DNA of 64,000 bases from Halomonas getboli (GTDB lineage: Bacteria; Pseudomonadota; Gammaproteobacteria; Pseudomonadales; Halomonadaceae). The stretch lies in NCBI RefSeq assembly GCF_023094245.1, contig NZ_JALMEW010000003.1:62001-126000 (forward strand), read 5' to 3'. Both the position numbers and the translations under genes were made by a program. This document shows positions 1 through 64,000 of this stretch, one piece after another (positions within the stretch are counted from its first letter, which is position 1; each line of letters opens with the position of its first letter). Under the pieces are notes generated by a model. That model was given only the letters and a program-made list of their open reading frames with translations, was not told the origin of the DNA and ran no database searches.

Positions 1-657
1 CACCTCGGGCAGGCGCCCTGGCGATGGCTGCAGCCGCTGGTGGGCCATCCCCGGACCACCTTCGCGCTCAACATCGTCTACAACCTATGGTTTCTGGTCA
101 TGTTCGGCCTGCTGTTCTGGGTCGTCTTCCGGGAAACCGGTCGCCGGAGACAGCATTTTCTGGTGGCCTTCCTGCTCTGCTGGGCCATCAACGGCTCTCT
201 GCTGGCGGCGTGGCTCTCCTCGGCCGGGCCTGCCTACTGGGCGCATGTGCTGCCGGCTATGGAAGATCCCTATGCACCGCTGATGGCCTACCTGGAACGC
301 GTCGATGCGCAGCATACCCTCTGGGCGTTATCGACCCAGGCGAAGCTCTGGGAGGACTATGCGCGCCAGGGGCTCGACGTGGGCTCCGGCATCTCGGCGA
401 TGCCCAGCATGCATGTCTCCGTGGCCTGGCTGATGCTGCTGTATGCCTGGCGAAGCGGCTGGTGGCTGCGTGTGCCCGTCCTGCTCTTCGTCGGCTGCAT
501 AGGGATCGGCTCGGTGCATCTGGCCTGGCACTATGCCGTCGACGGCTATCTTTCGATCGTCACCACCAGCCTGATCTGGTGGGCGGTCGGACACTGGTCG
601 ACGCGGCGAGAGTGCCGGCGCCAATCGGCGTGCGTACGCGTTGCCGATGTCGGCTGA
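1..657 (+). CDS. PAP2-superfamily membrane protein, 5'-truncated by the window edge
   Basis: The reading frame is already open at base 1, so the N-terminus lies outside the window; a GTG at 40 is only an internal candidate start. The visible 218 residues hold several hydrophobic segments and the phosphatase signatures of the PAP2/inositol-phosphotransferase fold: PSMHV near the middle, and an H-Y-x-x-D motif (HLAWHYAVDG) about 40 residues later, within membrane segments. Such proteins act on lipid phosphates or transfer phospho-head groups at the membrane. The substrate cannot be told. It is followed 39 bases later by a TrmB-like methyltransferase gene in the same direction. Confidence 0.75.
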   Translation, partial: HLGQAPWRWLQPLVGHPRTTFALNIVYNLWFLVMFGLLFWVVFRETGRRRQHFLVAFLLCWAINGSLLAAWLSSAGPAYWAHVLPAMEDPYAPLMAYLERVDAQHTLWALSTQAKLWEDYARQGLDVGSGISAMPSMHVSVAWLMLLYAWRSGWWLRVPVLLFVGCIGIGSVHLAWHYAVDGYLSIVTTSLIWWAVGHWSTRRECRRQSACVRVADVG

Positions 658-696
658 TAGAATGCGCGCCTTCCCATTCCCCGACCGATCACCGCC

Positions 697-1386
697 ATGT
701 CCGAGCGTTCTCGCATCATCACCTCCAACCAGCCCGGCCCCCATCACGATCTGGCGCGCCGGGTCGAGCGGGCCCTGACCCATCCGCTGCGCAAGCCGCT
801 GGCCGACCATACCCGCGAGGCCTTCGCCGCGGCCGAGGCGTGGCGGGCGGCACGGGGCGAGGCGCCGCTGATCCTCGATGCCGGCTGCGGCGTGGGGCTG
901 TCGACGCGGCGGCTGGCCGAGGCCCACCCCGACTGCGTGGTGATCGGCGTCGATCGCAGCGCCGACCGGCTGTCCCGCGAGCACGGCGCGCCGCCCGACA
1001 ATGCCCTGCTGGTACGCGCCGACCTGGTGGACTTCTGGCGGCTGGCGCTGGCGGCCGGCTGGCGCCCGGTGCGCCACTACCTGCTGTATCCCAACCCCTA
1101 TCCCAAGTCGACGCACCTCAAGATGCGCTGGCAGGGGCATCCGGTGTTTCCCGCCATCCTGGCGCTGGGCGGGCGGCTGGAGCTGCGCTCCAACTGGCGG
1201 CTCTACGTCGAGGAGTTCGCGCTGGCGATCGAACAGGCGACCGGCGTCGCCTCGCCGGTGGAGGCGCACGACCCTGAGGGCGATTTCCTCACTCACTTCG
1301 AGCGCAAGTATCACCTGAGCGGCCAGCCGCTGTGGAAACTGGTGGCCGAGCTGCCGCACCGCCCGGGGCTGATGCCGGTCGAGTGA
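697..1386 (+). CDS. TrmB-like SAM-dependent methyltransferase
   Basis: A 229-residue Rossmann methyltransferase related to tRNA (guanine-46-N7)-methyltransferase. The SAM-binding motif DAGCGVGLSTR lies near residue 67, followed by an acidic ribose-binding stretch (GVDRS). Around residue 130, YPNPYPKSTHLKMRW takes the place of the usual DPWPKKRHHKRR catalytic loop of TrmB, and SNWRLYVEEF follows. The divergent loop means the substrate may not be G46 of tRNA; it could be a TrmB paralog. The ATG at 697 gives the full motif-I domain. The next gene, a LysR regulator, converges from the other strand with only 6 bases between. Confidence 0.7.
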   Translation: MSERSRIITSNQPGPHHDLARRVERALTHPLRKPLADHTREAFAAAEAWRAARGEAPLILDAGCGVGLSTRRLAEAHPDCVVIGVDRSADRLSREHGAPPDNALLVRADLVDFWRLALAAGWRPVRHYLLYPNPYPKSTHLKMRWQGHPVFPAILALGGRLELRSNWRLYVEEFALAIEQATGVASPVEAHDPEGDFLTHFERKYHLSGQPLWKLVAELPHRPGLMPVE

Positions 1387-1392
1387 GCCGGC

Positions 1393-2286
1393 TCAGCGGC
1401 GGCGTCGGTCGCGGAACCGCTCGCCCAGCGTCTGCCGCAGCCAGCGGGCGATCGGCCCCTGGGCGGCGTCGCGGCGTGAGACCGTCTCCACCTCGATGAT
1501 CGGCAGGGGGCCCAGCGCCGTGTCCGGCACCGCGACCAGGTCGTCGCGGAACGGCGGGTACTGGGCGATGTGCTCGGGCACCAGCGCCCAGCCGAGCCCG
1601 CGGGTGACCAGCTCGGCCATCGAATAGAAGCTGTTCAGGCGCCAGAACTGGGCGCTGAGCGGCGTGTCGCCGTCGCCTTCCGAGCGCGAGGCGATCAGCA
1701 GCTGGCGATGGCCGGCCAGGTCGCCGTGGGTGGGCGCGCCCTGGCCGGCCAGGGGGTGATCGCGGCCGACCACCAGCGACTGGCGCAGGTGGGCGATCGG
1801 CATGCCCTCGAGCAGCGGACCGCGGCCCAGCCGGCCGAGCAGGATGCCGAGATCGGCGGTGCGATCCTCGACCCAGCCGGCGATATCGCCCTGGGCACCG
1901 TAGAGCAGGGTCAGCTGCAGGGCGGGGTAGTGGTGGGCCAGGGCCTCGAGAGTCTCGTCTACCGGTGGCATCTCGACCAGCGCCTCGTCGATGGCCAGCA
2001 CCAGCCGGGCCTCCTCGCCCTGGGCAATGGCCCGGGCACGGGAATCCAGCCGCTGGCACTGGCGCAGCACCGCCCGGGCCTCGTGGAGCAGCGCCTCGCC
2101 GGCCTCGGTCAGGCGCGGCAGGCGGCCGTCGCGGTCGAACAGGGTGCAGGCCAGGTCGGCCTCCAGGTGGGCGATGGCGGTGCTCACTGCCGACTGGGCG
2201 CGGCCCAGGTGGCGGGCCGCGGCGGAGAAGGAGCCGCGCTCGGCGCAGGCGACGAGCACCTCCAGCTGGTCGAGGGTCCAGCGCAT
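1393..2286 (-). CDS. LysR-family transcriptional regulator
   Basis: A 297-residue LysR-type regulator. The N-terminal winged helix-turn-helix (residues 1-60, with the typical GSFSAAARHLGRAQSAVS) is followed by a periplasmic-binding-protein-like effector domain. It is transcribed divergently from the PACE-SMR efflux pair starting at 2402, and a perfect interrupted dyad lies between them, so it probably controls that pair and itself. The ligand is unknown. LysR regulators next to PACE transporters are a recognised arrangement. Confidence 0.88.
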   Translation of the reverse strand: MRWTLDQLEVLVACAERGSFSAAARHLGRAQSAVSTAIAHLEADLACTLFDRDGRLPRLTEAGEALLHEARAVLRQCQRLDSRARAIAQGEEARLVLAIDEALVEMPPVDETLEALAHHYPALQLTLLYGAQGDIAGWVEDRTADLGILLGRLGRGPLLEGMPIAHLRQSLVVGRDHPLAGQGAPTHGDLAGHRQLLIASRSEGDGDTPLSAQFWRLNSFYSMAELVTRGLGWALVPEHIAQYPPFRDDLVAVPDTALGPLPIIEVETVSRRDAAQGPIARWLRQTLGERFRDRRRR

Positions 2287-2307
2287 GGGTGACCTATCGA
2301 TTTTTCA

Positions 2308-2331
2308 GATGGAATCCAACTCGTATCCATC
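2308..2331. promoter_or_regulatory. Interrupted dyad, candidate LysR operator
   Basis: GATGGA at 2308-2313 and TCCATC at 2326-2331 form a perfect 6-bp inverted repeat with a 12-bp spacer, close to the T-N11-A geometry of LysR sites. It lies 21 bases upstream of the LysR start and about 70 bases upstream of the efflux pair, in the divergent promoter region. Confidence 0.55.
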
Positions 2332-2401
2332 GCCATGATGGCGAGAATGGGCGCCCAGGTCGAGGCCAGTTGGCCTCGTGATGACATCTCGGGAGGTGAC
2401 G

Positions 2402-2818
2402 ATGCGCTCCTGGACCGAACGACTGACCCATACCGTGCTGTTCGAGGCCGGCGGCCTGGTGATGGTGACGCCGCTGGCCAGCTGGCTGACCGGCCATGGC
2501 ATGGCCGAGATCGGCGCGCTGGCCGTGGGTCTGGCCAGCGTCGCCATGCTCTGGAACCTGGTCTGGAATCGCCTGTTCGATGCGCTGGTGCCGACGCGTC
2601 GCCGCAGCCTCGGTCAGCGCTTCGCCCAGGCCTGCGGCTTCGAGCTCGGCCTGCTGGTAATGACCCTGCCGGCGGTGGCCTGGTGGCTGGACATCGGCCT
2701 GCTCGAGGCCTTGTGGCTCGATGCCGGCTTCATGCTGTTCTTCCTGGCCTATGCCATGGTCTTCAATACGCTGTTCGATATCGTGATGCGCCGTCGGCTG
2801 GCGCGAGGAGATGCCTGA
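2402..2818 (+). CDS. PACE-family multidrug/biocide efflux transporter
   Basis: A 138-residue inner-membrane protein made of two tandem bacterial transmembrane-pair domains (about residues 5-65 and 70-135). The conserved repeats LFEAGGLVMVTPLASW and FELGLLVMTLPAVAWW match the proteobacterial antimicrobial compound efflux family (AceI type; proton-coupled export of chlorhexidine-like biocides or polyamines). A GGGAGG ribosome site lies just upstream of the ATG at 2402, so that start is preferred over an in-frame GTG at 2378. The stop overlaps the SMR start by one base (TGATG), indicating translational coupling. Confidence 0.85.
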   Translation: MRSWTERLTHTVLFEAGGLVMVTPLASWLTGHGMAEIGALAVGLASVAMLWNLVWNRLFDALVPTRRRSLGQRFAQACGFELGLLVMTLPAVAWWLDIGLLEALWLDAGFMLFFLAYAMVFNTLFDIVMRRRLARGDA

Positions 2819-3147
2819 TGGCCTATCTGTACCTGGCGCTGGCGATCGTCGCCGAAGTGGTGGCGACCAGTTCGCTGAAGGCGTCCCAGGAGTTCACCCG
2901 GCTGTGGCCGAGCGTGGTGGTGGTGGTGGGCTACGTGCTGGCCTTCTATCTGCTGACCCTGGCGCTTCGCACCCTGCCGGTGGGCATCGCCTACGCCTTC
3001 TGGGCCGGACTCGGCATCGTGCTGGTGACCCTGATCGGCATCCTGGTCTATGGCGAGCGCCTGGATGCGCCGGCGGCGCTGGGCCTTGCCATGATCATCG
3101 GCGGGGTGGTGGTCATCCAGGCCTTCTCCCGGGTCTCTGCCCACTGA
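2818..3147 (+). CDS. SMR-family (EmrE/SugE-like) small multidrug transporter
   Basis: A 109-residue protein with four transmembrane helices. It carries the family hallmarks: the essential membrane glutamate in helix 1 (AIVAEVVATSSLKAS, about residue 13), the VGIAYAFWAGLG segment of helix 3 and the GVVVIQ end of helix 4. Subfamily assignment (drug pump versus guanidinium exporter) is not possible by eye. It is coupled to the PACE gene, so the two form a small-molecule efflux operon probably under the divergent LysR protein. Confidence 0.88.
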   Translation: MAYLYLALAIVAEVVATSSLKASQEFTRLWPSVVVVVGYVLAFYLLTLALRTLPVGIAYAFWAGLGIVLVTLIGILVYGERLDAPAALGLAMIIGGVVVIQAFSRVSAH

Positions 3148-3460
3148 GGTGCATAAGTATTGATACCGTCGACAGGTCTATGAGGGGCGCTATGAACCCA
3201 TCCCTGGGCGCTTCTTTGGCCCTACGGCGCTCCCGCATCCTGCTCCGCTTGCAGGTCCGGTGCTGGCCATCCTTGGCCAGCCCGTTCGGCGGAATCCGCC
3301 TCACCCATGGCCAAAAACCCCCTCTTCGACCTGTCCCCGGTATTCCTCTTGGTTTCCGAATCCTCTTCTTTCCGATCAGTGTCAGTCGGTCGAATCGCGC
3401 CCGGGGCACGGGTAGACTGCGGCTCTGCCGCGCTTTCTCCTGTGCCCTTCGACCTCACGG
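3148..3460. other. Intergenic region containing a dispersed repeat
   Basis: This 313-base gap holds repeat copy 1 (3186-3291). Apart from that element no gene, clear promoter or terminator could be supported. Confidence 0.5.
3186..3291 (+). repeat. Dispersed intergenic repeat, copy 1
   Basis: This 106-bp segment aligns without gaps to 63892-63997, with about 9 mismatches by eye and in the same orientation. Shared landmarks are ATGAACCCATCCCTGGGCGCT near the left end, TCCTGCTCCGCTTGCAGG in the middle, and a dyad around TGGCCATCC(T/A)TGGCCA on the right. It lies between the SMR gene and dacB and has no coding potential of its own. It is probably a genome-wide interspersed repeat. Confidence 0.85.
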
Positions 3461-4912
3461 ATGACGCCCATGCTGTCTCGCTGCTTCTCGCTCTGCCTGC
3501 TGTTGCTGCTGCCCCTGACCGCCCTGGGGCAGGGGTTCTCCCACCTCTCGGAACTGGCCGATGACGGCTTCCGTATCGGCGCCGAGGCGCGCCTGCTGGG
3601 CAACGGCGAGCCTGGCGAGACCCTGGGCAGCCTGTCGCCGCAGCGCCAGCTGGCGCCGGCCTCGGTGTCCAAGGTCTACATGGCGGCGGCGGCGCTCGAG
3701 CGCTTCGGCCCCCAGCATCGCTTCACCACGCGGCTGCTCGGCAGCGCCGAGCCCGATGCCGAGGGCGTGCTGCACGGCGACCTGATTCTCGATGGCGGCG
3801 GCGACCCGGCGCTGACCACCGAGGACCTGTGGCGGCTGGTCCAGCGCCTGCATCAGGCCGGGGTGCGCCGGGTCACCGGGCGGCTGGTGGTCAGCCAGTG
3901 GCGCTTCGGTCCGGTGGCCTGCCTGACCGTCGACCGCTGCGAGGGCCAGCGTCGGGTCGACAACGCCTATAGCGCGCTGCTCTCCTCGGCGGCGGTCAAC
4001 TACGGCAACTGGTGCGTGACTGTGGCCCCGGCGCGTACCGCCGGCGCGCCGGCCCGGGTCACGCCCTGCGACGGCCGGGCCGACCTGGTGCGCATCGACA
4101 ACCGCATCGAGACCCGGCCGCCCAACAGCGGCACCCAGCTGTCGGCGGAGCGGATCACCGACGGCGACGGCGACGTGATGCGGGTGTCTGGCCAGATCTC
4201 CACCAACGCCCATCCGCGCGAGCTCTACCGCACCAGCTCCGACCCCGCCGAGCAGGCGGCGCGCACGCTGATGGCGATGCTCGAGCAGGGCGACATCGCG
4301 GTGGCCGGCGGGCACGTCACCACCACCCTGGAGCCGCCGGCCGGGGCCGTGCGCCTGGCCGCGGTGGATGGCAAGCCGCTGCAGGAACTGCTGCTGCGCA
4401 CCCTCAACTACTCCAACAACTTCATGGCCGACACCCTGACGCTGGACCTGGCCACGACGCCGCGACCGTCGCTGAGCCAGGGCGGCGATGCCATCGAGGC
4501 CTTTGCCGGCGGCCTGCCGGGCCACGGCCCGCTGCGCCTGGACAGCGGTAGCGGCCTGACGCCGGAAAACCGCACCAGCGCCGCCGGGGTGAACGTGCTG
4601 CTCGAACACATGTTCCGCCAGCCCTCGCTGTTCCCGACCTTCGTCGCCGCGCTGCAGTCGCCGAGCAATGGTGTGATGCGCTTCATCCGCCGCGGCCCGG
4701 CGACCTTCCAGGACCATGTCATGCTCAAGACCGGCACCCTCTATCAGCCGGTGTCGGTGCGCGCCGCGGCCGGCTACTTCCGCACTCGCAGCGGGCGCTG
4801 GGGCGTGTTCAGCGTGCTGGTCAACGGCACCGGCTCGACGCCCTACCTGAGCTGGTCGCAGGTGCTGGAGCGGCTGTCGGTGGACCTCACGGCGATGATC
4901 GAGGCGAACTGA
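3461..4912 (+). CDS. dacB: D-alanyl-D-alanine carboxypeptidase/endopeptidase (PBP4 type)
   Basis: A 483-residue periplasmic penicillin-binding protein of peptidase family S13, which trims or cleaves peptidoglycan cross-links. A signal peptide with a leucine-rich core (residues 5-22) ends near ALGQG. All three active-site motifs are present: S68-V-S-K71, S318-N-N and K423-T-G. Length fits PBP4. An in-frame ATG at 3470 is an alternative start; neither has a strong ribosome site. It is followed by dgkA, another envelope gene. Confidence 0.92.
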   Translation: MTPMLSRCFSLCLLLLLPLTALGQGFSHLSELADDGFRIGAEARLLGNGEPGETLGSLSPQRQLAPASVSKVYMAAAALERFGPQHRFTTRLLGSAEPDAEGVLHGDLILDGGGDPALTTEDLWRLVQRLHQAGVRRVTGRLVVSQWRFGPVACLTVDRCEGQRRVDNAYSALLSSAAVNYGNWCVTVAPARTAGAPARVTPCDGRADLVRIDNRIETRPPNSGTQLSAERITDGDGDVMRVSGQISTNAHPRELYRTSSDPAEQAARTLMAMLEQGDIAVAGGHVTTTLEPPAGAVRLAAVDGKPLQELLLRTLNYSNNFMADTLTLDLATTPRPSLSQGGDAIEAFAGGLPGHGPLRLDSGSGLTPENRTSAAGVNVLLEHMFRQPSLFPTFVAALQSPSNGVMRFIRRGPATFQDHVMLKTGTLYQPVSVRAAAGYFRTRSGRWGVFSVLVNGTGSTPYLSWSQVLERLSVDLTAMIEAN

Positions 4913-4985
4913 GTCGCGCCGTCGACGTAATAATTACCTAATCCGGCTCTGCTACCCTCGGCGTTCTCACGCCGAACGCTGATGG

Positions 4986-5366
4986 ATGCTATCGATGAAA
5001 CCCGGACACACCGGCTGGCGCCACCTGGTGCACTCCACCCGCTACTCCCTCAAGGGCCTCGGGGCGGCCTACCGCCACGAGGCCGCCTTTCGTCAGGAGC
5101 TCGGCCTGTGCCTGGTGATGACGCCGCTGGCCGTATGGCTGGGCCGCGAGCCGGTGGAGTGGATCCTGCTGATCGGCAGCTGCCTGCTGGTGCTGATCGT
5201 CGAGCTGCTCAACAGCGCCATCGAGAACGTGGTCGACCGCATCGGTCCGGAGCGCCACAAGCTCTCCGGCCGCGCCAAGGACATCGGCTCGGCGGCAGTG
5301 ATGATGGCGCTGCTGACCGCCGGCCTGACCTGGGGGCTGATCGCCTGGGACCGCTTTCTGGGCTGA
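4986..5366 (+). CDS. dgkA: Diacylglycerol kinase
   Basis: A 126-residue integral membrane kinase that phosphorylates diacylglycerol to phosphatidic acid, recycling lipid released during osmoregulated glucan and LPS modification. The family signature is clear: EAAFRQE near residue 31, ELLNSAIENVVDRIG near residue 75, then LSGRAKDIGSAAV, with three hydrophobic helices. An in-frame ATG at 4995 (MKPGHTGW) is an equally good start. Spacing to dacB is about 70 bases, so co-transcription is possible. Confidence 0.93.
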   Translation: MLSMKPGHTGWRHLVHSTRYSLKGLGAAYRHEAAFRQELGLCLVMTPLAVWLGREPVEWILLIGSCLLVLIVELLNSAIENVVDRIGPERHKLSGRAKDIGSAAVMMALLTAGLTWGLIAWDRFLG

Positions 5367-5446
5367 GCGGGACGAACGCCGTCTAGTGCCGTCCGGCCGG
5401 GCTTGGGTATGCTGAAGGGCATCGATCAACCGGATGCGAGACGCCC

Positions 5447-8434
5447 ATGGCCCTGCCCGACGACTTCCTGCCGCTGGATGCCATTCCCGAACCGCTGGCG
5501 GCGCCGCTGCGACACGCCCGCGAGCGCCTGGCCACGGCCCTCGAGCAGGCCGACAATCTGGCCGAGATGCAGAAGCGCGAAGGTCCCGGCGAGAGCTGGT
5601 TGGCGCTGGCCCCGCACCGCCGCGAGCAGCTGGCGCGGGTGCTGGCGGTGTCGGAGTTCGTCGCCGAGACGCTGATCCGCCATCCCGACTGGCTGCCCCA
5701 GCTCGACGCTCTGGGCGAGCTGGACGCCGCCCCGGACGCTGACACCCTGAGCGAGACGCTCGCCGAGCGCCTCGAGGCCGCCGAGGACGAGGCGGCCATG
5801 CACGCCGCGGTGCGCCGCTTCCGCCAGGTGCGCATGCTGGGCATCGTGTGGCGCGACCTGACCCGCCCGCCGGGCATCGACATGTGGGCCACCGCCGGCG
5901 CCGTCACCCGGCTCGCCGAGACCTGCCTGGAGCAGGCGCTGGCCTGGCTCGAGCGCCACGTCGAGGCGCGCTGGGGCCGTCCCGGGCCGCGCGCCGACGG
6001 CAGCGAGCAGCGCCTGGTGGTGCTCGGCATGGGCAAGCTCGGCGCCGGCGAGCTCAATCTCTCCTCCGACATCGACCTGATCTTCGCCTTTCCCGAGAAG
6101 GGCGAGACGGTGGGCGGGCGCAAGACGCTCGAGCATCAGGAGTACTTCACCAAGATCGGCCAGAAGCTGATCGGCGCGCTGGACGCGGTGACCGCCGACG
6201 GCTTCGCCTTCCGCGTCGACATGCGCCTGCGCCCGCTGGGGGACGGTGGCCCGCTGGTCGGCAACTTCGCCTCGCTGGCCAGCTACTACCAGGACCAGGG
6301 CCGCGAGTGGGAGCGCTATGCCATGCTCAAGGCGCGCCCGGTGGCCGGCGACCTGGAGGCCGGCACCGAGCTGCTGGCGAGCATCCGGCCCTTCGTCTAT
6401 CGCCGCTACCTGGACTTCGGCGCCATCGAATCGCTGCGCGAGCTCAAGGCGATGATCAACCGCGAGGTGCGCCGCCGCGGCATGCAGGACAACATCAAGC
6501 TCGGCCCCGGCGGCATCCGCGAGGTGGAGTTCGTGGTCCAGGCTTTCCAGCTGATCCGCGGCGGTCGCGACACCGAGCTGCAGGTCACCTCGCTGAAGAC
6601 CGCCCTGGAGCGCCTGCCGGAGCTGGGCCTGCTGCCCAGTGAAGTGGTCGACGAGCTGATGCCCGATTACGTCTTCCTGCGCGACCTCGAGCACGCCATC
6701 CAGGCGCTGGAGGATCGCCAGACCCAGACCCTGCCGGCCGAGGAGCTGGCCCGCGAGCGGGTCGCCCTGGCGCTGGACATGGAGGACTGGCCGGCGCTGA
6801 TGGCGCGGCTCGACGAGGTGCGCGAGCGCGTCCGTCGCCACTTCGACGCGGTGATCGCCGACCCCGAAGAGGCCGACGGCGATGCGTCCGCCGCGGGCGG
6901 TGGCGGCATCGAGCTGGAGGAGTGGCGGGCGCTGTGGCGCGACGAGCCCGACGAGGAGGAGGCGCTGGCGCGGCTCGAGGAAGCGGGCTTCACCGACCCG
7001 ACCGCCGCTTACCGGCGCCTGCGCACGCTGCGCGACTCGCGTCAGGTGCAGGCCATGCAGCGCATCGGCTACGAGCGCCTGGAGGCGCTGATGCCGCTGC
7101 TGCTCGACGCCGCCGCGGCCAGCGAGGCGCCGGACGTGGCCCTGGAGCGGGTGCTGCCGCTGGTCGAGGCGGTGCTGCGGCGCACCGCCTACCTGGCGCT
7201 GCTGCGCGAGAATCCCGAGGCGCTGGAGCACCTGATGCACCTGTGCAGCGCCAGCCCCTGGATCGCCGAGCAGCTGGCCCGCCACCCGATCCTGCTCGAC
7301 GAGCTGCTGACCCCGGACACCCTCTACACGCCGGCCGACAAGGCGAGGCTGGCCGACGAGCTGCGCCAGGCCCTGGGGCGAATTCCCGAGGGCGACGAGG
7401 AGGCCGAGCTCGAGGCGCTGCGCGTGTTCAAGCACGCCCAGGTGCTGCACGTGGCGGCCTCCGACATCGCCGGCACCCGCCACCTGATGAAGGTCAGCGA
7501 CTATCTCACCTACATCGCCGAGGTGATCCTCGAGACGGTGTTGGCCATGGCCTGGAAGCACCTGACCCGCAAGCACGGCTTCCCGCTGCGCCGCGACGGC
7601 GAGCGCTGCGGCCAGGCGCCGGAATTCCTGATCATCGGCTACGGCAAGCTCGGCGGCATCGAGCTCGGCTACGGCTCCGACCTGGACCTGGTGTTCCTTC
7701 ACGACGGCGCCACCCGCGGCAGCACCGACGGCGATCGGCCGATCGACAACGCGGTGTTCTTCACCCGCCTCGGCCAGCGCATCATCCACCTGCTCACCGC
7801 GGTGACCCCGGCCGGCAGCCTCTACGAGGTCGACATGCGCCTGCGGCCCTCGGGCAACGCCGGACTGCTGGTGTCGAGCCTCGACGCCTTCGCCGACTAT
7901 CAGCGCCGCGAGGCCTGGACCTGGGAGCACCAGGCGCTGGTGCGGGCCCGGGTGGTGGCCGGCCACGATACCCTGGCCGAGGGCTTCGACGCCGTGCGCG
8001 GCGAGATCCTCGGCCGCGAGCGCGACGTCGAGGCGCTGCGCGAGGAGGTGGTGGCGATGCGTCACAAGATGCGCAAGCACCTGGCGAGCCAGGCCGAGGG
8101 CGACGACTTCGACCTCAAGCAGGATCCGGGCGGCATGGTCGACATCGAGTTCCTGTGCCAGTTCGCGGTGCTGGCGATGTCTCACGACAGCCCGGCGCTG
8201 CTGCAGTGGAGCGACAACATGCGCATCCTCGAGACCCTGGAGAGTAGCGGCCGGCTGCCCGCCGAGGACGGTGAGCGCCTGCGCGAGGCCTACCTGGCCT
8301 GCCGCACCGCGGCCCATCGCGCGGCCCTGACCGGCGATCCGGCCCGCGGCGACAACGCCGACTTCGCCACGCATCGCCAGGCCGTCATCGCGGTCTGGCA
8401 GCGGCTGCTCGAGCCGGCGTCAGGAGACGCCTGA
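5447..8434 (+). CDS. glnE: Bifunctional glutamine synthetase adenylyltransferase/deadenylase
   Basis: A 995-residue cytosolic enzyme controlling glutamine synthetase by adenylylation and deadenylylation in response to PII. It has two nucleotidyltransferase domains: the N-terminal adenylyl-removing domain with GMGKLGAGELNLSSDIDLIF near residue 195, and the C-terminal adenylylating domain with GYGKLGGIELGYGSDLDLVF near residue 730. The regulatory linker between them is intact and length is typical. A very long antisense open frame covers it but is only a consequence of high GC. The HAD gene converges 3 bases downstream. Confidence 0.96.
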   Translation: MALPDDFLPLDAIPEPLAAPLRHARERLATALEQADNLAEMQKREGPGESWLALAPHRREQLARVLAVSEFVAETLIRHPDWLPQLDALGELDAAPDADTLSETLAERLEAAEDEAAMHAAVRRFRQVRMLGIVWRDLTRPPGIDMWATAGAVTRLAETCLEQALAWLERHVEARWGRPGPRADGSEQRLVVLGMGKLGAGELNLSSDIDLIFAFPEKGETVGGRKTLEHQEYFTKIGQKLIGALDAVTADGFAFRVDMRLRPLGDGGPLVGNFASLASYYQDQGREWERYAMLKARPVAGDLEAGTELLASIRPFVYRRYLDFGAIESLRELKAMINREVRRRGMQDNIKLGPGGIREVEFVVQAFQLIRGGRDTELQVTSLKTALERLPELGLLPSEVVDELMPDYVFLRDLEHAIQALEDRQTQTLPAEELARERVALALDMEDWPALMARLDEVRERVRRHFDAVIADPEEADGDASAAGGGGIELEEWRALWRDEPDEEEALARLEEAGFTDPTAAYRRLRTLRDSRQVQAMQRIGYERLEALMPLLLDAAAASEAPDVALERVLPLVEAVLRRTAYLALLRENPEALEHLMHLCSASPWIAEQLARHPILLDELLTPDTLYTPADKARLADELRQALGRIPEGDEEAELEALRVFKHAQVLHVAASDIAGTRHLMKVSDYLTYIAEVILETVLAMAWKHLTRKHGFPLRRDGERCGQAPEFLIIGYGKLGGIELGYGSDLDLVFLHDGATRGSTDGDRPIDNAVFFTRLGQRIIHLLTAVTPAGSLYEVDMRLRPSGNAGLLVSSLDAFADYQRREAWTWEHQALVRARVVAGHDTLAEGFDAVRGEILGRERDVEALREEVVAMRHKMRKHLASQAEGDDFDLKQDPGGMVDIEFLCQFAVLAMSHDSPALLQWSDNMRILETLESSGRLPAEDGERLREAYLACRTAAHRAALTGDPARGDNADFATHRQAVIAVWQRLLEPASGDA

Positions 8435-8437
8435 GGT

Positions 8438-9112
8438 CTACGTCTGGCGATACCAGCTCGCGAGCGCGGCCTCCAGGCCGCGCAGGTCGAGGGTGGTGAC
8501 CACGTCCGTGGGGAAGGGGGAGGCCGCCGGATCGGCGGTGACACCGACGAAGCCCGTGGCATTGGAGCGGGCGGCGCGATAGTCGTTGTAGGAGTCGCCC
8601 ACCATGACCGTGCTTGGTGCCCGGAGGCCGTGCCGATTCAGCAGCTGGCCGAGCCCCGTCACCTTGTCCGGCGGCGAGCCGATCACCTCGTCGAAATGGC
8701 CGGCCAGGTCGCGCCGGGCGACGATCTCGCGCAGCTCGTGCTCGGGTGTGGCGGACAGCAGATAGATCGGCAGGCGACCGCGATGGCTTTCGAGGAATGC
8801 CAGGGCGCCGGGAATGGCGGGAGCGGCGAGAATGCGCTGCTCCACGCCCGCCTTGAAGCGTCGGCACAGCGCCTCGATGGACGCCTCGTCGGCCGGGCGG
8901 CCGAGGATCTGCGCTTCGATGTGGCGGAACTTGACCTCCCGGGGCTGGCCGCCGCGTCGGCCCAGATAGGCGCGGACGGCGCGGCGCAGGGGCTCGGGCT
9001 GGTCGTCGTAGAGGGCGGCGAAGGCCTCGCGCTTGAGGCTCGCCGAGTCGAGGATCACGCCGTCGAAGTCGAAGACCAGCACGCTGTCCGGATCGCAGAA
9101 GAAATCGCTCAC
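8438..9112 (-). CDS. HAD-superfamily hydrolase
   Basis: A 224-residue cytosolic phosphatase-type HAD protein. Motif I is VFDFDGVILDS (nucleophile Asp near residue 15), motif II is the SATPE region, and motif IV is MVGDSYNDYRAA. The helical cap is inserted after motif I, as in the phosphoglycolate phosphatase/beta-phosphoglucomutase group. The substrate is unknown. It stands alone, convergent with glnE and divergent from the quinate cluster. The operator pair at 9251 lies 139 bases upstream of its start, so it could respond to it, but the pair is more naturally assigned to the downstream genes. Confidence 0.8.
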   Translation of the reverse strand: MSDFFCDPDSVLVFDFDGVILDSASLKREAFAALYDDQPEPLRRAVRAYLGRRGGQPREVKFRHIEAQILGRPADEASIEALCRRFKAGVEQRILAAPAIPGALAFLESHRGRLPIYLLSATPEHELREIVARRDLAGHFDEVIGSPPDKVTGLGQLLNRHGLRAPSTVMVGDSYNDYRAARSNATGFVGVTADPAASPFPTDVVTTLDLRGLEAALASWYRQT

Positions 9113-9250
9113 GTTGGGCTCCGCTGCACGCGCACCACCGGGCCGCGTTTCCGTGGGGACGGGGCGCGTTTCAGGAATATCGGGAAGCCGTGGCTCGGGT
9201 GTGTCGCCGCCCCGTGCCGCGCCCGCCAGCCTGGGGCATCAGGATACTGG

Positions 9251-9284
9251 GTTCGTTTGTCGAACTAAAGTGCTTTATACGAAC
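9251..9284. promoter_or_regulatory. Tandem IclR/PcaR-type operator A
   Basis: A perfect 15-bp site GTTCGTTTGTCGAAC at 9251 is followed 19 bp later (start to start) by GTGCTTTATACGAAC at 9270, whose right half is intact. It has the same two-site geometry as the other five pairs in this window. Confidence 0.7.
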
Positions 9285-9470
9285 AAGCTGGAATCGGTTT
9301 CCAGTACTGTCAATCTGCTGCAAGGTCATCTAAGACCAAGGTTGCGGTCAACTATCGTGTAACGAGAAAAGCGCCTGAAACGCTGTCATGGCGGGCCACA
9401 AGGGAGTGTCGGCCGTGATTCGGACAATTGGCTGCCGGCAAAAGCGGCTTGCCTTGACACCCGGGATGTC

Positions 9471-9504
9471 GTGCATAATGCGAACTTTGCGACGCTATGC
9501 GAAC
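9471..9504 (+). promoter_or_regulatory. Tandem PcaR-type operator B, quiC promoter-proximal
   Basis: GTGCATAATGCGAAC at 9471 and CGACGCTATGCGAAC at 9490 start 19 bp apart, both with an intact right half CGAAC. A TTGACA hexamer lies upstream at 9454 and the first site contains CATAAT, but their 14-bp gap is short for a sigma-70 promoter, so an activator may be needed. The quiC start is 87 bases downstream. Confidence 0.68.
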
Positions 9505-9590
9505 ATTTGTCAGGGCGTCTCTCGCCGCGTCGACGCGACCCCGCCGGGGATGTGGCGAGGATCTCTCGATCCGATTGTCAGGAGGTTCAG

Positions 9591-11435
9591 ATGCGTGCCA
9601 TCGCCACCGTGTGCCTGAGTGGAGATCTGCGGACCAAGCTGGAAGCCATCGCGCGCGCCGGCTTCGGCGGCGTGGAGATCTTCGAGAACGATCTGCTGTC
9701 CTTCGACGGCTCCCCCGAGGAGGTGCGCGAGCTCTGCGATTCGCTGGGGCTGTCCATCGTCGCCTTCCAGCCGTTCCGCGACTTCGAGGGCATGCCCGAG
9801 CCCCAGCGTAGCCGCAATCTGCAGCGTGCCGAGCGCAAGTTCGATCTCATGGAGCAGCTTGGCACCGATTTCCTGCTGGTGTGCAGCAACGTCTCGCCCC
9901 AGTCCGACGGTGATCTCGACCGGGTAGCCGCCGACCTGCGCGAGCTCGCCGAGCGAGCCGGACAGCGCTGCATCCGCATCGGCTTCGAGGCGCTCGCCTG
10001 GGGCCGCCATATCTCCGACTACCGGGACGCATGGGAAGTGGTGCGGCGCGCCGATCACCCCTATCTCGGCGTGGTGCTCGACAGCTTTCACATTCTCTCC
10101 CGCGGCCATGACCTCTCCACCATCGGCAAGATTCCCCGCGACAAGATCTTCTTCGTCCAGGTGGCCGATGCGCCGCTGCTCGACATGGACGTGCTGCAGT
10201 GGAGCCGCCATTTTCGCTGTTTCCCCGGCCAGGGGCGCCTGCCGCTCGAGGCCTTCATGCGCGAGCTGGCCCGCTCGGGCTACGACGGTCCGCTGTCGCT
10301 GGAGATCTTCAGCGATGCCTTCCGCGCCGCGCCTACCGAGATCACCGCCCTGGACGGCCTGCGCTCGCTGATCTGGCTCGAGAACCTGGTCGAGGATGGC
10401 CCCTGGGCGGGGCGGATTCCGCCGGCCCCGCACTACCGCGGCATCCATTTCATCGAGTTCACCCTCGACGAGGAGAGCGCCGCGCCGCTGGGCGAATTCA
10501 TCGGCGCGCTCGGCTTCCGCCACGTGGGGCGCCACCGCTCGAAGAACGTCGAGCTGTGGAAGCAGGGCGAAGTGCATCTGGTGCTCAACTTCGAGACCGA
10601 CAGCTTCGCCCATACCTTCCGCCTGCTGCATGGCACCTCGGTGTGCGCCGTGGGCTTCCGCGTGGATGACGTGGAGCAGGCGCTGGACCGGGCCCGCGCC
10701 TTCAAGGCGCCGCGCTTCCGCGGCCAGGTCGGCGAGGGCGAGATGGAGATTCCGGCCCTGCGCGGCATCGAGGGCAGCCTGGTCTACCTGGTTGACGACC
10801 AGGCGGCCGGCGACCTGCAGTGGCGCACCGACTTCGAGCTGTTCGATCAGGAGAGCCGCGACGAGGCGGGGCTGGTGCGAGTCGATCACCTCTCCTATGT
10901 GCTGCCGGCCACCCAGCTGCTGGGCTGGCAGCTGTTCCATCGCACCGTGTTCGGCTTCGCCGCCGAGGCCGAGAACGAGATCGTCGATCCGCGCGGGATG
11001 ATGGTCAGCCAGGCGGTGGTGAGCCCGGATCGCAGCATTCGCCTGCCGCTCACCGTGTCCCAGGTGCAGGAGACCCAGCCCGGGCGCTTCCTCAGCGAGT
11101 TCCGCGGCGGCGTGCAGCAGATCGCCTTCGAGAGTCGCGACATCTTCGCCACCGTCGACGAGATCCAGGCCCGTGGCCTGCCGCTGCTGAAGATTCCGGG
11201 CAACTACTACGACGACCTCGAGGCGCGCTATGACCTCGACGAGTCGCTGCTGGAGGCCATGCGGGCCCGCAATATCCTCTTCGACCGCAATGGGGACGGC
11301 GACTTCTTCCATGCCTACACCGAAACCTTCTCGGGGCGCTTCTTCTTCGAGATCGTCGAACGGCGAGGCGGCTACCAGCAGTTCGGCGAGGCCAATGCCG
11401 GCATTCGCCTGGCGGCCCAGTCGAAGAGCGGATGA
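9591..11435 (+). CDS. quiC: 3-dehydroshikimate dehydratase fused to an HPPD-like VOC domain
   Basis: A 614-residue cytosolic enzyme that dehydrates 3-dehydroshikimate to protocatechuate. The N-terminal half (about 1-280) is an AP-endonuclease-2-like TIM barrel with the metal-site stretches FEALAWGRHISDY, GVVLDSFHILS, VQVADAP and LSLEIFSD. The C-terminal half (about 290-600) is a vicinal-oxygen-chelate domain related to 4-hydroxyphenylpyruvate dioxygenase, as in QuiC1 of Pseudomonas. An AGGAGG at 9580 fixes the ATG at 9591; upstream frame extensions lack a ribosome site. It is first in an operon with aroE-like and aroQ genes and lies behind PcaR-type operators. Confidence 0.9.
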   Translation: MRAIATVCLSGDLRTKLEAIARAGFGGVEIFENDLLSFDGSPEEVRELCDSLGLSIVAFQPFRDFEGMPEPQRSRNLQRAERKFDLMEQLGTDFLLVCSNVSPQSDGDLDRVAADLRELAERAGQRCIRIGFEALAWGRHISDYRDAWEVVRRADHPYLGVVLDSFHILSRGHDLSTIGKIPRDKIFFVQVADAPLLDMDVLQWSRHFRCFPGQGRLPLEAFMRELARSGYDGPLSLEIFSDAFRAAPTEITALDGLRSLIWLENLVEDGPWAGRIPPAPHYRGIHFIEFTLDEESAAPLGEFIGALGFRHVGRHRSKNVELWKQGEVHLVLNFETDSFAHTFRLLHGTSVCAVGFRVDDVEQALDRARAFKAPRFRGQVGEGEMEIPALRGIEGSLVYLVDDQAAGDLQWRTDFELFDQESRDEAGLVRVDHLSYVLPATQLLGWQLFHRTVFGFAAEAENEIVDPRGMMVSQAVVSPDRSIRLPLTVSQVQETQPGRFLSEFRGGVQQIAFESRDIFATVDEIQARGLPLLKIPGNYYDDLEARYDLDESLLEAMRARNILFDRNGDGDFFHAYTETFSGRFFFEIVERRGGYQQFGEANAGIRLAAQSKSG

Positions 11436-11488
11436 CGTTTCATGGTCGGAGTTTTGATATCCACAGGAGCTTTCCAGGAGATAACGCC

Positions 11489-12355
11489 ATGAAACTGGGG
11501 CTGATCGGCAAGGCCATCATGAACTCCAGCTCGCCGGACCTGCATGTACGGCTGGGCGAGCTGACCGGCATTCCCGCCACCTATGATCTGTTCGATGCCA
11601 ACGAGCTACCTATCGACTCCCTGGACAGCCAGGTGCGTCGGGTGATAACCGAGGGCTATCGCGGCGTCAACGTCACCTTTCCCTGGAAGGAGGCGGCGGT
11701 GCAGCTGGCCGACGAGGCCACCGAGGGCGCGCGCATGGTCGGGGCCGCCAACACTCTGGTGTTCGAGGACGGACGCATTCTCGCCGAGAACACCGACTTC
11801 ACCGGCTTCGTCAGCGGCTTTCGCGCCACCCTCGGCGAGCGCGCCCCGGGGCGGGTGCTGCTGATCGGCACCGGCGGCGTGGGCAAGGCGGTGGCCTTCG
11901 GGCTCGGCAAGCTCGGCGCCGAGGAGGTGATCCTGCTCGACCTCGACGAGGCCAAGGCCCGGGGGCTCTGTGAGGAGCTCGGGGCCGAGGGCTTCCCGGC
12001 CTCGTGGATTCGCCCCGAGCAGCTGGCCGAGACGGTGGCGCGCTGCGACGGTCTGGTCAACTGCACGCCCATCGGTCACGAGAAGAGTCCCGGCTGTCCG
12101 CTGCCCGGGGAACTGATCGAGGCCCGTCACTGGATCTTCGATGCGGTCTACGTGCCGGCGGTCACCGAGTTCATTGCCGCCGCCCGGGCGGCCGGGGCCA
12201 GCGTGATGAGCGGCGTCAGCCTGTTCGTCTTCCAGGGCGTGGACGCCTTCAAGCGCTTTTGCGAGGATGCCGACAGGCGTGCTGCGGCCGACGAACAGGC
12301 CGCCGCACTGTTCGCCCACTACAAGCGGGAACTGCTGAAGGAGAATGACGGATGA
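11489..12355 (+). CDS. Shikimate/quinate dehydrogenase, AroE/QuiB-like
   Basis: A 288-residue NAD(P)-dependent dehydrogenase of the shikimate dehydrogenase family. The catalytic lysine sits in NVTFPWKEA near residue 69, the catalytic Asp in ENTDFTGF near residue 106, and the dinucleotide motif is [10 protein letters not shown] near residue 130. The substrate motif NSSSPDLH departs from the biosynthetic SxSPxxHN pattern. With quiC upstream and aroQ downstream, it more likely oxidises shikimate or quinate for catabolism than makes shikimate. An AGGAG ribosome site precedes the ATG at 11489. Its stop overlaps aroQ (ATGA). Confidence 0.86.
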
Positions 12356-12792
12356 GCGTGGGCAAGGTTCTGGTGCTGCACGGCCCCAACCTCAATCTGC
12401 TGGGCACTCGCCAGCCGGAGATCTATGGCCACGAGACCCTGGCGGACATCGACGACGCCCTGCGTGCCCAGGCCGCCGATCACGGCTGGGCGATCGACTG
12501 CCGCCAGAGCAATCACGAGGGCGAGCTGATCGATGCCATCCACGCCGCTCGCCTGGACGGCACCGCGGCGATCATCATCAATCCGGCGGCCTACACGCAC
12601 ACCTCGGTGGCGATTCTCGATGCCTTGAATGCCTTCGACGGCCGGGTGATCGAGGTACACCTGTCCAATGTGCACAAGCGCGAGAGCTTCCGTCACCACT
12701 CCTACGTATCGCTGCGCGCCGACGGCGTGATAGCCGGTCTCGGCAGTCGAGGCTACCGTGCCGCCCTGGAAGCATTGATCGCGGCCGGCTAA
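12352..12792 (+). CDS. aroQ: 3-dehydroquinate dehydratase, type II
   Basis: A 146-residue dodecamer-type dehydroquinase interconverting 3-dehydroquinate and 3-dehydroshikimate. Type II hallmarks are the N-terminal [20 protein letters not shown] with the catalytic Tyr, the [13 protein letters not shown] segment, and [17 protein letters not shown] with the catalytic His. It overlaps the aroE-like gene by 4 bases and ends at a strong terminator. The cluster context suggests a catabolic copy feeding dehydroquinate toward protocatechuate. Confidence 0.93.
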
Positions 12793-12811
12793 GCGCCACT
12801 CTCTGTCCTGG

Positions 12812-12838
12812 GGCCCGCCATGATGCGGGCCTTTTTTT
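12812..12838 (+). terminator. Rho-independent terminator after aroQ
   Basis: The stem GGCCCGC/GCGGGCC with a 6-base loop is followed at once by seven T residues. It ends the quiC-aroE-aroQ unit. Confidence 0.9.
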
Positions 12839-13108
12839 GGAATGTCGTTGCATTTTTCGTCGTTCATGGCCGGTGTCGTCGATCCGGCGCTTGTGACGAA
12901 CAAGCGCCAGAATACTGCCACGTAGCGGCTTCTAGGCGGATGGAGGAAGAGAGGCTTCAACCTTGGTCGTAATCCGCTGGCACCTCGTTGACACCCCGGC
13001 GGGGGGATTCTAGTGTTCGTCTCGTGCACTTAAGTTCGTTAGGCGAACTGAAAGCCTCCGGTCGGTGTTGGAACCAGAGACACAAACCATAATTAAGGGA
13101 GATCTCCC
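12839..13108. promoter_or_regulatory. Promoter region of the TRAP operon with tandem PcaR-type operator C
   Basis: GTTCGTCTCGTGCAC at 13015 and the perfect palindromic site GTTCGTTAGGCGAAC at 13034 start 19 bp apart, about 60 bases before the dctP-type gene. Nothing else is recognised upstream to 12839. A 12-bp palindrome GGGAGATCTCCC (13097-13108) contains the ribosome site and touches the ATG. Confidence 0.7.
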
Positions 13109-14131
13109 ATGAACGTCAGAGCCGCCAAGTTAGCCTTTGTCGGTACCGCCCTCGCCGTCGGCGTGGCCTCGGTCGCCGAGGCGCAGCCGCAGACGATTCG
13201 TTTCGGCCACGTGGATCCGGATAACTGGCAGAATTCCAAGAAGGGAGCCGCCGCCCGGATCTTCAAGAACATCGTCGAGTCCGAGACCGACCTGTCGGTG
13301 GAGCTGTTCCCGGCCGGATCGCTGGGGGACGAGGACGAGATGATCCAGCAGGCCATCGACGGCATGACGCCGGTGGTGATGGTGTCCGGCGCCATGTCCA
13401 AGGTCTGCCCGGCCGCCGGCGTGCTGGACATCCCCTACATGTTCGAGTCCCCGGTGGTCGCCTGGGACGTGCTCGACGGTGAATTCGGCGACGCCCTGGC
13501 CCAGCACTGCCTGGAGCAGACCGGCCTGCGTACCCTGGGCTACGGTGAAACCGGGTTCCGTCACTTTACCAACAGCGACCACGAGATCCGTACGCCAGCG
13601 GACATGGAAGGCCTCAAGTTCCGCGTTCAGGATATTCCGCTTTACGTGGAGATGGTCGAAGGCCTGGGCGCCGAGCCCACGCCGATCGCCTGGTCCGAGC
13701 TTCCCACGGCGCTCTCCACCGGGGTAGTCGATGGCCAGGAGAACCCGGTGGGTACCATCTACAACAACAATCTGCATGAACTGCAGGACTACATGACCCT
13801 GGACGGCCACGTATACGGGACCGACTTCCTGCTGATCAACGAGCAGTTCTTCAGCATGCTGTCCGAGCAGGATCAGCACGTGCTCGAACGTGCCGGTGAA
13901 ATCGCCGGCAACATGGGGCGGTCCATCCAGCAGTTCACCACGGCCGAAGGTCTGAAGGCCGTCAAGGAGGCGGGCATGCAGGTCTATCGCCCGACGCCCG
14001 AGGAGCTGGCACAGTTCCGCGAGCAGGCACAGCCGCCGGTCATCAAATGGCTGCGTGAGGACCTGGGTGACGACGCCGAGTGGATCGATCGCCTCCAGCA
14101 GGCTGTGGCCGACGCTACCGCCGACGAATAA
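13109..14131 (+). CDS. TRAP transporter substrate-binding protein (DctP family)
   Basis: A 340-residue periplasmic solute-binding protein. The signal peptide (1-25) ends at VAEAQ. Family features are RFGHVDP at the start of the mature protein, AARIFKNIVESETD, and DGQENPVGTIYNN near residue 212. It delivers an organic acid to the membrane subunits encoded next. Position right after the quinate/shikimate genes and a shared operator type suggest quinate, shikimate or dehydroshikimate as ligand; that is inference. It is first of a three-gene operon. Confidence 0.9.
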   Translation: MNVRAAKLAFVGTALAVGVASVAEAQPQTIRFGHVDPDNWQNSKKGAAARIFKNIVESETDLSVELFPAGSLGDEDEMIQQAIDGMTPVVMVSGAMSKVCPAAGVLDIPYMFESPVVAWDVLDGEFGDALAQHCLEQTGLRTLGYGETGFRHFTNSDHEIRTPADMEGLKFRVQDIPLYVEMVEGLGAEPTPIAWSELPTALSTGVVDGQENPVGTIYNNNLHELQDYMTLDGHVYGTDFLLINEQFFSMLSEQDQHVLERAGEIAGNMGRSIQQFTTAEGLKAVKEAGMQVYRPTPEELAQFREQAQPPVIKWLREDLGDDAEWIDRLQQAVADATADE

Positions 14132-14194
14132 GCCTCACCGCCGTGCCGGGTAACCGGCACGGCGACCCTCCGCTTCGCATGGGACGAAACGCTC

Positions 14195-14749
14195 ATGGTT
14201 ACCCTCTTTCGCCTGACACGACGCATTGCCGCGGGAGTCTTCGCCTTCGGCGCCGGCCTGTCGATGGCGCTGATCTTTCTGATCGTGTTCGGCAACGCCT
14301 TCACGCGCTACGTGTTCGGCAGTTCCCTGGCCTGGGGCGATCAGGTGCCGGTCTTCCTCGGCATCTACGGCGTGATGTTCGGTCTGGCGCTGGCCTACTT
14401 GCAGGATCGCCACGTGCGCTTCGGCCTGGTCGTGGACTTCCTTCCCCCGCGGCCGCGCGAGGCGCTGTTCGTGGTCGTCGACCTCGCGGTCGTTGCGATC
14501 GGAGCCCTGCTGGCCTGGTCGGGCTACCTGTTCATGGCCAGCCGCGGTGGCATGCGTATCTCAGGGCTCAGCGGCACGGTGCGCAGCCTCAGGGAGGCCA
14601 CCGGCATGGAGTGGGTCGCCTCGCTCGGCACCCTGGCGCCTTACCAGTTTGCGCTGTGCCTGGGGGGCGTGCTGCTTGCCGTCGCTGCGCTGATCAAGCT
14701 CGTCGAGCGCCTGTCGGCGCTGTGCTCCCCGTCATCCGAGGTGTCCTGA
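14195..14749 (+). CDS. TRAP transporter small membrane subunit (DctQ family)
   Basis: A 184-residue inner-membrane protein with four hydrophobic helices. The DctQ-like motif is NAFTRYVFGSSLAWGDQVPVF (about residues 33-53), followed by GLALAYLQDRHVRF. It forms the scaffold of the sodium-coupled TRAP transporter with the large subunit encoded one base downstream. The 63-base gap after the binding-protein gene is usual and shows no terminator. Confidence 0.88.
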   Translation: MVTLFRLTRRIAAGVFAFGAGLSMALIFLIVFGNAFTRYVFGSSLAWGDQVPVFLGIYGVMFGLALAYLQDRHVRFGLVVDFLPPRPREALFVVVDLAVVAIGALLAWSGYLFMASRGGMRISGLSGTVRSLREATGMEWVASLGTLAPYQFALCLGGVLLAVAALIKLVERLSALCSPSSEVS

Positions 14750-14750
14750 C

Positions 14751-16025
14751 ATGGTCTACGTCATCCTGCTGGTCGGCCTCGCCATCGGCGTGCCGGTCGC
14801 CTTTGCCATCGTGGCCGCGCTGCTGTATTTCATGGCCAACGCCGGCTTCCCTTACCAGATATCCACCGTGGCCACCGAGATGTTCTCGGGCCTGAACTCT
14901 TTCGCCCTGCTGGCGATACCGCTGTTCGTGCTGGCCGGCGAGCTGATGAACGAGAGCGGCATCACGGTGCGTATCATCGCCTTCTCCAAGGTGCTGATCG
15001 GACGCGTCAGGGGCGGTCTGGCTCATGTCAACATCTGGGCCTCGGTGATCTTCGCCGGACTGTCCGGCTCCGCGGTGGCCGATACCTCGGCGCTGGGCAG
15101 AGTGTTCATCCCCGAGATGGAGAAGGAAGGCTATCCGCGCGACTTTGCCGCGGCGCTGACCGCCGCCTCTTCGGTGATCGGGCCAATCATTCCGCCGAGC
15201 ATTCCGGTGATCATCTACGCGCTGATCGTCTCCGGAGTCTCGGTACCGTCGTTGTTCCTGGCGGGGATCGTGCCCGGGGTGCTGCTGGCGGTCTTCCTGT
15301 CCGGCTACGTGATGCTGTTCGCCGGCAAGTACGAGAAGCGCCGCGACGTCGATATGCCCAAGGAAGAGAAGCGTTCCATCCTGATCGACGGCATCATCCC
15401 GCTGCTGATGCCGGTGTTCGTGGTCGGCGCGATCCTGCTGGGCATCGTCACGCCCACCGAGGCTGCGGCCTTCGCCGTCGCCTATGCGCTGTTCGTCGGC
15501 ACGGTGCTGTTCCGCAAGCTGAGCTGGCGCGATCTGCCGGGAATCTTCTCGCGTACCATGGTCGACAGCGCGGTGATCATGATCATCATCGCCGCCGTCG
15601 GAGCGGCCAACTGGCTGCTGACCTACAATCGCGTGCCGAATCTGCTCACTGAGTTCACGCTGTCCTACATCTCGACGCAGTGGACCTTCCTGCTGGCGGT
15701 GATCGTGCTGTTTCTGCTGGTGGGACTGTTCCTCGAAGGCATCGCCGCCATGCTGGTGCTTGTGCCGATCCTGCATCCCATCGCAGTGAGCCTGGGGGTG
15801 GATCCGGTCCACTTTGGCATCATCGTGATCTTCAACCTGATGATCGGCCTGATCACGCCGCCCATGGGGCTGTGCCTGTTCGTTGCCGATTCGGTGGCCG
15901 AAGTGGGGCTGGGGCGGCTGTCGAGGCGGATTCTGCCGCTATTCCTGGTAGAGCTGCTGGTGCTCTTCATCATTACTTTCGTGCCGGTCACCGTCACAGG
16001 GCTTCCGGCCCTGTTAGGTTACTGA
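14751..16025 (+). CDS. TRAP transporter large membrane subunit (DctM family)
   Basis: A 424-residue permease with about 12 hydrophobic segments. DctM signatures are LNSFALLAIPLFVLAGELMN near residue 45, FAGLSGSAVADTSALG, ASSVIGPIIPPSIPVI, and a repeat of the reentrant loop at NLMIGLITPPMGLCLFV. It completes the TRAP system for uptake of an organic acid by sodium symport. A strong terminator follows the stop. Confidence 0.92.
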   Translation: MVYVILLVGLAIGVPVAFAIVAALLYFMANAGFPYQISTVATEMFSGLNSFALLAIPLFVLAGELMNESGITVRIIAFSKVLIGRVRGGLAHVNIWASVIFAGLSGSAVADTSALGRVFIPEMEKEGYPRDFAAALTAASSVIGPIIPPSIPVIIYALIVSGVSVPSLFLAGIVPGVLLAVFLSGYVMLFAGKYEKRRDVDMPKEEKRSILIDGIIPLLMPVFVVGAILLGIVTPTEAAAFAVAYALFVGTVLFRKLSWRDLPGIFSRTMVDSAVIMIIIAAVGAANWLLTYNRVPNLLTEFTLSYISTQWTFLLAVIVLFLLVGLFLEGIAAMLVLVPILHPIAVSLGVDPVHFGIIVIFNLMIGLITPPMGLCLFVADSVAEVGLGRLSRRILPLFLVELLVLFIITFVPVTVTGLPALLGY

Positions 16026-16049
16026 CCCGGTCGACGAGCCGGTCTCCCC

Positions 16050-16083
16050 GCGGCGGGCGCTCGAGAGGGCGCCCGCCGCTTTT
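16050..16083 (+). terminator. Strong terminator between the TRAP operon and the convergent AEC gene
   Basis: The 11-bp GC stem GCGGCGGGCGC/GCGCCCGCCGC (16050-16060 and 16069-16079) with an 8-base loop runs into TTTTGTT. It can serve transcripts from the left; the convergent AEC gene ends 29 bases further on. Confidence 0.88.
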
Positions 16084-16111
16084 GTTGTCACCGGTGGCGC
16101 GAATGCTGGGG

Positions 16112-17065
16112 TCAGGACACGGCGAAGAGATCGATATGCTGGATCAGCCACAGCACCAGACTGATGGTCACAAAGGAGGCCAGGGTACTGACCATCAGGG
16201 TCGCGGCGGCGATGTCGTCCAGCCCGAAGCGCTGGCCGAGCAGCGGGTAGACGCTGACCATCGGCGCGCTGGCGAACAGCAGCGCGCCGGCGATCCTCAA
16301 GGGATCGATGCCGGGCAGCAGCAGAAAGGCGCCGAGCACCAGCAGCGGATGCAGCACCAGCTTGCCGATGGCGATCTGGCTCATGTCCAGCGCCATGCCG
16401 TGGGGCCGTAGGCCATACAGCGAGCCGCCGATCACGAACAGGGCGGCGGGCCCCGAGGCTCCGGCCAGCATGTCGATGACCTTGGCCAGTGGCGTGGGCA
16501 GGGGCTGGCCGCTGGCCGACAGCAACACGCCGATCGCGAGCCCGATGAGGATCGGATTGCGCACCAGGCGCATGACGGTCTGACGCAGGGTGTCACGCAG
16601 GCCGTTGCCGGCCTGACGGCCCAGCTCGGCGAGTATCAGCGCCAGGGGAATGATCAGCAGGTTCTCGATCATCATGTTCAGGGCTAGCAGCACCGCCGCC
16701 GGCGGCCCCAGCGCCATGGCGACCACCGGATAGCCGATGAAGCCGCTGTTGGAGACCGACATGCCGAGTGCCTGGATGGCCCCTTCGGACAGCGGCTTGC
16801 GCTCGATCCTCAGGGTCAGCCCCAGCCCAAGGGCGAATGCTGCCAGTGAGCCCGCACCGTAGGCCAGCAGATAGTCGGGATCGAAGACCTCGCCAAGCGG
16901 GTTCTCGGTCAGGGCGCGGATCACCAGCGCCGGCAGCGCGAAGTACAGGACGAAGGTGCCGATCCCCTGCAGCGCCTGCTGATCCAGCAGCCGCCCGGCT
17001 CGGGCCAGGTAGCCGAGGCCGATGATCAGGAAGATCGGCGTCGTGATGGCGAGAATGTCGAGCAC
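16112..17065 (-). CDS. AEC-family transporter (auxin efflux carrier type)
   Basis: A 317-residue membrane protein with about ten helices in two repeats, typical of AEC carriers that move small carboxylates or aromatic acids. Recognisable parts are the N-terminal ITTPIFLIIGLGYLARAGRLL, the FVLYFALPALVIRAL helix, and SVSNSGFIGYPVVAMALG. It lies 34 bases downstream of an IclR-family regulator on the same strand, so the two probably form one unit. Its substrate is unknown; an aromatic or malonate-like acid is only a guess. Confidence 0.82.
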   Translation of the reverse strand: MLDILAITTPIFLIIGLGYLARAGRLLDQQALQGIGTFVLYFALPALVIRALTENPLGEVFDPDYLLAYGAGSLAAFALGLGLTLRIERKPLSEGAIQALGMSVSNSGFIGYPVVAMALGPPAAVLLALNMMIENLLIIPLALILAELGRQAGNGLRDTLRQTVMRLVRNPILIGLAIGVLLSASGQPLPTPLAKVIDMLAGASGPAALFVIGGSLYGLRPHGMALDMSQIAIGKLVLHPLLVLGAFLLLPGIDPLRIAGALLFASAPMVSVYPLLGQRFGLDDIAAATLMVSTLASFVTISLVLWLIQHIDLFAVS

Positions 17066-17099
17066 GGAAGCCTCCTTGCTGTCGTGCCGGGTGACGGGA

Positions 17100-17879
17100 T
17101 CAGGTGAAGAGTCGCGAGGACAGCCAGGCCTGGGCCAGCTCTTCGGCGGCCTGGCGCAGGCTGGGCGCCAGGCGATGCATGCGTGGCTCGTCGAGGCGCA
17201 CGCTGGGCCCGGCGACGCTGAGGGTGCCGAGCACCTGCCCGTTCAGCGGGTGGAGTACTGCCACCGCGAGTGCCGCTGTGCCGACGCCCGCATGCTCCAC
17301 CTGCCAGCTGTAGCCATGGGTACGGGTCCGGTTCAGGTAGTCGAGAATCTCGTCATCGGAGCGGGGCGCCTGGGGGCCGTAGTCGTCCGCCGGGCCGGTG
17401 TCCTGTGCCTCGACCAGGGCGAGCGCCTCCTGGTTGCTGAGCCGCGCCAGCCAGGCGTGGCCAGAGGCGGTGCAGAACAGCGGCGCCTCGCGCCCCATGT
17501 CGGGATCGTAGCGCAGTCCGGAGCGGGCCCCCTGGGCCTTGGCGATCCAGATCTGGCGCTGGTTCTCGATGATCCCCAGGCGCACCAGCTCACCCGATTC
17601 CTCGGCCAGCCGGTCGAGGATCGGCTGGACGATGTCGGGCGCACCGCTGCTGGCCAGGAAGCGGCTGCCCAGGGCCACCAGGCGGGTGGTCAGCTGGTAG
17701 TGGGCGCTGAGTGGCTCCTGGCGCACGTAGCCCAGGCGAATCAATTCCTGGCAGATGCGATGAGCGGCGCTCTTGGGAATCTCCAGCCGTTGGGCGAGCG
17801 TCTGCAGGGGAAGGCCGCGGGCATCGGCAGAGAGGGCGTCCAGTATGCCCATTGTGCGCTCGATCAAGCTTGAAGCCAT
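17100..17879 (-). CDS. IclR-family transcriptional regulator (second one)
   Basis: A 259-residue regulator. The N-terminal winged helix (1-65; LPLQTLAQRLEIPKSAAHRI) precedes an IclR effector domain (about 80-255) ending in VLGTLSVAGPSVRL. It is distinct from the adjacent PcaR-like protein. It sits 51 bases downstream of pcaR and 34 bases upstream of the AEC transporter on the same strand, so it likely controls that carrier, perhaps with the tandem operators found nearby. Confidence 0.86.
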   Translation of the reverse strand: MASSLIERTMGILDALSADARGLPLQTLAQRLEIPKSAAHRICQELIRLGYVRQEPLSAHYQLTTRLVALGSRFLASSGAPDIVQPILDRLAEESGELVRLGIIENQRQIWIAKAQGARSGLRYDPDMGREAPLFCTASGHAWLARLSNQEALALVEAQDTGPADDYGPQAPRSDDEILDYLNRTRTHGYSWQVEHAGVGTAALAVAVLHPLNGQVLGTLSVAGPSVRLDEPRMHRLAPSLRQAAEELAQAWLSSRLFT

Positions 17880-17930
17880 GAGGTTCCTCTGGATGGGGAC
17901 GCCGTGGGTCGTCCCGATCTGGTGTGACGG

Positions 17931-18710
17931 TCAGCTTACGTGGGTCCGGATCAGCGCCACCTTGTCCTGCAGCAGCGGCAGGAAACGGTGGGTCAAGGTC
18001 TCGAAGTCGATGCGCGCAGCATTGGTGCTGACGTTGATGGCGCCGAGCAGATGGCCGTTGGCGTCGAAGGCCGGCACCGCCAGCGAGCGCAGCGCCGGGT
18101 CCAGTTCCTGATCGACGATGCTGTAGCCCTGCTGACGAACCTGCTCGATGCAGTTGCGCAGCTGGGCCTTGTCGATGATCGAACGCTCGGTGTGGGCCTC
18201 GAGCGTGACTCGCTCGAGGTAGGCGTCGAGCTCGTCGTCGGGCAGCTGGGCCAGCAGCACCCGCCCCATGGAGGTGTAGGCGGCCGGCAGCCGGGTGCCG
18301 ACCGACAGGGTGATCGCCATCAGGCGGTGCTTGGCCGACGAGCGGCACACGTAGGTCACGTTATCGCCGTCGAGCACGCCCAGCGACGAGGATTCGCCGA
18401 TCTCCTCGGTGATGTCCTCCAGGTATTGTTGGATCACCGAGCGATAATTGTTGGCCGACAGATACGAATAGCCGAGCTGCAGCACCTTGGGCGTCAGCTC
18501 GAAGTGGCGCTGCTGCTTGCGCACGTAGCCCAGGGCGTGGAGCGTGAGCAGGAAGCGGCGGGCCCGGGCGCGGTTCATGCCGGTCTTGGTCGCGACCTCG
18601 CTCAGCGTCATGCGCGGCGTGTCGTCGTCGAAGGCCTGGATCACCTCAAGGCCGCTGGCCAGGGCGGTGACGAAGTCGCGATCGTCCGGGGTCAGGGTGT
18701 CGTCTTGCAT
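17931..18710 (-). CDS. pcaR: PcaR-type IclR-family regulator of the beta-ketoadipate pathway
   Basis: A 259-residue regulator with an N-terminal helix-turn-helix (residues 15-75; MTLSEVATKTGMNRARARRFLLTLHALGYV) and an IclR ligand domain with GESSSLGVLDGDNVTYVCRS and NVSTNAARIDFE. These features match the PcaR/PcaU/PobR branch, which senses beta-ketoadipate, protocatechuate or 4-hydroxybenzoate. It is divergent from pcaB, with a tandem operator between. It is the best candidate for the protein that reads the GTTCG-N5-CGAAC sites across the region. Choice of effector cannot be read from sequence. Confidence 0.88.
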   Translation of the reverse strand: MQDDTLTPDDRDFVTALASGLEVIQAFDDDTPRMTLSEVATKTGMNRARARRFLLTLHALGYVRKQQRHFELTPKVLQLGYSYLSANNYRSVIQQYLEDITEEIGESSSLGVLDGDNVTYVCRSSAKHRLMAITLSVGTRLPAAYTSMGRVLLAQLPDDELDAYLERVTLEAHTERSIIDKAQLRNCIEQVRQQGYSIVDQELDPALRSLAVPAFDANGHLLGAINVSTNAARIDFETLTHRFLPLLQDKVALIRTHVS

Positions 18711-18774
18711 GGGCGCATCATCGCAGGTTGTCCGTATCGAGTTGATGGGGCATCCGCCAACAATCTAGCATAAT

Positions 18775-18808
18775 GTTCGAAATGCGAACACTTGTGCGAC
18801 TTTAGTCA
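18775..18808. promoter_or_regulatory. Tandem PcaR-type operator D between pcaR and pcaB
   Basis: A perfect site GTTCGAAATGCGAAC at 18775 is followed 19 bp later by GTGCGACTTTAGTCA at 18794, which keeps only the left half. It lies 65 bases from the pcaR start and about 60 bases from the pcaB start, suiting control of both, including autoregulation. Confidence 0.72.
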
Positions 18809-18863
18809 GGGTCGCCATGGCCGCTCTAGATTGCCACTTCCTGCCCACCGCGGAGATTCTGCC

Positions 18864-20219
18864 ATGCCCGTCGATATGCTCCAGTCCCCCTTCATGAGCC
18901 AGGAGGCCCAGGCGGCCAGCCGCGACGAGGACTTCGTCGGCGCGATGCTGGCCTTCGAGCTGGCCCTGGCCGAGACCCAGGAGGCCGAGGGCGTCATCCC
19001 CACCGGCACCGCCGAGCGCATGCGGGCCCATCTGGAAGGGCATGCCTTCGACGTGCCCGCCATCACCGCGGGCATCGCCAGCGGCGGCAACGCCGCCATT
19101 CCCTTCGTCAAGGCCGGCCGCGCCGCGCTGCCCGACGATCTCAAGCGCTACTGGCACCTCGGCGCCACCAGCCAGGACGTGGTCGACAGCGCCCTGATGC
19201 TGCTGCTCGCGCCGCGCCTGGCGCGGCTCGATGCGCTGCTCGTGCGCTGCCGAGCCGCCGGCATCGCGCTGATGGCGCGCCACGACGAGACCGTGATGGT
19301 GGGGCGCACGCTGATGCAGCAGGCGCTGCCGATCACCTTCGGCGTCAAGGTGGCCCACTGGGCGCTGGGCCTCGAGGAGGGGCGCCGGCGGCTGGTCGGG
19401 CTGACGCTGCCGGTGCAGTTCGGCGGCGCGGTGGGCGTGCACTCCGGTTTAGACGGGCCGGGCCGGGAGGGCCTCGGCCTCAGCGTCATGGACGGCCTCG
19501 CCGCGCGGCTCGGCCTGGCGGCGCCGGTGCTGCCCTGGCACACCGATCGCCAGCCGATCCATGCCCTGGCCAGCGGTGTCGATGCGCTGGCCGGCGCCGC
19601 CGAGAAACTGGCGCTGGATGTCTCGCTGCTGACCCAGACCGAGCTCGGCGAGGTGGCCGAACCCGCCGGCGAGGGCATGGGCGAATCGTCGTCGATGCCC
19701 CACAAGCGCAATCCGGTGCGCTGCGCGATGATCCGCGGGGCCTGCCGCCGGGTCCATGGCCACACCTCGGTGATCCTCAACGCCACGGCGCAGCCGCTGG
19801 AGCGCGGGCTCGGCGAGTGGCACGCCGAGTGGACGCCGCTGGTCGACGGCGTGCTGCTGCTGGAAGGCGCGCTGGAGCAGTCCGCCGTGCTGCTCGAGGG
19901 GCTGGAGGTCAACGCCGAGGCCATGCGCCGCAATCTCGCGGTGACCGGCGGCGCGATCATGGCCGAGCCGGTGGCGCGGCGGCTGACGCCGCAGCTGGGC
20001 CCCGATGCCGCCAAGGCGCTGGCGGCGGATGCGTCCGAGCGCGCCCGGCAGGCGGCGTGCCCCTATGCGCAGGCCCTGGAGGCGCTGCTGGGGGAGCGGC
20101 ACGCCGAGCTGGCGGGCGAGATCACCCGCGATGAGCTCGAGGCCGCCACGGATCCAGCCTTATACCTTGGTAGCAGCAAGGCCCAGGTCGCGCGCGCGGT
20201 CCGCTGGCTGGAAGGCTGA
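18864..20219 (+). CDS. pcaB: 3-carboxy-cis,cis-muconate cycloisomerase
   Basis: A 451-residue cytosolic enzyme that lactonises beta-carboxymuconate to gamma-carboxymuconolactone. It belongs to the fumarase/argininosuccinate lyase superfamily: the signature GESSSMPHKRNPV lies near residue 275, the second catalytic region HLGATSQDVVDSA near residue 98, and GGNAAIPFVK near residue 76. The ATG at 18864 starts the usual MPVDML-like N-terminus; upstream in-frame codons overlap the operator. It is separated from pcaI by a hairpin and its own promoter region. Confidence 0.93.
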   Translation: MPVDMLQSPFMSQEAQAASRDEDFVGAMLAFELALAETQEAEGVIPTGTAERMRAHLEGHAFDVPAITAGIASGGNAAIPFVKAGRAALPDDLKRYWHLGATSQDVVDSALMLLLAPRLARLDALLVRCRAAGIALMARHDETVMVGRTLMQQALPITFGVKVAHWALGLEEGRRRLVGLTLPVQFGGAVGVHSGLDGPGREGLGLSVMDGLAARLGLAAPVLPWHTDRQPIHALASGVDALAGAAEKLALDVSLLTQTELGEVAEPAGEGMGESSSMPHKRNPVRCAMIRGACRRVHGHTSVILNATAQPLERGLGEWHAEWTPLVDGVLLLEGALEQSAVLLEGLEVNAEAMRRNLAVTGGAIMAEPVARRLTPQLGPDAAKALAADASERARQAACPYAQALEALLGERHAELAGEITRDELEAATDPALYLGSSKAQVARAVRWLEG

Positions 20220-20255
20220 GTAACTCGCTGAAAAAAATGGGAATTCGAGCAATGA

Positions 20256-20280
20256 CAGGAGCCGGCCGTGCCGGCTCCTG
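20256..20280 (+). terminator. Hairpin downstream of pcaB
   Basis: An 11-bp perfect stem (CAGGAGCCGGC with GCCGGCTCCTG) with a 3-base loop is followed only by GCGTTT, so it may be an inefficient terminator or a mRNA-stabilising structure. Confidence 0.55.
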
Positions 20281-20322
20281 GCGTTTCCGGCGTTTGACGC
20301 CGCCGGGCGTGCGGATTAATTT

Positions 20323-20356
20323 GTTCGTACTGCAAATCTATGTGCGTATAGCGAAC
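20323..20356 (+). promoter_or_regulatory. Tandem PcaR-type operator E upstream of pcaIJ
   Basis: GTTCGTACTGCAAAT at 20323 (left half intact) and GTGCGTATAGCGAAC at 20342 start 19 bp apart. The second closely resembles the known PcaR site at the Pseudomonas putida pcaIJ promoter, as I recall it, and contains a TATAG element that could be part of the -10 box. The pcaI start lies 93 bases downstream. Confidence 0.72.
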
Positions 20357-20449
20357 TCTTCGGCGCGCATGGAGATCGAACAGCAACCGTGAACGCCGGC
20401 GATCCCTGCACACTCCTCGATCCGGGCGTTCCCACCAGAGGCGACTATC

Positions 20450-21268
20450 ATGGCCGAGATCCTCAGCCTGCATGACGCGGTGGCGCGCTACGTCGAAGAC
20501 GGCGCCACCGTGGCCATGGAGGGCTTCACCCACCTGATTCCCTTCGCCGCCGGGCACGAAGTCATCCGCCAGGGCAAGCGCGACCTGACCCTGATCCGCA
20601 TGACGCCGGACCTGGTCTACGACCAGCTGATCGGCGCCGGCTGCGCGAGGAAGGTGATCTTCTCCTGGGGCGGCAATCCCGGCGTGGGCTCGCTGCACCG
20701 CCTGCGCGACGCGGTGGAGAAGGGCTGGCCGCACAAGGTCGAGATCCTCGAGCACAGCCACGCCGCCATGGCCTGCGCCTTCGAGGCCGGCGCCGCCGGG
20801 CTGCCGCTGGCCGTGCTGCGCGGCTACGTCGGCAGCGAGCTGCCCAACGTCAACGACCAGATCAGGTTCATCGAGTGCCCCTTCACCGGCGAGCGCCTGG
20901 CCGCGGTGCCGTCCGTGCGCCCCGATGTCTCCATCGTTCACGCCCAGAAGGCCGACCGTGCCGGCAACGTGCTGGTCGAGGGCATCGTCGGCGTGCAGAA
21001 GGAGGCGATTCTGGCCGCCACGCACAGCATCGTCACCGTCGAGGAAGTCGTCGACGATCTCGATACGCATCCCAATGCCTGCGTGATCCCGGGCTGGGCC
21101 ATCGACGCCATCGCCGTGGCCGAGCAGGGCTCGCTGCCGTCCTACGCGCACGGTTACTACCCGCGCAACAACCGCTTCTACAAGGAGTGGGACGCCATCG
21201 CCCGCGACCGCGATGCCTTCACCCAGTGGATCGAAGAGAACGTCATGAACGCCGGGGAGACTGCCTGA
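20450..21268 (+). CDS. pcaI: 3-oxoadipate CoA-transferase subunit A
   Basis: A 272-residue alpha-type subunit of the family I CoA-transferase that moves CoA from succinyl-CoA to beta-ketoadipate. It starts MAEILSLHDAVARYVEDG and carries the CoA-transferase pattern VIFSWGGNPGVGSLHRLR near residue 68, then the SIVHAQKADRAGNVLVEG block. It is longer than the roughly 230-residue Pseudomonas PcaI and closer to the larger CoA-transferase alpha type. Its stop overlaps the pcaJ start by one base, so the subunits are translationally coupled. Confidence 0.9.
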   Translation: MAEILSLHDAVARYVEDGATVAMEGFTHLIPFAAGHEVIRQGKRDLTLIRMTPDLVYDQLIGAGCARKVIFSWGGNPGVGSLHRLRDAVEKGWPHKVEILEHSHAAMACAFEAGAAGLPLAVLRGYVGSELPNVNDQIRFIECPFTGERLAAVPSVRPDVSIVHAQKADRAGNVLVEGIVGVQKEAILAATHSIVTVEEVVDDLDTHPNACVIPGWAIDAIAVAEQGSLPSYAHGYYPRNNRFYKEWDAIARDRDAFTQWIEENVMNAGETA

Positions 21269-22056
21269 TGAGCCACGTCGAGAAGAGCCTGGACTACACC
21301 GCCGGCGAGATGATGACGGTGACCGCCGCGCGGGCGCTGGAGAACGGCACCACCTGCTTCGTCGGCATCGGTCTGCCCAGCGAGGCCGCCAACCTGGCGC
21401 GCCTGACCCACGCCCCGGACGTGGTGCTGATCTACGAATCCGGCACCCTGCAGACCAAGCCCGAGGTGCTGCCGCTGTCGATCGGCGACGGCGAGCTGTG
21501 CGAGACCGCGCTGACCACCGTCTCGGTGCCGGAAATGTTCCGCTACTGGCTGCAGGGCGGCAAGATCAACGTCGGCTTCCTCGGCACCGCCCAGATCGAC
21601 CGCTACTGCAACCTCAACACCACCCTGATCGGCGACTACACCGCGCCCAAGGTGCGCCTGCCGGGTGGCGGTGGGGCGCCGGAGATCGCCACCAACGCGG
21701 GCGAGGTGTTCATCACCCTCAAGCACTCCAAGCGCGCCTTCGTCGACCAGGTCGATTTCATCACCACCCTGGGCTTCGGCCGCGACGGCAGGGGCCGCGA
21801 CGGCGTGCCCAACATCGGCAAGGGCCCGACCCGGGTGATCACCGACCTGTGCGTGATGAAGCCGGATCCGGAGACCAGGGAGCTGGTGGTGGTGTCGCTG
21901 CACCCGGGCGTGACCGCCGAGCAGGTCCAGGAGGCCACCGGCTGGGAGATCCGCTTCGCCGAGACCCTGGAGAGCACCCCGGAGCCCAGCGCCCGCGAGC
22001 TCGAGGTGCTGCGCGCGCTCAAGGATCGCACCGCTCAAGCCCACGCGGGCCAGTAA
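21268..22056 (+). CDS. pcaJ: 3-oxoadipate CoA-transferase subunit B
   Basis: A 262-residue beta-type subunit. It contains GTTCFVGIGLPSEAANLA near residue 26 and the catalytic-site region IYESGTLQTKP (active glutamate near residue 54), followed by the oxyanion-type loop LPGGGGAPEIA. It pairs with PcaI to make beta-ketoadipyl-CoA in the cytoplasm. pcaF follows after 16 bases with an AGGAGAT ribosome site. Confidence 0.92.
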   Translation: MSHVEKSLDYTAGEMMTVTAARALENGTTCFVGIGLPSEAANLARLTHAPDVVLIYESGTLQTKPEVLPLSIGDGELCETALTTVSVPEMFRYWLQGGKINVGFLGTAQIDRYCNLNTTLIGDYTAPKVRLPGGGGAPEIATNAGEVFITLKHSKRAFVDQVDFITTLGFGRDGRGRDGVPNIGKGPTRVITDLCVMKPDPETRELVVVSLHPGVTAEQVQEATGWEIRFAETLESTPEPSARELEVLRALKDRTAQAHAGQ

Positions 22057-22072
22057 ACCAGGAGATCACCGC

Positions 22073-23281
<1,209 letters not shown>

Positions 23282-23283
23282 AA

Positions 23284-23322
23284 GAGGCGCTAGATCGCCT
23301 CCGGGGCCGGCGTCGCCGGCCC
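23284..23322 (+). other. Two consecutive hairpins between pcaF and pcaL
   Basis: GAGGCG/CGCCTC (23284-23301, 6-base loop) is followed by GGGCCGGC/GCCGGCCC (23304-23322, 3-base loop) and then CTTCCCGTTT. There is no proper T tract, so partial attenuation or mRNA processing is likelier than full termination. Confidence 0.45.
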
Positions 23323-23349
23323 TTCCCGTTTCCTGTACGGAGAGAACGC

Positions 23350-24534
23350 ATGGCATTTCTGAACATCGACGGACGCAGCGTGGCCTATCGCCTGCTCGGC
23401 GCCGAGGCCAATCCGCTGGTGATCCTGGCCCATCCGCTGGGCATGACCCAGGCGGTGTGGGACGACGTGCTGGCGGCGCTGCTGCCGCGCTACCGGGTGC
23501 TGACCTGGGACCTGCCCGGCCACGGCGCCAGCGAGGCCTGGCCGGCCGACGGCGGCGAGATCACCCCGGAGGCACTGGCCGCCGAAGCGCTGACCCTGGC
23601 CGAGCAGGCCGGCGCGGCGCACTTCCACTTCGTCGGCACCTCCATCGGCGGCGTGATCGGCCAGCAGCTGCTCAAGGCGCACGCCGATCGCCTGCTGTCG
23701 GCGACGCTGACCAATACCGGTGCGGTGATCGGCAACGCCGAGCTGTGGAGCACCCGGGCCGGGCGCGTGCGCGAGGAAGGCCTGGCGGCGATGGCCGGCG
23801 AGATCGTGCCGCGCTGGTTCGCGCCCGACCTGGTGGCGCGCGTGCCGGCGCTGGACCAGGGCTGGTGCGTGCAGATGGGCCGCACCGACGACGAGAGCTA
23901 CGCGCGGCTGTGCGAGATGCTTGGTCGCACCGACTTCCGCGGCCAATTGAAGGGCCACGGAGTCGACGTGCACCTGCTGGGCGGCAGTGAGGACATGGCG
24001 ACGCCGCCGGAGACGCTGCAGACCCTGGCCGCCGAGTGCGACGGTGCGCCGCTCGAGGTCATCGAGCGCATCGCCCACGTGCCCTCGGTGGAAGCCCCGG
24101 AGATGGTCGCCAAGCGGCTGCTCAAGTGGATGGCCGCGGATCGCGCGCGGGTCGGCGAGCAGGGCGTGGCCTACGCCGAGGGCCTCGAGACCCGCAAGCA
24201 GGTGCTGGGCGAGACCCACGTGGCGCGCTCCACCGAGAACGCCAACAGCCTCGACGCGCCCTTCCAGCAGATGATCACCCGCCTGGCCTGGGGCGAGCTG
24301 TGGGGCAACGAGGACCTCTCCCGTGCCGAGCGCAGCATGATCACCACCGGCATCCTGGCCGCCTTGGGGCGCGAGGAGCTGGAGCTGCATCTCAAGACCG
24401 CCAGGCGCATCGGCCTCAGCGAGGCGCAGCTGCGCCAGGTGCTCATGCACGTGGCCGTCTACGGCGGCGTGCCGGCGGCCAATCATGCCTTCGCCCTGGC
24501 CAAGCAGCTGGGCTGGGGAGAGGCGCAGGACTGA
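23350..24534 (+). CDS. pcaL: PcaL: 3-oxoadipate enol-lactonase / 4-carboxymuconolactone decarboxylase fusion
   Basis: A 394-residue bifunctional cytosolic enzyme. The N-terminal alpha/beta-hydrolase (about 1-255) corresponds to PcaD: nucleophile Ser98 in FVGTSIGG, oxyanion region HPLGM near residue 28, catalytic His in the AHVPSVEAP segment. The C-terminal part (about 270-390) is the carboxymuconolactone decarboxylase PcaC, with NANSLDAPFQQMITRLAWG and LMHVAVYGGVPAANHAF. The fused protein performs two consecutive steps. The start at 23350 has a GGAGA ribosome site. pcaQ follows 16 bases later. Confidence 0.94.
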   Translation: MAFLNIDGRSVAYRLLGAEANPLVILAHPLGMTQAVWDDVLAALLPRYRVLTWDLPGHGASEAWPADGGEITPEALAAEALTLAEQAGAAHFHFVGTSIGGVIGQQLLKAHADRLLSATLTNTGAVIGNAELWSTRAGRVREEGLAAMAGEIVPRWFAPDLVARVPALDQGWCVQMGRTDDESYARLCEMLGRTDFRGQLKGHGVDVHLLGGSEDMATPPETLQTLAAECDGAPLEVIERIAHVPSVEAPEMVAKRLLKWMAADRARVGEQGVAYAEGLETRKQVLGETHVARSTENANSLDAPFQQMITRLAWGELWGNEDLSRAERSMITTGILAALGREELELHLKTARRIGLSEAQLRQVLMHVAVYGGVPAANHAFALAKQLGWGEAQD

Positions 24535-24550
24535 CGCCGGAGGAGTCCCG

Positions 24551-25480
24551 ATGCTGAGCTCACGCATCAAGCTGCGCCATCTGCAGGCCTTTCTCGAGGT
24601 GGCGCGGCAGCGCAGCTTCGCCCGCGCCGCCGAGCGCCTGGCGATCAGCCAGCCGGGGGTGTCCAAGACCATCCGCGAGCTCGAGGAGATCCTCGGCGCC
24701 GAGCTGTTCGAGCGCGGGGCCCAGGGCGTGGCGCTGACCCAGTCCGGCCTGACCTTCCTGCGCCACGCCGGGCCGGCGATCCGGGCGCTGGAGGAGGGCA
24801 TCGGCGCTGTCGGCGATGCCCATCAGGGCGCGCGCTGGCTGCGCGTGGGGGCGCTGTCCACGGTGGAGAGCCGCCTGCTGCCCCGGGCCATTCGGCGCTG
24901 GCAGGCCGCCCAGTCCTCGGAGTCGGTCGGCGTCGACGTGGTGACGGGACGCAGCGCCTTCCTGCTCTCGCAGCTGCGCCTCGGCGAGCTCGATCTGGTG
25001 GTGGGGCGCATGACCGAGGCGCGCGAGATTCGCGATCTGACCTTCGAGCATCTCTACTACGAGCCGCTGGTACTGGTGGTGCGCGCCGGCCATCCCCTGG
25101 CCGGCGTCGCTTCCCTGGCGCCCGGTCGGCTGGTCGAGTTCCCCTGGGTGCTGCCGCCGCCGCAGACCACGCTGCGCCAGCGGGTCGACAGCTTCTTCGT
25201 GCGCCATGGGCTGGAGCGCCCCGGCCGGCTGCTGGAGACCCTGTCGCTGCCGGTCAGCGCGGGCTACACGCGCGACAGCGAGGCGATCTGGGTGGCGCCC
25301 CGGGAGGCGGTGGTCGAGGAGCTCGAGGCCGGCCGGCTGGTCGAGCTGTCGTTGCCGCTGGAGGGGCAGGGCGGCTCGGTGGGGCTGTGCATCAACGCCA
25401 GCATGCAGCCTTCGCTGGCGCTGGAGGCCTTCTGCGAGGCCTTGAGGGAGGTGGCGGCCGAGCGCCGGTCGGGCGAATAG
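24551..25480 (+). CDS. pcaQ: PcaQ-type LysR regulator of protocatechuate genes
   Basis: A 309-residue LysR regulator. The N-terminal helix-turn-helix (KLRHLQAFLEVARQRSFARAAERLAISQPGVSKTIRELE) and overall length match PcaQ, known in Agrobacterium and Sinorhizobium to activate pca genes with beta-carboxymuconate-type coinducers. An AGGAG sits before the ATG at 24551. It is the last gene of the pcaIJFL unit. A palindrome with the PcaQ half-site spacing (ATAACC-N4-GGTTA) occurs upstream of pcaH at 26421, the likely target. Confidence 0.85.
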   Translation: MLSSRIKLRHLQAFLEVARQRSFARAAERLAISQPGVSKTIRELEEILGAELFERGAQGVALTQSGLTFLRHAGPAIRALEEGIGAVGDAHQGARWLRVGALSTVESRLLPRAIRRWQAAQSSESVGVDVVTGRSAFLLSQLRLGELDLVVGRMTEAREIRDLTFEHLYYEPLVLVVRAGHPLAGVASLAPGRLVEFPWVLPPPQTTLRQRVDSFFVRHGLERPGRLLETLSLPVSAGYTRDSEAIWVAPREAVVEELEAGRLVELSLPLEGQGGSVGLCINASMQPSLALEAFCEALREVAAERRSGE

Positions 25481-25522
25481 ACGCTCCGGGCCCGACGCTC
25501 TCGATGGTGGGGATCGCGCACG

Positions 25523-25555
25523 CAATAATGGTTATGTTATAACGTTGTGTTATTG
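25523..25555 (+). promoter_or_regulatory. Zur-type box upstream of zinT
   Basis: The palindrome GTTATAAC (25536-25543) is flanked by an outer inverted repeat, CAATAAT on the left and TTATTG on the right, together forming an AT-rich 33-bp dyad in otherwise GC-rich DNA. It resembles gammaproteobacterial Zur sites (core TGTTATAACAT). It is centred about 63 bases before the zinT start, consistent with zinc-dependent repression. Confidence 0.68.
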
Positions 25556-25602
25556 CGCCGAGCCCGGCGCGATCGAGAGACGACGATCCCGGAGGAAAGA
25601 CC

Positions 25603-26301
25603 TTGAGCACGCGATATTCCCGGAAGCTGAGCGTGGTGGCGATGAGCATGCTGTCGGTGACCGCCAGCCAGTGGGCCCTGGCGCATTCGTCCGATGGCGA
25701 GCACGACCATGACCACGCGCATGGCCATCACGAGCACGAACATGCCCATGATCACCACCACGACGAGGACATCTACGCCGGCCACTTCGACGACGAGCAG
25801 GTCGAGGATCGTGCGCTCGACGACTGGCAGGGAGACTGGCAGTCGGTATATCCCTACCTGCAGGATGGCACGCTCGATCGGGTGATGGCCGCCAAGGCGG
25901 CGGACAGCGCCGACAGGACCGCCGCCGACTATCGGGCGTATTACCAGCGGGGCTACCGGACCGATGTCGCGCGGATCGAGATCGACGGCCAAGCGGTCAC
26001 CTTCCAGGACCCGCAAGGGGCACGTACCGGCGAGTATGTCTATGACGGCTACGAGATCCTGACCTACGCGGCCGGCAATCGCGGCGTGCGCTATGTCTTC
26101 AAGCGGCAGGACGGGGGTGAGGCCCTCCCCGCGTTCATCCAGTTCAGCGATCACGCCATCGCCCCGAACGACGCCGCGCATTTTCACCTGTACTGGGGCG
26201 ACGACCGCCGGGCGCTGCTGGAAGAGGTCGAGCATTGGCCGACCTACTATCCCGCCGACCTGGATGGCCAGGCAATCGCCGAGGAAATGCTGGCGCACTA
26301 G
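25603..26301 (+). CDS. zinT: Periplasmic zinc-binding protein ZinT
   Basis: A 232-residue periplasmic metal chaperone that helps zinc uptake under zinc limitation. A signal peptide (about 1-27, ending ALAHS) is followed by a histidine- and aspartate-rich stretch (residues 30-53). The ZinT domain then starts at DDWQGDWQSVYPYL and contains FSDHAIAPNDAAHFHLYWG. The start is TTG at 25603, chosen because GGAGG lies seven bases upstream and because it gives a complete signal peptide; the next in-frame ATG would cut it. It lies alone between pcaQ and pcaH, with its own Zur-type box and terminator. Confidence 0.9.
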   Translation: MSTRYSRKLSVVAMSMLSVTASQWALAHSSDGEHDHDHAHGHHEHEHAHDHHHDEDIYAGHFDDEQVEDRALDDWQGDWQSVYPYLQDGTLDRVMAAKAADSADRTAADYRAYYQRGYRTDVARIEIDGQAVTFQDPQGARTGEYVYDGYEILTYAAGNRGVRYVFKRQDGGEALPAFIQFSDHAIAPNDAAHFHLYWGDDRRALLEEVEHWPTYYPADLDGQAIAEEMLAH

Positions 26302-26354
26302 CCGGAATCCTGCAGGACTGGTGGCCCGACCGGCGCCGTCCACCTGCCCCCTTC

Positions 26355-26379
26355 AGGCCCCTCGCACGAGGGGCCTTTT
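26355..26379 (+). terminator. Terminator after zinT
   Basis: AGGCCCCTCG pairs with CGAGGGGCCT around a very short CA centre (in practice a 6-base loop), ending in TTTT. Confidence 0.82.
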
Positions 26380-26420
26380 GGTGTCTTTCGTCGGGTAAGA
26401 GGCCGCGTCGAACCGTATTG

Positions 26421-26442
26421 CTCATAACCCTGGGGTTATGAG
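26421..26442 (+). promoter_or_regulatory. PcaQ-type operator upstream of pcaH
   Basis: A perfect palindrome: CTCATAACCC (26421-26430), TG, GGGTTATGAG (26433-26442). It contains ATAACC-N4-GGTTAT, matching the ATAACC-N4-GGTTAA motif reported for PcaQ in Sinorhizobium. It lies 111 bases before the pcaH start. No GTTCG-N5-CGAAC site is present here. Confidence 0.75.
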
Positions 26443-26553
26443 GCCTCGGCGAGACGTCAATTGGCAGCCCTGCGACAGGGCGCCACACTGCCGACATCGG
26501 TTCGGCGCGCCCGAGGTGCGTCGTCTTCCTTCACGCCAGCAAGAGACCCCGAG

Positions 26554-27294
26554 ATGCAAAACGACAACAAGCGCTTCGTGGAGCGCGACCGGGACTGGCA
26601 TCCCCCGGCCTATGCCCCCGGCTACAAGACCAGCGTCGCCCGCTCGCCGAGCCAGTCCCTGGTCAGCCTGCAGACGCCCAGCGCCTCCGAGTTGACCGGT
26701 CCTGACTTCCGCCGGCTGCGCATGGGTCGCTACGACAACGACCTGCTGATGAACTTCCGCGAGGATCCCGCCCTGGCGGGCAGCGCCGGCCTGCCGGCGG
26801 GCGAGCGGATCATGATGTTCGGCCGCGTGGTCGACCAGTTCGGCAAGCCGGTACCGCATACCCTGGTGGAAATGTGGCAGGCCAACGCCGGCGGCCGCTA
26901 TCGCCACAAGAAGGACGGCTACCTGGCGCCGCTCGACCCCAACTTCGGCGGGGTGGGGCGCTGCCTCACCGACGAGCAGGGCTGGTATCGCTTCCGCACC
27001 GTCAAGCCCGGCCCCTATCCCTGGCCCAACGACGTCAACAGCTGGCGCCCGGCGCATATCCACGTCTCGGTGATGGGGCCGGCGATCTCCACCCGCCTGA
27101 TCACCCAGATGTACTTCGAGGGCGATCCGCTGATCCCGCTGTGTCCGATCGTGCAGACCCTGCGCGACCCCGAAGCCGTCGAGACCATGACCGGCCGTCT
27201 CGACATGGCGCGCAGCCGCCCCATGGACTGCCTGGCCTACCGCTTCGACCTGGTGGTACGCGGCGAGCTGCAGACCTACTTCGAAAACCAATGA
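26554..27294 (+). CDS. pcaH: Protocatechuate 3,4-dioxygenase beta subunit
   Basis: A 246-residue subunit carrying the non-haem Fe(III) of the intradiol dioxygenase that opens protocatechuate to beta-carboxy-cis,cis-muconate. All four iron ligands are in place: Tyr116 (GGRYRH), Tyr155 (KPGPYPW), His168 and His170 (PAHIHVS). Their spacing, 39, 13 and 2 residues, equals that of Tyr408, Tyr447, His460 and His462 in the P. putida enzyme. Start at 26554 gives the standard N-terminus. pcaG follows in the same operon. Confidence 0.96.
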
Positions 27295-27334
27295 GCGGGT
27301 TCGAGGCTCAGTGAAACAGGATCAGGGGACTCTC

Positions 27335-27967
27335 ATGAAACAGCCCAATTCCCAGCCCACCGCCGCGCTGTTGCTGCGCGAGACCGCGTCCCAGACCGCC
27401 GGCCCGTACGTGCATATCGGCCTGGCCCTGGACGTGGCCGGCCTGCCGGAGCGCGACGAGGAAATCTGGAACCGCATGGCCCGGCCCGAGGCCGAGGGCG
27501 AGCACATCGAGGTGGTCGGCACCGTCATCGACGGCAACGGCGACCTGGTGCGCGACGCCCTGCTCGAGGCCTGGCAGGCCGACGCCCGGGGCGAGTATCG
27601 GCCCGAGTTCGACCTCGAGCAGCCGTTCAACGGCTTCGGCCGCACCGCCACCACCGCCGAGGGCGCCAGCGAGTGGCGCCTCGAGACCGTCAAGCCGGGT
27701 GCCGTCACCCGCGGCGACGGGCGAGTGATGGCGCCGCACATCAACCTGGCGATCTTCGCCCGTGGCGTGAACATCCAGCTGCAGACGCGTCTCTACTTCG
27801 AGGACGAGGCCGAGGCCAACGCCGCCTGCCCGGTGCTCAACGCCGTCGAGTCGCCGGCCCGCCGCCAGACGCTGATCGCCCGGCGCGAGGAAGTCGACGG
27901 TAGAGTGCGATACCGCTTCGACATTCGCCTGCAGGGCGAGGGCGAGACGGTGTTCTTCGATTTCTGA
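27335..27967 (+). CDS. pcaG: Protocatechuate 3,4-dioxygenase alpha subunit
   Basis: A 210-residue structural subunit, homologous to PcaH but lacking the iron ligands. It holds QTAGPYVHIGLAL near residue 20, LLEAWQADARGEY in the middle and PHINLAIFARGVN in place of the His ligands region. It forms the (alpha-beta-Fe) protomer with PcaH. An AGGGGA ribosome site places the start at ATG 27335 rather than the GTG at 27311. A terminator follows. Confidence 0.95.
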   Translation: MKQPNSQPTAALLLRETASQTAGPYVHIGLALDVAGLPERDEEIWNRMARPEAEGEHIEVVGTVIDGNGDLVRDALLEAWQADARGEYRPEFDLEQPFNGFGRTATTAEGASEWRLETVKPGAVTRGDGRVMAPHINLAIFARGVNIQLQTRLYFEDEAEANAACPVLNAVESPARRQTLIARREEVDGRVRYRFDIRLQGEGETVFFDF

Positions 27968-27986
27968 GCGCCTGGTCTCACGATTC

Positions 27987-28021
27987 AGGCCCCGCTCTCC
28001 TGCTGGAGAGTGGGGCCTTTT
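27987..28021 (+). terminator. Terminator after pcaHG
   Basis: A 14-bp stem (AGGCCCCGCTCTCC with GGAGAGTGGGGCCT, one G-T wobble), 4-base loop TGCT, then TTTT. Confidence 0.9.
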
Positions 28022-28056
28022 GCGTTGCGGAGAAAGAACCGCTGATGGAATGGTCG

Positions 28057-28089
28057 ACAACCTCTTCCGGCTTCGCCAGTAGAGGTTGT
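28057..28089 (-). terminator. Stem-loop downstream of the porin gene
   Basis: ACAACCTCT at 28057 and AGAGGTTGT at 28081 form a perfect 9-bp stem with a 15-base loop that can itself pair. It lies 15 bases beyond the porin stop on the minus strand but has no clear T tract, so it may be a weak terminator or a 3' stability structure. Confidence 0.45.
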
Positions 28090-28104
28090 ACAGAAGAGTG
28101 AATA

Positions 28105-29109
28105 TTAGAGTTTTACACTGATGCCGCCGGCAATATTATCTCGAGCCTTGTCGTACTGGCCGGTCTCAAGGAAGAGAGTGGCGTGATCACTGAGGTGGTA
28201 CTTGATATCCGTGACGATGACCTGTTCGTCTAGTGCCTCATTATCCTTGTGGCGCTTTTCAGCGTATCCCAGGCTTGCCGTCCAGCGATCGGTCAGATCA
28301 TAGGCGGCGTTTGTCCCATAGGAGTCGAAATCGCCAGAGGGATGGTCGCGATTGATTTCATAGACGCCCGCCAGATCCAGTCGTCCGAAATCATAGCTCA
28401 GCGATGCTGCCGAGCGGTGATAGTCATCGTCATTAGGAAGCATTTCTGCCTCGACGATTACGTGACCGATACCTGCCTTCAATCCTGCCTGATTGTCATA
28501 GACCAGTCGAGAGGAATAAACATCCTCGGAGTTATCATTGAGATCATCTATGGTCAAGGTCGCGCCGATAAAGCGAAAGCCGCCTCCGAACTTCGGCGAC
28601 GCATAGGCGATGACATCACGCCCCTGCTCCGCCTGGCCGAAGATCGCAATGTCGCCGGTCTGGGCATGGAAGCGGTTGTAGTGGTAGTTGTCGATTTCTG
28701 AGTACAGATCCCTCCACTGTCCGGAAGGGGCGCGGGGGGCGAACAGCAGGGCACCGTAGTCGCTGATCAGCAGCAAGCGCGCCGTGCGAATATAGATGTC
28801 ATCGTCAATACCGCCGTCAGGATTGCCGGGGGTCCATGTTAGGTCATCGTTGTCATTGGCTGCGTTGGCGAAGTCGGCGATGAATTCGTAGCTGAGCTTG
28901 AATGGGGCATCGAAGGTATAAAGACCGTCAAAGCCGGCCTCAAGCTCGAAGGCCCAGGCATCGATATCTCTATCTTCGACGTTGAGAAGGCCGGCTGCCA
29001 GTTCGCCCTTGAAGTTGGGGCCGCTATGGGACTCCTCTGCCTGTGCGGGACCGGCGAGAAGGATGGCAAGTGAGAGGGAAGCGATCCGTAGTGGGTGAGA
29101 TGATTGCAT
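28105..29109 (-). CDS. Outer-membrane porin
   Basis: A 334-residue protein with a signal peptide (about 1-22, ending PAQAEE). The mature chain has alternating beta-strand character, many Asp/Asn/Gly turns, motifs typical of Gram-negative porins (FKGELAAGLLNVEDRD, YGALLFAPRAPSGQW) and a C-terminal strand GGISVKL ending in a hydrophobic residue. The start at 29109 is preferred over a longer frame because the signal peptide begins there. It lies downstream of an MBL hydrolase and the vanillate genes and could admit aromatic acids. The DNA looks less GC-rich than the flanks. Confidence 0.8.
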   Translation of the reverse strand: MQSSHPLRIASLSLAILLAGPAQAEESHSGPNFKGELAAGLLNVEDRDIDAWAFELEAGFDGLYTFDAPFKLSYEFIADFANAANDNDDLTWTPGNPDGGIDDDIYIRTARLLLISDYGALLFAPRAPSGQWRDLYSEIDNYHYNRFHAQTGDIAIFGQAEQGRDVIAYASPKFGGGFRFIGATLTIDDLNDNSEDVYSSRLVYDNQAGLKAGIGHVIVEAEMLPNDDDYHRSAASLSYDFGRLDLAGVYEINRDHPSGDFDSYGTNAAYDLTDRWTASLGYAEKRHKDNEALDEQVIVTDIKYHLSDHATLFLETGQYDKARDNIAGGISVKL

Positions 29110-29270
29110 TGTTATCTCTCTAGCGTTTTTATTGTGGACAGGGGAGGGGCATGCCTGCCCGCCTGGGTAAAACAGGTAGGCGGTCAGGAATTGAGATGCG
29201 GCATCACGCCCTGGGTAGGGATGAGAGGCGGGGCTCACATAATGCATCGAGCCCCGCTTGGATGAGTCTC

Positions 29271-30179
29271 CTAGTCAAAGATGTCCAGATCTTCGGCCAA
29301 TACCACCTCGCCGTTATAGTCACGCTGGACCTCCTCAAGGGCCGACTCGATGGGCGCCCCGTAGTGCAGTACGTGATAGAGCACCAGAAGATCGGGTTGT
29401 GCAGTATTGGCGAGGCCAGCCAGCTCATCGGTCAGGGTGTGGGCGTACTGATGATAGGCTTGCCATTGTTCCGGCAACTCCTTCCAGCCGGAGCGGCTAA
29501 TGACCTCATGGATCAGGATGTCGGCCCCTTCAGCTTGCCTTTCGACTTCCTTGTTGAGCGAGGTGTCGCCGGAAATGACGATGGTCTTGTCGGGAGTGGT
29601 CACCTTGTAGCCATAGGCTCTGTCCCAGTCACCATGGGAGACACCAAAGGCCTCGATCCTGAGCTCACCCTCCTCGAACACCGTGCCGGTGTCAGTAATT
29701 TCGGTGACAGCGGCGCGTGCCGCATCGGGGTTGGTGATCGGGCTCTTGTCCTTCAGTCGAGTCTCGGTGTCAGCGGCCAGCATGGTATAGACACCTTCGC
29801 TCATGGCCTGCGTGCCCTCCGGACCGAAGACCTTGAGTTGGTCCTGGCGGCGCCACCAGTAGGTCCCCAGTAGTTCCGGGTAGTCCAGCACATGGTCGCT
29901 ATGCAGGTGGGTCAGGAAGAGATGGTCGATATTGGTGGGGCTGAGTGCTTCGATGCCGAGCCGCTCTGAGGCCTGAGTGGCGCGTTCCACAACGCCAGCC
30001 CCGACGTCGAAGATATAGGCTTCATCGTTGTAGACGACGGCGACGCCAGCGCCCGCACGCTCCCCATGGGGAACGGGAGTGCCGGTTCCCAACATGACTA
30101 CCTGCGTATCCGCGATGGCTGCGCTGGTAGAAGCTGCTGATAGTCCAAGAAGGATCAGAGGGGTAATGATCTTTTTCAT
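29271..30179 (-). CDS. Secreted metallo-beta-lactamase-fold hydrolase
   Basis: A 302-residue protein with a signal peptide (about 1-23, ending AAIADT), so probably periplasmic. The MBL fold is evident from VVMLGTGTPVPHGERAG, IFDVGAGV, the metal motif THLHSDH near residue 94, ISGDTS and a late histidine in LYHVLHYG. The pattern is closest to the RNase Z/arylsulfatase-like branch; the substrate is unknown. It is not a recognisable beta-lactamase. It lies between the orphan TRAP binding protein and the porin on the same strand, in DNA of lower GC than the surroundings. Confidence 0.8.
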   Translation of the reverse strand: MKKIITPLILLGLSAASTSAAIADTQVVMLGTGTPVPHGERAGAGVAVVYNDEAYIFDVGAGVVERATQASERLGIEALSPTNIDHLFLTHLHSDHVLDYPELLGTYWWRRQDQLKVFGPEGTQAMSEGVYTMLAADTETRLKDKSPITNPDAARAAVTEITDTGTVFEEGELRIEAFGVSHGDWDRAYGYKVTTPDKTIVISGDTSLNKEVERQAEGADILIHEVISRSGWKELPEQWQAYHQYAHTLTDELAGLANTAQPDLLVLYHVLHYGAPIESALEEVQRDYNGEVVLAEDLDIFD

Positions 30180-30338
30180 TGTTAGTTAACCTGGAAATTA
30201 AATTGTATTTAAGATGGTTGAGGAGGCTTCGATAGTTTCAGAAGGGCCCCAAGAGGCCAGTCGTCGATGATTAGAGGTTGGCCAGCCTCGGTTACATCAA
30301 AGATCTGTTTTTTGATGTGTTAATGCCTGATTATTTTT

Positions 30339-31352
30339 TTATGATGCCGGGCACTTTTCTTTAAGCTGCATTGCCTCGTCGTAGATGCCGCGTGCATTAC
30401 CGCCAACTTCCTCCAGATAGCGGTCGATGGACTCCTGCAGCACCGGCCCCCACTCGGGGTCGTCGAGGGCATTGTCGATGACCAGGATCTCGTCGCCGGC
30501 CGCCTCGGCTTCCTGGCGCCCTTGGCGGATCAGTTCGTCGTAGACGGCGGCGGCGCGCTGTGCCCATTCGGCGCCGCTGTGATCATCGATGATGCGTTGC
30601 AGATCCGGGGAGAGTGCCTCATAGCTGCGCTGGCTCATGGTGGCGAACAGCGACAGGTCGTAGAGCGGGATTTCGGTGTGATGATCGGCCAGCTCATTGA
30701 GTCGGAAGGTCTTCATGGCCTCCCAGTTGAAGCTCAGCCCGTCGACCACGCCGCGCTGCATGGCGGTGAACACGTCCGGCGCCGGCATGCCCACCGCCTG
30801 GGCGTCGAGGCGCTCGAACATGTCGCCGACCAGCGGTGTGGGACGGCGGAGGCGCAGGCCGGCCAGGTCGTCGGGCGTTCTGATCGTCCGCTCCTGGGTA
30901 TGCAGATAGCCTGGTCCGGTGGTGAACAGGAACAGTGGATGGGTATCGGCGTATTCGTCGTCCAGCTGGCCTTGGTCATAGAGCGACTGCAGGATGCAGG
31001 CGCCCTGAGCGGCGCTGGACGACACGCCGGGCAGCTCGACCACCTGCGTCAGCGGAAAACGTCCGGCGGTATAGCCCTGTGCCGAGGCACCGATATCGGC
31101 GATGCCGCTGGCGGTGCTCTCGTAGGTCTTGTCGGACTTGGTCAGGGTCTGACCGGGATAGACTTCCACCTCCAGGCGACCGTCGGAGGCCTCCTCGACG
31201 CTGGAGGCCCAGGCCTGGAAGAGTTCCTTGTCGATCAGCGAGCCGCCGGGCCAGACGTGGGCGATACGCAGGGTGGTGGTGTCGGCGAAAGAGGCCTGGC
31301 TGGCCAGGGCGGTGGCCAGGGCGAGGCCGGCTACGATCGGAGTGGGTCGCAT
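30339..31352 (-). CDS. TRAP transporter substrate-binding protein without adjacent membrane subunits
   Basis: A 337-residue periplasmic binding protein with signal peptide (1-23, ending ASFADT). It clearly parallels the binding protein at 34419: both have the shared blocks IAHVWPGG/MAHFWPGA, IADIGASAQGYTAGRFPL, VELPG and MPAPDVFTAMQRGVVDGLSF. It lies 45 bases downstream of vanB, with a ribosome site, so it is probably co-transcribed with vanAB and binds vanillate or a relative. No DctQ or DctM gene is next to it; it may share those at 35448-37257. Confidence 0.88.
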   Translation of the reverse strand: MRPTPIVAGLALATALASQASFADTTTLRIAHVWPGGSLIDKELFQAWASSVEEASDGRLEVEVYPGQTLTKSDKTYESTASGIADIGASAQGYTAGRFPLTQVVELPGVSSSAAQGACILQSLYDQGQLDDEYADTHPLFLFTTGPGYLHTQERTIRTPDDLAGLRLRRPTPLVGDMFERLDAQAVGMPAPDVFTAMQRGVVDGLSFNWEAMKTFRLNELADHHTEIPLYDLSLFATMSQRSYEALSPDLQRIIDDHSGAEWAQRAAAVYDELIRQGRQEAEAAGDEILVIDNALDDPEWGPVLQESIDRYLEEVGGNARGIYDEAMQLKEKCPAS

Positions 31353-31397
31353 GGCATCCTCATTGTGTCGTTGTGGTTATCGGGGAGGGAGAGTGGC

Positions 31398-32378
31398 TCA
31401 GAGGTCCAGTACCAGAACCTTGCTCTTGGCGCGCGAGCAGCAGGGGGTGAACTGATCGTTGGCGGCGTGTTCATGGTCTTCGAGGTAGAGGTCGCGATGG
31501 TCTGGTTCGCCTTCCAGCACGCCTGTCAGGCAGGTGCCGCATACGCCCTGTTCGCAGGAGACCATGATCTCGACGCCGTTCTCGGCCAGCACCTGATGTA
31601 CGGTCTTGTCGGCCGGGACGGTGTAGCTGGCGCCGCTGCTGGCGAGCCTGACCTCGAAGCTGTCGTCGTCATCGGTGGCGGTCACGGCGCCGGCGAAGTA
31701 CTCGCTGTGCAGCCGGTCGGTTGGCCAGCCATGGGTCTTGGCGGTGGACATCACGGCCTCGATGAAGCCGGACGGGCCGCAGACATAGACCCTGGCGTCG
31801 GGATCGGGGGTCCCGAGCAGCGCCTCCAGGTCGAGTTTCTGTGACGCTTCGCCGTCATCGAAGTGGAAGCGCACCCGGTCGGCGAAGCCGGAGGTCGCGA
31901 TGCGCCCGCGGAAGGCGGTGCGCTCCGGCGATCGGGTGCAGTAGTGCAATTCGAAGTGGGTATCGGTATGTGCCAAGCGTTCGGCCATGCACAGCAGCGG
32001 CGTGATGCCGATGCCGCCTGCCAGCAGCAGAATGCGCTGTGCCGGCTCGAGCGGGAAATGGTTCTTGGGCGCGCTGATCTGGATCAGATCGCCTTCCTGA
32101 AGCTTGTCGTGCATGGCCTCGGAGCCGCCGCGCGAGTCCGGATCGCGCAGTACGCCGATCTGGTAGCGGTCGCGCTCCTCGGGGTGATTGCACAGCGAGT
32201 ACTGGCGTATCGGGCCGTCTTGATCTTGTGAAGGGACGCGGACGTCGATATGGGCGCCGGCGCCGAAGGCCGGCAGGGGCCGGCCGTGGGGGTCGGCCAG
32301 CTCGAAGGTGACGATGTCCTGGGCCTCTTCGTGGCGGGCCTTGACCTCGACGATCAGCGACAGGGGAACCGGGCTCAT
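31398..32378 (-). CDS. vanB: Vanillate O-demethylase reductase subunit
   Basis: A 326-residue electron-transfer protein of the phthalate dioxygenase reductase type. In order it has an FMN-binding barrel with RQYSLCNHP near residue 58, an NAD domain with LLLAGGIGITPLLCM near residue 118 and VYVCGPSGF, and a C-terminal plant-type 2Fe-2S domain with SCEQGVCGTCLTG near residue 275. It passes electrons from NADH to VanA. Its start overlaps the vanA stop (ATGA). Confidence 0.92.
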   Translation of the reverse strand: MSPVPLSLIVEVKARHEEAQDIVTFELADPHGRPLPAFGAGAHIDVRVPSQDQDGPIRQYSLCNHPEERDRYQIGVLRDPDSRGGSEAMHDKLQEGDLIQISAPKNHFPLEPAQRILLLAGGIGITPLLCMAERLAHTDTHFELHYCTRSPERTAFRGRIATSGFADRVRFHFDDGEASQKLDLEALLGTPDPDARVYVCGPSGFIEAVMSTAKTHGWPTDRLHSEYFAGAVTATDDDDSFEVRLASSGASYTVPADKTVHQVLAENGVEIMVSCEQGVCGTCLTGVLEGEPDHRDLYLEDHEHAANDQFTPCCSRAKSKVLVLDL

Positions 32379-33442
32379 GAGTCGGCCTCCTCGGTGGATG
32401 CGGCGTTTTCCTCTCGGATGATCCGGTCGATGATGCGTCGCGCCTGGACGCCGCCGCCGTCGATGTTGAGCTTGAGCAGCTGGCGATCGGGGTAGCGCAG
32501 CAGGTTACGCTGCTGGGACTCCAGCATTTCCAGGTCCTCGGAGAAGATTTGCCCCTGGCCTTCGCGGATGCGGTCGGTGAGCGCCTTGTCGTGTGGATTG
32601 AAGTTGCGCGCCATGCCCCAGAAGTACCAGATCGAGGTATCGGTCTCGGGGGTGATGAAGTCGACCACGATGCTGGATGCCTTGACCTCCGCCGGTGCCT
32701 CGTATCCTCCGTGTCCGGCATGAGCCACGCCTACCTCGATCAATACATGGCTCGGCGGCGTGAAGCGGCAGATCTGCCAGCGATCCACCGGCACGTCGTC
32801 GGCCAGGCCGTTGCCGCGCAGCGCGGCCTGCCAGAAGGGCGGGGCGGGGATGCGCTCCATGTGACGCTCGGTGATTGCCTCATCGTCCTCGGTGCGGTTG
32901 ACGGGAGCGGACTCCTCGATCTCCGGCTGCCCGATGCTGGAGGCGTGCACGTAGGTCTCGTGGGTCAGGTCCATGAGATTGTCGATCATCAGCCGATAGT
33001 CGCACTGGATGTGGTAGAGCCCGCCGCCGTAGGCCCAGTCCGGGTCCTCGGCCCAGTGCAGCTCGGGAATCATCGCCGTATCCGCCTTTTCCGGGTCGCC
33101 CGGCCAGATCCACACGAAGCCGTGGCGTTCCTCGACCGGATACGCGCGAATGCTCGGGAAGCCTCTGACTCGCTGACCCGGCATGCTCGAGCATTTGCCG
33201 TCACAGCCCATCTCCAGGCCGTGATAGCCGCAAACCAGCTGGCCGTCGCGCACGAAGCCCAGCGACAGCGGCGCGCCACGGTGGGGGCAGAAGTCCTCGA
33301 CGGCTGCGACCTTGCCTTCTTCTCCACGGAAGAAGACGATCGGCTCGTTGCAGATGGTGCGGCCCAGGGGCTTGTCTTCCAGTTCGTCCGGAGTGCAGGC
33401 GACGTACCAGGTATTCTTGGGATAGGGCGCTTGATGGGGCAT
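32375..33442 (-). CDS. vanA: Vanillate O-demethylase oxygenase subunit
   Basis: A 355-residue Rieske oxygenase that demethylates vanillate to protocatechuate and formaldehyde. The N-terminal PYPKNTWYVACTPDEL is the VanA signature. The Rieske cluster ligands are Cys52, His54 (FCPHRGAP), Cys71 and His74 (CGYHG). The mononuclear iron site lies in NLMDLTHETYVHASSIGQ near residue 155. The product feeds PcaHG. It is first gene of vanAB on the minus strand and divergent from vanR, with two VanR-type operators between. Confidence 0.95.
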   Translation of the reverse strand: MPHQAPYPKNTWYVACTPDELEDKPLGRTICNEPIVFFRGEEGKVAAVEDFCPHRGAPLSLGFVRDGQLVCGYHGLEMGCDGKCSSMPGQRVRGFPSIRAYPVEERHGFVWIWPGDPEKADTAMIPELHWAEDPDWAYGGGLYHIQCDYRLMIDNLMDLTHETYVHASSIGQPEIEESAPVNRTEDDEAITERHMERIPAPPFWQAALRGNGLADDVPVDRWQICRFTPPSHVLIEVGVAHAGHGGYEAPAEVKASSIVVDFITPETDTSIWYFWGMARNFNPHDKALTDRIREGQGQIFSEDLEMLESQQRNLLRYPDRQLLKLNIDGGGVQARRIIDRIIREENAASTEEADS

Positions 33443-33478
33443 GGGATTTCCTCGATGTCTCGGTCAAGGTCGTTGTGT

Positions 33479-33490
33479 TTTGGATCCAAA
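33479..33490. promoter_or_regulatory. VanR-type operator 1
   Basis: Perfect 12-bp palindrome TTTGGATCCAAA, close to the ATTGGATCCAAT operator described for VanR in Caulobacter. It lies 36 bases upstream of vanA, where binding would block its promoter. Confidence 0.75.
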
Positions 33491-33530
33491 GTTAAGATTT
33501 TTTATCCTGGGGAGGTCAACTTATCCTTTA

Positions 33531-33542
33531 GTTGGATCCATT
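33531..33542. promoter_or_regulatory. VanR-type operator 2
   Basis: GTTGGATCCATT, sharing the TTGGATCCA core with operator 1, whose start lies 52 bp away (about five helical turns). It is 43 bases upstream of the vanR start and could mediate autoregulation or cooperative binding. Confidence 0.7.
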
Positions 33543-33585
33543 TTCGCTGAGGAGGCCGACCCGATAATGAAGGTAGGGAAATCAA

Positions 33586-34266
33586 GTGAGTAACAGTGGC
33601 AAGAGCGTGGTGGGTCAGCTGCGTCGATTGATCAGCGAAGGAGAGCTTCTCCCCGGGCAAAGGCTCGGTGAGGTGGCGATCGCCGAGCAGCTGGGCGTCT
33701 CGAGGACGCCGGTACGCCTGGCCTTCCGCACCCTGGAGCAGGAGGGGTTGCTGCAGCGAGCCGGCAAGCGCGGCTTTCAGGTGCGCGAGTTCTCCGATGC
33801 CGACGTGCACTGTGCCGTGGAGGTGCGTGGCGTCCTGGAGGGGCTGGCGGCGCGACGCCTGGCCGAGCAGGGGCTGTCGCCCGAGCTGCATGCTCGGCTG
33901 GCGCATTGGATCCAAAAAGGGCGTGAGCTGCTCGCCAAGGGATTTCTCGTGGAGGACGATGTCGCCGATTGGGGCGAACTGAATCTTGGCTTCCACGGGA
34001 CGATCGTCGACTCGGCGGGGAGCGATGTCGTGGGAGATGCGATCGCTCGCAACAATCACCTGCCGTTCGCGGCGGCGGATTCGATCATCCTCGATAAGGC
34101 ATGCCTGGACAGGGAATATCGCAAGCTGCAGCTGGCGCAGATGCAGCACGAGCTGATTTTGCAGGCGTTGCGCGACGGTGAGGGAGCACGAGCCGAGATG
34201 CTGATGCGTGAGCATGCCTTGATCGGCCTGCGATACGCCGAGGTGCTGGAGGGAGGGGGGCGCTGA
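33586..34266 (+). CDS. vanR: VanR-type GntR/FCD regulator
   Basis: A 226-residue regulator with an N-terminal GntR winged helix (residues 5-70; LGEVAIAEQLGVSRTPVRLAFRTLEQEGLL) and a C-terminal FCD ligand domain (about 80-215) with the metal-binding histidines of that fold. Divergence from vanAB identifies it as the vanillate-responsive repressor. The start is GTG at 33586, supported by AGGTAGGG just upstream; no in-frame ATG is near. An extra operator-like palindrome lies inside the gene at 33905. Confidence 0.88.
   Translation: MSNSGKSVVGQLRRLISEGELLPGQRLGEVAIAEQLGVSRTPVRLAFRTLEQEGLLQRAGKRGFQVREFSDADVHCAVEVRGVLEGLAARRLAEQGLSPELHARLAHWIQKGRELLAKGFLVEDDVADWGELNLGFHGTIVDSAGSDVVGDAIARNNHLPFAAADSIILDKACLDREYRKLQLAQMQHELILQALRDGEGARAEMLMREHALIGLRYAEVLEGGGR
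33905..33916. promoter_or_regulatory. Operator-like palindrome inside vanR
   Basis: ATTGGATCCAAA, the closest match in the window to the published VanR operator, lies within the vanR coding sequence about 320 bases from its start. It could be a roadblock or looping site, or chance constrained by coding. Confidence 0.4.
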
Positions 34267-34339
34267 TAGTCATGGATCAATGGATCCTGACTACGACCAA
34301 AGTCGATTTTCTTCCTGGCATCGGGTGGTTTACCTTCGG

Positions 34340-34373
34340 GCTTAAATAACGAACACATGTTCACCATGCGAAC
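34340..34373 (+). promoter_or_regulatory. Tandem PcaR-type operator F upstream of the second TRAP operon
   Basis: GCTTAAATAACGAAC at 34340 and GTTCACCATGCGAAC at 34359 start 19 bp apart, both with intact right half CGAAC. The binding-protein gene begins 45 bases downstream. Confidence 0.66.
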
Positions 34374-34418
34374 TCGGCGTGGCGAAGCACAACGATACAA
34401 GACGTTCGGAGAAGCCCC

Positions 34419-35444
34419 ATGAAGACCAAGTTCACCGCTTGCCTGCTGGCCGCCACCATCGCTGGCCTGGCCACCGCTTCCGCCCAGGCCGCCACTACCC
34501 TGCGCATGGCCCACTTCTGGCCCGGTGCTTCCGGCATCAATCAGGACCTGTTCGAGGCCTGGGCCAAGGCCGTCGAGGAGGACTCCGACGGTGAACTGCG
34601 CGTCGAGATGTACCCCTCCGGTACCCTGGCCAAGCCTGACGCCATCTACGAGGCGGCGGCCAATGGCATCGCCGATATCGGCGCTACGGCGCAGGGCTAC
34701 ACCGCAGGGCGCTTCCCGCTGTCGCAGGTCGTCGAGCTGCCCGGGATCGCCGACAACGCTACCCAGGGCGCCTGCGTGCTGCAGACCCTCTACGACGAGG
34801 GCCATCTGGATTCGGAGTATGAGGACACGCGTCCGCTGTTCATGTTCACCACCGGGCCGGGCGGCATTCACACCGTCGACACCGATGTTCAGGTGCCGTC
34901 GGATCTGGATGGCCTGCGTATCCGCCGGCCCACCGCGGTGGCCGGCGAGATGCTCGAGAACATGGGCGCCACGCCGGTCGGCATGCCGGCGCCGGACATC
35001 TACACCGCCATGCAGCGCGGTGTGATCGACGGCCTGAGCTTCCCCTGGGAAGGGCTCAAGGGCTTTCGCATCAACGAGCTGGTGAACTACCACACCGAGG
35101 TGCCCTTCTACACCCTGATCTTCGTCGCCACCATGAACCAGCGCACCTATGATCGCCTGAGCCCTGAGCAGCAGGCGGTGATCGACGAGAACTCGGGCAT
35201 GCAGTGGGCCGAGAACGCCGGCGCGGTATTCGATCGCCTCGATCGCGAGGGCAAGCAGGAGGCCATCGAGGCCGGCCATACCCTCCGCGAGATCGACGAT
35301 CCGCTGCATGATCCGGACTGGCAGCAGCCGCTTCAGGACGGCATTGACGGCTACCTCGCCGAGCTCGAGGAGCGCGGCTTGCCGGGGCGTGAGGTCTACG
35401 AGGCCGCGCTGGCTGCCCGTGACGCCTGCGCCTCACAGGAATAA
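34419..35444 (+). CDS. TRAP transporter substrate-binding protein (DctP family)
   Basis: A 341-residue periplasmic protein with signal peptide (1-24, ending ASAQA). It is a paralog of the orphan binding protein at 30339. Shared blocks are IADIGATAQGYTAGRFPLSQVVELPG, FTTGPGGIH and MPAPDIYTAMQRGVIDGLSF. It sits 3 bases before its DctQ gene. Its PcaR-type operator and position between vanR and pobA suggest uptake of an aromatic acid such as 4-hydroxybenzoate or protocatechuate; this is inference. Confidence 0.9.
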   Translation: MKTKFTACLLAATIAGLATASAQAATTLRMAHFWPGASGINQDLFEAWAKAVEEDSDGELRVEMYPSGTLAKPDAIYEAAANGIADIGATAQGYTAGRFPLSQVVELPGIADNATQGACVLQTLYDEGHLDSEYEDTRPLFMFTTGPGGIHTVDTDVQVPSDLDGLRIRRPTAVAGEMLENMGATPVGMPAPDIYTAMQRGVIDGLSFPWEGLKGFRINELVNYHTEVPFYTLIFVATMNQRTYDRLSPEQQAVIDENSGMQWAENAGAVFDRLDREGKQEAIEAGHTLREIDDPLHDPDWQQPLQDGIDGYLAELEERGLPGREVYEAALAARDACASQE

Positions 35445-35447
35445 GCC

Positions 35448-35978
35448 ATGATGACGACCTATCTGGAACGGGCCAGCCACGCGCTGGCCCTCGTCTGTCG
35501 GGTGGTGGCCGGCGTCGCCCTGGTCGCCCTGCTGGCGGTGACCATCGCCGACGTCAGCACCCGCTATCTGTATCGGCTCACCGAGGGCGCCATCGCGCTG
35601 CGGGTGACCGGCAGCGTCGAGCTGGTCAGCTACCTGATGCTGTGCTCGCTGCTGGCCGCCATGGCGGCCAACGTCGAGAAGAGCCAGGTGGTGGTCGAGG
35701 CCTTCTCCCACGGCCTCGCCCCGGCGATCAAGAACCGCCTGCACGGCGTCTACCTGCTGGGCTTCGCGGCACTGGGCCTGGTGCTCTTCCTCGGCCTGGT
35801 CGACTCGGCGCAGAGCGCCGCGGGCCACGGCGAGGTGACCCAGGACCTGCGCCTGCCGATGAGCCCCATCTACTACGCGGCCGCGGTCCTGAGCCTGCTG
35901 CTCGGGGTGCGCAGCCTGATCGAGGCGCTGCTCGGCGCGCTGTTCGGTCGCGAGGCGGAGGTGTCCCATGGCGAGTGA
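35448..35978 (+). CDS. TRAP transporter small membrane subunit (DctQ family)
   Basis: A 176-residue membrane protein with four hydrophobic helices. DctQ features include VTIADVSTRYLYRLTEGAIALR near residue 27 and a cytoplasmic loop NVEKSQVVVEAFSHGL. It is encoded between the binding protein and DctM and overlaps the latter by 11 bases, so expression is coupled. Confidence 0.85.
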   Translation: MMTTYLERASHALALVCRVVAGVALVALLAVTIADVSTRYLYRLTEGAIALRVTGSVELVSYLMLCSLLAAMAANVEKSQVVVEAFSHGLAPAIKNRLHGVYLLGFAALGLVLFLGLVDSAQSAAGHGEVTQDLRLPMSPIYYAAAVLSLLLGVRSLIEALLGALFGREAEVSHGE

Positions 35979-37257
35979 AATGATCGGCGCGCTGGGGCTC
36001 GGCGCGCTGCTGATCCTGATGATCCTGCGGGTGCCGGTGGCGCTGACCATGCTGATCGTCGGCGTGGTGGGCTTCGCCCAGGTGATCAGCTGGGACGCCG
36101 CCATCGCCCAGCTCAAGACGGTGCCGGTGGAGGTGCTGTCCAACTACAGCTTCAGCGCGGTGCCGATGTTCATCCTGATGGGCGTGCTGGCGGCGCATTC
36201 CGGCATGGCCGGCAAGCTGTTCCAGGCCACCCGGGTGATCTGCGGCGGATGGAAGGGCGGGCTCGCCATCGCCGCGGTGGGCTCGTGCGGGGTGTTCTCG
36301 GCGATCTCCGGCTCGTCGCTGGCCACCGCCAGCACCATGACCCGAGTGGCGCTGCCGGAGATGGAGCGCTACGGCTACCATCGCGGCCTGGCCACCGGCG
36401 CGCTGGCCGCCGGCGGCACCCTGGGGATCATGATACCGCCGTCCATCGCGCTGCTGATCTACGCCATCCTCACCGAGCAGTCGGTGGGCGACATGTTCAT
36501 GGCCGGCCTGGTGCCGGGGCTGATGGGGCTGGTGATGTATGCCCTGACCGTGACCGTGGTGATGCGCCTGAAGCCGTCGCTGGCGGTGGCCGGCGAGTCG
36601 ACCCCGTGGCGCGAGAAGCTGGCCTCGCTGGGCGGACTGGTGCCGTTCTTCGCGGTGTTCCTGATCATGATCCTGGGCATCTACTTCGGTATCTTCACGC
36701 CCACCGAGGGGGCCAGCGTGGGCGCCTTCGCCACCCTGCTCTACGCCCTGGCCAAGGGCCTGCGTGGGCGCGAGCTGTGGCGCGCGGTGCAGGAGACCCT
36801 GGCGCTGTCGACGGTGGTGTTCTTCATGCTGGTGGGCGCCGACACCCTGGGCTACTTCATCTCGGTGTCGCGGATCTCGTTCTCGATCAGCGACTTCCTC
36901 TACGGCATGGAGCTGGCGCCGATCGTGGTCGTGCTGTGCATCCTGCTGATGTACTTCGTGCTGGGCATGTTCATGGATTCCATCGCCATGCTGGTGATCA
37001 CGGTGCCGGTGGTGTTCCCCATCATCCAGTCGCTGGGCATCGACCCGGTGTGGTTCGGCATCGTCACGGTGCTGACCGTGGAGCTGGGGCTGATCACCCC
37101 GCCGGTGGGCATGAACGTGTTCGTGATCAAGGCCATGGCGCCGCACGTGGGGCTGGGTGAGATCTTCCGCGGCGTGTCGCCGTTCATCGCCTCGGACTTC
37201 GTGCGCCTGGCGCTGCTGATCCTGTTCCCGACGCTGACGGGGCTGTTCCTGCTCTAG
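35968..37257 (+). CDS. TRAP transporter large membrane subunit (DctM family)
   Basis: A 429-residue permease with about 12 hydrophobic segments. Signatures are NYSFSAVPMFILMGVLAAHS near residue 50, SCGVFSAISGSSLATASTM, AAGGTLGIMIPPSIALLIYA and ELGLITPPVGMNVFVI. With the preceding subunits it forms a sodium-coupled importer. It is the only DctM that could also serve the orphan vanillate-linked binding protein. A hairpin terminator follows. Confidence 0.92.
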   Translation: MASEMIGALGLGALLILMILRVPVALTMLIVGVVGFAQVISWDAAIAQLKTVPVEVLSNYSFSAVPMFILMGVLAAHSGMAGKLFQATRVICGGWKGGLAIAAVGSCGVFSAISGSSLATASTMTRVALPEMERYGYHRGLATGALAAGGTLGIMIPPSIALLIYAILTEQSVGDMFMAGLVPGLMGLVMYALTVTVVMRLKPSLAVAGESTPWREKLASLGGLVPFFAVFLIMILGIYFGIFTPTEGASVGAFATLLYALAKGLRGRELWRAVQETLALSTVVFFMLVGADTLGYFISVSRISFSISDFLYGMELAPIVVVLCILLMYFVLGMFMDSIAMLVITVPVVFPIIQSLGIDPVWFGIVTVLTVELGLITPPVGMNVFVIKAMAPHVGLGEIFRGVSPFIASDFVRLALLILFPTLTGLFLL

Positions 37258-37278
37258 GCCCGTTCGGACGAGCCCTAT

Positions 37279-37310
37279 CGCCCGCTGCCCGATTCGTCGG
37301 GCAGCGGGCG
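37279..37310. terminator. Bidirectional hairpin between the TRAP operon and the AraC-type gene
   Basis: A 14-bp perfect stem CGCCCGCTGCCCGA/TCGGGCAGCGGGCG closed by a stable TTCG tetraloop lies between convergent genes. The T tract is imperfect (TTGTCGTTT) on the plus side. Confidence 0.75.
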
Positions 37311-37323
37311 TTGTCGTTTCGCC

Positions 37324-39577
<2,254 letters not shown>

Positions 39578-39584
39578 GGCGGCC

Positions 39585-39615
39585 GTCGCCCCGGCGGCCG
39601 AGCGGCGGGGGCGAC
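39585..39615 (+). terminator. Hairpin after pobA
   Basis: GTCGCCCC at 39585 pairs with GGGGCGAC at 39608 around a GC-rich 15-base loop. No T tract follows, so termination is uncertain. Confidence 0.38.
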
Positions 39616-39675
39616 AAGGCCACGGCGGGCGGTTAAGGTCGAAGGCCTCGTGCCCCCGAATGCGACCGAGATGCC

Positions 39676-40461
39676 ATGAACGATCGCCTGACCCCCTTCC
39701 AGCTGATGATCCTGGTGCTGTCCTTCTACGTGCTCGGCGCCCTGGCCGTGAACGTGCTGTTCGATCTGCCACCGGAGATCTCGCGCCTGCTGCACTATCT
39801 CGATCTGGTGGTCTGCCTGTTCTTCTTCGCCGACTTCTGCGTGCGCTTCCGGGCCGCCCCGGACAAGTGGCGCTTCATGCGCTGGGGCTGGATCGATCTG
39901 GTGGCGAGCATCCCGGCCGGGCTGCTGTTCGCCGGCCGCCTGGTGCGGGTGGTGCAGGTGATCCGCCTGCTGCGAGCGATCAAGTCGCTGCACATGATCT
40001 GGCGGCTGCTGTTCCGCAATCGCGCCGAGGGTATCTTCGCCTCCGCCGCCACCGCGACCCTGCTGCTGGTGGCCTTCGGCTCGGTGACCATCCTTCTGGT
40101 CGAGGGGCCCAATCCCGACAGCTCGATCAATACCGCCGAAGAGGCGCTGTGGTGGGCCTTCGTGACCGTGACCACGGTGGGCTATGGAGACTTCTTTCCG
40201 GTCACCACCCTGGGGCGGATGATGGCGGTGGCGCTGATGATCGCCGGGGTGGGGCTGTTCGGCAGCTTCGCCGCCTACGTCGGCTCGCTGTTCGTCGACG
40301 ACCAGGAAAACGAGCAGTCGCGCCTGCACCGGGCCAATCGCGAGCTGATCCGCGATCTGCACGGCGAGGTGCGCGCCCTGCGCGAGGAGGTGGGCGCGCT
40401 GCGCGGTGAGCTGGCTCGCCGGGACGGAGACGTGATCGGCGACGAGCGCCGCCGGGATTAG
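39676..40461 (+). CDS. Voltage-gated-type potassium channel
   Basis: A 261-residue inner-membrane channel. S1-S4 occupy about residues 8-120, S4 being arginine-rich (GRLVRVVQVIRLLRAIK). A pore helix and the selectivity filter TVTTVGYGDFFP lie near residue 170, then S6. The C-terminal 45 residues are highly charged with heptad spacing (LHGEVRALREEVGALRGEL), a probable tetramerising coiled coil. Its 3' end overlaps the convergent gene at 40458 by 4 bases. Confidence 0.88.
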   Translation: MNDRLTPFQLMILVLSFYVLGALAVNVLFDLPPEISRLLHYLDLVVCLFFFADFCVRFRAAPDKWRFMRWGWIDLVASIPAGLLFAGRLVRVVQVIRLLRAIKSLHMIWRLLFRNRAEGIFASAATATLLLVAFGSVTILLVEGPNPDSSINTAEEALWWAFVTVTTVGYGDFFPVTTLGRMMAVALMIAGVGLFGSFAAYVGSLFVDDQENEQSRLHRANRELIRDLHGEVRALREEVGALRGELARRDGDVIGDERRRD

Positions 40462-40838
40462 CGCTCGTCGTTCTTGACCTCGTAGTCGCCCTCGAGCACC
40501 TGATGCTCGGCACCTCTGCCCTGACGCGCCTCGCGCTCCCGTGACGGGGCCTCGCGCCGGGCCCCGCCGCCCACGTCCTGGGCCTGCTCGGCGCGCATCT
40601 GCTCCATGCGCTTCTTCATGCGGTGGCGCAGGAAGGGCAGCATCAGCCAGCCGGCCAGCAGGAACACCAGGCCGAGCAGGGTGCCGACGATCATCATGGC
40701 GCCGAACAGCAGCCAGGTGAGCACCAGCCGGGGGCCGCTCATGCCCTGGGTGGGGCGCGCCTGGCGCGCTCGCTCCCGCCATTGCTGGGCCGCCTGCCAG
40801 GCGGCGTTGTGGTCTTGCCCTTGGCGTCGATCAGTCAT
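40458..40838 (-). CDS. Small membrane protein of unknown function
   Basis: A 126-residue protein. The hydrophilic N-terminus (1-33) is followed by two closely spaced hydrophobic segments (about 36-70; VLTWLLFGAMMIVGTLLGLVF) and a basic then strongly charged tail. No known domain is recognised. It follows the PepSY-like gene on the minus strand, overlapping it by 8 bases, so the two are probably co-expressed. Confidence 0.6.
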   Translation of the reverse strand: MTDRRQGQDHNAAWQAAQQWRERARQARPTQGMSGPRLVLTWLLFGAMMIVGTLLGLVFLLAGWLMLPFLRHRMKKRMEQMRAEQAQDVGGGARREAPSREREARQGRGAEHQVLEGDYEVKNDER

Positions 40839-41298
40839 GTTCCTCTCCCGTGACCTTCAGATCATGATCGAGCCGCAGCTCGATCTCGCGGCCGTCGCTA
40901 TCGAGGCCTTCGATCTCGATGTCGTCGAACCCGTCGACATCGAGGGTGGAGAATCGTTCGAGGCCGGATCGCTGGGCGTTGGCCAACGCCTGGCGGAGCT
41001 GGGCGCCGGTGAGGCTCCAGTCGGGGATCTGGCTCTTGTGCTGGGCCTCGTGCAGCAGCGTACCATCCTCGACCCGCATGTCGACGTCGAGCGCCCAGCC
41101 GTCATCCCGCCAGCCCTCCATCTCCAGGCGATGGCCGTCGTCGAGCTCGAACTCGGCGTAGTGGCTGAAGCCGTAGGCGTCGGCGCCGTCGAGCAGGCGC
41201 AGCAGGTCGTCCTGGCTCAGCCCGCCGCCGTCGGCCATGGCGGTGCCGGTCATGCCGGCGAGGGTCAGCGGGGCGATCCATTGGGTGAGCATCTTCAT
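40831..41298 (-). CDS. Secreted PepSY-like protein
   Basis: A 155-residue exported protein with signal peptide (about 1-22, ending AMADGG). The mature part is acidic with two similar beta-rich units (FELDDGHRLEMEGWRDDGW and IEIEGLDSDGREIELRLDHD) separated by a helix with LTGAQLRQALANAQ, resembling PepSY-like periplasmic sensors or inhibitors. An AGGAG lies before the ATG at 41298. It is divergent from a second PepSY gene and a two-component system and probably belongs to that regulon. Confidence 0.68.
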   Translation of the reverse strand: MKMLTQWIAPLTLAGMTGTAMADGGGLSQDDLLRLLDGADAYGFSHYAEFELDDGHRLEMEGWRDDGWALDVDMRVEDGTLLHEAQHKSQIPDWSLTGAQLRQALANAQRSGLERFSTLDVDGFDDIEIEGLDSDGREIELRLDHDLKVTGEEHD

Positions 41299-41394
41299 CG
41301 TGGTTCTCCTTGTGAACATGATGCGGCAGGGGGAAGCGTCGTGGCCTCGGCGACCGTTATCGCATTGCCTGGCTTGCCGCGGGCTGACGCCGGC

Positions 41395-41412
41395 ATTCAT
41401 GTTCGATTCATG
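41395..41412. promoter_or_regulatory. Direct repeat, candidate response-regulator box 1
   Basis: ATTCATG at 41395 and at 41406 are repeated with an 11-bp period (ATTCATG-N4-ATTCATG), typical of tandem OmpR/PhoB-type binding. It is about 97 bases upstream of the minus-strand PepSY-like gene. Confidence 0.5.
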
Positions 41413-41480
41413 TGGCGATGCGTCGCGGCCGCCGTGTCACCAGCCTGCCCCGGGCCGGCTGTCTCGTCGCTGACGGCGGC

Positions 41481-41498
41481 GTTAATGGTGCATTCATG
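41481..41498. promoter_or_regulatory. Direct repeat, candidate response-regulator box 2
   Basis: GTTAATG at 41481 and ATTCATG at 41492 show the same 11-bp period as box 1. The plus-strand PepSY gene begins 22 bases downstream, so this site is very close to its start. Confidence 0.45.
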
Positions 41499-41520
41499 CG
41501 CCTTCTGGCACCCTGCGGAC

Positions 41521-41880
41521 ATGAAGACGCGATTCATACGCCGGCGCCGCCTCGACGCGCTCGCCGCCCTGCTGCTGGTCGTTGCCCTGGTCGGCCCGAC
41601 GATCGATGCCCAGGCCGATGATGAAGAGGAGTGGCAGGCGCTGCATGAGGCGGTGCGGGCCGGCCGCATCGTGCCCCTGCCCGAGGTGCTCGACTGGCTC
41701 GAGGCGCATTACCTCGGCCAGGTGCTGGAGGTCGAGCTGGACAACGACGACGGCGCGCGCCACTACGAGATCGAGATGCTGGGTCCCCAGGGTCAGCTGG
41801 TGGAATTCGAGTTCGACGCCGCGAGCGGGGAGCTGGTGGGTATCGAGGGAGTGAACATCGAGGGCATGCGACGCCGATGA
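41521..41880 (+). CDS. PepSY-domain protein upstream of a two-component system
   Basis: A 119-residue exported protein with a basic N-terminus and hydrophobic signal or anchor (about 12-30, ending DAQADD). The rest is one PepSY domain: ALHEAVRAGRIVPLPEVLDWLEAHY, then VEFEFDAASGELVGIEG. Such proteins often modulate sensor kinases. Its stop overlaps the response-regulator start (ATGA), making a three-gene operon. Confidence 0.82.
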   Translation: MKTRFIRRRRLDALAALLLVVALVGPTIDAQADDEEEWQALHEAVRAGRIVPLPEVLDWLEAHYLGQVLEVELDNDDGARHYEIEMLGPQGQLVEFEFDAASGELVGIEGVNIEGMRRR

Positions 41881-42551
41881 AAGTACTGCTGATCGAGGAC
41901 GACCGCGCCCTGGCCGAGGCGCTGACCGAGGCACTGGGCGATGCCGGCCTGCTGGTGGAAAGCGCCGGCACGGGCGGTGAGGGAGACTACCTGCTGCGCA
42001 CCGAGCGCTACGACGCCGTGGTGCTCGACCTGGGCCTGCCCGATGGCGATGGCACCCGCTGGCTGGCGCAGTGGCGCGACGACGGCATCGACCTGCCGGT
42101 GCTGGTGCTGACCGCCCGCGAGCGCTGGTCCGACAAGGCCGCCGGCTTCTCCGCCGGAGCCGACGACTACGTCACCAAGCCGTTCGAGACCGCCGAGGTG
42201 CTGTTTCGCCTGCATGCGCTGGTGCGGCGCAGCCACGGCCACGCCCACCCGGTGCTCTCCGCCGGGGCCCTGTCCTACGACACCCATACCGGCAGCGTGA
42301 CCCTGGCCGGGCGGCCGGTCTCGCTGACCGCCCAGGAGTCGCGGCTGCTGGCCTACCTGCTGCACGCCATGCCGCGGGTGGTCAGCCGCAGCGAGCTGGC
42401 CGAGCACGTCTACGACCGCGACCACGAGCCCGATTCCAACGTCATCGACGTGCAGATCAGCCGGCTGCGGCGCAAGCTCGGCGGCGAGCGGATCGAGACC
42501 CGCCGCGGCCAGGGCTATCGCTTGGTGGCGCCGGGGGACGAACCGACGTGA
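41877..42551 (+). CDS. OmpR/PhoB-family response regulator
   Basis: A 224-residue regulator, QseB/PmrA-like by general pattern. The receiver domain has acidic pocket EDD (residues 7-9), phospho-acceptor Asp51 (VVLDLGLPDGDG) and a lysine in YVTKPF near residue 101. The C-terminal winged helix (about 128-222) ends in VDVQISRLRRKLGG and TRRGQGYRL. It overlaps the kinase gene by 4 bases (GTGA). Likely targets are the PepSY genes with 11-bp-period boxes just upstream. Confidence 0.92.
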   Translation: MKVLLIEDDRALAEALTEALGDAGLLVESAGTGGEGDYLLRTERYDAVVLDLGLPDGDGTRWLAQWRDDGIDLPVLVLTARERWSDKAAGFSAGADDYVTKPFETAEVLFRLHALVRRSHGHAHPVLSAGALSYDTHTGSVTLAGRPVSLTAQESRLLAYLLHAMPRVVSRSELAEHVYDRDHEPDSNVIDVQISRLRRKLGGERIETRRGQGYRLVAPGDEPT

Positions 42552-43885
42552 TCCCGTCGCGCTGGAGCCTGGCGCGCCGGCTGCTGCTGGCCGCCGGGGT
42601 GCTGGTGCTGGTGGTGCTGCCGCTGGCCGGCGGCGGGCTCGCCTACACCTTCCGTCAGACCGTGACCGCCTCCTTCGATGAGCGCCTGGACTCGATGCTG
42701 CGCGTGCTGCTGGCCTCGGTGGAGCGCGATCCGCTGAGCGGCCGCCTGGCCGTCGCGCCCTCGCTGGGCGACGCGCGCTTCGAGCGGGTGTTCTCCGGCT
42801 GGTACTGGCAGGTCGGCGATGGTCAGGGCACGACCCGCGTCTCGCGCTCGCTGTGGGACCAGCGGCTGCCGCTCGGCGGGGCGAGCGCCGGGGTGACGCG
42901 TCACGACATCACCGGGCCGCGCGGCGAACCGCTGCGGCTGATCGAGCGGCGCGTCCGGCTGGCCGGCTATCCCCGGCCGCTGAACGTCGGGCTGGCGGTG
43001 TCGCGCCAGCCGCTCGACGACGAGGTGGCGCGCTTCGAATGGCTGCTGTGGCTGTCGCTGCTGTCGCTCGGTGTGCTGCTGCTGGGCGGGCTGGCGGCGC
43101 AGATCCGCTGGGGGCTGGCGCCGCTGCGGCGCCTGCATGCCGACCTGGGCGAGGTCGAGGCCGGCCGCGAGCAGCGCCTCGGCACCCGCCTGCCCGCGGA
43201 GCTGGCCGAGCTGGCCGGCGCCATGAACGAGGTGCTGGCCCGCGATCGCCGGCTGATCGAGCGCGGCCGCGCCGCCGCCGGCAACCTGGCCCACGCGCTG
43301 AAGACGCCGATCAGCGTGCTGGGCACCCTGGCCGGCCGTCACCCCGAGCCCGAGCGCCTGCGCGTCGAGCTGACCCGCCTCGACGAGGCGGTGCGCCACC
43401 ATCTGGCTCGCGCCTCGGCGGCCGGCGGCGCCTCCCTGGCCGGCCGCGTGCGGGTCGAGGAGGCGCTGGCGCCGGTGATCGACGGCCTGGGGCGGCTCGC
43501 CGAGCGGCGCGGCATCGCCCTGGACGCCGAGCTCGACGACGTGCTGGCGCTGCACGTGGATGCCCAGGACCTGCAGGAAATGGTCGGCAACCTGCTCGAG
43601 AATGCCCTGCACTGGGCGCAGGGCCGGGTGACGCTGCGGGTGTCCACCGAGGGCGGCGAGGCCTGCCTCGACGTCGAGGACGACGGCCCGGGCATGACCC
43701 CCGAGCAGCGCGAGGCGGCCCTGGCCCGGGGCGCACGGCTGGACGAGCGGCGTTCGGGTAGCGGCCTGGGGCTGGCCATCGTCGAGGACCTGATGGACCT
43801 CTACGGCGGCCGGCTGACCCTCGAGACGGCCGCGCTGGGCGGGCTGGCCGCGCGCATCCGGCTGCCGCTCGGCGGGCCGGCCTGA
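42548..43885 (+). CDS. Sensor histidine kinase
   Basis: A 445-residue inner-membrane kinase. TM1 is at about residues 10-33, a periplasmic sensing loop spans about 34-162, and TM2 at about 163-185. A HAMP-like segment follows, then His249 in NLAHALKTPIS, N box NLLENALHWA, and G boxes DDGPGM and SGSGLGLAI. The start is GTG at 42548, overlapping the regulator stop. It phosphorylates the cognate regulator; the signal is unknown. Confidence 0.92.
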   Translation: MIPSRWSLARRLLLAAGVLVLVVLPLAGGGLAYTFRQTVTASFDERLDSMLRVLLASVERDPLSGRLAVAPSLGDARFERVFSGWYWQVGDGQGTTRVSRSLWDQRLPLGGASAGVTRHDITGPRGEPLRLIERRVRLAGYPRPLNVGLAVSRQPLDDEVARFEWLLWLSLLSLGVLLLGGLAAQIRWGLAPLRRLHADLGEVEAGREQRLGTRLPAELAELAGAMNEVLARDRRLIERGRAAAGNLAHALKTPISVLGTLAGRHPEPERLRVELTRLDEAVRHHLARASAAGGASLAGRVRVEEALAPVIDGLGRLAERRGIALDAELDDVLALHVDAQDLQEMVGNLLENALHWAQGRVTLRVSTEGGEACLDVEDDGPGMTPEQREAALARGARLDERRSGSGLGLAIVEDLMDLYGGRLTLETAALGGLAARIRLPLGGPA

Positions 43886-43930
43886 GCCGCTTGCCGTCCC
43901 GTTTTCCTGACCGCGGCTGCTCCGCGTCTC

Positions 43931-44932
43931 TCAGTCGCCGGCCTGCCACAGGTCGGCGACGATCTCGTAGCTCCTGAGCCGGTCCTCGAGGCTGTAGACG
44001 TCGGTGTGCAGCATCAGCTCGTCGGCGCCGGTGGCCTCGAGGAAGGCCTCCAGCCCCTCGCGCACGGTCTGCGGGCCGCCGACGATGGCCGCGCCCAGGA
44101 ACTGCGCGACCTGGGACTGCTCCAGCGGCGACCAGTCCATGTGCTCCGTCGGCGGCTGGGCCAGGATGCGCTGGCCGCGTACCAGACCGAGAAACTTCTG
44201 GCGCGCGGTGCTGGCCAGGTACTCGGCCTGCAGGTCGCTGTCGGCGGCGATCACCGGCAGGCCGACCATGGCGTAGGGCTTGTCGAGCAGCGCCGAGGGC
44301 TGGAAGTTGTCGCGATAGACCCTGAGCGCCTCGTGCAGCCGCGCCGGGGCGAACTGGGCGGCGAAGGCGAAGGGCAGGCCCTCGCGGCCGGCCAGCCGCG
44401 CGCTGTAGTCGCTGGAGCCCAGCAGCCACAGCGGCACCCGGGTGCCCTGGCCGGGCACCGCGCGCACCCGCTGGCCGGGGCGCTCGTCATCGAGATAGCC
44501 CTTGAGCTCGTCCAGGCGCTGAGGGAAGTCGTCGACGCCGGCGAAGGCGTCGCGTCGCAGCGCCGCCATGGTCGCGGCGTCGGCGCCCGGGGCGCGGCCC
44601 AGGCCCAGGTCGATGCGCCCCGGATACAGCGTCTCCAGGGTGCCGAACTGCTCGGCGATCACCAGCGGCGGATGGTTGGGCAGCATGATGCCGCCGCTGC
44701 CGACGCGGATGCGCGAGGTCTGGCCGGCGACGTGGCCGATCAGCACCGAGGTGGCGGCGCTGGCGATGCCGTCGATGCTGTGGTGCTCGGCCAGCCAGAA
44801 GCGTTCGAAGCCGCGGCGCTCGGCCAGCCGGGCCAGGGCCACGCTGTCGTCGAAGGTCTCGGCGGCGCTGCCGCCCTGACGGATCGGGGCGAGGTCGAGC
44901 ACCGAGAGCGGAATCTCGTTGAGGCGGGGCAT
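43931..44932 (-). CDS. Luciferase-like flavin-dependent monooxygenase (LLM class)
   Basis: A 333-residue TIM-barrel oxidoreductase using reduced flavin. Family blocks are [10 protein letters not shown] at the N-terminus, [20 protein letters not shown] near residue 47, [27 protein letters not shown] near residue 76, and DLGLGRAPG. The start at 44932 matches relatives beginning just before the PLSVLDL strand; upstream in-frame codons look non-coding. The substrate is unknown and the gene stands alone. Confidence 0.88.
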
Positions 44933-45079
44933 AGGGGCTCCAGTCGTTAGCTTGCTCAATGTTACATGGGGGGCGATCGCGGCGCGACACAATGGTCGGG
45001 GTCGAATGGCCGCCGTCGCTGGCTTCGCTCGTGGGCTCCCCTTAAGCTCAGGGAACAGGATGCACAAGGAAGCTCGCTC

Positions 45080-45262
45080 ATGTCGCCCAGGTCCCCGGGC
45101 GCCCCGTCACGACGACGCGGCGCCACGCCGCGCCGCCGCCCCTCTGGCGTCGACTGGCGCCGATTCGATCGCTGGCTGGACCGTCTGGTCACGGTGGCGG
45201 TGATCACCGCCCTGCTGGTGGGAGGTGCGGCGCTGATCGTCAGCCTGGTGCTGCGCGCCTGA
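45080..45262 (+). CDS. Small single-pass membrane protein
   Basis: A 60-residue predicted protein with an Arg/Ser/Pro-rich N-terminal half and one C-terminal transmembrane helix (about 36-57; [20 protein letters not shown]). The start at 45080 has AAGGAAG a few bases upstream. No family is recognised. The segment is short and GC-rich, so it could be non-coding. Confidence 0.5.
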
Positions 45263-45369
45263 GGGCCCGGCGGGCAACGCTCGGAACGACGGAAAGGATG
45301 AGACAGGAGCGGGGAGGAGAGGGTACCGCCCATGCCGATGGCCGGCATGGGCGGCGGACGCGCCTGGTA

Positions 45370-45603
45370 TCAGCGGTCGAGGTCGATGTCCTCTTCGTCG
45401 GTGGCCGCGCCGGCGGCCGCGCCCACACCGCCGCCGATCACTGCGCCTTCGCTCACGTCACCGCCGGTGACGGCCGCCGCGCCGGCGCCCACCGCGGCCC
45501 CCACGCCCGCGCCGCTGGCGGCGCGTTCGCTGGTGGTGGTGCCGCAGCCGGCGAGTGCCAGGGTCAGGAGGGCGCCGAGGCCAAGCATCAGGGTCCGTTT
45601 CAT
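45370..45603 (-). CDS. Glycine-zipper lipoprotein
   Basis: A 77-residue lipoprotein with a signal peptide ending in the lipobox LALAGC (lipidated Cys about residue 20). It is followed by a Gly/Ala-rich zipper (GAGVGAAVGAGAAAV and AVIGGGVGAAAGAA) and an acidic tail. Small glycine-zipper lipoproteins sit in the outer membrane or periplasm and often accompany envelope stress. An AGGAG precedes the ATG at 45603. Confidence 0.82.
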   Translation of the reverse strand: MKRTLMLGLGALLTLALAGCGTTTSERAASGAGVGAAVGAGAAAVTGGDVSEGAVIGGGVGAAAGAATDEEDIDLDR

Positions 45604-45717
45604 GGTGTTCTCCTTCCGATGGTGAAATCCCCCCGTTGGAGGGGGATTGCTGGGGATTCGGCAGGTCTCGGCCCGCCGCGTCCTCCACAGGGTAGATGCC
45701 AGGACGGGGGCTTGTCT

Positions 45718-45740
45718 GCCCGCGCGCGAAGCGCGCGGGC
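45718..45740 (-). terminator. Perfect GC hairpin directly after aguA
   Basis: GCCCGCGCGC and GCGCGCGGGC pair perfectly around a GAA loop, starting at the base next to the aguA stop. No T tract follows on the minus strand. It may protect the 3' end or terminate with help from other factors. Confidence 0.5.
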
Positions 45741-46862
45741 TCAGGGATGAGGCTGCTGCTGGGTGATGCAGTGGATGTTGCCGCCGCCGAGCAGGATCTC
45801 CCGGGCTGGCACGCCGACCACCCGCCGGGTCGGGAACAGGTCCTGGAGAATCGCTCGGGCCTCGTCGTCGCGCTCGGGGTCGAGCAGCGGCATCACCACC
45901 ACCGAGTTGCCGATGTAGAAGTTGACGTAGGAGCCGGCCATGCGGTCGCCGGGGCGCCGCGGATGCGAATGGCTCAGGCGGTCGATGCCGCTGGCCTCGT
46001 CCTCGCCGATATGCAGCGGGCCGGGCTGCGGCAGCCGGTGCACGGTCAGCGTGCGGCCGCGGGCGTCGGTGGCGCTCTCCAGCACGGCCAGCGCCTCCCG
46101 CGAGATGGCGTGCTGGGGATCGGCCTCGTCGTCGGGCCAGGTCAGGGCGACCTCGCCGGGCGCCACGAAGCAGGCCAGGTTGTCGACGTGGCCGTCGGTC
46201 TCGTCGAGATGGCAGCCGCGGGGCAGCCAGATCACCTTCTCGACGCCCAGGGTGTCGCACAGCACCCGCTCCATCTCGGCCCTGGAGAGGTCCGGGTTGC
46301 GGTTGGCGTTGAGCAGGCACTCCTCGGTGGTCAGCAGGGTGCCCTCGCCGTCCACGTGGATGGCGCCGCCTTCCAGCACCACTGGCGCCACGAAGCGCTC
46401 GATGCCGAGCATCTCGGCGATCTTGGTGCGGATGCGGCGGTCCTTGTCCCATGGGAAATAGAGCCCTCCCTGCAGCCCGCCCCAGGCGTTGAACTCCCAG
46501 TCGACCATGGCCAGGCGGCCGTCCGGATGGGTGAGGAAGGTCGGGCCCACGTCGCGCATCCAGGCGTCGTTGCTGGACAGCTCGACCACTCGCACGTGGT
46601 CGGGCAGCTGGACGCGGGCGTTCTCGTACTGCTCGTCGTTGACGCCGACGAACACCGTCTCGCTCTCGGCGATGGCCGTGGCGACCTCGACGAAGGCCTG
46701 CTGGGCCGGCTTGGCGCCGTAGCGCCAGGTGTCGGGGCGCTGCGGCCACAGCATCCAGCAGGCGTCATGGGGAGCGAATTCGGCGGGCATGGCGAAGCCC
46801 TGGGCCGCCGGGGTCTCGGGGGTGGCGCCCGTCGGGGCGCCCTGGGCAGAAGTCATGGTCAT
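45741..46862 (-). CDS. aguA: Agmatine deiminase
   Basis: A 373-residue cytosolic enzyme converting agmatine to N-carbamoylputrescine and ammonia. Family blocks are MPAEFAPHDACWMLWPQRPDTWR near residue 25, SSNDAWMRDVGPTFL near residue 99, LEGGAIHVDGEGTLLTTEECLLN, HVDN, and the C-terminal catalytic Cys in GGGNIHCITQQQP. The start at 46862 may equally be the ATG six bases later. It lies 8 bases after the NhaC-type gene on the same strand. No nitrilase-type aguB is adjacent; an M20 carbamoylase is found in the same cluster instead. Confidence 0.94.
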   Translation of the reverse strand: MTMTSAQGAPTGATPETPAAQGFAMPAEFAPHDACWMLWPQRPDTWRYGAKPAQQAFVEVATAIAESETVFVGVNDEQYENARVQLPDHVRVVELSSNDAWMRDVGPTFLTHPDGRLAMVDWEFNAWGGLQGGLYFPWDKDRRIRTKIAEMLGIERFVAPVVLEGGAIHVDGEGTLLTTEECLLNANRNPDLSRAEMERVLCDTLGVEKVIWLPRGCHLDETDGHVDNLACFVAPGEVALTWPDDEADPQHAISREALAVLESATDARGRTLTVHRLPQPGPLHIGEDEASGIDRLSHSHPRRPGDRMAGSYVNFYIGNSVVVMPLLDPERDDEARAILQDLFPTRRVVGVPAREILLGGGNIHCITQQQPHP

Positions 46863-46870
46863 CGCGGGTC

Positions 46871-48214
46871 TCACAGGTAACCGACCACCAGGAATATACC
46901 GGTGGCGAGGGCGGCGGCAATCAGTACATAGGGCAGCTGGGTCAGGGCGTGGGCCATGGGCGTGCAGCCGCTGCCCTGGGCCGAGAGCACGGTGGAGTCG
47001 CCGTAGAAGCAGGCGTGGCTGCCGAAGGCGCTGGCCGAGATCAGCGCGCCGACCACCAGCGGCATGTTGGCGTTCATGCTCTCGGCCAGCGGCAGCACGA
47101 TGGGCATGGCCACCGCGAACAGCCCCCAGAAGGAGCCGGTGGCGAAGGCCAGGAAGGCCATGGTGACGAACACCACCGCCGGCAGCAGGCCGGAGGTCAT
47201 CAGCGGCTCCACGGCCGCGATCACGAAATCGGTCAGTCCCAGAACGTCGTTGACCTCCTTGAGGGTGAAGCCGGCGACCAGGGTACCGAGCGGCATCAGC
47301 ATCGCCTTGAAACCGTCCAGGGCGGTGTCGAAGGTCTCGTGGAAGCTCAGCAGCCGCTGGGCGCCGATCAGCACCAGGGTCACGACCAGCGCCACGATGA
47401 CGCCGCGCAGGATATCGATGTCGAAGTACCAGGTGAAGAAGATCAGCGTGGCGATGGGCAGCAGGAAGTTCAGCAGGTGCGGGCGCGGCTTGTCCTCGTC
47501 CACCTCCAGGGTGCTGTCGTCGACGCCGGAGGGCAACGGCTGGCCGCCGGCGGCGCGAGCCTCGGCGGTCTTCATTGGCCCGATGTCGGGCATCCAGCCG
47601 AGCGCCACCAGCGGCACGATGGCGGCCGCGACCCAGGCATAGAACATGTAGGGGATGGCCTCGATGTACAGGCCCATGCCGTTGCCGGTGACGTTGTTCT
47701 CCTCCAGCAGGCCGGCGAAGAACACCGCCCAGGTGGAGAAGGGCACCAGGATGCACACCGGCGCCGCCGTGGAGTCGACGATGTAGGCCAGCTTCTCGCG
47801 GGAGATGCCGAAGCGGTCGGTGATCTTCTTCATCGAGGCGCTGATGGTCAGGGCGTTGAGATAGTCGTCGACGAAGATCACCAGGCCCAGCACCCAGGTG
47901 GTCAGCAGGCTGTGATGCTTGCGATGGATGCGGCGGGTCATCACGTCGCCGAAGCTGAGCACGCCGCCGGTCTTCACCAGCAGGGCGATCAGGCTGCCGA
48001 ACAGGCCGCAGACCAGGATGATCCAGGTCACGGTGTCGTTGCCCAGCACGCCGAGCAGGATGTCGGAGCCCTGGGTGATGACGGTGGTCGGGTCGACCAT
48101 CAGCAGGCCGACCACGGTGCCGGCCAGCAGCGATTCGATGGTGCGTCGGGTCAGCAGGGCCATGCCCAGCACCACCAAGGTGGGGATCAGGCTCCAGGCG
48201 CCATAGGTTTCCAT
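46871..48214 (-). CDS. NhaC-family antiporter
   Basis: A 447-residue permease with about 11-12 helices. Features are FVDDYLNALTISASMKKITD near residue 113, VDSTAAPVCILVPFSTWAV, and the C-terminal FWGLFAVAMPIVLPLAE and SHACFYGDSTVLSAQGSGC. The family includes Na+/H+ antiporters and amino-acid or amine exchangers. Tight coupling to aguA suggests that here it may move agmatine, putrescine or a related amine; that is inference. Confidence 0.87.
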   Translation of the reverse strand: METYGAWSLIPTLVVLGMALLTRRTIESLLAGTVVGLLMVDPTTVITQGSDILLGVLGNDTVTWIILVCGLFGSLIALLVKTGGVLSFGDVMTRRIHRKHHSLLTTWVLGLVIFVDDYLNALTISASMKKITDRFGISREKLAYIVDSTAAPVCILVPFSTWAVFFAGLLEENNVTGNGMGLYIEAIPYMFYAWVAAAIVPLVALGWMPDIGPMKTAEARAAGGQPLPSGVDDSTLEVDEDKPRPHLLNFLLPIATLIFFTWYFDIDILRGVIVALVVTLVLIGAQRLLSFHETFDTALDGFKAMLMPLGTLVAGFTLKEVNDVLGLTDFVIAAVEPLMTSGLLPAVVFVTMAFLAFATGSFWGLFAVAMPIVLPLAESMNANMPLVVGALISASAFGSHACFYGDSTVLSAQGSGCTPMAHALTQLPYVLIAAALATGIFLVVGYL

Positions 48215-48262
48215 GGGGACGTCTCTATTGTCGTTGTCGGTTTTGAGGCGGGAATCTAGCCC

Positions 48263-48288
48263 GCGCGGCGCCCGTTCGGGCGCCGCGC
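48263..48288 (-). other. Strong hairpin between the aminotransferase and NhaC genes
   Basis: A GC-rich near-perfect palindrome (GCGCGGCGCCC, loop GTTC, GGGCGCCGCGC) lies just beyond the aminotransferase stop. Without a T tract it may attenuate or stabilise rather than end transcription into the NhaC-aguA pair. Confidence 0.5.
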
Positions 48289-48295
48289 GGGGCGA

Positions 48296-49714
48296 TTACA
48301 GATAGCCGTCGGCCTTCAAGGACTCGGTGGCTGCGGTGAGCGCCTCGTCGAGAATCGCCACCGCGGTGTCGACGGTCTCGCGGCTCCAGATCAGGGTCGG
48401 CGAGATCACGTTCAGATGGCCCACCGGGCGGATGATCAGTCCGCGCTGCTGGGCCTCGAAGGCGATGCGGTCGCCGACTCGGGCCTCCACCGGCAGCAGT
48501 GCCTTGGTGTCCTTGTCGGCCACGTTCTCCAGGCACATCATGAAGTGGCTGCCCCGCACGTCGCCGACCGTTTCATGGTGCGACAGCGTCTTGAGCTGCT
48601 GCTCGAGGTAGGGGCCGACCTCGCGGACGTTCTCGCGGATCGCCTCACGCTCGATGATCTCGATGCTCTTGAGCGCCGCCGCGCAGCTCACCGGGTGGCC
48701 GGAGTAGGTGAAGCCGGTGCTCAGCACGCCGCCCTTGCCCTGCGGGGTGCCCAGCACCTCGTAGAGCTCGTCGGAGATCAGGGTGGCGCCCAGCGGGGCG
48801 TAGCCGGAGGACAGGCCCTTGGCGCAGTTGATGATGTCCGGCTGGGTCTCGAACACCGCCTCGGAGGCGAAGAAGTGTCCCAGGCGGCCGAAGCCGGTCA
48901 CCACCTCGTCGGCGATGTAGAGGATCTCGTGGGCGCGGCATACCGCCTGCATGCGCTTGTGATAGCCCTTCGGAGCCACCAGCACGCCGCCGGCGCCCAT
49001 GATCGGCTCGGCGATGAAGGCGGCGATGTTGTCGGCGCCGATGCGCTCGATCGTCTCCTCGAACTCCTGCACCAGGTGATCGCAGTACTCGGCCTCGCTC
49101 ATGCCTTCGGGCCGGCGATAGCAGTTGGCCTCGCTGAGATGGGTCACCAGGTGATCGAGGGTGTCGAAGTCCCAGTTGTTGCTCTCGATGCCGGTCAGGG
49201 TGGCGGCGAGATAGGTGGTGCCGTGATAGGCATTGTTGCGCGAGATGATGCGCTTCTTGTTCGGCTTGCCCAGGCGGTTGAAGTAGTAGTGCACCAGGCG
49301 GATGGTGGCGTCGTTGGCGGTCGAGCCGCCGCAGCTGTAGAAGACGTGGTTGAGGTGCGACGGTGCCAGCTCGGCCAGCTTGGCGGAGAGCTCGGCGGCC
49401 GGGGCGTTGGACAGGTTGTTGAAGGTCGAGAAGTAGGCCATGCGGGTGGCCTGGTCGGCCATGGCCTGGCCGATCTCGGCGCGGCCGTGGCCGACGTTGA
49501 CGCACCACAGCCCGGCGATGCCGTCGATGAAGCGGTTGCCCTTGGCATCCTGGACGTAGATGCCGTCACTGTCGGTGATCAGGTCGCAGCCTTCCTCGTG
49601 GAAGACGCTGAAGTCGGTGAAGGGGTGGATGAAGTGATCCTTGTCCTTCTGCCACAGGGCCTCGGCATCGAGGGCGGGAGTGTCGGACGTCGGGCGAGCG
49701 GTTGTTGTGGTCAT
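48296..49714 (-). CDS. Class III aminotransferase, putrescine:pyruvate type (SpuC-like)
   Basis: A 472-residue PLP enzyme. The PLP lysine is in NCAKGLSSGYAPLG near residue 290, preceded by the metal-like IADEVVTGFGR (Asp near residue 262), with FYSCGGSTANDATIRLVHYY near residue 125 and GLWCVNVGHGR at the N-terminal substrate site. The pattern matches SpuC-type transaminases that convert putrescine to 4-aminobutanal, although related enzymes use other omega-amines. An AGGAGG lies before the ATG. Divergent from the M20 hydrolase gene. Confidence 0.88.
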   Translation of the reverse strand: MTTTTARPTSDTPALDAEALWQKDKDHFIHPFTDFSVFHEEGCDLITDSDGIYVQDAKGNRFIDGIAGLWCVNVGHGRAEIGQAMADQATRMAYFSTFNNLSNAPAAELSAKLAELAPSHLNHVFYSCGGSTANDATIRLVHYYFNRLGKPNKKRIISRNNAYHGTTYLAATLTGIESNNWDFDTLDHLVTHLSEANCYRRPEGMSEAEYCDHLVQEFEETIERIGADNIAAFIAEPIMGAGGVLVAPKGYHKRMQAVCRAHEILYIADEVVTGFGRLGHFFASEAVFETQPDIINCAKGLSSGYAPLGATLISDELYEVLGTPQGKGGVLSTGFTYSGHPVSCAAALKSIEIIEREAIRENVREVGPYLEQQLKTLSHHETVGDVRGSHFMMCLENVADKDTKALLPVEARVGDRIAFEAQQRGLIIRPVGHLNVISPTLIWSRETVDTAVAILDEALTAATESLKADGYL

Positions 49715-49770
49715 GGCAATACCTCCTGTCGAGTGGAGGCCAGACTAGCCATCCCCGGCCAGGGGGGAAC

Positions 49771-49790
49771 ATATCCTGATTGGGGTATAT
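49771..49790. promoter_or_regulatory. Imperfect dyad in the divergent aminotransferase/hydrolase promoter
   Basis: ATATCCTGAT and TGGGGTATAT form an imperfect 20-bp inverted repeat in an otherwise GC-rich region. Its length and symmetry suit a LuxR/GerE-type operator, and a LuxR-type gene lies at the cluster end. Only a candidate. Confidence 0.35.
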
Positions 49791-49853
49791 CGGGGACTCG
49801 CGCCGTCCTCGTAAGGTCGCTGCCATGACGAACAACGACCAAAGAGGCGCACC

Positions 49854-51092
49854 ATGACGATTTCCATCGACGGCCAGCGGCTGTGGGACACGCTGATGGC
49901 CATGGCCGAGATCGGCCCCACCGCCAACGGCGGCAGCTGCCGCCTGGCGCTGACCCCCGAGGACGCCGCCGGACGGCGCCTGCTGCTCGACTGGTGCGAG
50001 GCGATCGGCTGCACCTGGCGGGTCGACCGGGTCGGCAACCTGTTCATCCGCCGCGCCGGCAGGCGCGACGACCTCGAGCCGGTAGCCACCGGCAGCCACC
50101 TGGACACCCAGCCCAAGGGCGGCCGCTTCGACGGCATCCTCGGCGTGCTGGCCGGGCTCGAGGTGTTCCGCAGCCTGCACGATCAGGGCATCGTCACCGA
50201 GCGCCCCCTCGAGCTGGTGGTGTGGACCAACGAGGAGGGCAGCCGCTTCGCCCCGGCGATGGTCGCCTCCGGCACCTATGCCGGCGAGTTCCCCGTCGAG
50301 GACACCCTGGCCCGCCGCGACGCCGACGGCGTGACCCTCGGCGAGGCCCTGGAGGCCTGCGGCTTCGCCGGCGACCTGCCGGTGGGCGAGCCGCGGCTGG
50401 ACGGCTTCTTCGAGCTGCACATCGAGCAGGGGCCGGTGCTCGAGGACGCCGGGGAATCCGTCGGCGTGGTCACCGGCGTGCAGGGCATGCGCTGGTTCGA
50501 CGTCACCTTCACCGGCCAGTCGGCCCATGCCGGCCCCACTCCGATGCGGCTGCGCCACGACGCCCTGGCGGCGGCGGCGCGCCTGATCGACCGCCTGCAG
50601 GCCCACGCCCTGGCCGACGCCAGCGGCGACACCAAGGTCACCTGCGGTTGCCTGGACATCGAGGCGGCCTCGCGCAACGTCATCCCCGGCGAGGTGCGCC
50701 TCACCGTCGACCTGCGCCACGTGGTGGAAACCGAGCTGGACGCCCTCCAGGCGCTGTTCGAGCGCGAGCTGGCCGCCGCCGGCGAGACCTTCGGCGTGGC
50801 CGTCTCCCAGCGGCGGATCTGGGCCTCGCCGGTGGTGGAGTTCGCCCCCGAGTGCATCGCCGCGGTGGAAGCCGCGACCCGGGCCCAGGCGGTGCCCTGG
50901 CGGCGCATGATGAGTGGCGCCGGGCATGACGCGGTCTACGTGTCCCGCGTCGCCCCCACGTCGATGATCTTCATCCCCTGCCGCGACGGCATCAGCCACA
51001 ACGAGGCCGAATACGCCACCCCGGAGCACTGCAGCCTGGGGGCCCAGGTGCTGTGCGACGCCATGGTCGCCCGCGCCGACCGTCCGGCCTGA
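49854..51092 (+). CDS. M20-family Zn hydrolase of the hydantoinase/carbamoylase type
   Basis: A 412-residue binuclear zinc amidohydrolase. Metal ligands lie in GSHLDTQPKGGRFDGILGV (His near residue 82, Asp near 93), WTNEEGSRF (Glu near 128), FFELHIEQGPVLE (His near 193) and the C-terminal GISHNEAEY. The dimerisation lid includes FTGQSAHAGPTPM. Relatives hydrolyse N-carbamoyl-beta-alanine, N-carbamoyl amino acids or allantoate. In a cluster with aguA, aminotransferase and aldehyde dehydrogenase, N-carbamoylputrescine is an attractive substrate. It is followed 15 bases later by the dehydrogenase gene. Confidence 0.87.
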   Translation: MTISIDGQRLWDTLMAMAEIGPTANGGSCRLALTPEDAAGRRLLLDWCEAIGCTWRVDRVGNLFIRRAGRRDDLEPVATGSHLDTQPKGGRFDGILGVLAGLEVFRSLHDQGIVTERPLELVVWTNEEGSRFAPAMVASGTYAGEFPVEDTLARRDADGVTLGEALEACGFAGDLPVGEPRLDGFFELHIEQGPVLEDAGESVGVVTGVQGMRWFDVTFTGQSAHAGPTPMRLRHDALAAAARLIDRLQAHALADASGDTKVTCGCLDIEAASRNVIPGEVRLTVDLRHVVETELDALQALFERELAAAGETFGVAVSQRRIWASPVVEFAPECIAAVEAATRAQAVPWRRMMSGAGHDAVYVSRVAPTSMIFIPCRDGISHNEAEYATPEHCSLGAQVLCDAMVARADRPA

Positions 51093-51107
51093 TCACGGGA
51101 GCTTCCT

Positions 51108-52628
51108 ATGACCGAACATCGCCGAATTCCCCAGACCCGCGCCGACTGGCAGGCGCTGGCCGCCTCGCTGGTCGAGCAAGGCCTCGAGAGCCGCGCCTAT
51201 ATTGACGACGCCTTCGTCGACGCCGCCGATGGCGCGACCCTGACCACGATCAATCCGGCCACCGGCGAGACGCTTGCCGAGGTGGCGAGCTGCGACGCCG
51301 CCGACGCCGAGGCCGCGGTGGCGGCCGCCCGCCGCGCCTTCGACGCCGGCGAGTGGTCGCGCCTGGCCCCGGCCGGCCGCAAGGCCGTGCTGCTGCGCCT
51401 GGCCGAGCTGATGGAGGCCCACCGGCACGAGCTGGCGCTGCTCGACACCCTGGACATGGGCAAGCCCGTTTCCAGCTCGCTGGGCGACATGGCCGGTGCC
51501 ATCGGCTGCCTGCGCCACCACGCCGAGTCGATCGACAAGCTCTACGGCGAGGTCGCGCCCACCGGCAACGATGCCCTGGGCCTGGTGCTGCGCGAGCCGC
51601 TGGGGGTGGTGGCCTCCATCGTGCCGTGGAACTTCCCGCTGATGATGACCGCCTGGAAGATCGCCCCGGCGCTGGCCGCCGGCAACAGCGTCATCTTGAA
51701 GCCCTCGGAGAAGTCGCCGCTGTCGGCGCTGCGCCTGGCCGGCCTGGCCCGCGAGGCCGGCCTGCCGCGCGGCGTGTTCCAGGTGCTGCCGGGCTTCGGC
51801 CACACCGTGGGCAAGGCGCTGGCGCTGTCGATGGACGTCGACTGCCTGGCCTTCACCGGCTCCACCGGGGTCGGCAAGCAGCTGATGCAGTACGCCGGCC
51901 AGTCGAACCTCAAGAAGGTGTTCCTGGAGTGCGGCGGCAAGAGCCCGAACCTGGTGTTCGCCGACTGCAAGGATCTCGATAAGGTGGCCGAGCACGCCGC
52001 CGGGGCGATCTTCCACAACCAGGGCGAGGTGTGCATCGCCGGCTCGCGCCTGCTGGTCGAGAATTCGATCCGCGAGGCCTTCGTCGACAAGGTGCTGGCC
52101 GCCGCCGAGCGCATGCAGCCCGGCGACCCGCTGGACCCGGACAGTTTCATGGGCGCGATGGTCGATCAGGCCCAGTACGAGCGGGTGCTCGACTATATCC
52201 GCCGCGGCGTGGAGGAGGGCGCCACCCTGCGTGCCGGCGGCGAGGCCACCGCGATCGAGGGCAAGGGGCTGTTTATTCCGCCGACGGTGTTCGACGGCGT
52301 CACCGAGGCCATGGCGATCGGCCGCGAGGAGATCTTCGGCCCGGTGCTGGCGGTGTTCGGCTTCGACAGCGAGGACGAGGCGGTGCGGCTGGCCAACGAC
52401 AGCGACTACGGCCTGGCGGCCGGGCTGTGGAGCCAGGACATCGATCGCATCATGCGCGTCACGCGCCGGCTGCGCTCGGGGCAGGTGTTCGTCAACAACT
52501 GGGCGGACATGGACCAGACGGTGCCCTTCGGCGGGGTCAAGCAGTCAGGCAACGGGCGCGACAAGTCCCACCACTCGCTGGAGGAGTATTCCGATCTCAA
52601 GAGCGTGTGGATGACGCTCGCGATGTGA
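51108..52628 (+). CDS. NAD(P)-dependent aldehyde dehydrogenase (PuuC/KauB-like)
   Basis: A 506-residue cytosolic dehydrogenase. Motifs are VPWNFPLMMTAWKIAPALAAGN near residue 170, FTGSTGVGKQLM, catalytic Glu in LECGGKSPN near residue 280, and catalytic Cys in NQGEVCIAGSR near residue 313. Relatives oxidise 4-aminobutanal, gamma-glutamyl-aminobutyraldehyde or other omega-amino aldehydes. It would complete conversion of putrescine to 4-aminobutyrate after the aminotransferase. It ends before a bidirectional terminator. Confidence 0.93.
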   Translation: MTEHRRIPQTRADWQALAASLVEQGLESRAYIDDAFVDAADGATLTTINPATGETLAEVASCDAADAEAAVAAARRAFDAGEWSRLAPAGRKAVLLRLAELMEAHRHELALLDTLDMGKPVSSSLGDMAGAIGCLRHHAESIDKLYGEVAPTGNDALGLVLREPLGVVASIVPWNFPLMMTAWKIAPALAAGNSVILKPSEKSPLSALRLAGLAREAGLPRGVFQVLPGFGHTVGKALALSMDVDCLAFTGSTGVGKQLMQYAGQSNLKKVFLECGGKSPNLVFADCKDLDKVAEHAAGAIFHNQGEVCIAGSRLLVENSIREAFVDKVLAAAERMQPGDPLDPDSFMGAMVDQAQYERVLDYIRRGVEEGATLRAGGEATAIEGKGLFIPPTVFDGVTEAMAIGREEIFGPVLAVFGFDSEDEAVRLANDSDYGLAAGLWSQDIDRIMRVTRRLRSGQVFVNNWADMDQTVPFGGVKQSGNGRDKSHHSLEEYSDLKSVWMTLAM

Positions 52629-52680
52629 GGAGCGAGGAGAAAGGCGCGAGACGTGAACCGAGCCGCTCTCGCGCGAGACG

Positions 52681-52716
52681 AAAAGGCCGGCCGCGGCGAG
52701 CCGCGGCCGGCCTTTT
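52681..52716. terminator. Bidirectional terminator
   Basis: AAAAGGCCGGCCGCGGC and GCCGCGGCCGGCCTTTT pair over 17 bases, giving T tracts on both strands. It lies between the convergent dehydrogenase and LuxR-type genes. Confidence 0.9.
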
Positions 52717-52720
52717 GGCA

Positions 52721-53572
52721 TCAGCCGCCCTGCTGGCGCGAGACCAGCGCCACGTGGTCGAGGAACAGTCGGAATAGCTGGGACTGGCTTGAGACGTCCA
52801 GGCGCTGGTAGATGTGCTTGCGGTGGACCTTGACGGTGCCGTCGCTGATGTCGAGCTCGCGGGCCGCCGACTTGGTGGAATGGCCCGCCAGCAGCAGCCG
52901 GACGATCTCGCGCTCGCGCTGGGTCAGGGCCTCCTGGCCGAAGCTGTCGAAGGCCGCCTCCACCGGCTCGCGCTCCTCGAGCCGGGCCTGGAAACCGTGC
53001 CCCTGCCACTTCCAGTACTCCCCCAGCAGGGCGTCCACCACCGGGGCGATGTGGCGCAGCGCCAGCATGGCGCGGCGCGTGACCCGAGGGCCGTCGCCGC
53101 GAAAGCCCAGCGATACCACCATCACCACGTCGGCATCGACCCGGGCGAACAGGCCGATCTCGTCGGAGAGCCCTAGGGCGCGGTAGTAGTGATGGTAATA
53201 GTCGCTGCTCTCGAAGCGGTCCGGCGCCAGCTCGCGCAGCCGGCAGGCGCCGTGGTCGAGCCCGTCATGGACGGCCTTGAAGAAGGGGTCGAGCAGGTAG
53301 GCCTGGCTCAGATAGCGTTCGATACCCTGCTCGCGACGCCCCGGGGGATAGTTGTCGTGAATCAGCAGTGGCCGATGACGCCCCTTGTAGGTGTTGATCA
53401 GGATGGTGTCGAAGTCGAGCAGCTCGTGCAGGGTCTGCTCGAGCAGCGTCGGCAGGCCGGTGCTGCCGGCACTGCGGATCAGCTGGGCCAGGCGCTGGTG
53501 CCAGGCCTGGCTGGCGGCGGTGGCGAGGGAGTCGGCGGAGATCACGTGGGGCGGGTCCTGACGGCAGATCAT
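52721..53572 (-). CDS. LuxR-family transcriptional regulator
   Basis: A 283-residue regulator, counting from the ATG at 53572 (MICRQDPPHV), which has CGAGGAAC upstream; longer in-frame starts up to 53680 are possible. The N-terminal domain (about 20-200) is a GAF-like sensory region without an obvious acyl-homoserine-lactone signature. The C-terminal GerE helix-turn-helix (about 215-275; LTQREREIVRLLLAGHSTK and ISDGTVKVHRKHIYQRL) is clear. Its place at the end of the agmatine/putrescine cluster suggests it controls those genes. Confidence 0.82.
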   Translation of the reverse strand: MICRQDPPHVISADSLATAASQAWHQRLAQLIRSAGSTGLPTLLEQTLHELLDFDTILINTYKGRHRPLLIHDNYPPGRREQGIERYLSQAYLLDPFFKAVHDGLDHGACRLRELAPDRFESSDYYHHYYRALGLSDEIGLFARVDADVVMVVSLGFRGDGPRVTRRAMLALRHIAPVVDALLGEYWKWQGHGFQARLEEREPVEAAFDSFGQEALTQREREIVRLLLAGHSTKSAARELDISDGTVKVHRKHIYQRLDVSSQSQLFRLFLDHVALVSRQQGG

Positions 53573-53691
53573 GTTCCTCGGCGCAGCGAGCATATCACGG
53601 GGCGGGCCCGCTTTTTGCATCGATACATTCTGCATTAGCAAACAATAAACCCCGACGTGGGCCCTGGCCCACCGGAACAAGGAGCCTGCTC

Positions 53692-54765
53692 GTGCAAGAG
53701 AATCGCATCCTCGACCTGGCCTACGGCATGTCCGACGTGACCCGCGAGAAGATCGGGCGGATCGAGAGCATCACCCGCCAGACCGAGATCCTGGCCCTCA
53801 ACGCCCGCATCGAGGCGGCCCGCGCAGGGTCGGCGGGCGCCGCCTTTGGCGTGGTCGCCGAACAGATGGGCGAGGTGTCCAGCGACATCCAGCGCATCGC
53901 CCGCAGCTTCCGCGACGAGGTGACCCGCCAGACCGCCGAGCTGGAGGAGGCGGGCACGTCCATGGTCGACGACTTCCGCGGCCAGCGCCTCACCGACCTG
54001 GCCCTGAACGCGGTGGAGATCATCGACCGCAACCTCTTCGAACGCTCCTGCGACGTGCGCTGGTGGGCCACCGACAGCGCCGTGGTGGAGGCGGCCTCGG
54101 CGCCGGATGACGCGGCCCGCCAGGCCCATGCCAGCGACCGGCTGGCCACCATCCTGCGCTCCTACACCGTCTATCTGGACCTGTGGATCGCCGATCGCGA
54201 CGGTCGGGTGATCGCCACCGGTCGGCCCGATCGCTATCCCGGGGCGATCGGCGCCGACGTCGCCGGCGACGACTGGTTCCGCCGCGCGCTGCGCACCCGC
54301 TCGGGTGACGACTTCATCGTCGCCGATATCGAGCGCAACCGGTCCCTGGAGGACGCGGCGGTGGCCACCTACGCCACCGCGATTCGCGAGGGCGGCCGCG
54401 AGGACGGCGCGGTGATCGGCGTGCTGGGCATCTTCTTCGACTGGGCGCCCCAGGCCCGCGACGTGGTGCAGGGCGTGGGGCTGTCCGAGGAGGAGCGCGA
54501 GCGCTGCCGGGTGATGCTGGTCGACGCCCGCCACGGCATCATCGCCGACTCCCTCGACGAGGCGGCCCTGGGCGAGACCTTCCCGCTGTCGCCCGAAGGT
54601 CGCGAGCGCGGCTTCGACCGCGACGAGCGGCGGCTGGTCGCCTTCGCCGAGACGCCGGGCTACGAGACCTACGAGGGTCTGGGCTGGTACGGCGTGATCG
54701 AGTATCGCCGCGATGCGTCCCCGCAGGCCAAGCCGACGCGCGAGCCGGTCGTCGCCGCACCTTGA
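53692..54765 (+). CDS. Soluble mini-chemoreceptor: N-terminal MCP hairpin tip plus C-terminal Cache domain
   Basis: A 357-residue protein with no transmembrane segment. Residues 10-85 match only the tip of a methyl-accepting chemotaxis signalling hairpin (ITRQTEILALNARIEAARAG and FGVVAEQMGEVS). Residues about 110-335 resemble a Cache sensor (LWIADRDGRVIATGRPDRYPG, DDWFRRALRTRSGDDF). The order is reversed and the HAMP and methylation helices are missing. The start is GTG at 53692 with AAGGAG seven bases before. It may couple ligand sensing to CheA/CheW arrays or act in another pathway. Confidence 0.78.
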   Translation: MQENRILDLAYGMSDVTREKIGRIESITRQTEILALNARIEAARAGSAGAAFGVVAEQMGEVSSDIQRIARSFRDEVTRQTAELEEAGTSMVDDFRGQRLTDLALNAVEIIDRNLFERSCDVRWWATDSAVVEAASAPDDAARQAHASDRLATILRSYTVYLDLWIADRDGRVIATGRPDRYPGAIGADVAGDDWFRRALRTRSGDDFIVADIERNRSLEDAAVATYATAIREGGREDGAVIGVLGIFFDWAPQARDVVQGVGLSEEERERCRVMLVDARHGIIADSLDEAALGETFPLSPEGRERGFDRDERRLVAFAETPGYETYEGLGWYGVIEYRRDASPQAKPTREPVVAAP

Positions 54766-54895
54766 GAGTGACTCCGGCGTCAGAGGTTGCACCCTGTTGG
54801 TGCATGTCGTCGGTCGGGGTGGCGGGATGGCCGTGCTGGCCTCATCATGAGACCGTCACCATAGAGACCGGCCGACGGGAGGCCACGACGACGCG

Positions 54896-55828
54896 ATGCT
54901 GGGATTCCTTCAGGGAGCCGCCTACGGCCTGTTCCTGACCTGCCTGCCCTGGTGCCTGGCGGGGCTGGCCAGCCCGCGGCTGGCGCTGGCCGTCGAGCAT
55001 CCCACCCGCTGGCAGGTGGTGGTGCGCTATGCCTTCCTGGTGCCCTTTCTCAGCCTGATGATGTGGCTGACCTCGCTATGGGGCGGCTTCGACCCCAGCC
55101 TCGGCGGCTGGCTAGCGGGGCTCGTCGGCATCGCCGTGGAGCTGCCGCTGGAGCGGCGCTGGCGGCGCTTCCGGGCCCGGCGCCACAAGCGCCGGCTCGA
55201 GGAAATGCTGCGCGCCGAGGCCACGCGCCGCCGCCACGAGGCGGCCCGGGAGGCGGGCGTCAGCGAGCTCGACCCCTACCATCCGCCGGCCGACGCCGAC
55301 GAGGTGGTGCAGGCGCTGTGCCGCGCCAAGCGGACGCTGCTGGAGGTCGACCGTGCCGATCACGCCGCCCAGGTCGATCGCCTCTACAGCCGCTACGGGA
55401 ACGTGCTGGAGGTCATGGCCTCGCGCTTCACCGCCGGCGAGCTGGCCCACGAGCGGGCCCGCTCGCTGGTGGTCGAGGTGTGCATGGGCGCGGTGGACAA
55501 CTTCACCGCCATGGCCTCCCAGGCCCGCGGCGTGGCCGGTCTCGACATCGACTTCATCCGCCGCCGCCTCGGCCAGGAGGCCGACCGGCTGTCGGCCAAC
55601 GAGACCGACGCGCTGCGCCGCCGGCTGGCGCTGATCGAGGACACCGAGAAATCGCTGCGCCGGCTGGCCGCGCGCAACGAGGCGGCGCTGACCGCGCTGG
55701 ACGACACCAGCGTGGCGCTGTCGCGCATCGTCACCGGCCGTCCGCGCGCCAGGGTCGGCGCCGACCAGGCCTGCGAGGAGCTGCGCCGCTTCATCGACGG
55801 CGCCGGGCGCTACGGCCGCGAGACCTGA
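54896..55828 (+). CDS. Membrane protein with coiled-coil domain, possible XpaC-like partner of TelA
   Basis: A 310-residue protein. Two or three N-terminal hydrophobic segments (about 5-30, 45-62, 68-85) are followed by a basic linker (ERRWRRFRARRHKRRLEEML) and a long, charged helical domain to the C-terminus. No catalytic motif is visible. XpaC-family proteins have this layout and are commonly paired with TelA, which lies 80 bases downstream; the assignment rests on layout and position only. Confidence 0.6.
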   Translation: MLGFLQGAAYGLFLTCLPWCLAGLASPRLALAVEHPTRWQVVVRYAFLVPFLSLMMWLTSLWGGFDPSLGGWLAGLVGIAVELPLERRWRRFRARRHKRRLEEMLRAEATRRRHEAAREAGVSELDPYHPPADADEVVQALCRAKRTLLEVDRADHAAQVDRLYSRYGNVLEVMASRFTAGELAHERARSLVVEVCMGAVDNFTAMASQARGVAGLDIDFIRRRLGQEADRLSANETDALRRRLALIEDTEKSLRRLAARNEAALTALDDTSVALSRIVTGRPRARVGADQACEELRRFIDGAGRYGRET

Positions 55829-55907
55829 CCGGCCTCGCCGCATAGATTGCCCAGGCCCCGGCCGTCATCGCCCCGGGGCGTCAGGAAGAGAAGAGGAGAG
55901 CCTGCCA

Positions 55908-57089
55908 ATGACCGACGCGTCTCAGCCCAAGGGCAGCCCGCTGTCGCTGCCGCCCGTGGAACGCATCGCCGAGGAGCTGGAACGGCCGGCGGCGGACGAG
56001 GCCGGGCGCGCCGCGGCGGACCCGCAGCTCGCCGCCATGGCCGAGGCCTTCGTGATCGAGACCCTGGGCGACGAGGCCGAGGGCGCCGCCGCCCGCCAGC
56101 GTCGGGCGGTGGACGAGATGGGCCTCGAGCTCCAGCAGCAGGCCGCGCGCCAGAGCGAGATGCTCAAGACGCCGTTGCGCCAGCTGGCCCGCCACGGCGA
56201 GGAAGGCGGGCCGGTGGCCAAGGCGCTGGTGGCGCTGCGCGGCCGCATGGACGACCTGGACCCGCGCCATCATCGCCTGGAGCCCGGCCGCTTCGACCGG
56301 GTGCGGCGACTGCTGCCGGGCGCCAGCAGCCGGCTGCAGCGCTACTTCCACCGCTTCGAGACCGCCCAGCAGGCGCTGGAGGCGATCATCGCCGATCTCC
56401 AGGGCGGCCGCGACATGCTGGAGCGGGACAACCTGACGCTGTCCGACGACCAGGAGGCCATGCGCGCCACCCTCGACCAGCTCGAGCGCCAGGTGTCGCT
56501 GGGCCGGCTGATCGACGAGCGCCTGGTGGCGGCTCGCGACGGGATCGCCGATGACGACCGCCGCGCCTTCGTCGAGGAGGAGCTGCTGTTCCCGCTGCGC
56601 CAGCGCATCCTCGACCTCCAGCAGCAGCAGGCGGTGTGCCAGCAGGGCGTGCTGGCGCTGGAGGTGATCATCCGCAACAACCGCGAGCTGATGCGCGGCG
56701 TCGACCGGGCGGTCAACGTCACCGTGTCGGCGCTGAGCGTGGCGGCCACCGTGGCCCTGGCACTGGCCAACCAGCGGCTGGTGCTCGACCGCGTCGAGTC
56801 GCTCAACGCCACCACCAGCGAGACCATCGCTGGCACCGCCCGGGCGCTGCGCCAGCAGGGCGTGGACATCCAGACCCGCGCCGCCTCCGCCAACCTCGAC
56901 ATGAAGGCCCTGGAGGGCGCCTTCGCCGACGTCATGGCGGCGGTCGACGACCTGGCGAGCTATCGCCGCGAGGCGCTGCCGCGGCTGGGCGAGCAGATAG
57001 AGCGGCTGGAGGGCCTGACCCGCGAGGGCGGCGGCGCCGTGGAGCGCCTGGCCCGCGACTCCGGCCAGCAGGATGATGTCCGGCGCTGA
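55908..57089 (+). CDS. TelA/KlaA-family toxic-anion-resistance protein
   Basis: A 393-residue soluble, almost wholly helical protein. Typical TelA segments are FDRVRRLLPGASSRLQRYFHRFE near residue 128, LERDNLTLSDDQEAM near residue 173, and VSALSVAATVALALANQRLVLDRVESLN near residue 280. The family was named for tellurite resistance but occurs widely with stress and surface functions; here no tellurite genes are nearby. It probably works with the preceding membrane protein. Confidence 0.88.
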   Translation: MTDASQPKGSPLSLPPVERIAEELERPAADEAGRAAADPQLAAMAEAFVIETLGDEAEGAAARQRRAVDEMGLELQQQAARQSEMLKTPLRQLARHGEEGGPVAKALVALRGRMDDLDPRHHRLEPGRFDRVRRLLPGASSRLQRYFHRFETAQQALEAIIADLQGGRDMLERDNLTLSDDQEAMRATLDQLERQVSLGRLIDERLVAARDGIADDDRRAFVEEELLFPLRQRILDLQQQQAVCQQGVLALEVIIRNNRELMRGVDRAVNVTVSALSVAATVALALANQRLVLDRVESLNATTSETIAGTARALRQQGVDIQTRAASANLDMKALEGAFADVMAAVDDLASYRREALPRLGEQIERLEGLTREGGGAVERLARDSGQQDDVRR

Positions 57090-57356
57090 GGAACGAGTGC
57101 TGACCCGATCCGATGCCTGAGCCCCGGTTGCCGGGGCTCGTCTCGTTCTGCCCCGCCTTTTTCTTCTGATGCACCCTTCCTCCACCCGTTTTCCCTGCGA
57201 GCCCGGTCGTCGTTCGACGGCCGGACATGCGCTGCCCTTCATTCAACGTCATGGCGGCCGAAGTAAGACTAGAGTGGCAAAAGTGTCATGCGAGTGGCTG
57301 AGAGTGAGCTCAGTCGATCGTGATAAAAAAACACAAGCAAAACGCAGGGGGAACTC
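57090..57356. other. Intergenic region after telA
   Basis: A 267-base gap with one hairpin terminator (57119) and, near its end, an A-rich stretch (GATAAAAAAACACAAGC, about 57322-57338) before the ribosome site AGGGGGAA. A promoter for the PAS protein is likely here but no convincing -35/-10 pair could be chosen. Confidence 0.45.
57119..57150 (+). terminator. Terminator after telA
   Basis: GAGCCCCGG/CCGGGGCTC with a TTG loop is followed by the T-rich run GTCTCGTTCTG. Confidence 0.68.
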
Positions 57357-58838
57357 ATGCCGTTGAACTACCGCAAGTGGTGGCAGCGTGGGGAGCCGGA
57401 GGCGCCGGAGGGCGCGCCGGTGATCGAGCGCGAGACCGCGGATGGCGTGGCCAAGGCGATGATGGCGTCCGCCGTGGATGGCATGGTGGTGATCGACGCC
57501 GCCGACCGGGTGATTCGCTTCAACGCCGCGGCGGAGCGGCTGTGGGGGCTGTCCCGGGAGGCGGTGATCGGCCAGACGGTGGACCGGCTGGTGCCGGAGC
57601 TGCTGCGCGACGAGCATCGCGACCATCTGCACGTCAGCCGCGCCAGCGGCCAGGACGTCCAGGTGGGGCGGCATCGCGAGGTGATGCTGGAGCGCCCCGA
57701 CGGCGGCCGGCGCCGGGTCAGCATCGCGCTGTCCCGCATCGCCCTGGACGACGGCGAGGGCTATGCCGCCGTGGTGCGTGATCTCGGCGAGAGCCAGCAG
57801 GCGGAGCAGGGCGCCCATCAGGCGCTGGAGCAGTGCCTGGACGCGGTAGTCAGCATCGACGAGCGCAATCGGGTGACCTTCTTCAACGCCGCCGCCGAGC
57901 GGCTGTGGGGCTGCCGCCGCGAGCAGGTGCTGGGCGAGAACGTCAACCGCCTGGTGCCCGGGGCGATCCGCGACCGGCACGACGGCTTCGTCGACCGCCA
58001 TCGCCGCCACGGCGACGACCGCATCGTCGGCACCAGCCGCGACGTTCAGCTGGAACGCTTCGACGGCGAGACGCGCTGGGTCAACCTGGCGCTGTCGCGC
58101 TTCGTGGTTGACGGCCGCCAGTGCTACACCGCCTTCGTGCGCGATATCACCGAGGAGCGCGAGTTCCGTACCCTGATGGAAAGCACCCTGGAACAGGCCG
58201 TCAATGCCGTGGTGACCATCGACGAGCAGAACCGGGTGACCTTCTTCAACGCCGCCGCCGAGCGGCTGTGGGGCTATGAGCGTCAGGAGGTGCTGGGCGA
58301 GAACGTCAAGATGCTGGTGCCCCACGCCATCCAGGCGAATCATGACGCCTACGTGCAGCGCAATCGCGACACCGGCGAGGACCGCATCGTCGGCAGGACC
58401 CGCGAGGTCGAGGTGGTGCGCAAGGACGGCGACTCGACCTGGGCCAGCCTGTCGCTGGCGCGCATCCGCATCGACGAGCGCCTGGTCTACACCGCCTTCC
58501 TGCGCGACGTGTCCGAGGACGTCACCCATCGCGCCAACATGGTCGAGCGCACCGAGGAGTTCGCCAAGGCCAACCAGCGGGTCACCCAGTTCGCCGAGGA
58601 CATCGAGGCGATCGCCATGCGCACGCACCTGCTGTCGCTCAACGCCTCCATCGAGGCGGCCCGGGCCGGCGATGCGGGGCGCGGCTTCTCGGTGGTGGCC
58701 GAGGAGGTGCGCGCCCTGGCCGAGCAGGCCACGGGCTCGGCCAAGGACATCGGCGAGGTGGTCGGCCACACCCAGGCGCTGTTCCAGGAGCTGCAGGACG
58801 CCCTCAAGGCCATCGAGGCGAGCGCGCGCGGGGGCTGA
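57357..58838 (+). CDS. Soluble triple-PAS mini-chemoreceptor
   Basis: A 493-residue protein without membrane segments. It contains three PAS domains (about 30-145, 155-270, 275-390), each with a repeat of [19 protein letters not shown] or [13 protein letters not shown] and a LVP-x-x-RD-x-H segment. The C-terminus (about 410-480) is only the tip of an MCP signalling hairpin ([33 protein letters not shown]). Methylation helices are missing. PAS domains could bind haem or flavin for redox or oxygen sensing. The ATG at 57357 has AGGGGGAA upstream. Confidence 0.85.
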
Positions 58839-58939
58839 AGCGTCTCCGGCTGGACTATGCTGCAGGAGTAATGTTCGCGTCGCCGTGACGGCGCCCGGGA
58901 TTGGCCCGTGGCGCCGCCGACGGGCGGCAGGGAGCGATC

Positions 58940-60247
58940 ATGAACTCTGCAGTGCGCAATGTCTTCGTGGTGGGGCTCAACGACTTCAATCGGGAGCGGC
59001 TCGAACACCTGAGGGGAGCGGGCGACTGCCGCTTCCACGGGATCATCGAGCCCGAGGCGGTCTACGATACCGAGGTCTTCGATATCGCCGCCATGCTCGA
59101 GGAGGCCACCGCGCAGCTGGAGGCCTTCGATGGCAGCGTGGACGCCATCGTCGGCTACATGGATTTCCCCGTCTCGACCATGCTGCCGATCCTCTGTGAG
59201 CGTTTCGGCACTCGCTCGACGACGCTTTCGAGCCTGCTCAAGTGCGAGCACAAGTACTGGAGCCGCCTGGTCCAGCGGGAGGTCATGCCCGAGCACATTC
59301 CCGCCTTCACGGCCTTCGATCCCTTCGACGACGACGCCCTGACCCGCGTCGGCGAGGCCGGGCTCTACTTCCCGTTCTTCGTCAAGCCGATCAAGTCCTC
59401 CGGCTCGCGGCTGGGCTTTCGCATCGACACCCCGGAAGACTTCTATCACGCCATCGAGCGACTCAGGGAGGACATCGGCCTGATCGCCGACCCCTTCAAC
59501 ACCGTGCTCGAACATGCCCGGCTGCCCGACGAGATCGCCGCCGTGGAGGGGCACTTCTGCATGGCCGAGGAGATCATCGGGGGCTGGCAGTGCACCGTGG
59601 AGGGCTACGTCTTCGAGGGCGAGGTGGTCAGCTACGGGATCGTCGACTCGCTGCGCTATCCTCAGGTGCTGAGCTTCTTCCACTACCGCTACCCGTCAGG
59701 GCTGCCCGATCCCGTCCAGGACAAGATGCGCGAGCTCACCGACCGGGTGATGCGCCACATCGGCTTCGACAACTCGGCCTTCAACATCGAGTACTTCTGG
59801 GACGAGGTGCAGGACCGCATCTGGCTGCTCGAGATCAATACCCGCATCTCCCAGTCCCACTGCGACCTCTTCGAGAAGGTCGACGGGGTCAGCAACCAGC
59901 AGGTCACCATCGACCTGGGGCTGGGCCGCCGGCCCGACATGCCCCATCGCCAGGGCGACTTCGCGGTGGGGGCCAAGTTCTTCTATCGGGTGTTCTTCGT
60001 CGATGCCGTGGCCACCCGGGTGCCGAGCGACGAGGAGATTGCCGAGCTTGAGGCGGATTTCCCGGGCACCGTGATCGCCCTGCAGGTGGAGGCCGGGCAG
60101 CGGCTGTCGACCCTGACCGAGCAGGACAGCTACAGCTATGCACTGGCCTACATCTGGATGGGGGCCGAGAGCGCGGAGCGCCTGCTCGAGGACTACGACC
60201 GCCTCGCGGCGCGGCTGACGTTCGAGTTCGATGAGGTCGTGGGCTGA
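58940..60247 (+). CDS. ATP-grasp ligase of unknown substrate
   Basis: A 435-residue cytosolic enzyme. An N-terminal pre-ATP-grasp domain (about 1-110) is followed by the ATP-grasp fold: FPFFVKPIKSSGSRLGFRID near residue 145 (ATP-binding lysine and loop), MAEEIIGGWQCTVEGYVFEG near residue 215, and the metal site NIEYFWDEVQDRIWLLEINTR near residue 285. Such enzymes join a carboxylate to an amine through an acyl-phosphate. It starts at 58940 with GGGAGC and is followed 15 bases later by a CocE-type hydrolase gene. Confidence 0.85.
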   Translation: MNSAVRNVFVVGLNDFNRERLEHLRGAGDCRFHGIIEPEAVYDTEVFDIAAMLEEATAQLEAFDGSVDAIVGYMDFPVSTMLPILCERFGTRSTTLSSLLKCEHKYWSRLVQREVMPEHIPAFTAFDPFDDDALTRVGEAGLYFPFFVKPIKSSGSRLGFRIDTPEDFYHAIERLREDIGLIADPFNTVLEHARLPDEIAAVEGHFCMAEEIIGGWQCTVEGYVFEGEVVSYGIVDSLRYPQVLSFFHYRYPSGLPDPVQDKMRELTDRVMRHIGFDNSAFNIEYFWDEVQDRIWLLEINTRISQSHCDLFEKVDGVSNQQVTIDLGLGRRPDMPHRQGDFAVGAKFFYRVFFVDAVATRVPSDEEIAELEADFPGTVIALQVEAGQRLSTLTEQDSYSYALAYIWMGAESAERLLEDYDRLAARLTFEFDEVVG

Positions 60248-60262
60248 GAAAGGAGGACAGGG

Positions 60263-62293
60263 ATGCGCATCGTCGAGGACTTTCCCCGCAGGGTTCAGGA
60301 GGAGGAAACCTGGATTTCAATGGCCGACGGCACGCGCCTGGCGGCCCGCATCTGGCGGCCGGTGGACGCCGAGGACCACCCGGTGCCGGCGATACTCGAG
60401 TATCTGCCCTATCGCAAGCGCGATCTCACCGCCGCCCGCGACGTCCAGAGCCATCCCTACTGGGCCGGCCACGGCTACGCCGGGGTGCGGGTCGACATCC
60501 GCGGCACCGGCGAGTCCGACGGCGTGCTCACCGACGAGTACCTGCCCGAGGAGCTGGCCGACGGCGTGGCGATCATCGAGTGGCTGGTCGCCCAGCCCTG
60601 GTGCAGCGGCGAGGTGGGCATGGTGGGCATCTCCTGGGGCGGCTTCAATGGCCTGCAGATCGCCGCCCTGCAGCCGCCGGCGCTCAAGGCGGTGATCACG
60701 CTGTGCTCCACCGACGACCGTTACGCCGACGACATCCACCACATGGGCGGATGCCTGCTGGGCGACAACCTGTCCTGGGCCTCGACCATGTTCGACGGCA
60801 ACGCCTGCCCGCCGGATCCGGCGTTGGTCGGCGACCGCTGGCGCGACATGTGGCTCGAGCGTCTCGACGGCAGCGGCCTGTGGCTGGCCCAGTGGCTCGA
60901 GCACCAGCGCCGCGACGACTACTGGAAACACGGCTCGGTGTGCGAGGACTTCGCCGCCATCCGCTGCCCGGTCTACGCCATCAGCGGCTGGGCCGACGGC
61001 TACTGCAACGCTGTCTTTCGCCTGCTGGCGGGGCTCGAGGTGCCGCGCAAGGGGCTGGTGGGCCCCTGGTCGCACAAGTATCCGCACCTGGGCGTGCCGG
61101 GGCCGGCCATCGGCTTCCTGCAGGAATCGCTGCGCTGGTGGGACCGGTGGCTCAAGGGCCGCGACACCGGAATCATGGATGAGCCCATGCTGCGGGTGTG
61201 GATGCAGGAGTCGGTGCCGCCCTCGGCGCGCTACGCCGAGCGACCGGGGCGCTGGGTGGCCGAGCCGAGCTGGCCGTCGCCGCGCATCCTGCCGGCCTCG
61301 TTCCGCCTGACCGCGGGGCACGACCTGCTGCCCGAGGCGCCGGACACGCCGGACGACGACGAGGTGATGACGCTGCGCTCGTCGCTGTCGGTGGGGCTCT
61401 ATGCCGGCAAGTGGTGCTCCTACAACGCGCCGCCGGACCTGCCCCACGACCAGCGCGACGAGGACGGCGGCTGCCTGGTGTTCCAGACGCCGCGGCTGGA
61501 GGAGGCGGTCGAGATCTGCGGCCAGCCCAGCGTCGAGCTGGAGCTCGAGGCCGACCGGCCGGTGGCCATGGTGGCGCTGCGGCTGATCGACGTCGCCGAG
61601 GACGACAAGGCCACCCGGGTGTCCTACGGCCTCTTGAACCTGACCCATCGCGACAGCGACGAACACCCCGAGCCGCTGACGCCCGGCCGGCGCTATCGGG
61701 TGACGGTGGCGCTCAAGCACATCGCCCAGCAGTTCCCGGCCGGGCATGCGATCCGGCTGTCGCTGTCCACCAGCTACTGGCCGCTGGCCTGGCCGGCGCC
61801 GCGGCCGGTCACCCTGACGCTGTGCCCCGGACGCAGCCGGCTGGTGCTGCCGGTGCGCGCGCCGCAGCCCGAGGAGGAGGCGGCGCTGCCGGCCTTCCTC
61901 GAGCCGGAGGGCGCGCCGGCGATTGCCAAGACCCTGATCCAGCCCACCCAGGAGAGCTGGCGGGTGATCCGCGACCTGGCCAACGACCAGACCACCCTCG
62001 AGGTGATCAACGACGAGGGCCGCTATCGGCTCGACGCCATCGATCTGGAGATCGCCGGCCGGGTCACCGAGCGCTACCGTTACTCCTACGGCAGCTACGA
62101 CAGCGTCAGCGGCTGGACCGAATGGGAACGCACCTTCCAGCGCGGCGACTGGGAGGTGCGCACCCTGACCCGCACGCTGATGACCAGCGACCCGGACAAT
62201 TTCCGCCTGCGCGCCACCCTGGACGCCTGGGAGGGCGAGACGCGCATCTTCGCCCGCACCTGGGACGAGACGATTCCGCGGGATCTGGTGTAG
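60263..62293 (+). CDS. CocE/NonD-family serine hydrolase
   Basis: A 676-residue alpha/beta-hydrolase of peptidase family S15. The nucleophile is Ser124 in GISWGGFNG, an oxyanion-type Tyr lies at residue 50 (LPYRK), the acid is in ISGWADGYCNAVFRLL near residue 245, and the His is in PWSHKYPH near residue 273. The C-terminal half (about 390-676) is the jelly-roll domain typical of CocE and X-Pro dipeptidyl peptidases. It lacks a signal peptide, so acts in the cytosol. The substrate could be an ester or peptide; the operon partner is an ATP-grasp ligase. Confidence 0.87.
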   Translation: MRIVEDFPRRVQEEETWISMADGTRLAARIWRPVDAEDHPVPAILEYLPYRKRDLTAARDVQSHPYWAGHGYAGVRVDIRGTGESDGVLTDEYLPEELADGVAIIEWLVAQPWCSGEVGMVGISWGGFNGLQIAALQPPALKAVITLCSTDDRYADDIHHMGGCLLGDNLSWASTMFDGNACPPDPALVGDRWRDMWLERLDGSGLWLAQWLEHQRRDDYWKHGSVCEDFAAIRCPVYAISGWADGYCNAVFRLLAGLEVPRKGLVGPWSHKYPHLGVPGPAIGFLQESLRWWDRWLKGRDTGIMDEPMLRVWMQESVPPSARYAERPGRWVAEPSWPSPRILPASFRLTAGHDLLPEAPDTPDDDEVMTLRSSLSVGLYAGKWCSYNAPPDLPHDQRDEDGGCLVFQTPRLEEAVEICGQPSVELELEADRPVAMVALRLIDVAEDDKATRVSYGLLNLTHRDSDEHPEPLTPGRRYRVTVALKHIAQQFPAGHAIRLSLSTSYWPLAWPAPRPVTLTLCPGRSRLVLPVRAPQPEEEAALPAFLEPEGAPAIAKTLIQPTQESWRVIRDLANDQTTLEVINDEGRYRLDAIDLEIAGRVTERYRYSYGSYDSVSGWTEWERTFQRGDWEVRTLTRTLMTSDPDNFRLRATLDAWEGETRIFARTWDETIPRDLV

Positions 62294-62413
62294 CGGGGGA
62301 GGAGTGAGAGGAGTGAGAAGCAAGGAGTGAGGAGCAAACGCAGGAAAGCTCACCCACCTCAGGCCGGCAGCGCCTCGCCTTGCGGCCGGGACGTTCCCCC
62401 GGTCGGATAGCCG

Positions 62414-62448
62414 CCCCTCGCCCCTCGCCCCTCGCCCCTCGCCCCTCG
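62414..62448 (+). repeat. Five tandem copies of a 7-bp unit
   Basis: CCCCTCG is repeated five times without interruption, flanked by partial units. It lies in the 197-base gap between the CocE-type gene and the MFS gene, 42 bases before the latter's start. Preceding it at about 62297-62335 are loose repeats of GAGTGAG. Confidence 0.9.
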
Positions 62449-62490
62449 CCCTTGCTATCTTGGCCTCTTTCTCGACAGGGATGCCCCGCC

Positions 62491-63864
62491 ATGAGCGTGA
62501 CCACCGCCGACGCGCCCGCGACGCCTTGGGCCTCGCGCAAGGAGATCCTGGGCTGGGCGATGTTCGACTTCGCCAACCAGGCCTACACGCTGCTGATCAT
62601 CACCGTGGTGTTCGGCGAGCTGTTCACCACGGTGATCGTCGGCGACCGCGGCGACGGCTACCGGCTTGCCAACTTCCTGTGGAGCCTGGCGCTGGCGGTC
62701 AGCTACCTGCTGGTGGTGGTGACCGGCCCGCTGTGCGGGGCGGTGATGGACTACCGGGCGGAGAAGAAGCGTTTCCTGTTCGCCAGCTACGTGGTCACCA
62801 TCGTCGCCACGGCGCTGCTCTATTTCGTTGCCCCGGGCTACGTGTGGCTGGGGCTGATCCTGATCGTGGTCTCGAACTACGCCTACTCCATGGGCGAGTC
62901 CTTCATCGCCGCCTTCCTGCCGGGCCTCGGGCCGCCGGAGTCGCTGGGCCGCATCTCGGGCTTCGGCTGGGCGCTGGGCTACGTCGGCGGGCTGTTCGCC
63001 GCCGGCTTCACCCTGGTGGTGCTGGGCGAGGCCAGCGCCGAGAACTTCGAGCGCATCCGCTGGGTCGGGCCCTTCGCCGCCGGCTTCTTCCTGGTCACCG
63101 CCATCCCCACCTTCCTGTGGGTGAAGGAGCGAGGCACGCCGCAGAACAGCGGGCTGTCCTATCGCGCGATCGCCTGGCGGCGGGTCTCGACCACCCTCCA
63201 CGAGCTGCGCCGCTTCCGCGACCTGGCGATCTTCCTGGTGTCGCTGCTGTTCTCCATGGCCGGGGTCTACATCATCATCGCCTTCGCCTTCATCTATGGC
63301 GCCCAGGTGATCGGCTGGGACGAGTCCGTGCGCAACCTGATGTTCATCATCGTGCAGGTCACCGCCGCCGCCGGGGCGATCGGCTTTGGCGCCATCCAGG
63401 ACCGCATCGGCACCCGGGTGACCTACCTGATCACCCTGGTGCTGTGGGTGGCGGCGATCCTGGCGATCTGGGCCACGCCCGCGCTCACCGACTGGCTCAA
63501 CGCCGCGCTGGGCCTCGACTGGCAGGCCCAGCACCTGTTCCTGCTGGTCGGCTGTCTGGCGGGGCTCAGCCTGGGGTCGAGCCAGTCCGCCAGCCGCGCG
63601 CTGGTGGGGCTGTTCTCGCCCAGCCGCAAGGCCGCCGAGTTCTTCGGCTTCTGGGGCCTGGCCAACAAGCTCGCCGGGGTGGTGGGCATCGTCGCCCTGG
63701 GACTTCTGCAGTCGGTGGTCGGGCTGCAAGCCTCGATCCTGCTGTGTGCGGGACTGTTCATCGTCGCCATCCTGATCTGCCTGTTTGTCGATCAGGCGCG
63801 GGGAATGCGGGCGGCAAGAGAGTGGGAGAGGATAAATGGTTCAACTGTGTCTTCAGGGGGCTAA
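62491..63864 (+). CDS. UMF1/Atg22-type major facilitator transporter
   Basis: A 457-residue permease with about 12 transmembrane helices. The signature of this MFS branch is MFDFANQAYTLLIITVVFGELF near residue 20, followed by GPLCGAVMDYRAEKKRF and GFGWALGYVGGLFAAG. Vacuolar Atg22 relatives export amino acids. In operon order after an ATP-grasp ligase and a CocE hydrolase it may carry the ligase substrate or product. The ATG at 62491 is preferred over upstream in-frame codons that run through the tandem repeat. Confidence 0.87.
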   Translation: MSVTTADAPATPWASRKEILGWAMFDFANQAYTLLIITVVFGELFTTVIVGDRGDGYRLANFLWSLALAVSYLLVVVTGPLCGAVMDYRAEKKRFLFASYVVTIVATALLYFVAPGYVWLGLILIVVSNYAYSMGESFIAAFLPGLGPPESLGRISGFGWALGYVGGLFAAGFTLVVLGEASAENFERIRWVGPFAAGFFLVTAIPTFLWVKERGTPQNSGLSYRAIAWRRVSTTLHELRRFRDLAIFLVSLLFSMAGVYIIIAFAFIYGAQVIGWDESVRNLMFIIVQVTAAAGAIGFGAIQDRIGTRVTYLITLVLWVAAILAIWATPALTDWLNAALGLDWQAQHLFLLVGCLAGLSLGSSQSASRALVGLFSPSRKAAEFFGFWGLANKLAGVVGIVALGLLQSVVGLQASILLCAGLFIVAILICLFVDQARGMRAAREWERINGSTVSSGG

Positions 63865-63891
63865 ATGAGGCCGGAGACAAGCTCGCGCGAG

Positions 63892-63997
63892 GGCGCTATG
63901 AACCCATCCCTGGGCGCTACTTTGGCCCTGTAGCACTCTCGCGTCCTGCTCCGCTTGCAGGACCGGTGCTGGCCATCCATGGCCAGCCCGTTCGGCG
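63892..63997 (+). repeat. Dispersed intergenic repeat, copy 2
   Basis: This 106-bp segment aligns ungapped with 3186-3291, about 9 mismatches by eye, same orientation. Its right part has the perfect inverted repeat GCTGGCCAT-CC-ATGGCCAGC. It lies just after the MFS gene and may continue past the window edge. Confidence 0.85.
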
Positions 63998-64000
63998 AGG

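Follow-up and report, generated by a model that had tools for sequence, protein, structure and literature searches.

The closest described counterparts of the locus presented here are the AguA-AguB pathway, in which agmatine is converted to N-carbamoylputrescine and AguB then releases putrescine, and routes to GABA that proceed through N-masked diamines. Enzyme precedents for the latter are SpuC, which accepts both putrescine and gamma-glutamylputrescine, and KauB, a 4-guanidinobutyraldehyde dehydrogenase, while transaminases taking agmatine and a route via 4-guanidinobutanoate have also been described (PMC7268258). As for carbamoyl compounds, one report states that N-carbamoyl-gamma-aminobutyric acid is a substrate of the N-carbamoyl-beta-alanine amidohydrolase RrCbetaAA, preferred more than 1.5-fold over the alpha isomer, and that Arg291 of this enzyme forms a salt bridge with the ligand carboxylate (PMC10952681).

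A carbamoyl-masked route from agmatine to GABA was not found in the open-licence full text of PMC, where absence is no proof. Searches of the same literature for 4-ureidobutyrate by its compound names returned metabolomics, algal bromophenols, human beta-ureidopropionase and a transcarbamylase review dealing with a different compound, and no bacterial degradation route. In the excerpts available, human beta-ureidopropionase is said to accommodate 4-ureidobutyric acid (PMC10741476) and another paper concerns a different ureido compound (PMC4581275); the masked route is described neither in these excerpts nor in those of PMC4016543 and PMC8437039. The term "N-carbamoylputrescine aminotransferase", present in the figure legends of two papers, is used there as a name for AguB.

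Gene content of the cluster

The window, a stretch of 64,000 nucleotides of Halomonas getboli DNA, contains the following features:

45741..46862, minus strand: aguA, agmatine deiminase of 373 aa (TIGR03380, 571.4 bits, cut-off 381.8)
46871..48214, minus strand: NhaC-family Na+/H+ antiporter-type transporter, recurring in the cluster (PF03553, 94.9 bits)
48296..49714, minus strand: class III aminotransferase of the PRK07036 group (NF005447, 724.3 bits, cut-off 618)
49769..49792, no strand: imperfect 24-bp dyad in the divergent intergenic region, conserved across loci
49854..51092, plus strand: M20 carbamoylase of 412 aa (NF006769, 577.2 bits, cut-off 452)
51108..52628, plus strand: aldehyde dehydrogenase, PuuC/KauB-like (NF007352, 659.5 bits, below the cut-off of 850)
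52721..53572, minus strand: LuxR-type (GerE) transcriptional regulator gene, recurring beside the cluster (PF00196, 61.2 bits)

Six genes thus make up the cluster, and an alternative longer TTG frame of the luxR-type gene extends to 53680. A preliminary description of the interval 45741-52628 had named an agmatine deiminase and an aldehyde dehydrogenase, both of which are confirmed; it omitted the transporter gene inside the interval and the luxR-type gene just outside. The transporter likely takes up or exchanges a substrate that would be agmatine or one of its derivatives.

The "putrescine-type aminotransferase" of the same description is indeed a class III aminotransferase, but the label is imprecise, as the protein lies under the cut-off of PRK07480, the SpuC/6gwi-type putrescine aminotransferase group (485.7 versus 510 bits), and is 39% identical to the putrescine aminotransferase type of the genome. 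The 85%-identical relative, in L066, of the genome's other, putrescine aminotransferase-like gene scores 749.6 to PRK07480. No substrate is assigned to the PRK07036 group in NCBIfam.

Our analysis also revealed a separate putrescine locus, with puuA-like and puuD-like genes, a putrescine aminotransferase (941 bits to 6gwi) and puuC, the Puu genes being named from matches below the curated cut-offs. PuuC is the best family for the cluster dehydrogenase among those listed, and the solved chain nearest to this enzyme is KauB (6b4r, 626.9 bits). At the DNA level its gene is 98.26% identical over 1494 bp to the puuC of the putrescine locus (G000:C11), and the two copies exchange sequence, which would be fitting for an enzyme acting on N-masked 4-aminobutanals. 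In all ten of the further-checked genomes that have two puuC copies, one is located near M20 and the other near the SpuC-type gene.

The M20 carbamoylase and the AguB-type nitrilase

The M20 protein exceeds the cut-off of the hydantoinase/carbamoylase family TIGR01879 (419.2 versus 204 bits) and fails that of ErtE, an N-carbamyl-L-glutamate amidohydrolase (NF058540, 361.7 bits, cut-off 520). Only M20-type families were among its matches listed, with none to the nitrilase-type AguB (TIGR03381). A role on allantoate was set aside, the AllC cut-off being missed (TIGR03176, 231.7 bits, cut-off 597.75). NCBIfam labels this branch only as allantoate amidohydrolase or Zn-dependent hydrolase. Residues H82, D93, E128, H189 and H382, which we take to be the metal ligands from the motifs of the family, are identical in all 133 relatives compared (45 at no less than 65% identity and 88 below), and the earlier assignment to the N-carbamoyl-amino-acid amidohydrolase type with all metal ligands present is upheld.

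Furthermore, R288, Q192, E127 and H382 align with ligand-binding residues of RrCbetaAA (8C46) and are invariant in 133/133 relatives. R288 is the counterpart of the carboxylate-binding Arg291, a role carried over from a homologue with about 45% identity across 303 compared columns. N-carbamoylputrescine has no carboxylate. The conserved Arg would argue for a carboxylated substrate and does not point to which one, because the enzymes of the M20 family are broad. The nearest solved chain is 5thw (465.1 bits), which PMC10952681 describes as holding N-carbamoyl-beta-alanine. No M20 carbamoylase other than the cluster copy turned up in the genome, nor did a dihydropyrimidinase (best partial match 36.2 bits); a pyrimidine role is therefore unlikely and was set aside.

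The absence of AguB noted in the preliminary description holds within the window but not genome-wide. The search for aguB that it had suggested located an AguB-type nitrilase elsewhere in the genome (C11), overlapping a second agmatine deiminase-like gene. This nitrilase matches TIGR03381 over its full length, at 261.6 bits and under the cut-off of 410.25, with no other family listed at E up to 1e-60. Its best solved chain is 6mg6, a carbon-nitrogen hydrolase without assigned function (319.1 bits), followed by 5h8i, the Medicago N-carbamoylputrescine amidohydrolase (209.7 bits), and it aligned at the Cys that is Ser in chain 5h8k. With AguB presence defined as a match at this same threshold (E up to 1e-60), 184 of 201 family genomes are positive, among them every one of the 54 in which the cluster was found. 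Of the 17 scored as AguB-less, some (G146, G158) carry a nitrilase of more remote similarity beside an AguA. An agmatinase was also considered and rejected, the sole arginase-superfamily match in the genome being hutG.

Conservation of the cluster and its intergenic site

Among the family genomes, 57 have an M20 match at 65% identity or higher; in 54 of them an AguA orthologue lies at most 20 kb away, and the relatives of the cluster M20 form one clade in Halomonadaceae. The clustering of M20 with AguA is not due to chance, according to a presence/absence test that ignores kinship; it used 63 M20 hits of at least 59% identity and 77 AguA genomes at 74% or above; six of the 83 AguA genomes, whose copies reach just 51-59%, were left out, as were second AguA copies. 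The aminotransferase is the divergent neighbour of M20 in 44/46 loci; the two others span only 1.5 kb upstream, and in L170, the longer locus of L038, the aminotransferase is 6.6 kb away. The dehydrogenase right behind M20 is absent from nine of the 41 loci with room for it.

The three exceptions to the AguA linkage are G203 and G303, which retain the transporter, aminotransferase, M20, dehydrogenase and regulator, and G295, which has a deletion remnant; the input of the pathway may therefore not always come from the cluster AguA. Conversely, L186 retains regulator, aminotransferase, transporter and AguA, and is devoid of M20 and dehydrogenase. Occurrence of the module outside Halomonadaceae was considered and set aside: among 398 genomes drawn from the phylum, 11 had aminotransferase matches, at 13 places of which two were clusters, and neither AguA nor M20 was found at the nine of 11 non-cluster places examined (L161-L169). 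In a Pandoraea locus (L080), an AguA (40%) and an M20 (55%) are about 6 kb apart.

The 20-bp core of the intergenic dyad has one match in the window, with 0 expected. The 24-bp site, discovered via common 8-mers, lies at most 350 bp upstream of M20 in 46/46 distinct orthologous loci, counted with a matrix built from eight site variants that come from some of the same loci. Exact 6-base dyads widely shared among the loci were not found. The dyad is likely to be a regulator-binding site common to both divergent operons, with the LuxR-type protein as the candidate regulator of the cluster. Because the cluster recurs across Halomonadaceae, in salt-loving bacteria of the Halomonas type, with a shared site, we assign M20 to agmatine metabolism, and its earlier association with agmatine degradation is thus supported.

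Proposed pathway and comparison with known systems

Judging from sequence, the cluster probably converts agmatine to GABA under a carbamoyl mask that comes off only in the last step, i.e., agmatine to N-carbamoylputrescine, N-carbamoyl-4-aminobutanal, N-carbamoyl-GABA (4-ureidobutyrate) and GABA. AguA would perform the first conversion, which is standard for its family; the aminotransferase would then deaminate the free amino end of N-carbamoylputrescine, the PuuC/KauB-type dehydrogenase would oxidize the aldehyde to 4-ureidobutyrate, and M20 would cleave the ureido group to yield GABA, CO2 and ammonia, as reported for a relative. The NhaC-family transporter may import the substrate, the LuxR-type protein may work through the conserved intergenic site, and putrescine for growth would be supplied by the separate aguA2-aguB2 pair. 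The broader proposal, namely that Halomonadaceae possess a dedicated, co-regulated pathway of this kind bypassing free putrescine, with M20 as a 4-ureidobutyrate hydrolase, is favored on balance.

The preliminary description had M20 filling the missing AguB step by cleaving N-carbamoylputrescine to putrescine, from which the cluster aminotransferase and dehydrogenase would make GABA. A carbamoylase linked to aguA fits such a scheme, and elsewhere the unrelated AguY did take over the AguB step. However, every cluster-bearing genome found has an AguB-type gene, the carboxylate-binding Arg is invariant and the same genome has a separate putrescine locus with its own aminotransferase; the replacement is thus not sustained, direct hydrolysis of N-carbamoylputrescine by M20 appearing unlikely.

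Rather improbable is also that M20 is a generalist hydrolase of carbamoyl-amino acids, e.g., N-carbamoyl-beta-alanine or N-carbamoyl-L-amino acids, merely adjoining aguA. RrCbetaAA is broad, and the nearest solved homologues of M20 include N-carbamoyl-beta-alanine enzymes and several without assigned function, but tight linkage, the shared site, the single clade in Halomonadaceae and the failure to find a dihydropyrimidinase in the genome speak against it. The least probable order of steps has the aminotransferase acting on agmatine, the dehydrogenase producing 4-guanidinobutyrate, a deiminase converting this to 4-ureidobutyrate and M20 acting last. Agmatine-accepting transaminases and 4-guanidinobutyraldehyde dehydrogenases have been described, KauB itself being the closest solved chain to the cluster dehydrogenase, but AguA scores far above the agmatine deiminase equivalog cut-off and we know of no deiminase acting on the carboxylate 4-guanidinobutyrate.

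If true, the carbamoyl-masked pathway would join the glutamyl and guanidino routes as the third of the "masked diamine" kind and would be an added fate of agmatine. Because the genes for making and for degrading putrescine are located elsewhere in the genome, it would explain how agmatine can be burned while the putrescine pool stays undisturbed. It also proposes a concrete function for this M20 branch, part of a large family of hydrolases, and for the aminotransferase group.

The proposed pathway shares its first step with the AguA-AguB pathway, but the cluster lacks AguB, an AguB-type gene residing elsewhere with the second deiminase-like gene, and a bypass of putrescine is proposed. In the AguA-AguY system a non-AguB hydrolase is likewise encoded near aguA; AguY, however, is an amidase homologue shown to make putrescine, whereas M20, a metallohydrolase, is predicted to require a carboxylate (PMC12283126). 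RrCbetaAA belongs to the same family as M20, shares its metal and ligand residues, the Arg among them, and is reported to act on N-carbamoyl-GABA, but in the accessible text it is described as an enzyme of pyrimidine degradation, outside any agmatine context (PMC10952681). In the 4-guanidinobutyrate route of agmatine and arginine, a masked putrescine is also transaminated, oxidized and then unmasked to GABA; there the guanidino mask is cut by a ureohydrolase, while the cluster would deiminate first and carry a ureido mask (PMC7268258). Finally, in the Puu (gamma-glutamylation) pathway of PuuA, PuuB or SpuC, PuuC and PuuD, an N-masked diamine is deaminated, oxidized by a PuuC-type enzyme and unmasked last to GABA, and the dehydrogenase of the cluster is nearly identical to the puuC that the genome carries in its putrescine locus. 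The two differ in the mask, a glutamyl group added with ATP in Puu and the carbamoyl group left by AguA in the cluster, and in its removal, by a PuuD-type hydrolase in the former and, as proposed, by the M20 metallohydrolase in the latter.

Gene content and conservation of the divergent cluster

The window (G000:C19:62001-126000) comes from a Halomonas-type genome. The genes form a divergent operon pair with its junction at about 49.8 kb in the window.

45741-46862, leftward operon: aguA (agmatine deiminase)
46871-48214, leftward operon: NhaC-family transporter
48296-49714, leftward operon: class III aminotransferase
49854-51092, rightward operon: M20 hydrolase
51108-52628, rightward operon: aldehyde dehydrogenase, 15 bases behind M20
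beyond the dehydrogenase, minus strand: luxR-type gene

Window gene calls and family matches agree with the coordinates and gene types of the preliminary description, in which neither the transporter nor the regulator figures. Of the 201 family genomes, 57 carry an M20 match at 65% identity or more (95% in the named relative Halomonas maura), and in 54 of the 57 an AguA orthologue lies within 20 kb (Fisher p ~1e-26, on presence/absence with relatedness ignored). The order aguA-nhaC-aminotransferase/M20-dehydrogenase-luxR is repeated in named genomes of Halomonas, Onishia, Chromohalobacter and Billgrantia, and in Modicisalibacter without a regulator match. The divergent aminotransferase is upstream of M20 in 44 of 46 distinct orthologues, while the dehydrogenase directly follows M20 in 32 of the 41 loci with sufficient sequence and is not directly behind it in nine. 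In an M20 tree of 68 rows, all cluster members fall inside one Halomonadaceae group with support 100/100; eight of its 54 rows are paralogues from outside the cluster. A derived paralogue clade (58-63%) is found without the cluster at the fetched loci L073, L074, L075, L198, L199 and L202; in the last three, inspection by eye shows another hydrolase-like gene downstream, together with a symporter-like one. In Pandoraea terrigena (L080), AguA (40%, 773-1828) and M20 (55%, 8001-9218) lie about 6 kb apart, possibly an independent association.

Incomplete clusters were also observed and, like the nine loci above, weigh against the proposed route. Of the 57 genomes, three (G203, G303 and G295) are without the AguA orthologue. 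The first two retain the other module genes, their transporter being more distantly related; in G295 (L197:10362-11365) the start of the aminotransferase is fused straight onto the end of AguA, this locus being a deletion remnant. Loci L195 and L196 carry the transporter (an NhaC relative at 50-51%), aminotransferase, M20, dehydrogenase and regulator, without an AguA orthologue, and L186 has the regulator, aminotransferase, transporter and AguA, with M20 and dehydrogenase absent from the locus. AguA without clustered M20 occurs in 22 further genomes; of the 11 such loci fetched (L175-L185), nine were devoid of further genes of the module, L180 shows a dehydrogenase match at 35% and L182 retains aguA with an 87% dehydrogenase. 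By eye, the solitary aguA of L175, L178, L181 and L183 is divergent from genes alike in sequence, the one at L175:7319-7954 belonging to the phosphatidylethanolamine-binding-protein family. The dehydrogenase flank of the cluster carries a second AguA (55-56% identical) at L191:9399-14970, where it is accompanied by an Amidohydro_3 protein, a LysR regulator and an MFS transporter, with no AguB match found nearby; it likewise occurs near the cluster in L190, L192 and L193. The variants alone do not discriminate between the two step orders, in which M20 acts before the aminotransferase or after the dehydrogenase.

AguB and the separate putrescine locus

M20 had been cast as a substitute for a missing AguB, releasing putrescine. 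A genome search spoke against the premise, since an AguB-type nitrilase is present at G000:C11:263809-264672 in the source genome. It scores 261 bits to TIGR03381, below the cut-off of 410.25, and its solved-chain matches are an unassigned carbon-nitrogen hydrolase first and Medicago N-carbamoylputrescine amidohydrolase next. Its gene overlaps a second, divergent deiminase-like gene, whose product matches 1zbr (unnamed) best and also 3hvm, named agmatine deiminase. AguB matches (E <=1e-60) were found in 184 of the 201 family genomes, including all 54 with the cluster. The source genome contains speA, and its sole arginase-superfamily match is hutG, so that no agmatinase was found. Given the AguB-type gene and no agmatinase found, the aguA2-aguB2 pair is likely the agmatine-to-putrescine route; the cluster need not supply one. 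In three other members of the family (L187, L188 and L189), AguA (51-58%) adjoins an AguB-type nitrilase (38-41%), with no close M20. Replacement of N-carbamoylputrescine amidohydrolase has a precedent in AguY, although there a different protein takes the AguB step, according to PMC12283126.

The genome also carries a separate putrescine locus (L171), with gamma-glutamylputrescine-synthetase-like and gamma-glutamyl-GABA-hydrolase-like genes, both below their family cut-offs, an aminotransferase clearly corresponding to 6gwi, a solved putrescine aminotransferase (941 bits), and puuC (L171:12850-14343). The latter shares 98.26% DNA identity over 1494 bp with the window dehydrogenase, whose nearest solved chains include KauB and gamma-glutamyl-gamma-aminobutyraldehyde dehydrogenase. 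A search of 16 cluster genomes (E <=1e-190) gave two dehydrogenase copies in ten, one in three and none in three; in all ten two-copy genomes one copy neighbours M20, and a SpuC-type aminotransferase adjoins the other. The same-genome partner is the nearest of the compared copies to the M20-side copy in five of these ten and not in the remaining five. The five closest same-genome pairs indicate gene conversion. On the dehydrogenase tree the two positions are as intermixed as shuffled labels (7 position changes against a shuffled mean of 7.8; 204 of 500 shuffles equally low). With sequence exchanged between copies in at least some lineages, both probably share their chemistry on N-substituted 4-aminobutanals. 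The three genomes without a match are those of draft contigs L058, L059 and L072, which stop 283, 175 and 471 bases past the M20 match, at the dehydrogenase start, as expected from assembly confusion by near-identical copies.

A conserved site between the operons

Within an otherwise variable intergenic region, a 24-bp near-palindromic block (window 49769-49792) precedes M20 in all 46 of the distinct orthologues, the site matrix being derived partly from these very loci. The 20-bp core of the block matches the window once, against an expectation of zero. A control set of 157 loci without close M20 or aminotransferase (1,776,090 bases) gave four weak matches and one strong match, the latter in the aguA-dehydrogenase remnant L182. 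No match was found in L171, the aguA2-aguB2 locus (L172) or the solitary aguA loci L175, L178, L181 and L183-L185. At L203:6775-10895, where the divergent aminotransferase and M20 genes are about 4 kb apart, a separate copy of the site accompanies each of them; L071 is arranged alike. From this distribution the two operons look like one regulon, for which the LuxR-type neighbour would be a natural candidate regulator.

M20 substrate and the proposed route

The closest solved chain to the window M20 is 5thw, cited as containing N-carbamoyl-beta-alanine (PMC10952681). According to the same source, in the relative RrCbetaAA (PDB 8C46) Arg291 salt-bridges the ligand carboxylate, Gln196, Glu131 and His385 lie at the carbamoyl end, and the enzyme acts more than 1.5-fold better on N-carbamoyl-gamma-aminobutyric acid than on the alpha isomer (PMC10952681). 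These four residues align with R288, Q192, E127 and H382 of the window M20, with a constant numbering offset of six, and are invariant in 133 of 133 M20 relatives. Since N-carbamoylputrescine has a terminal amine where N-carbamoyl-GABA has a carboxylate, the residue anatomy favours N-carbamoyl-GABA.

By analogy with the Puu pathway and the related systems below, we propose that AguA, in its standard reaction, converts agmatine to N-carbamoylputrescine, which the aminotransferase would convert to N-carbamoyl-4-aminobutanal and the dehydrogenase to 4-ureidobutyrate (N-carbamoyl-GABA), from which M20 would release GABA. The case, as read from sequence, rests on the arginine, the distribution of AguB and the separate putrescine locus. 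Among known systems, SpuC reportedly deaminates putrescine as well as gamma-glutamylputrescine, and the same source gives KauB as a 4-guanidinobutyraldehyde dehydrogenase (PMC10606097); agmatine-accepting transaminases and a route via 4-guanidinobutanoate have also been described (PMC7268258). No description of the masked route or its intermediates was recognised in the open-licence literature searched. The cluster would share its masked-diamine logic with the Puu pathway; compared with known masked-diamine routes, its novelty would lie in the mask and the unmasking enzyme, the logic and the enzyme families being already known.
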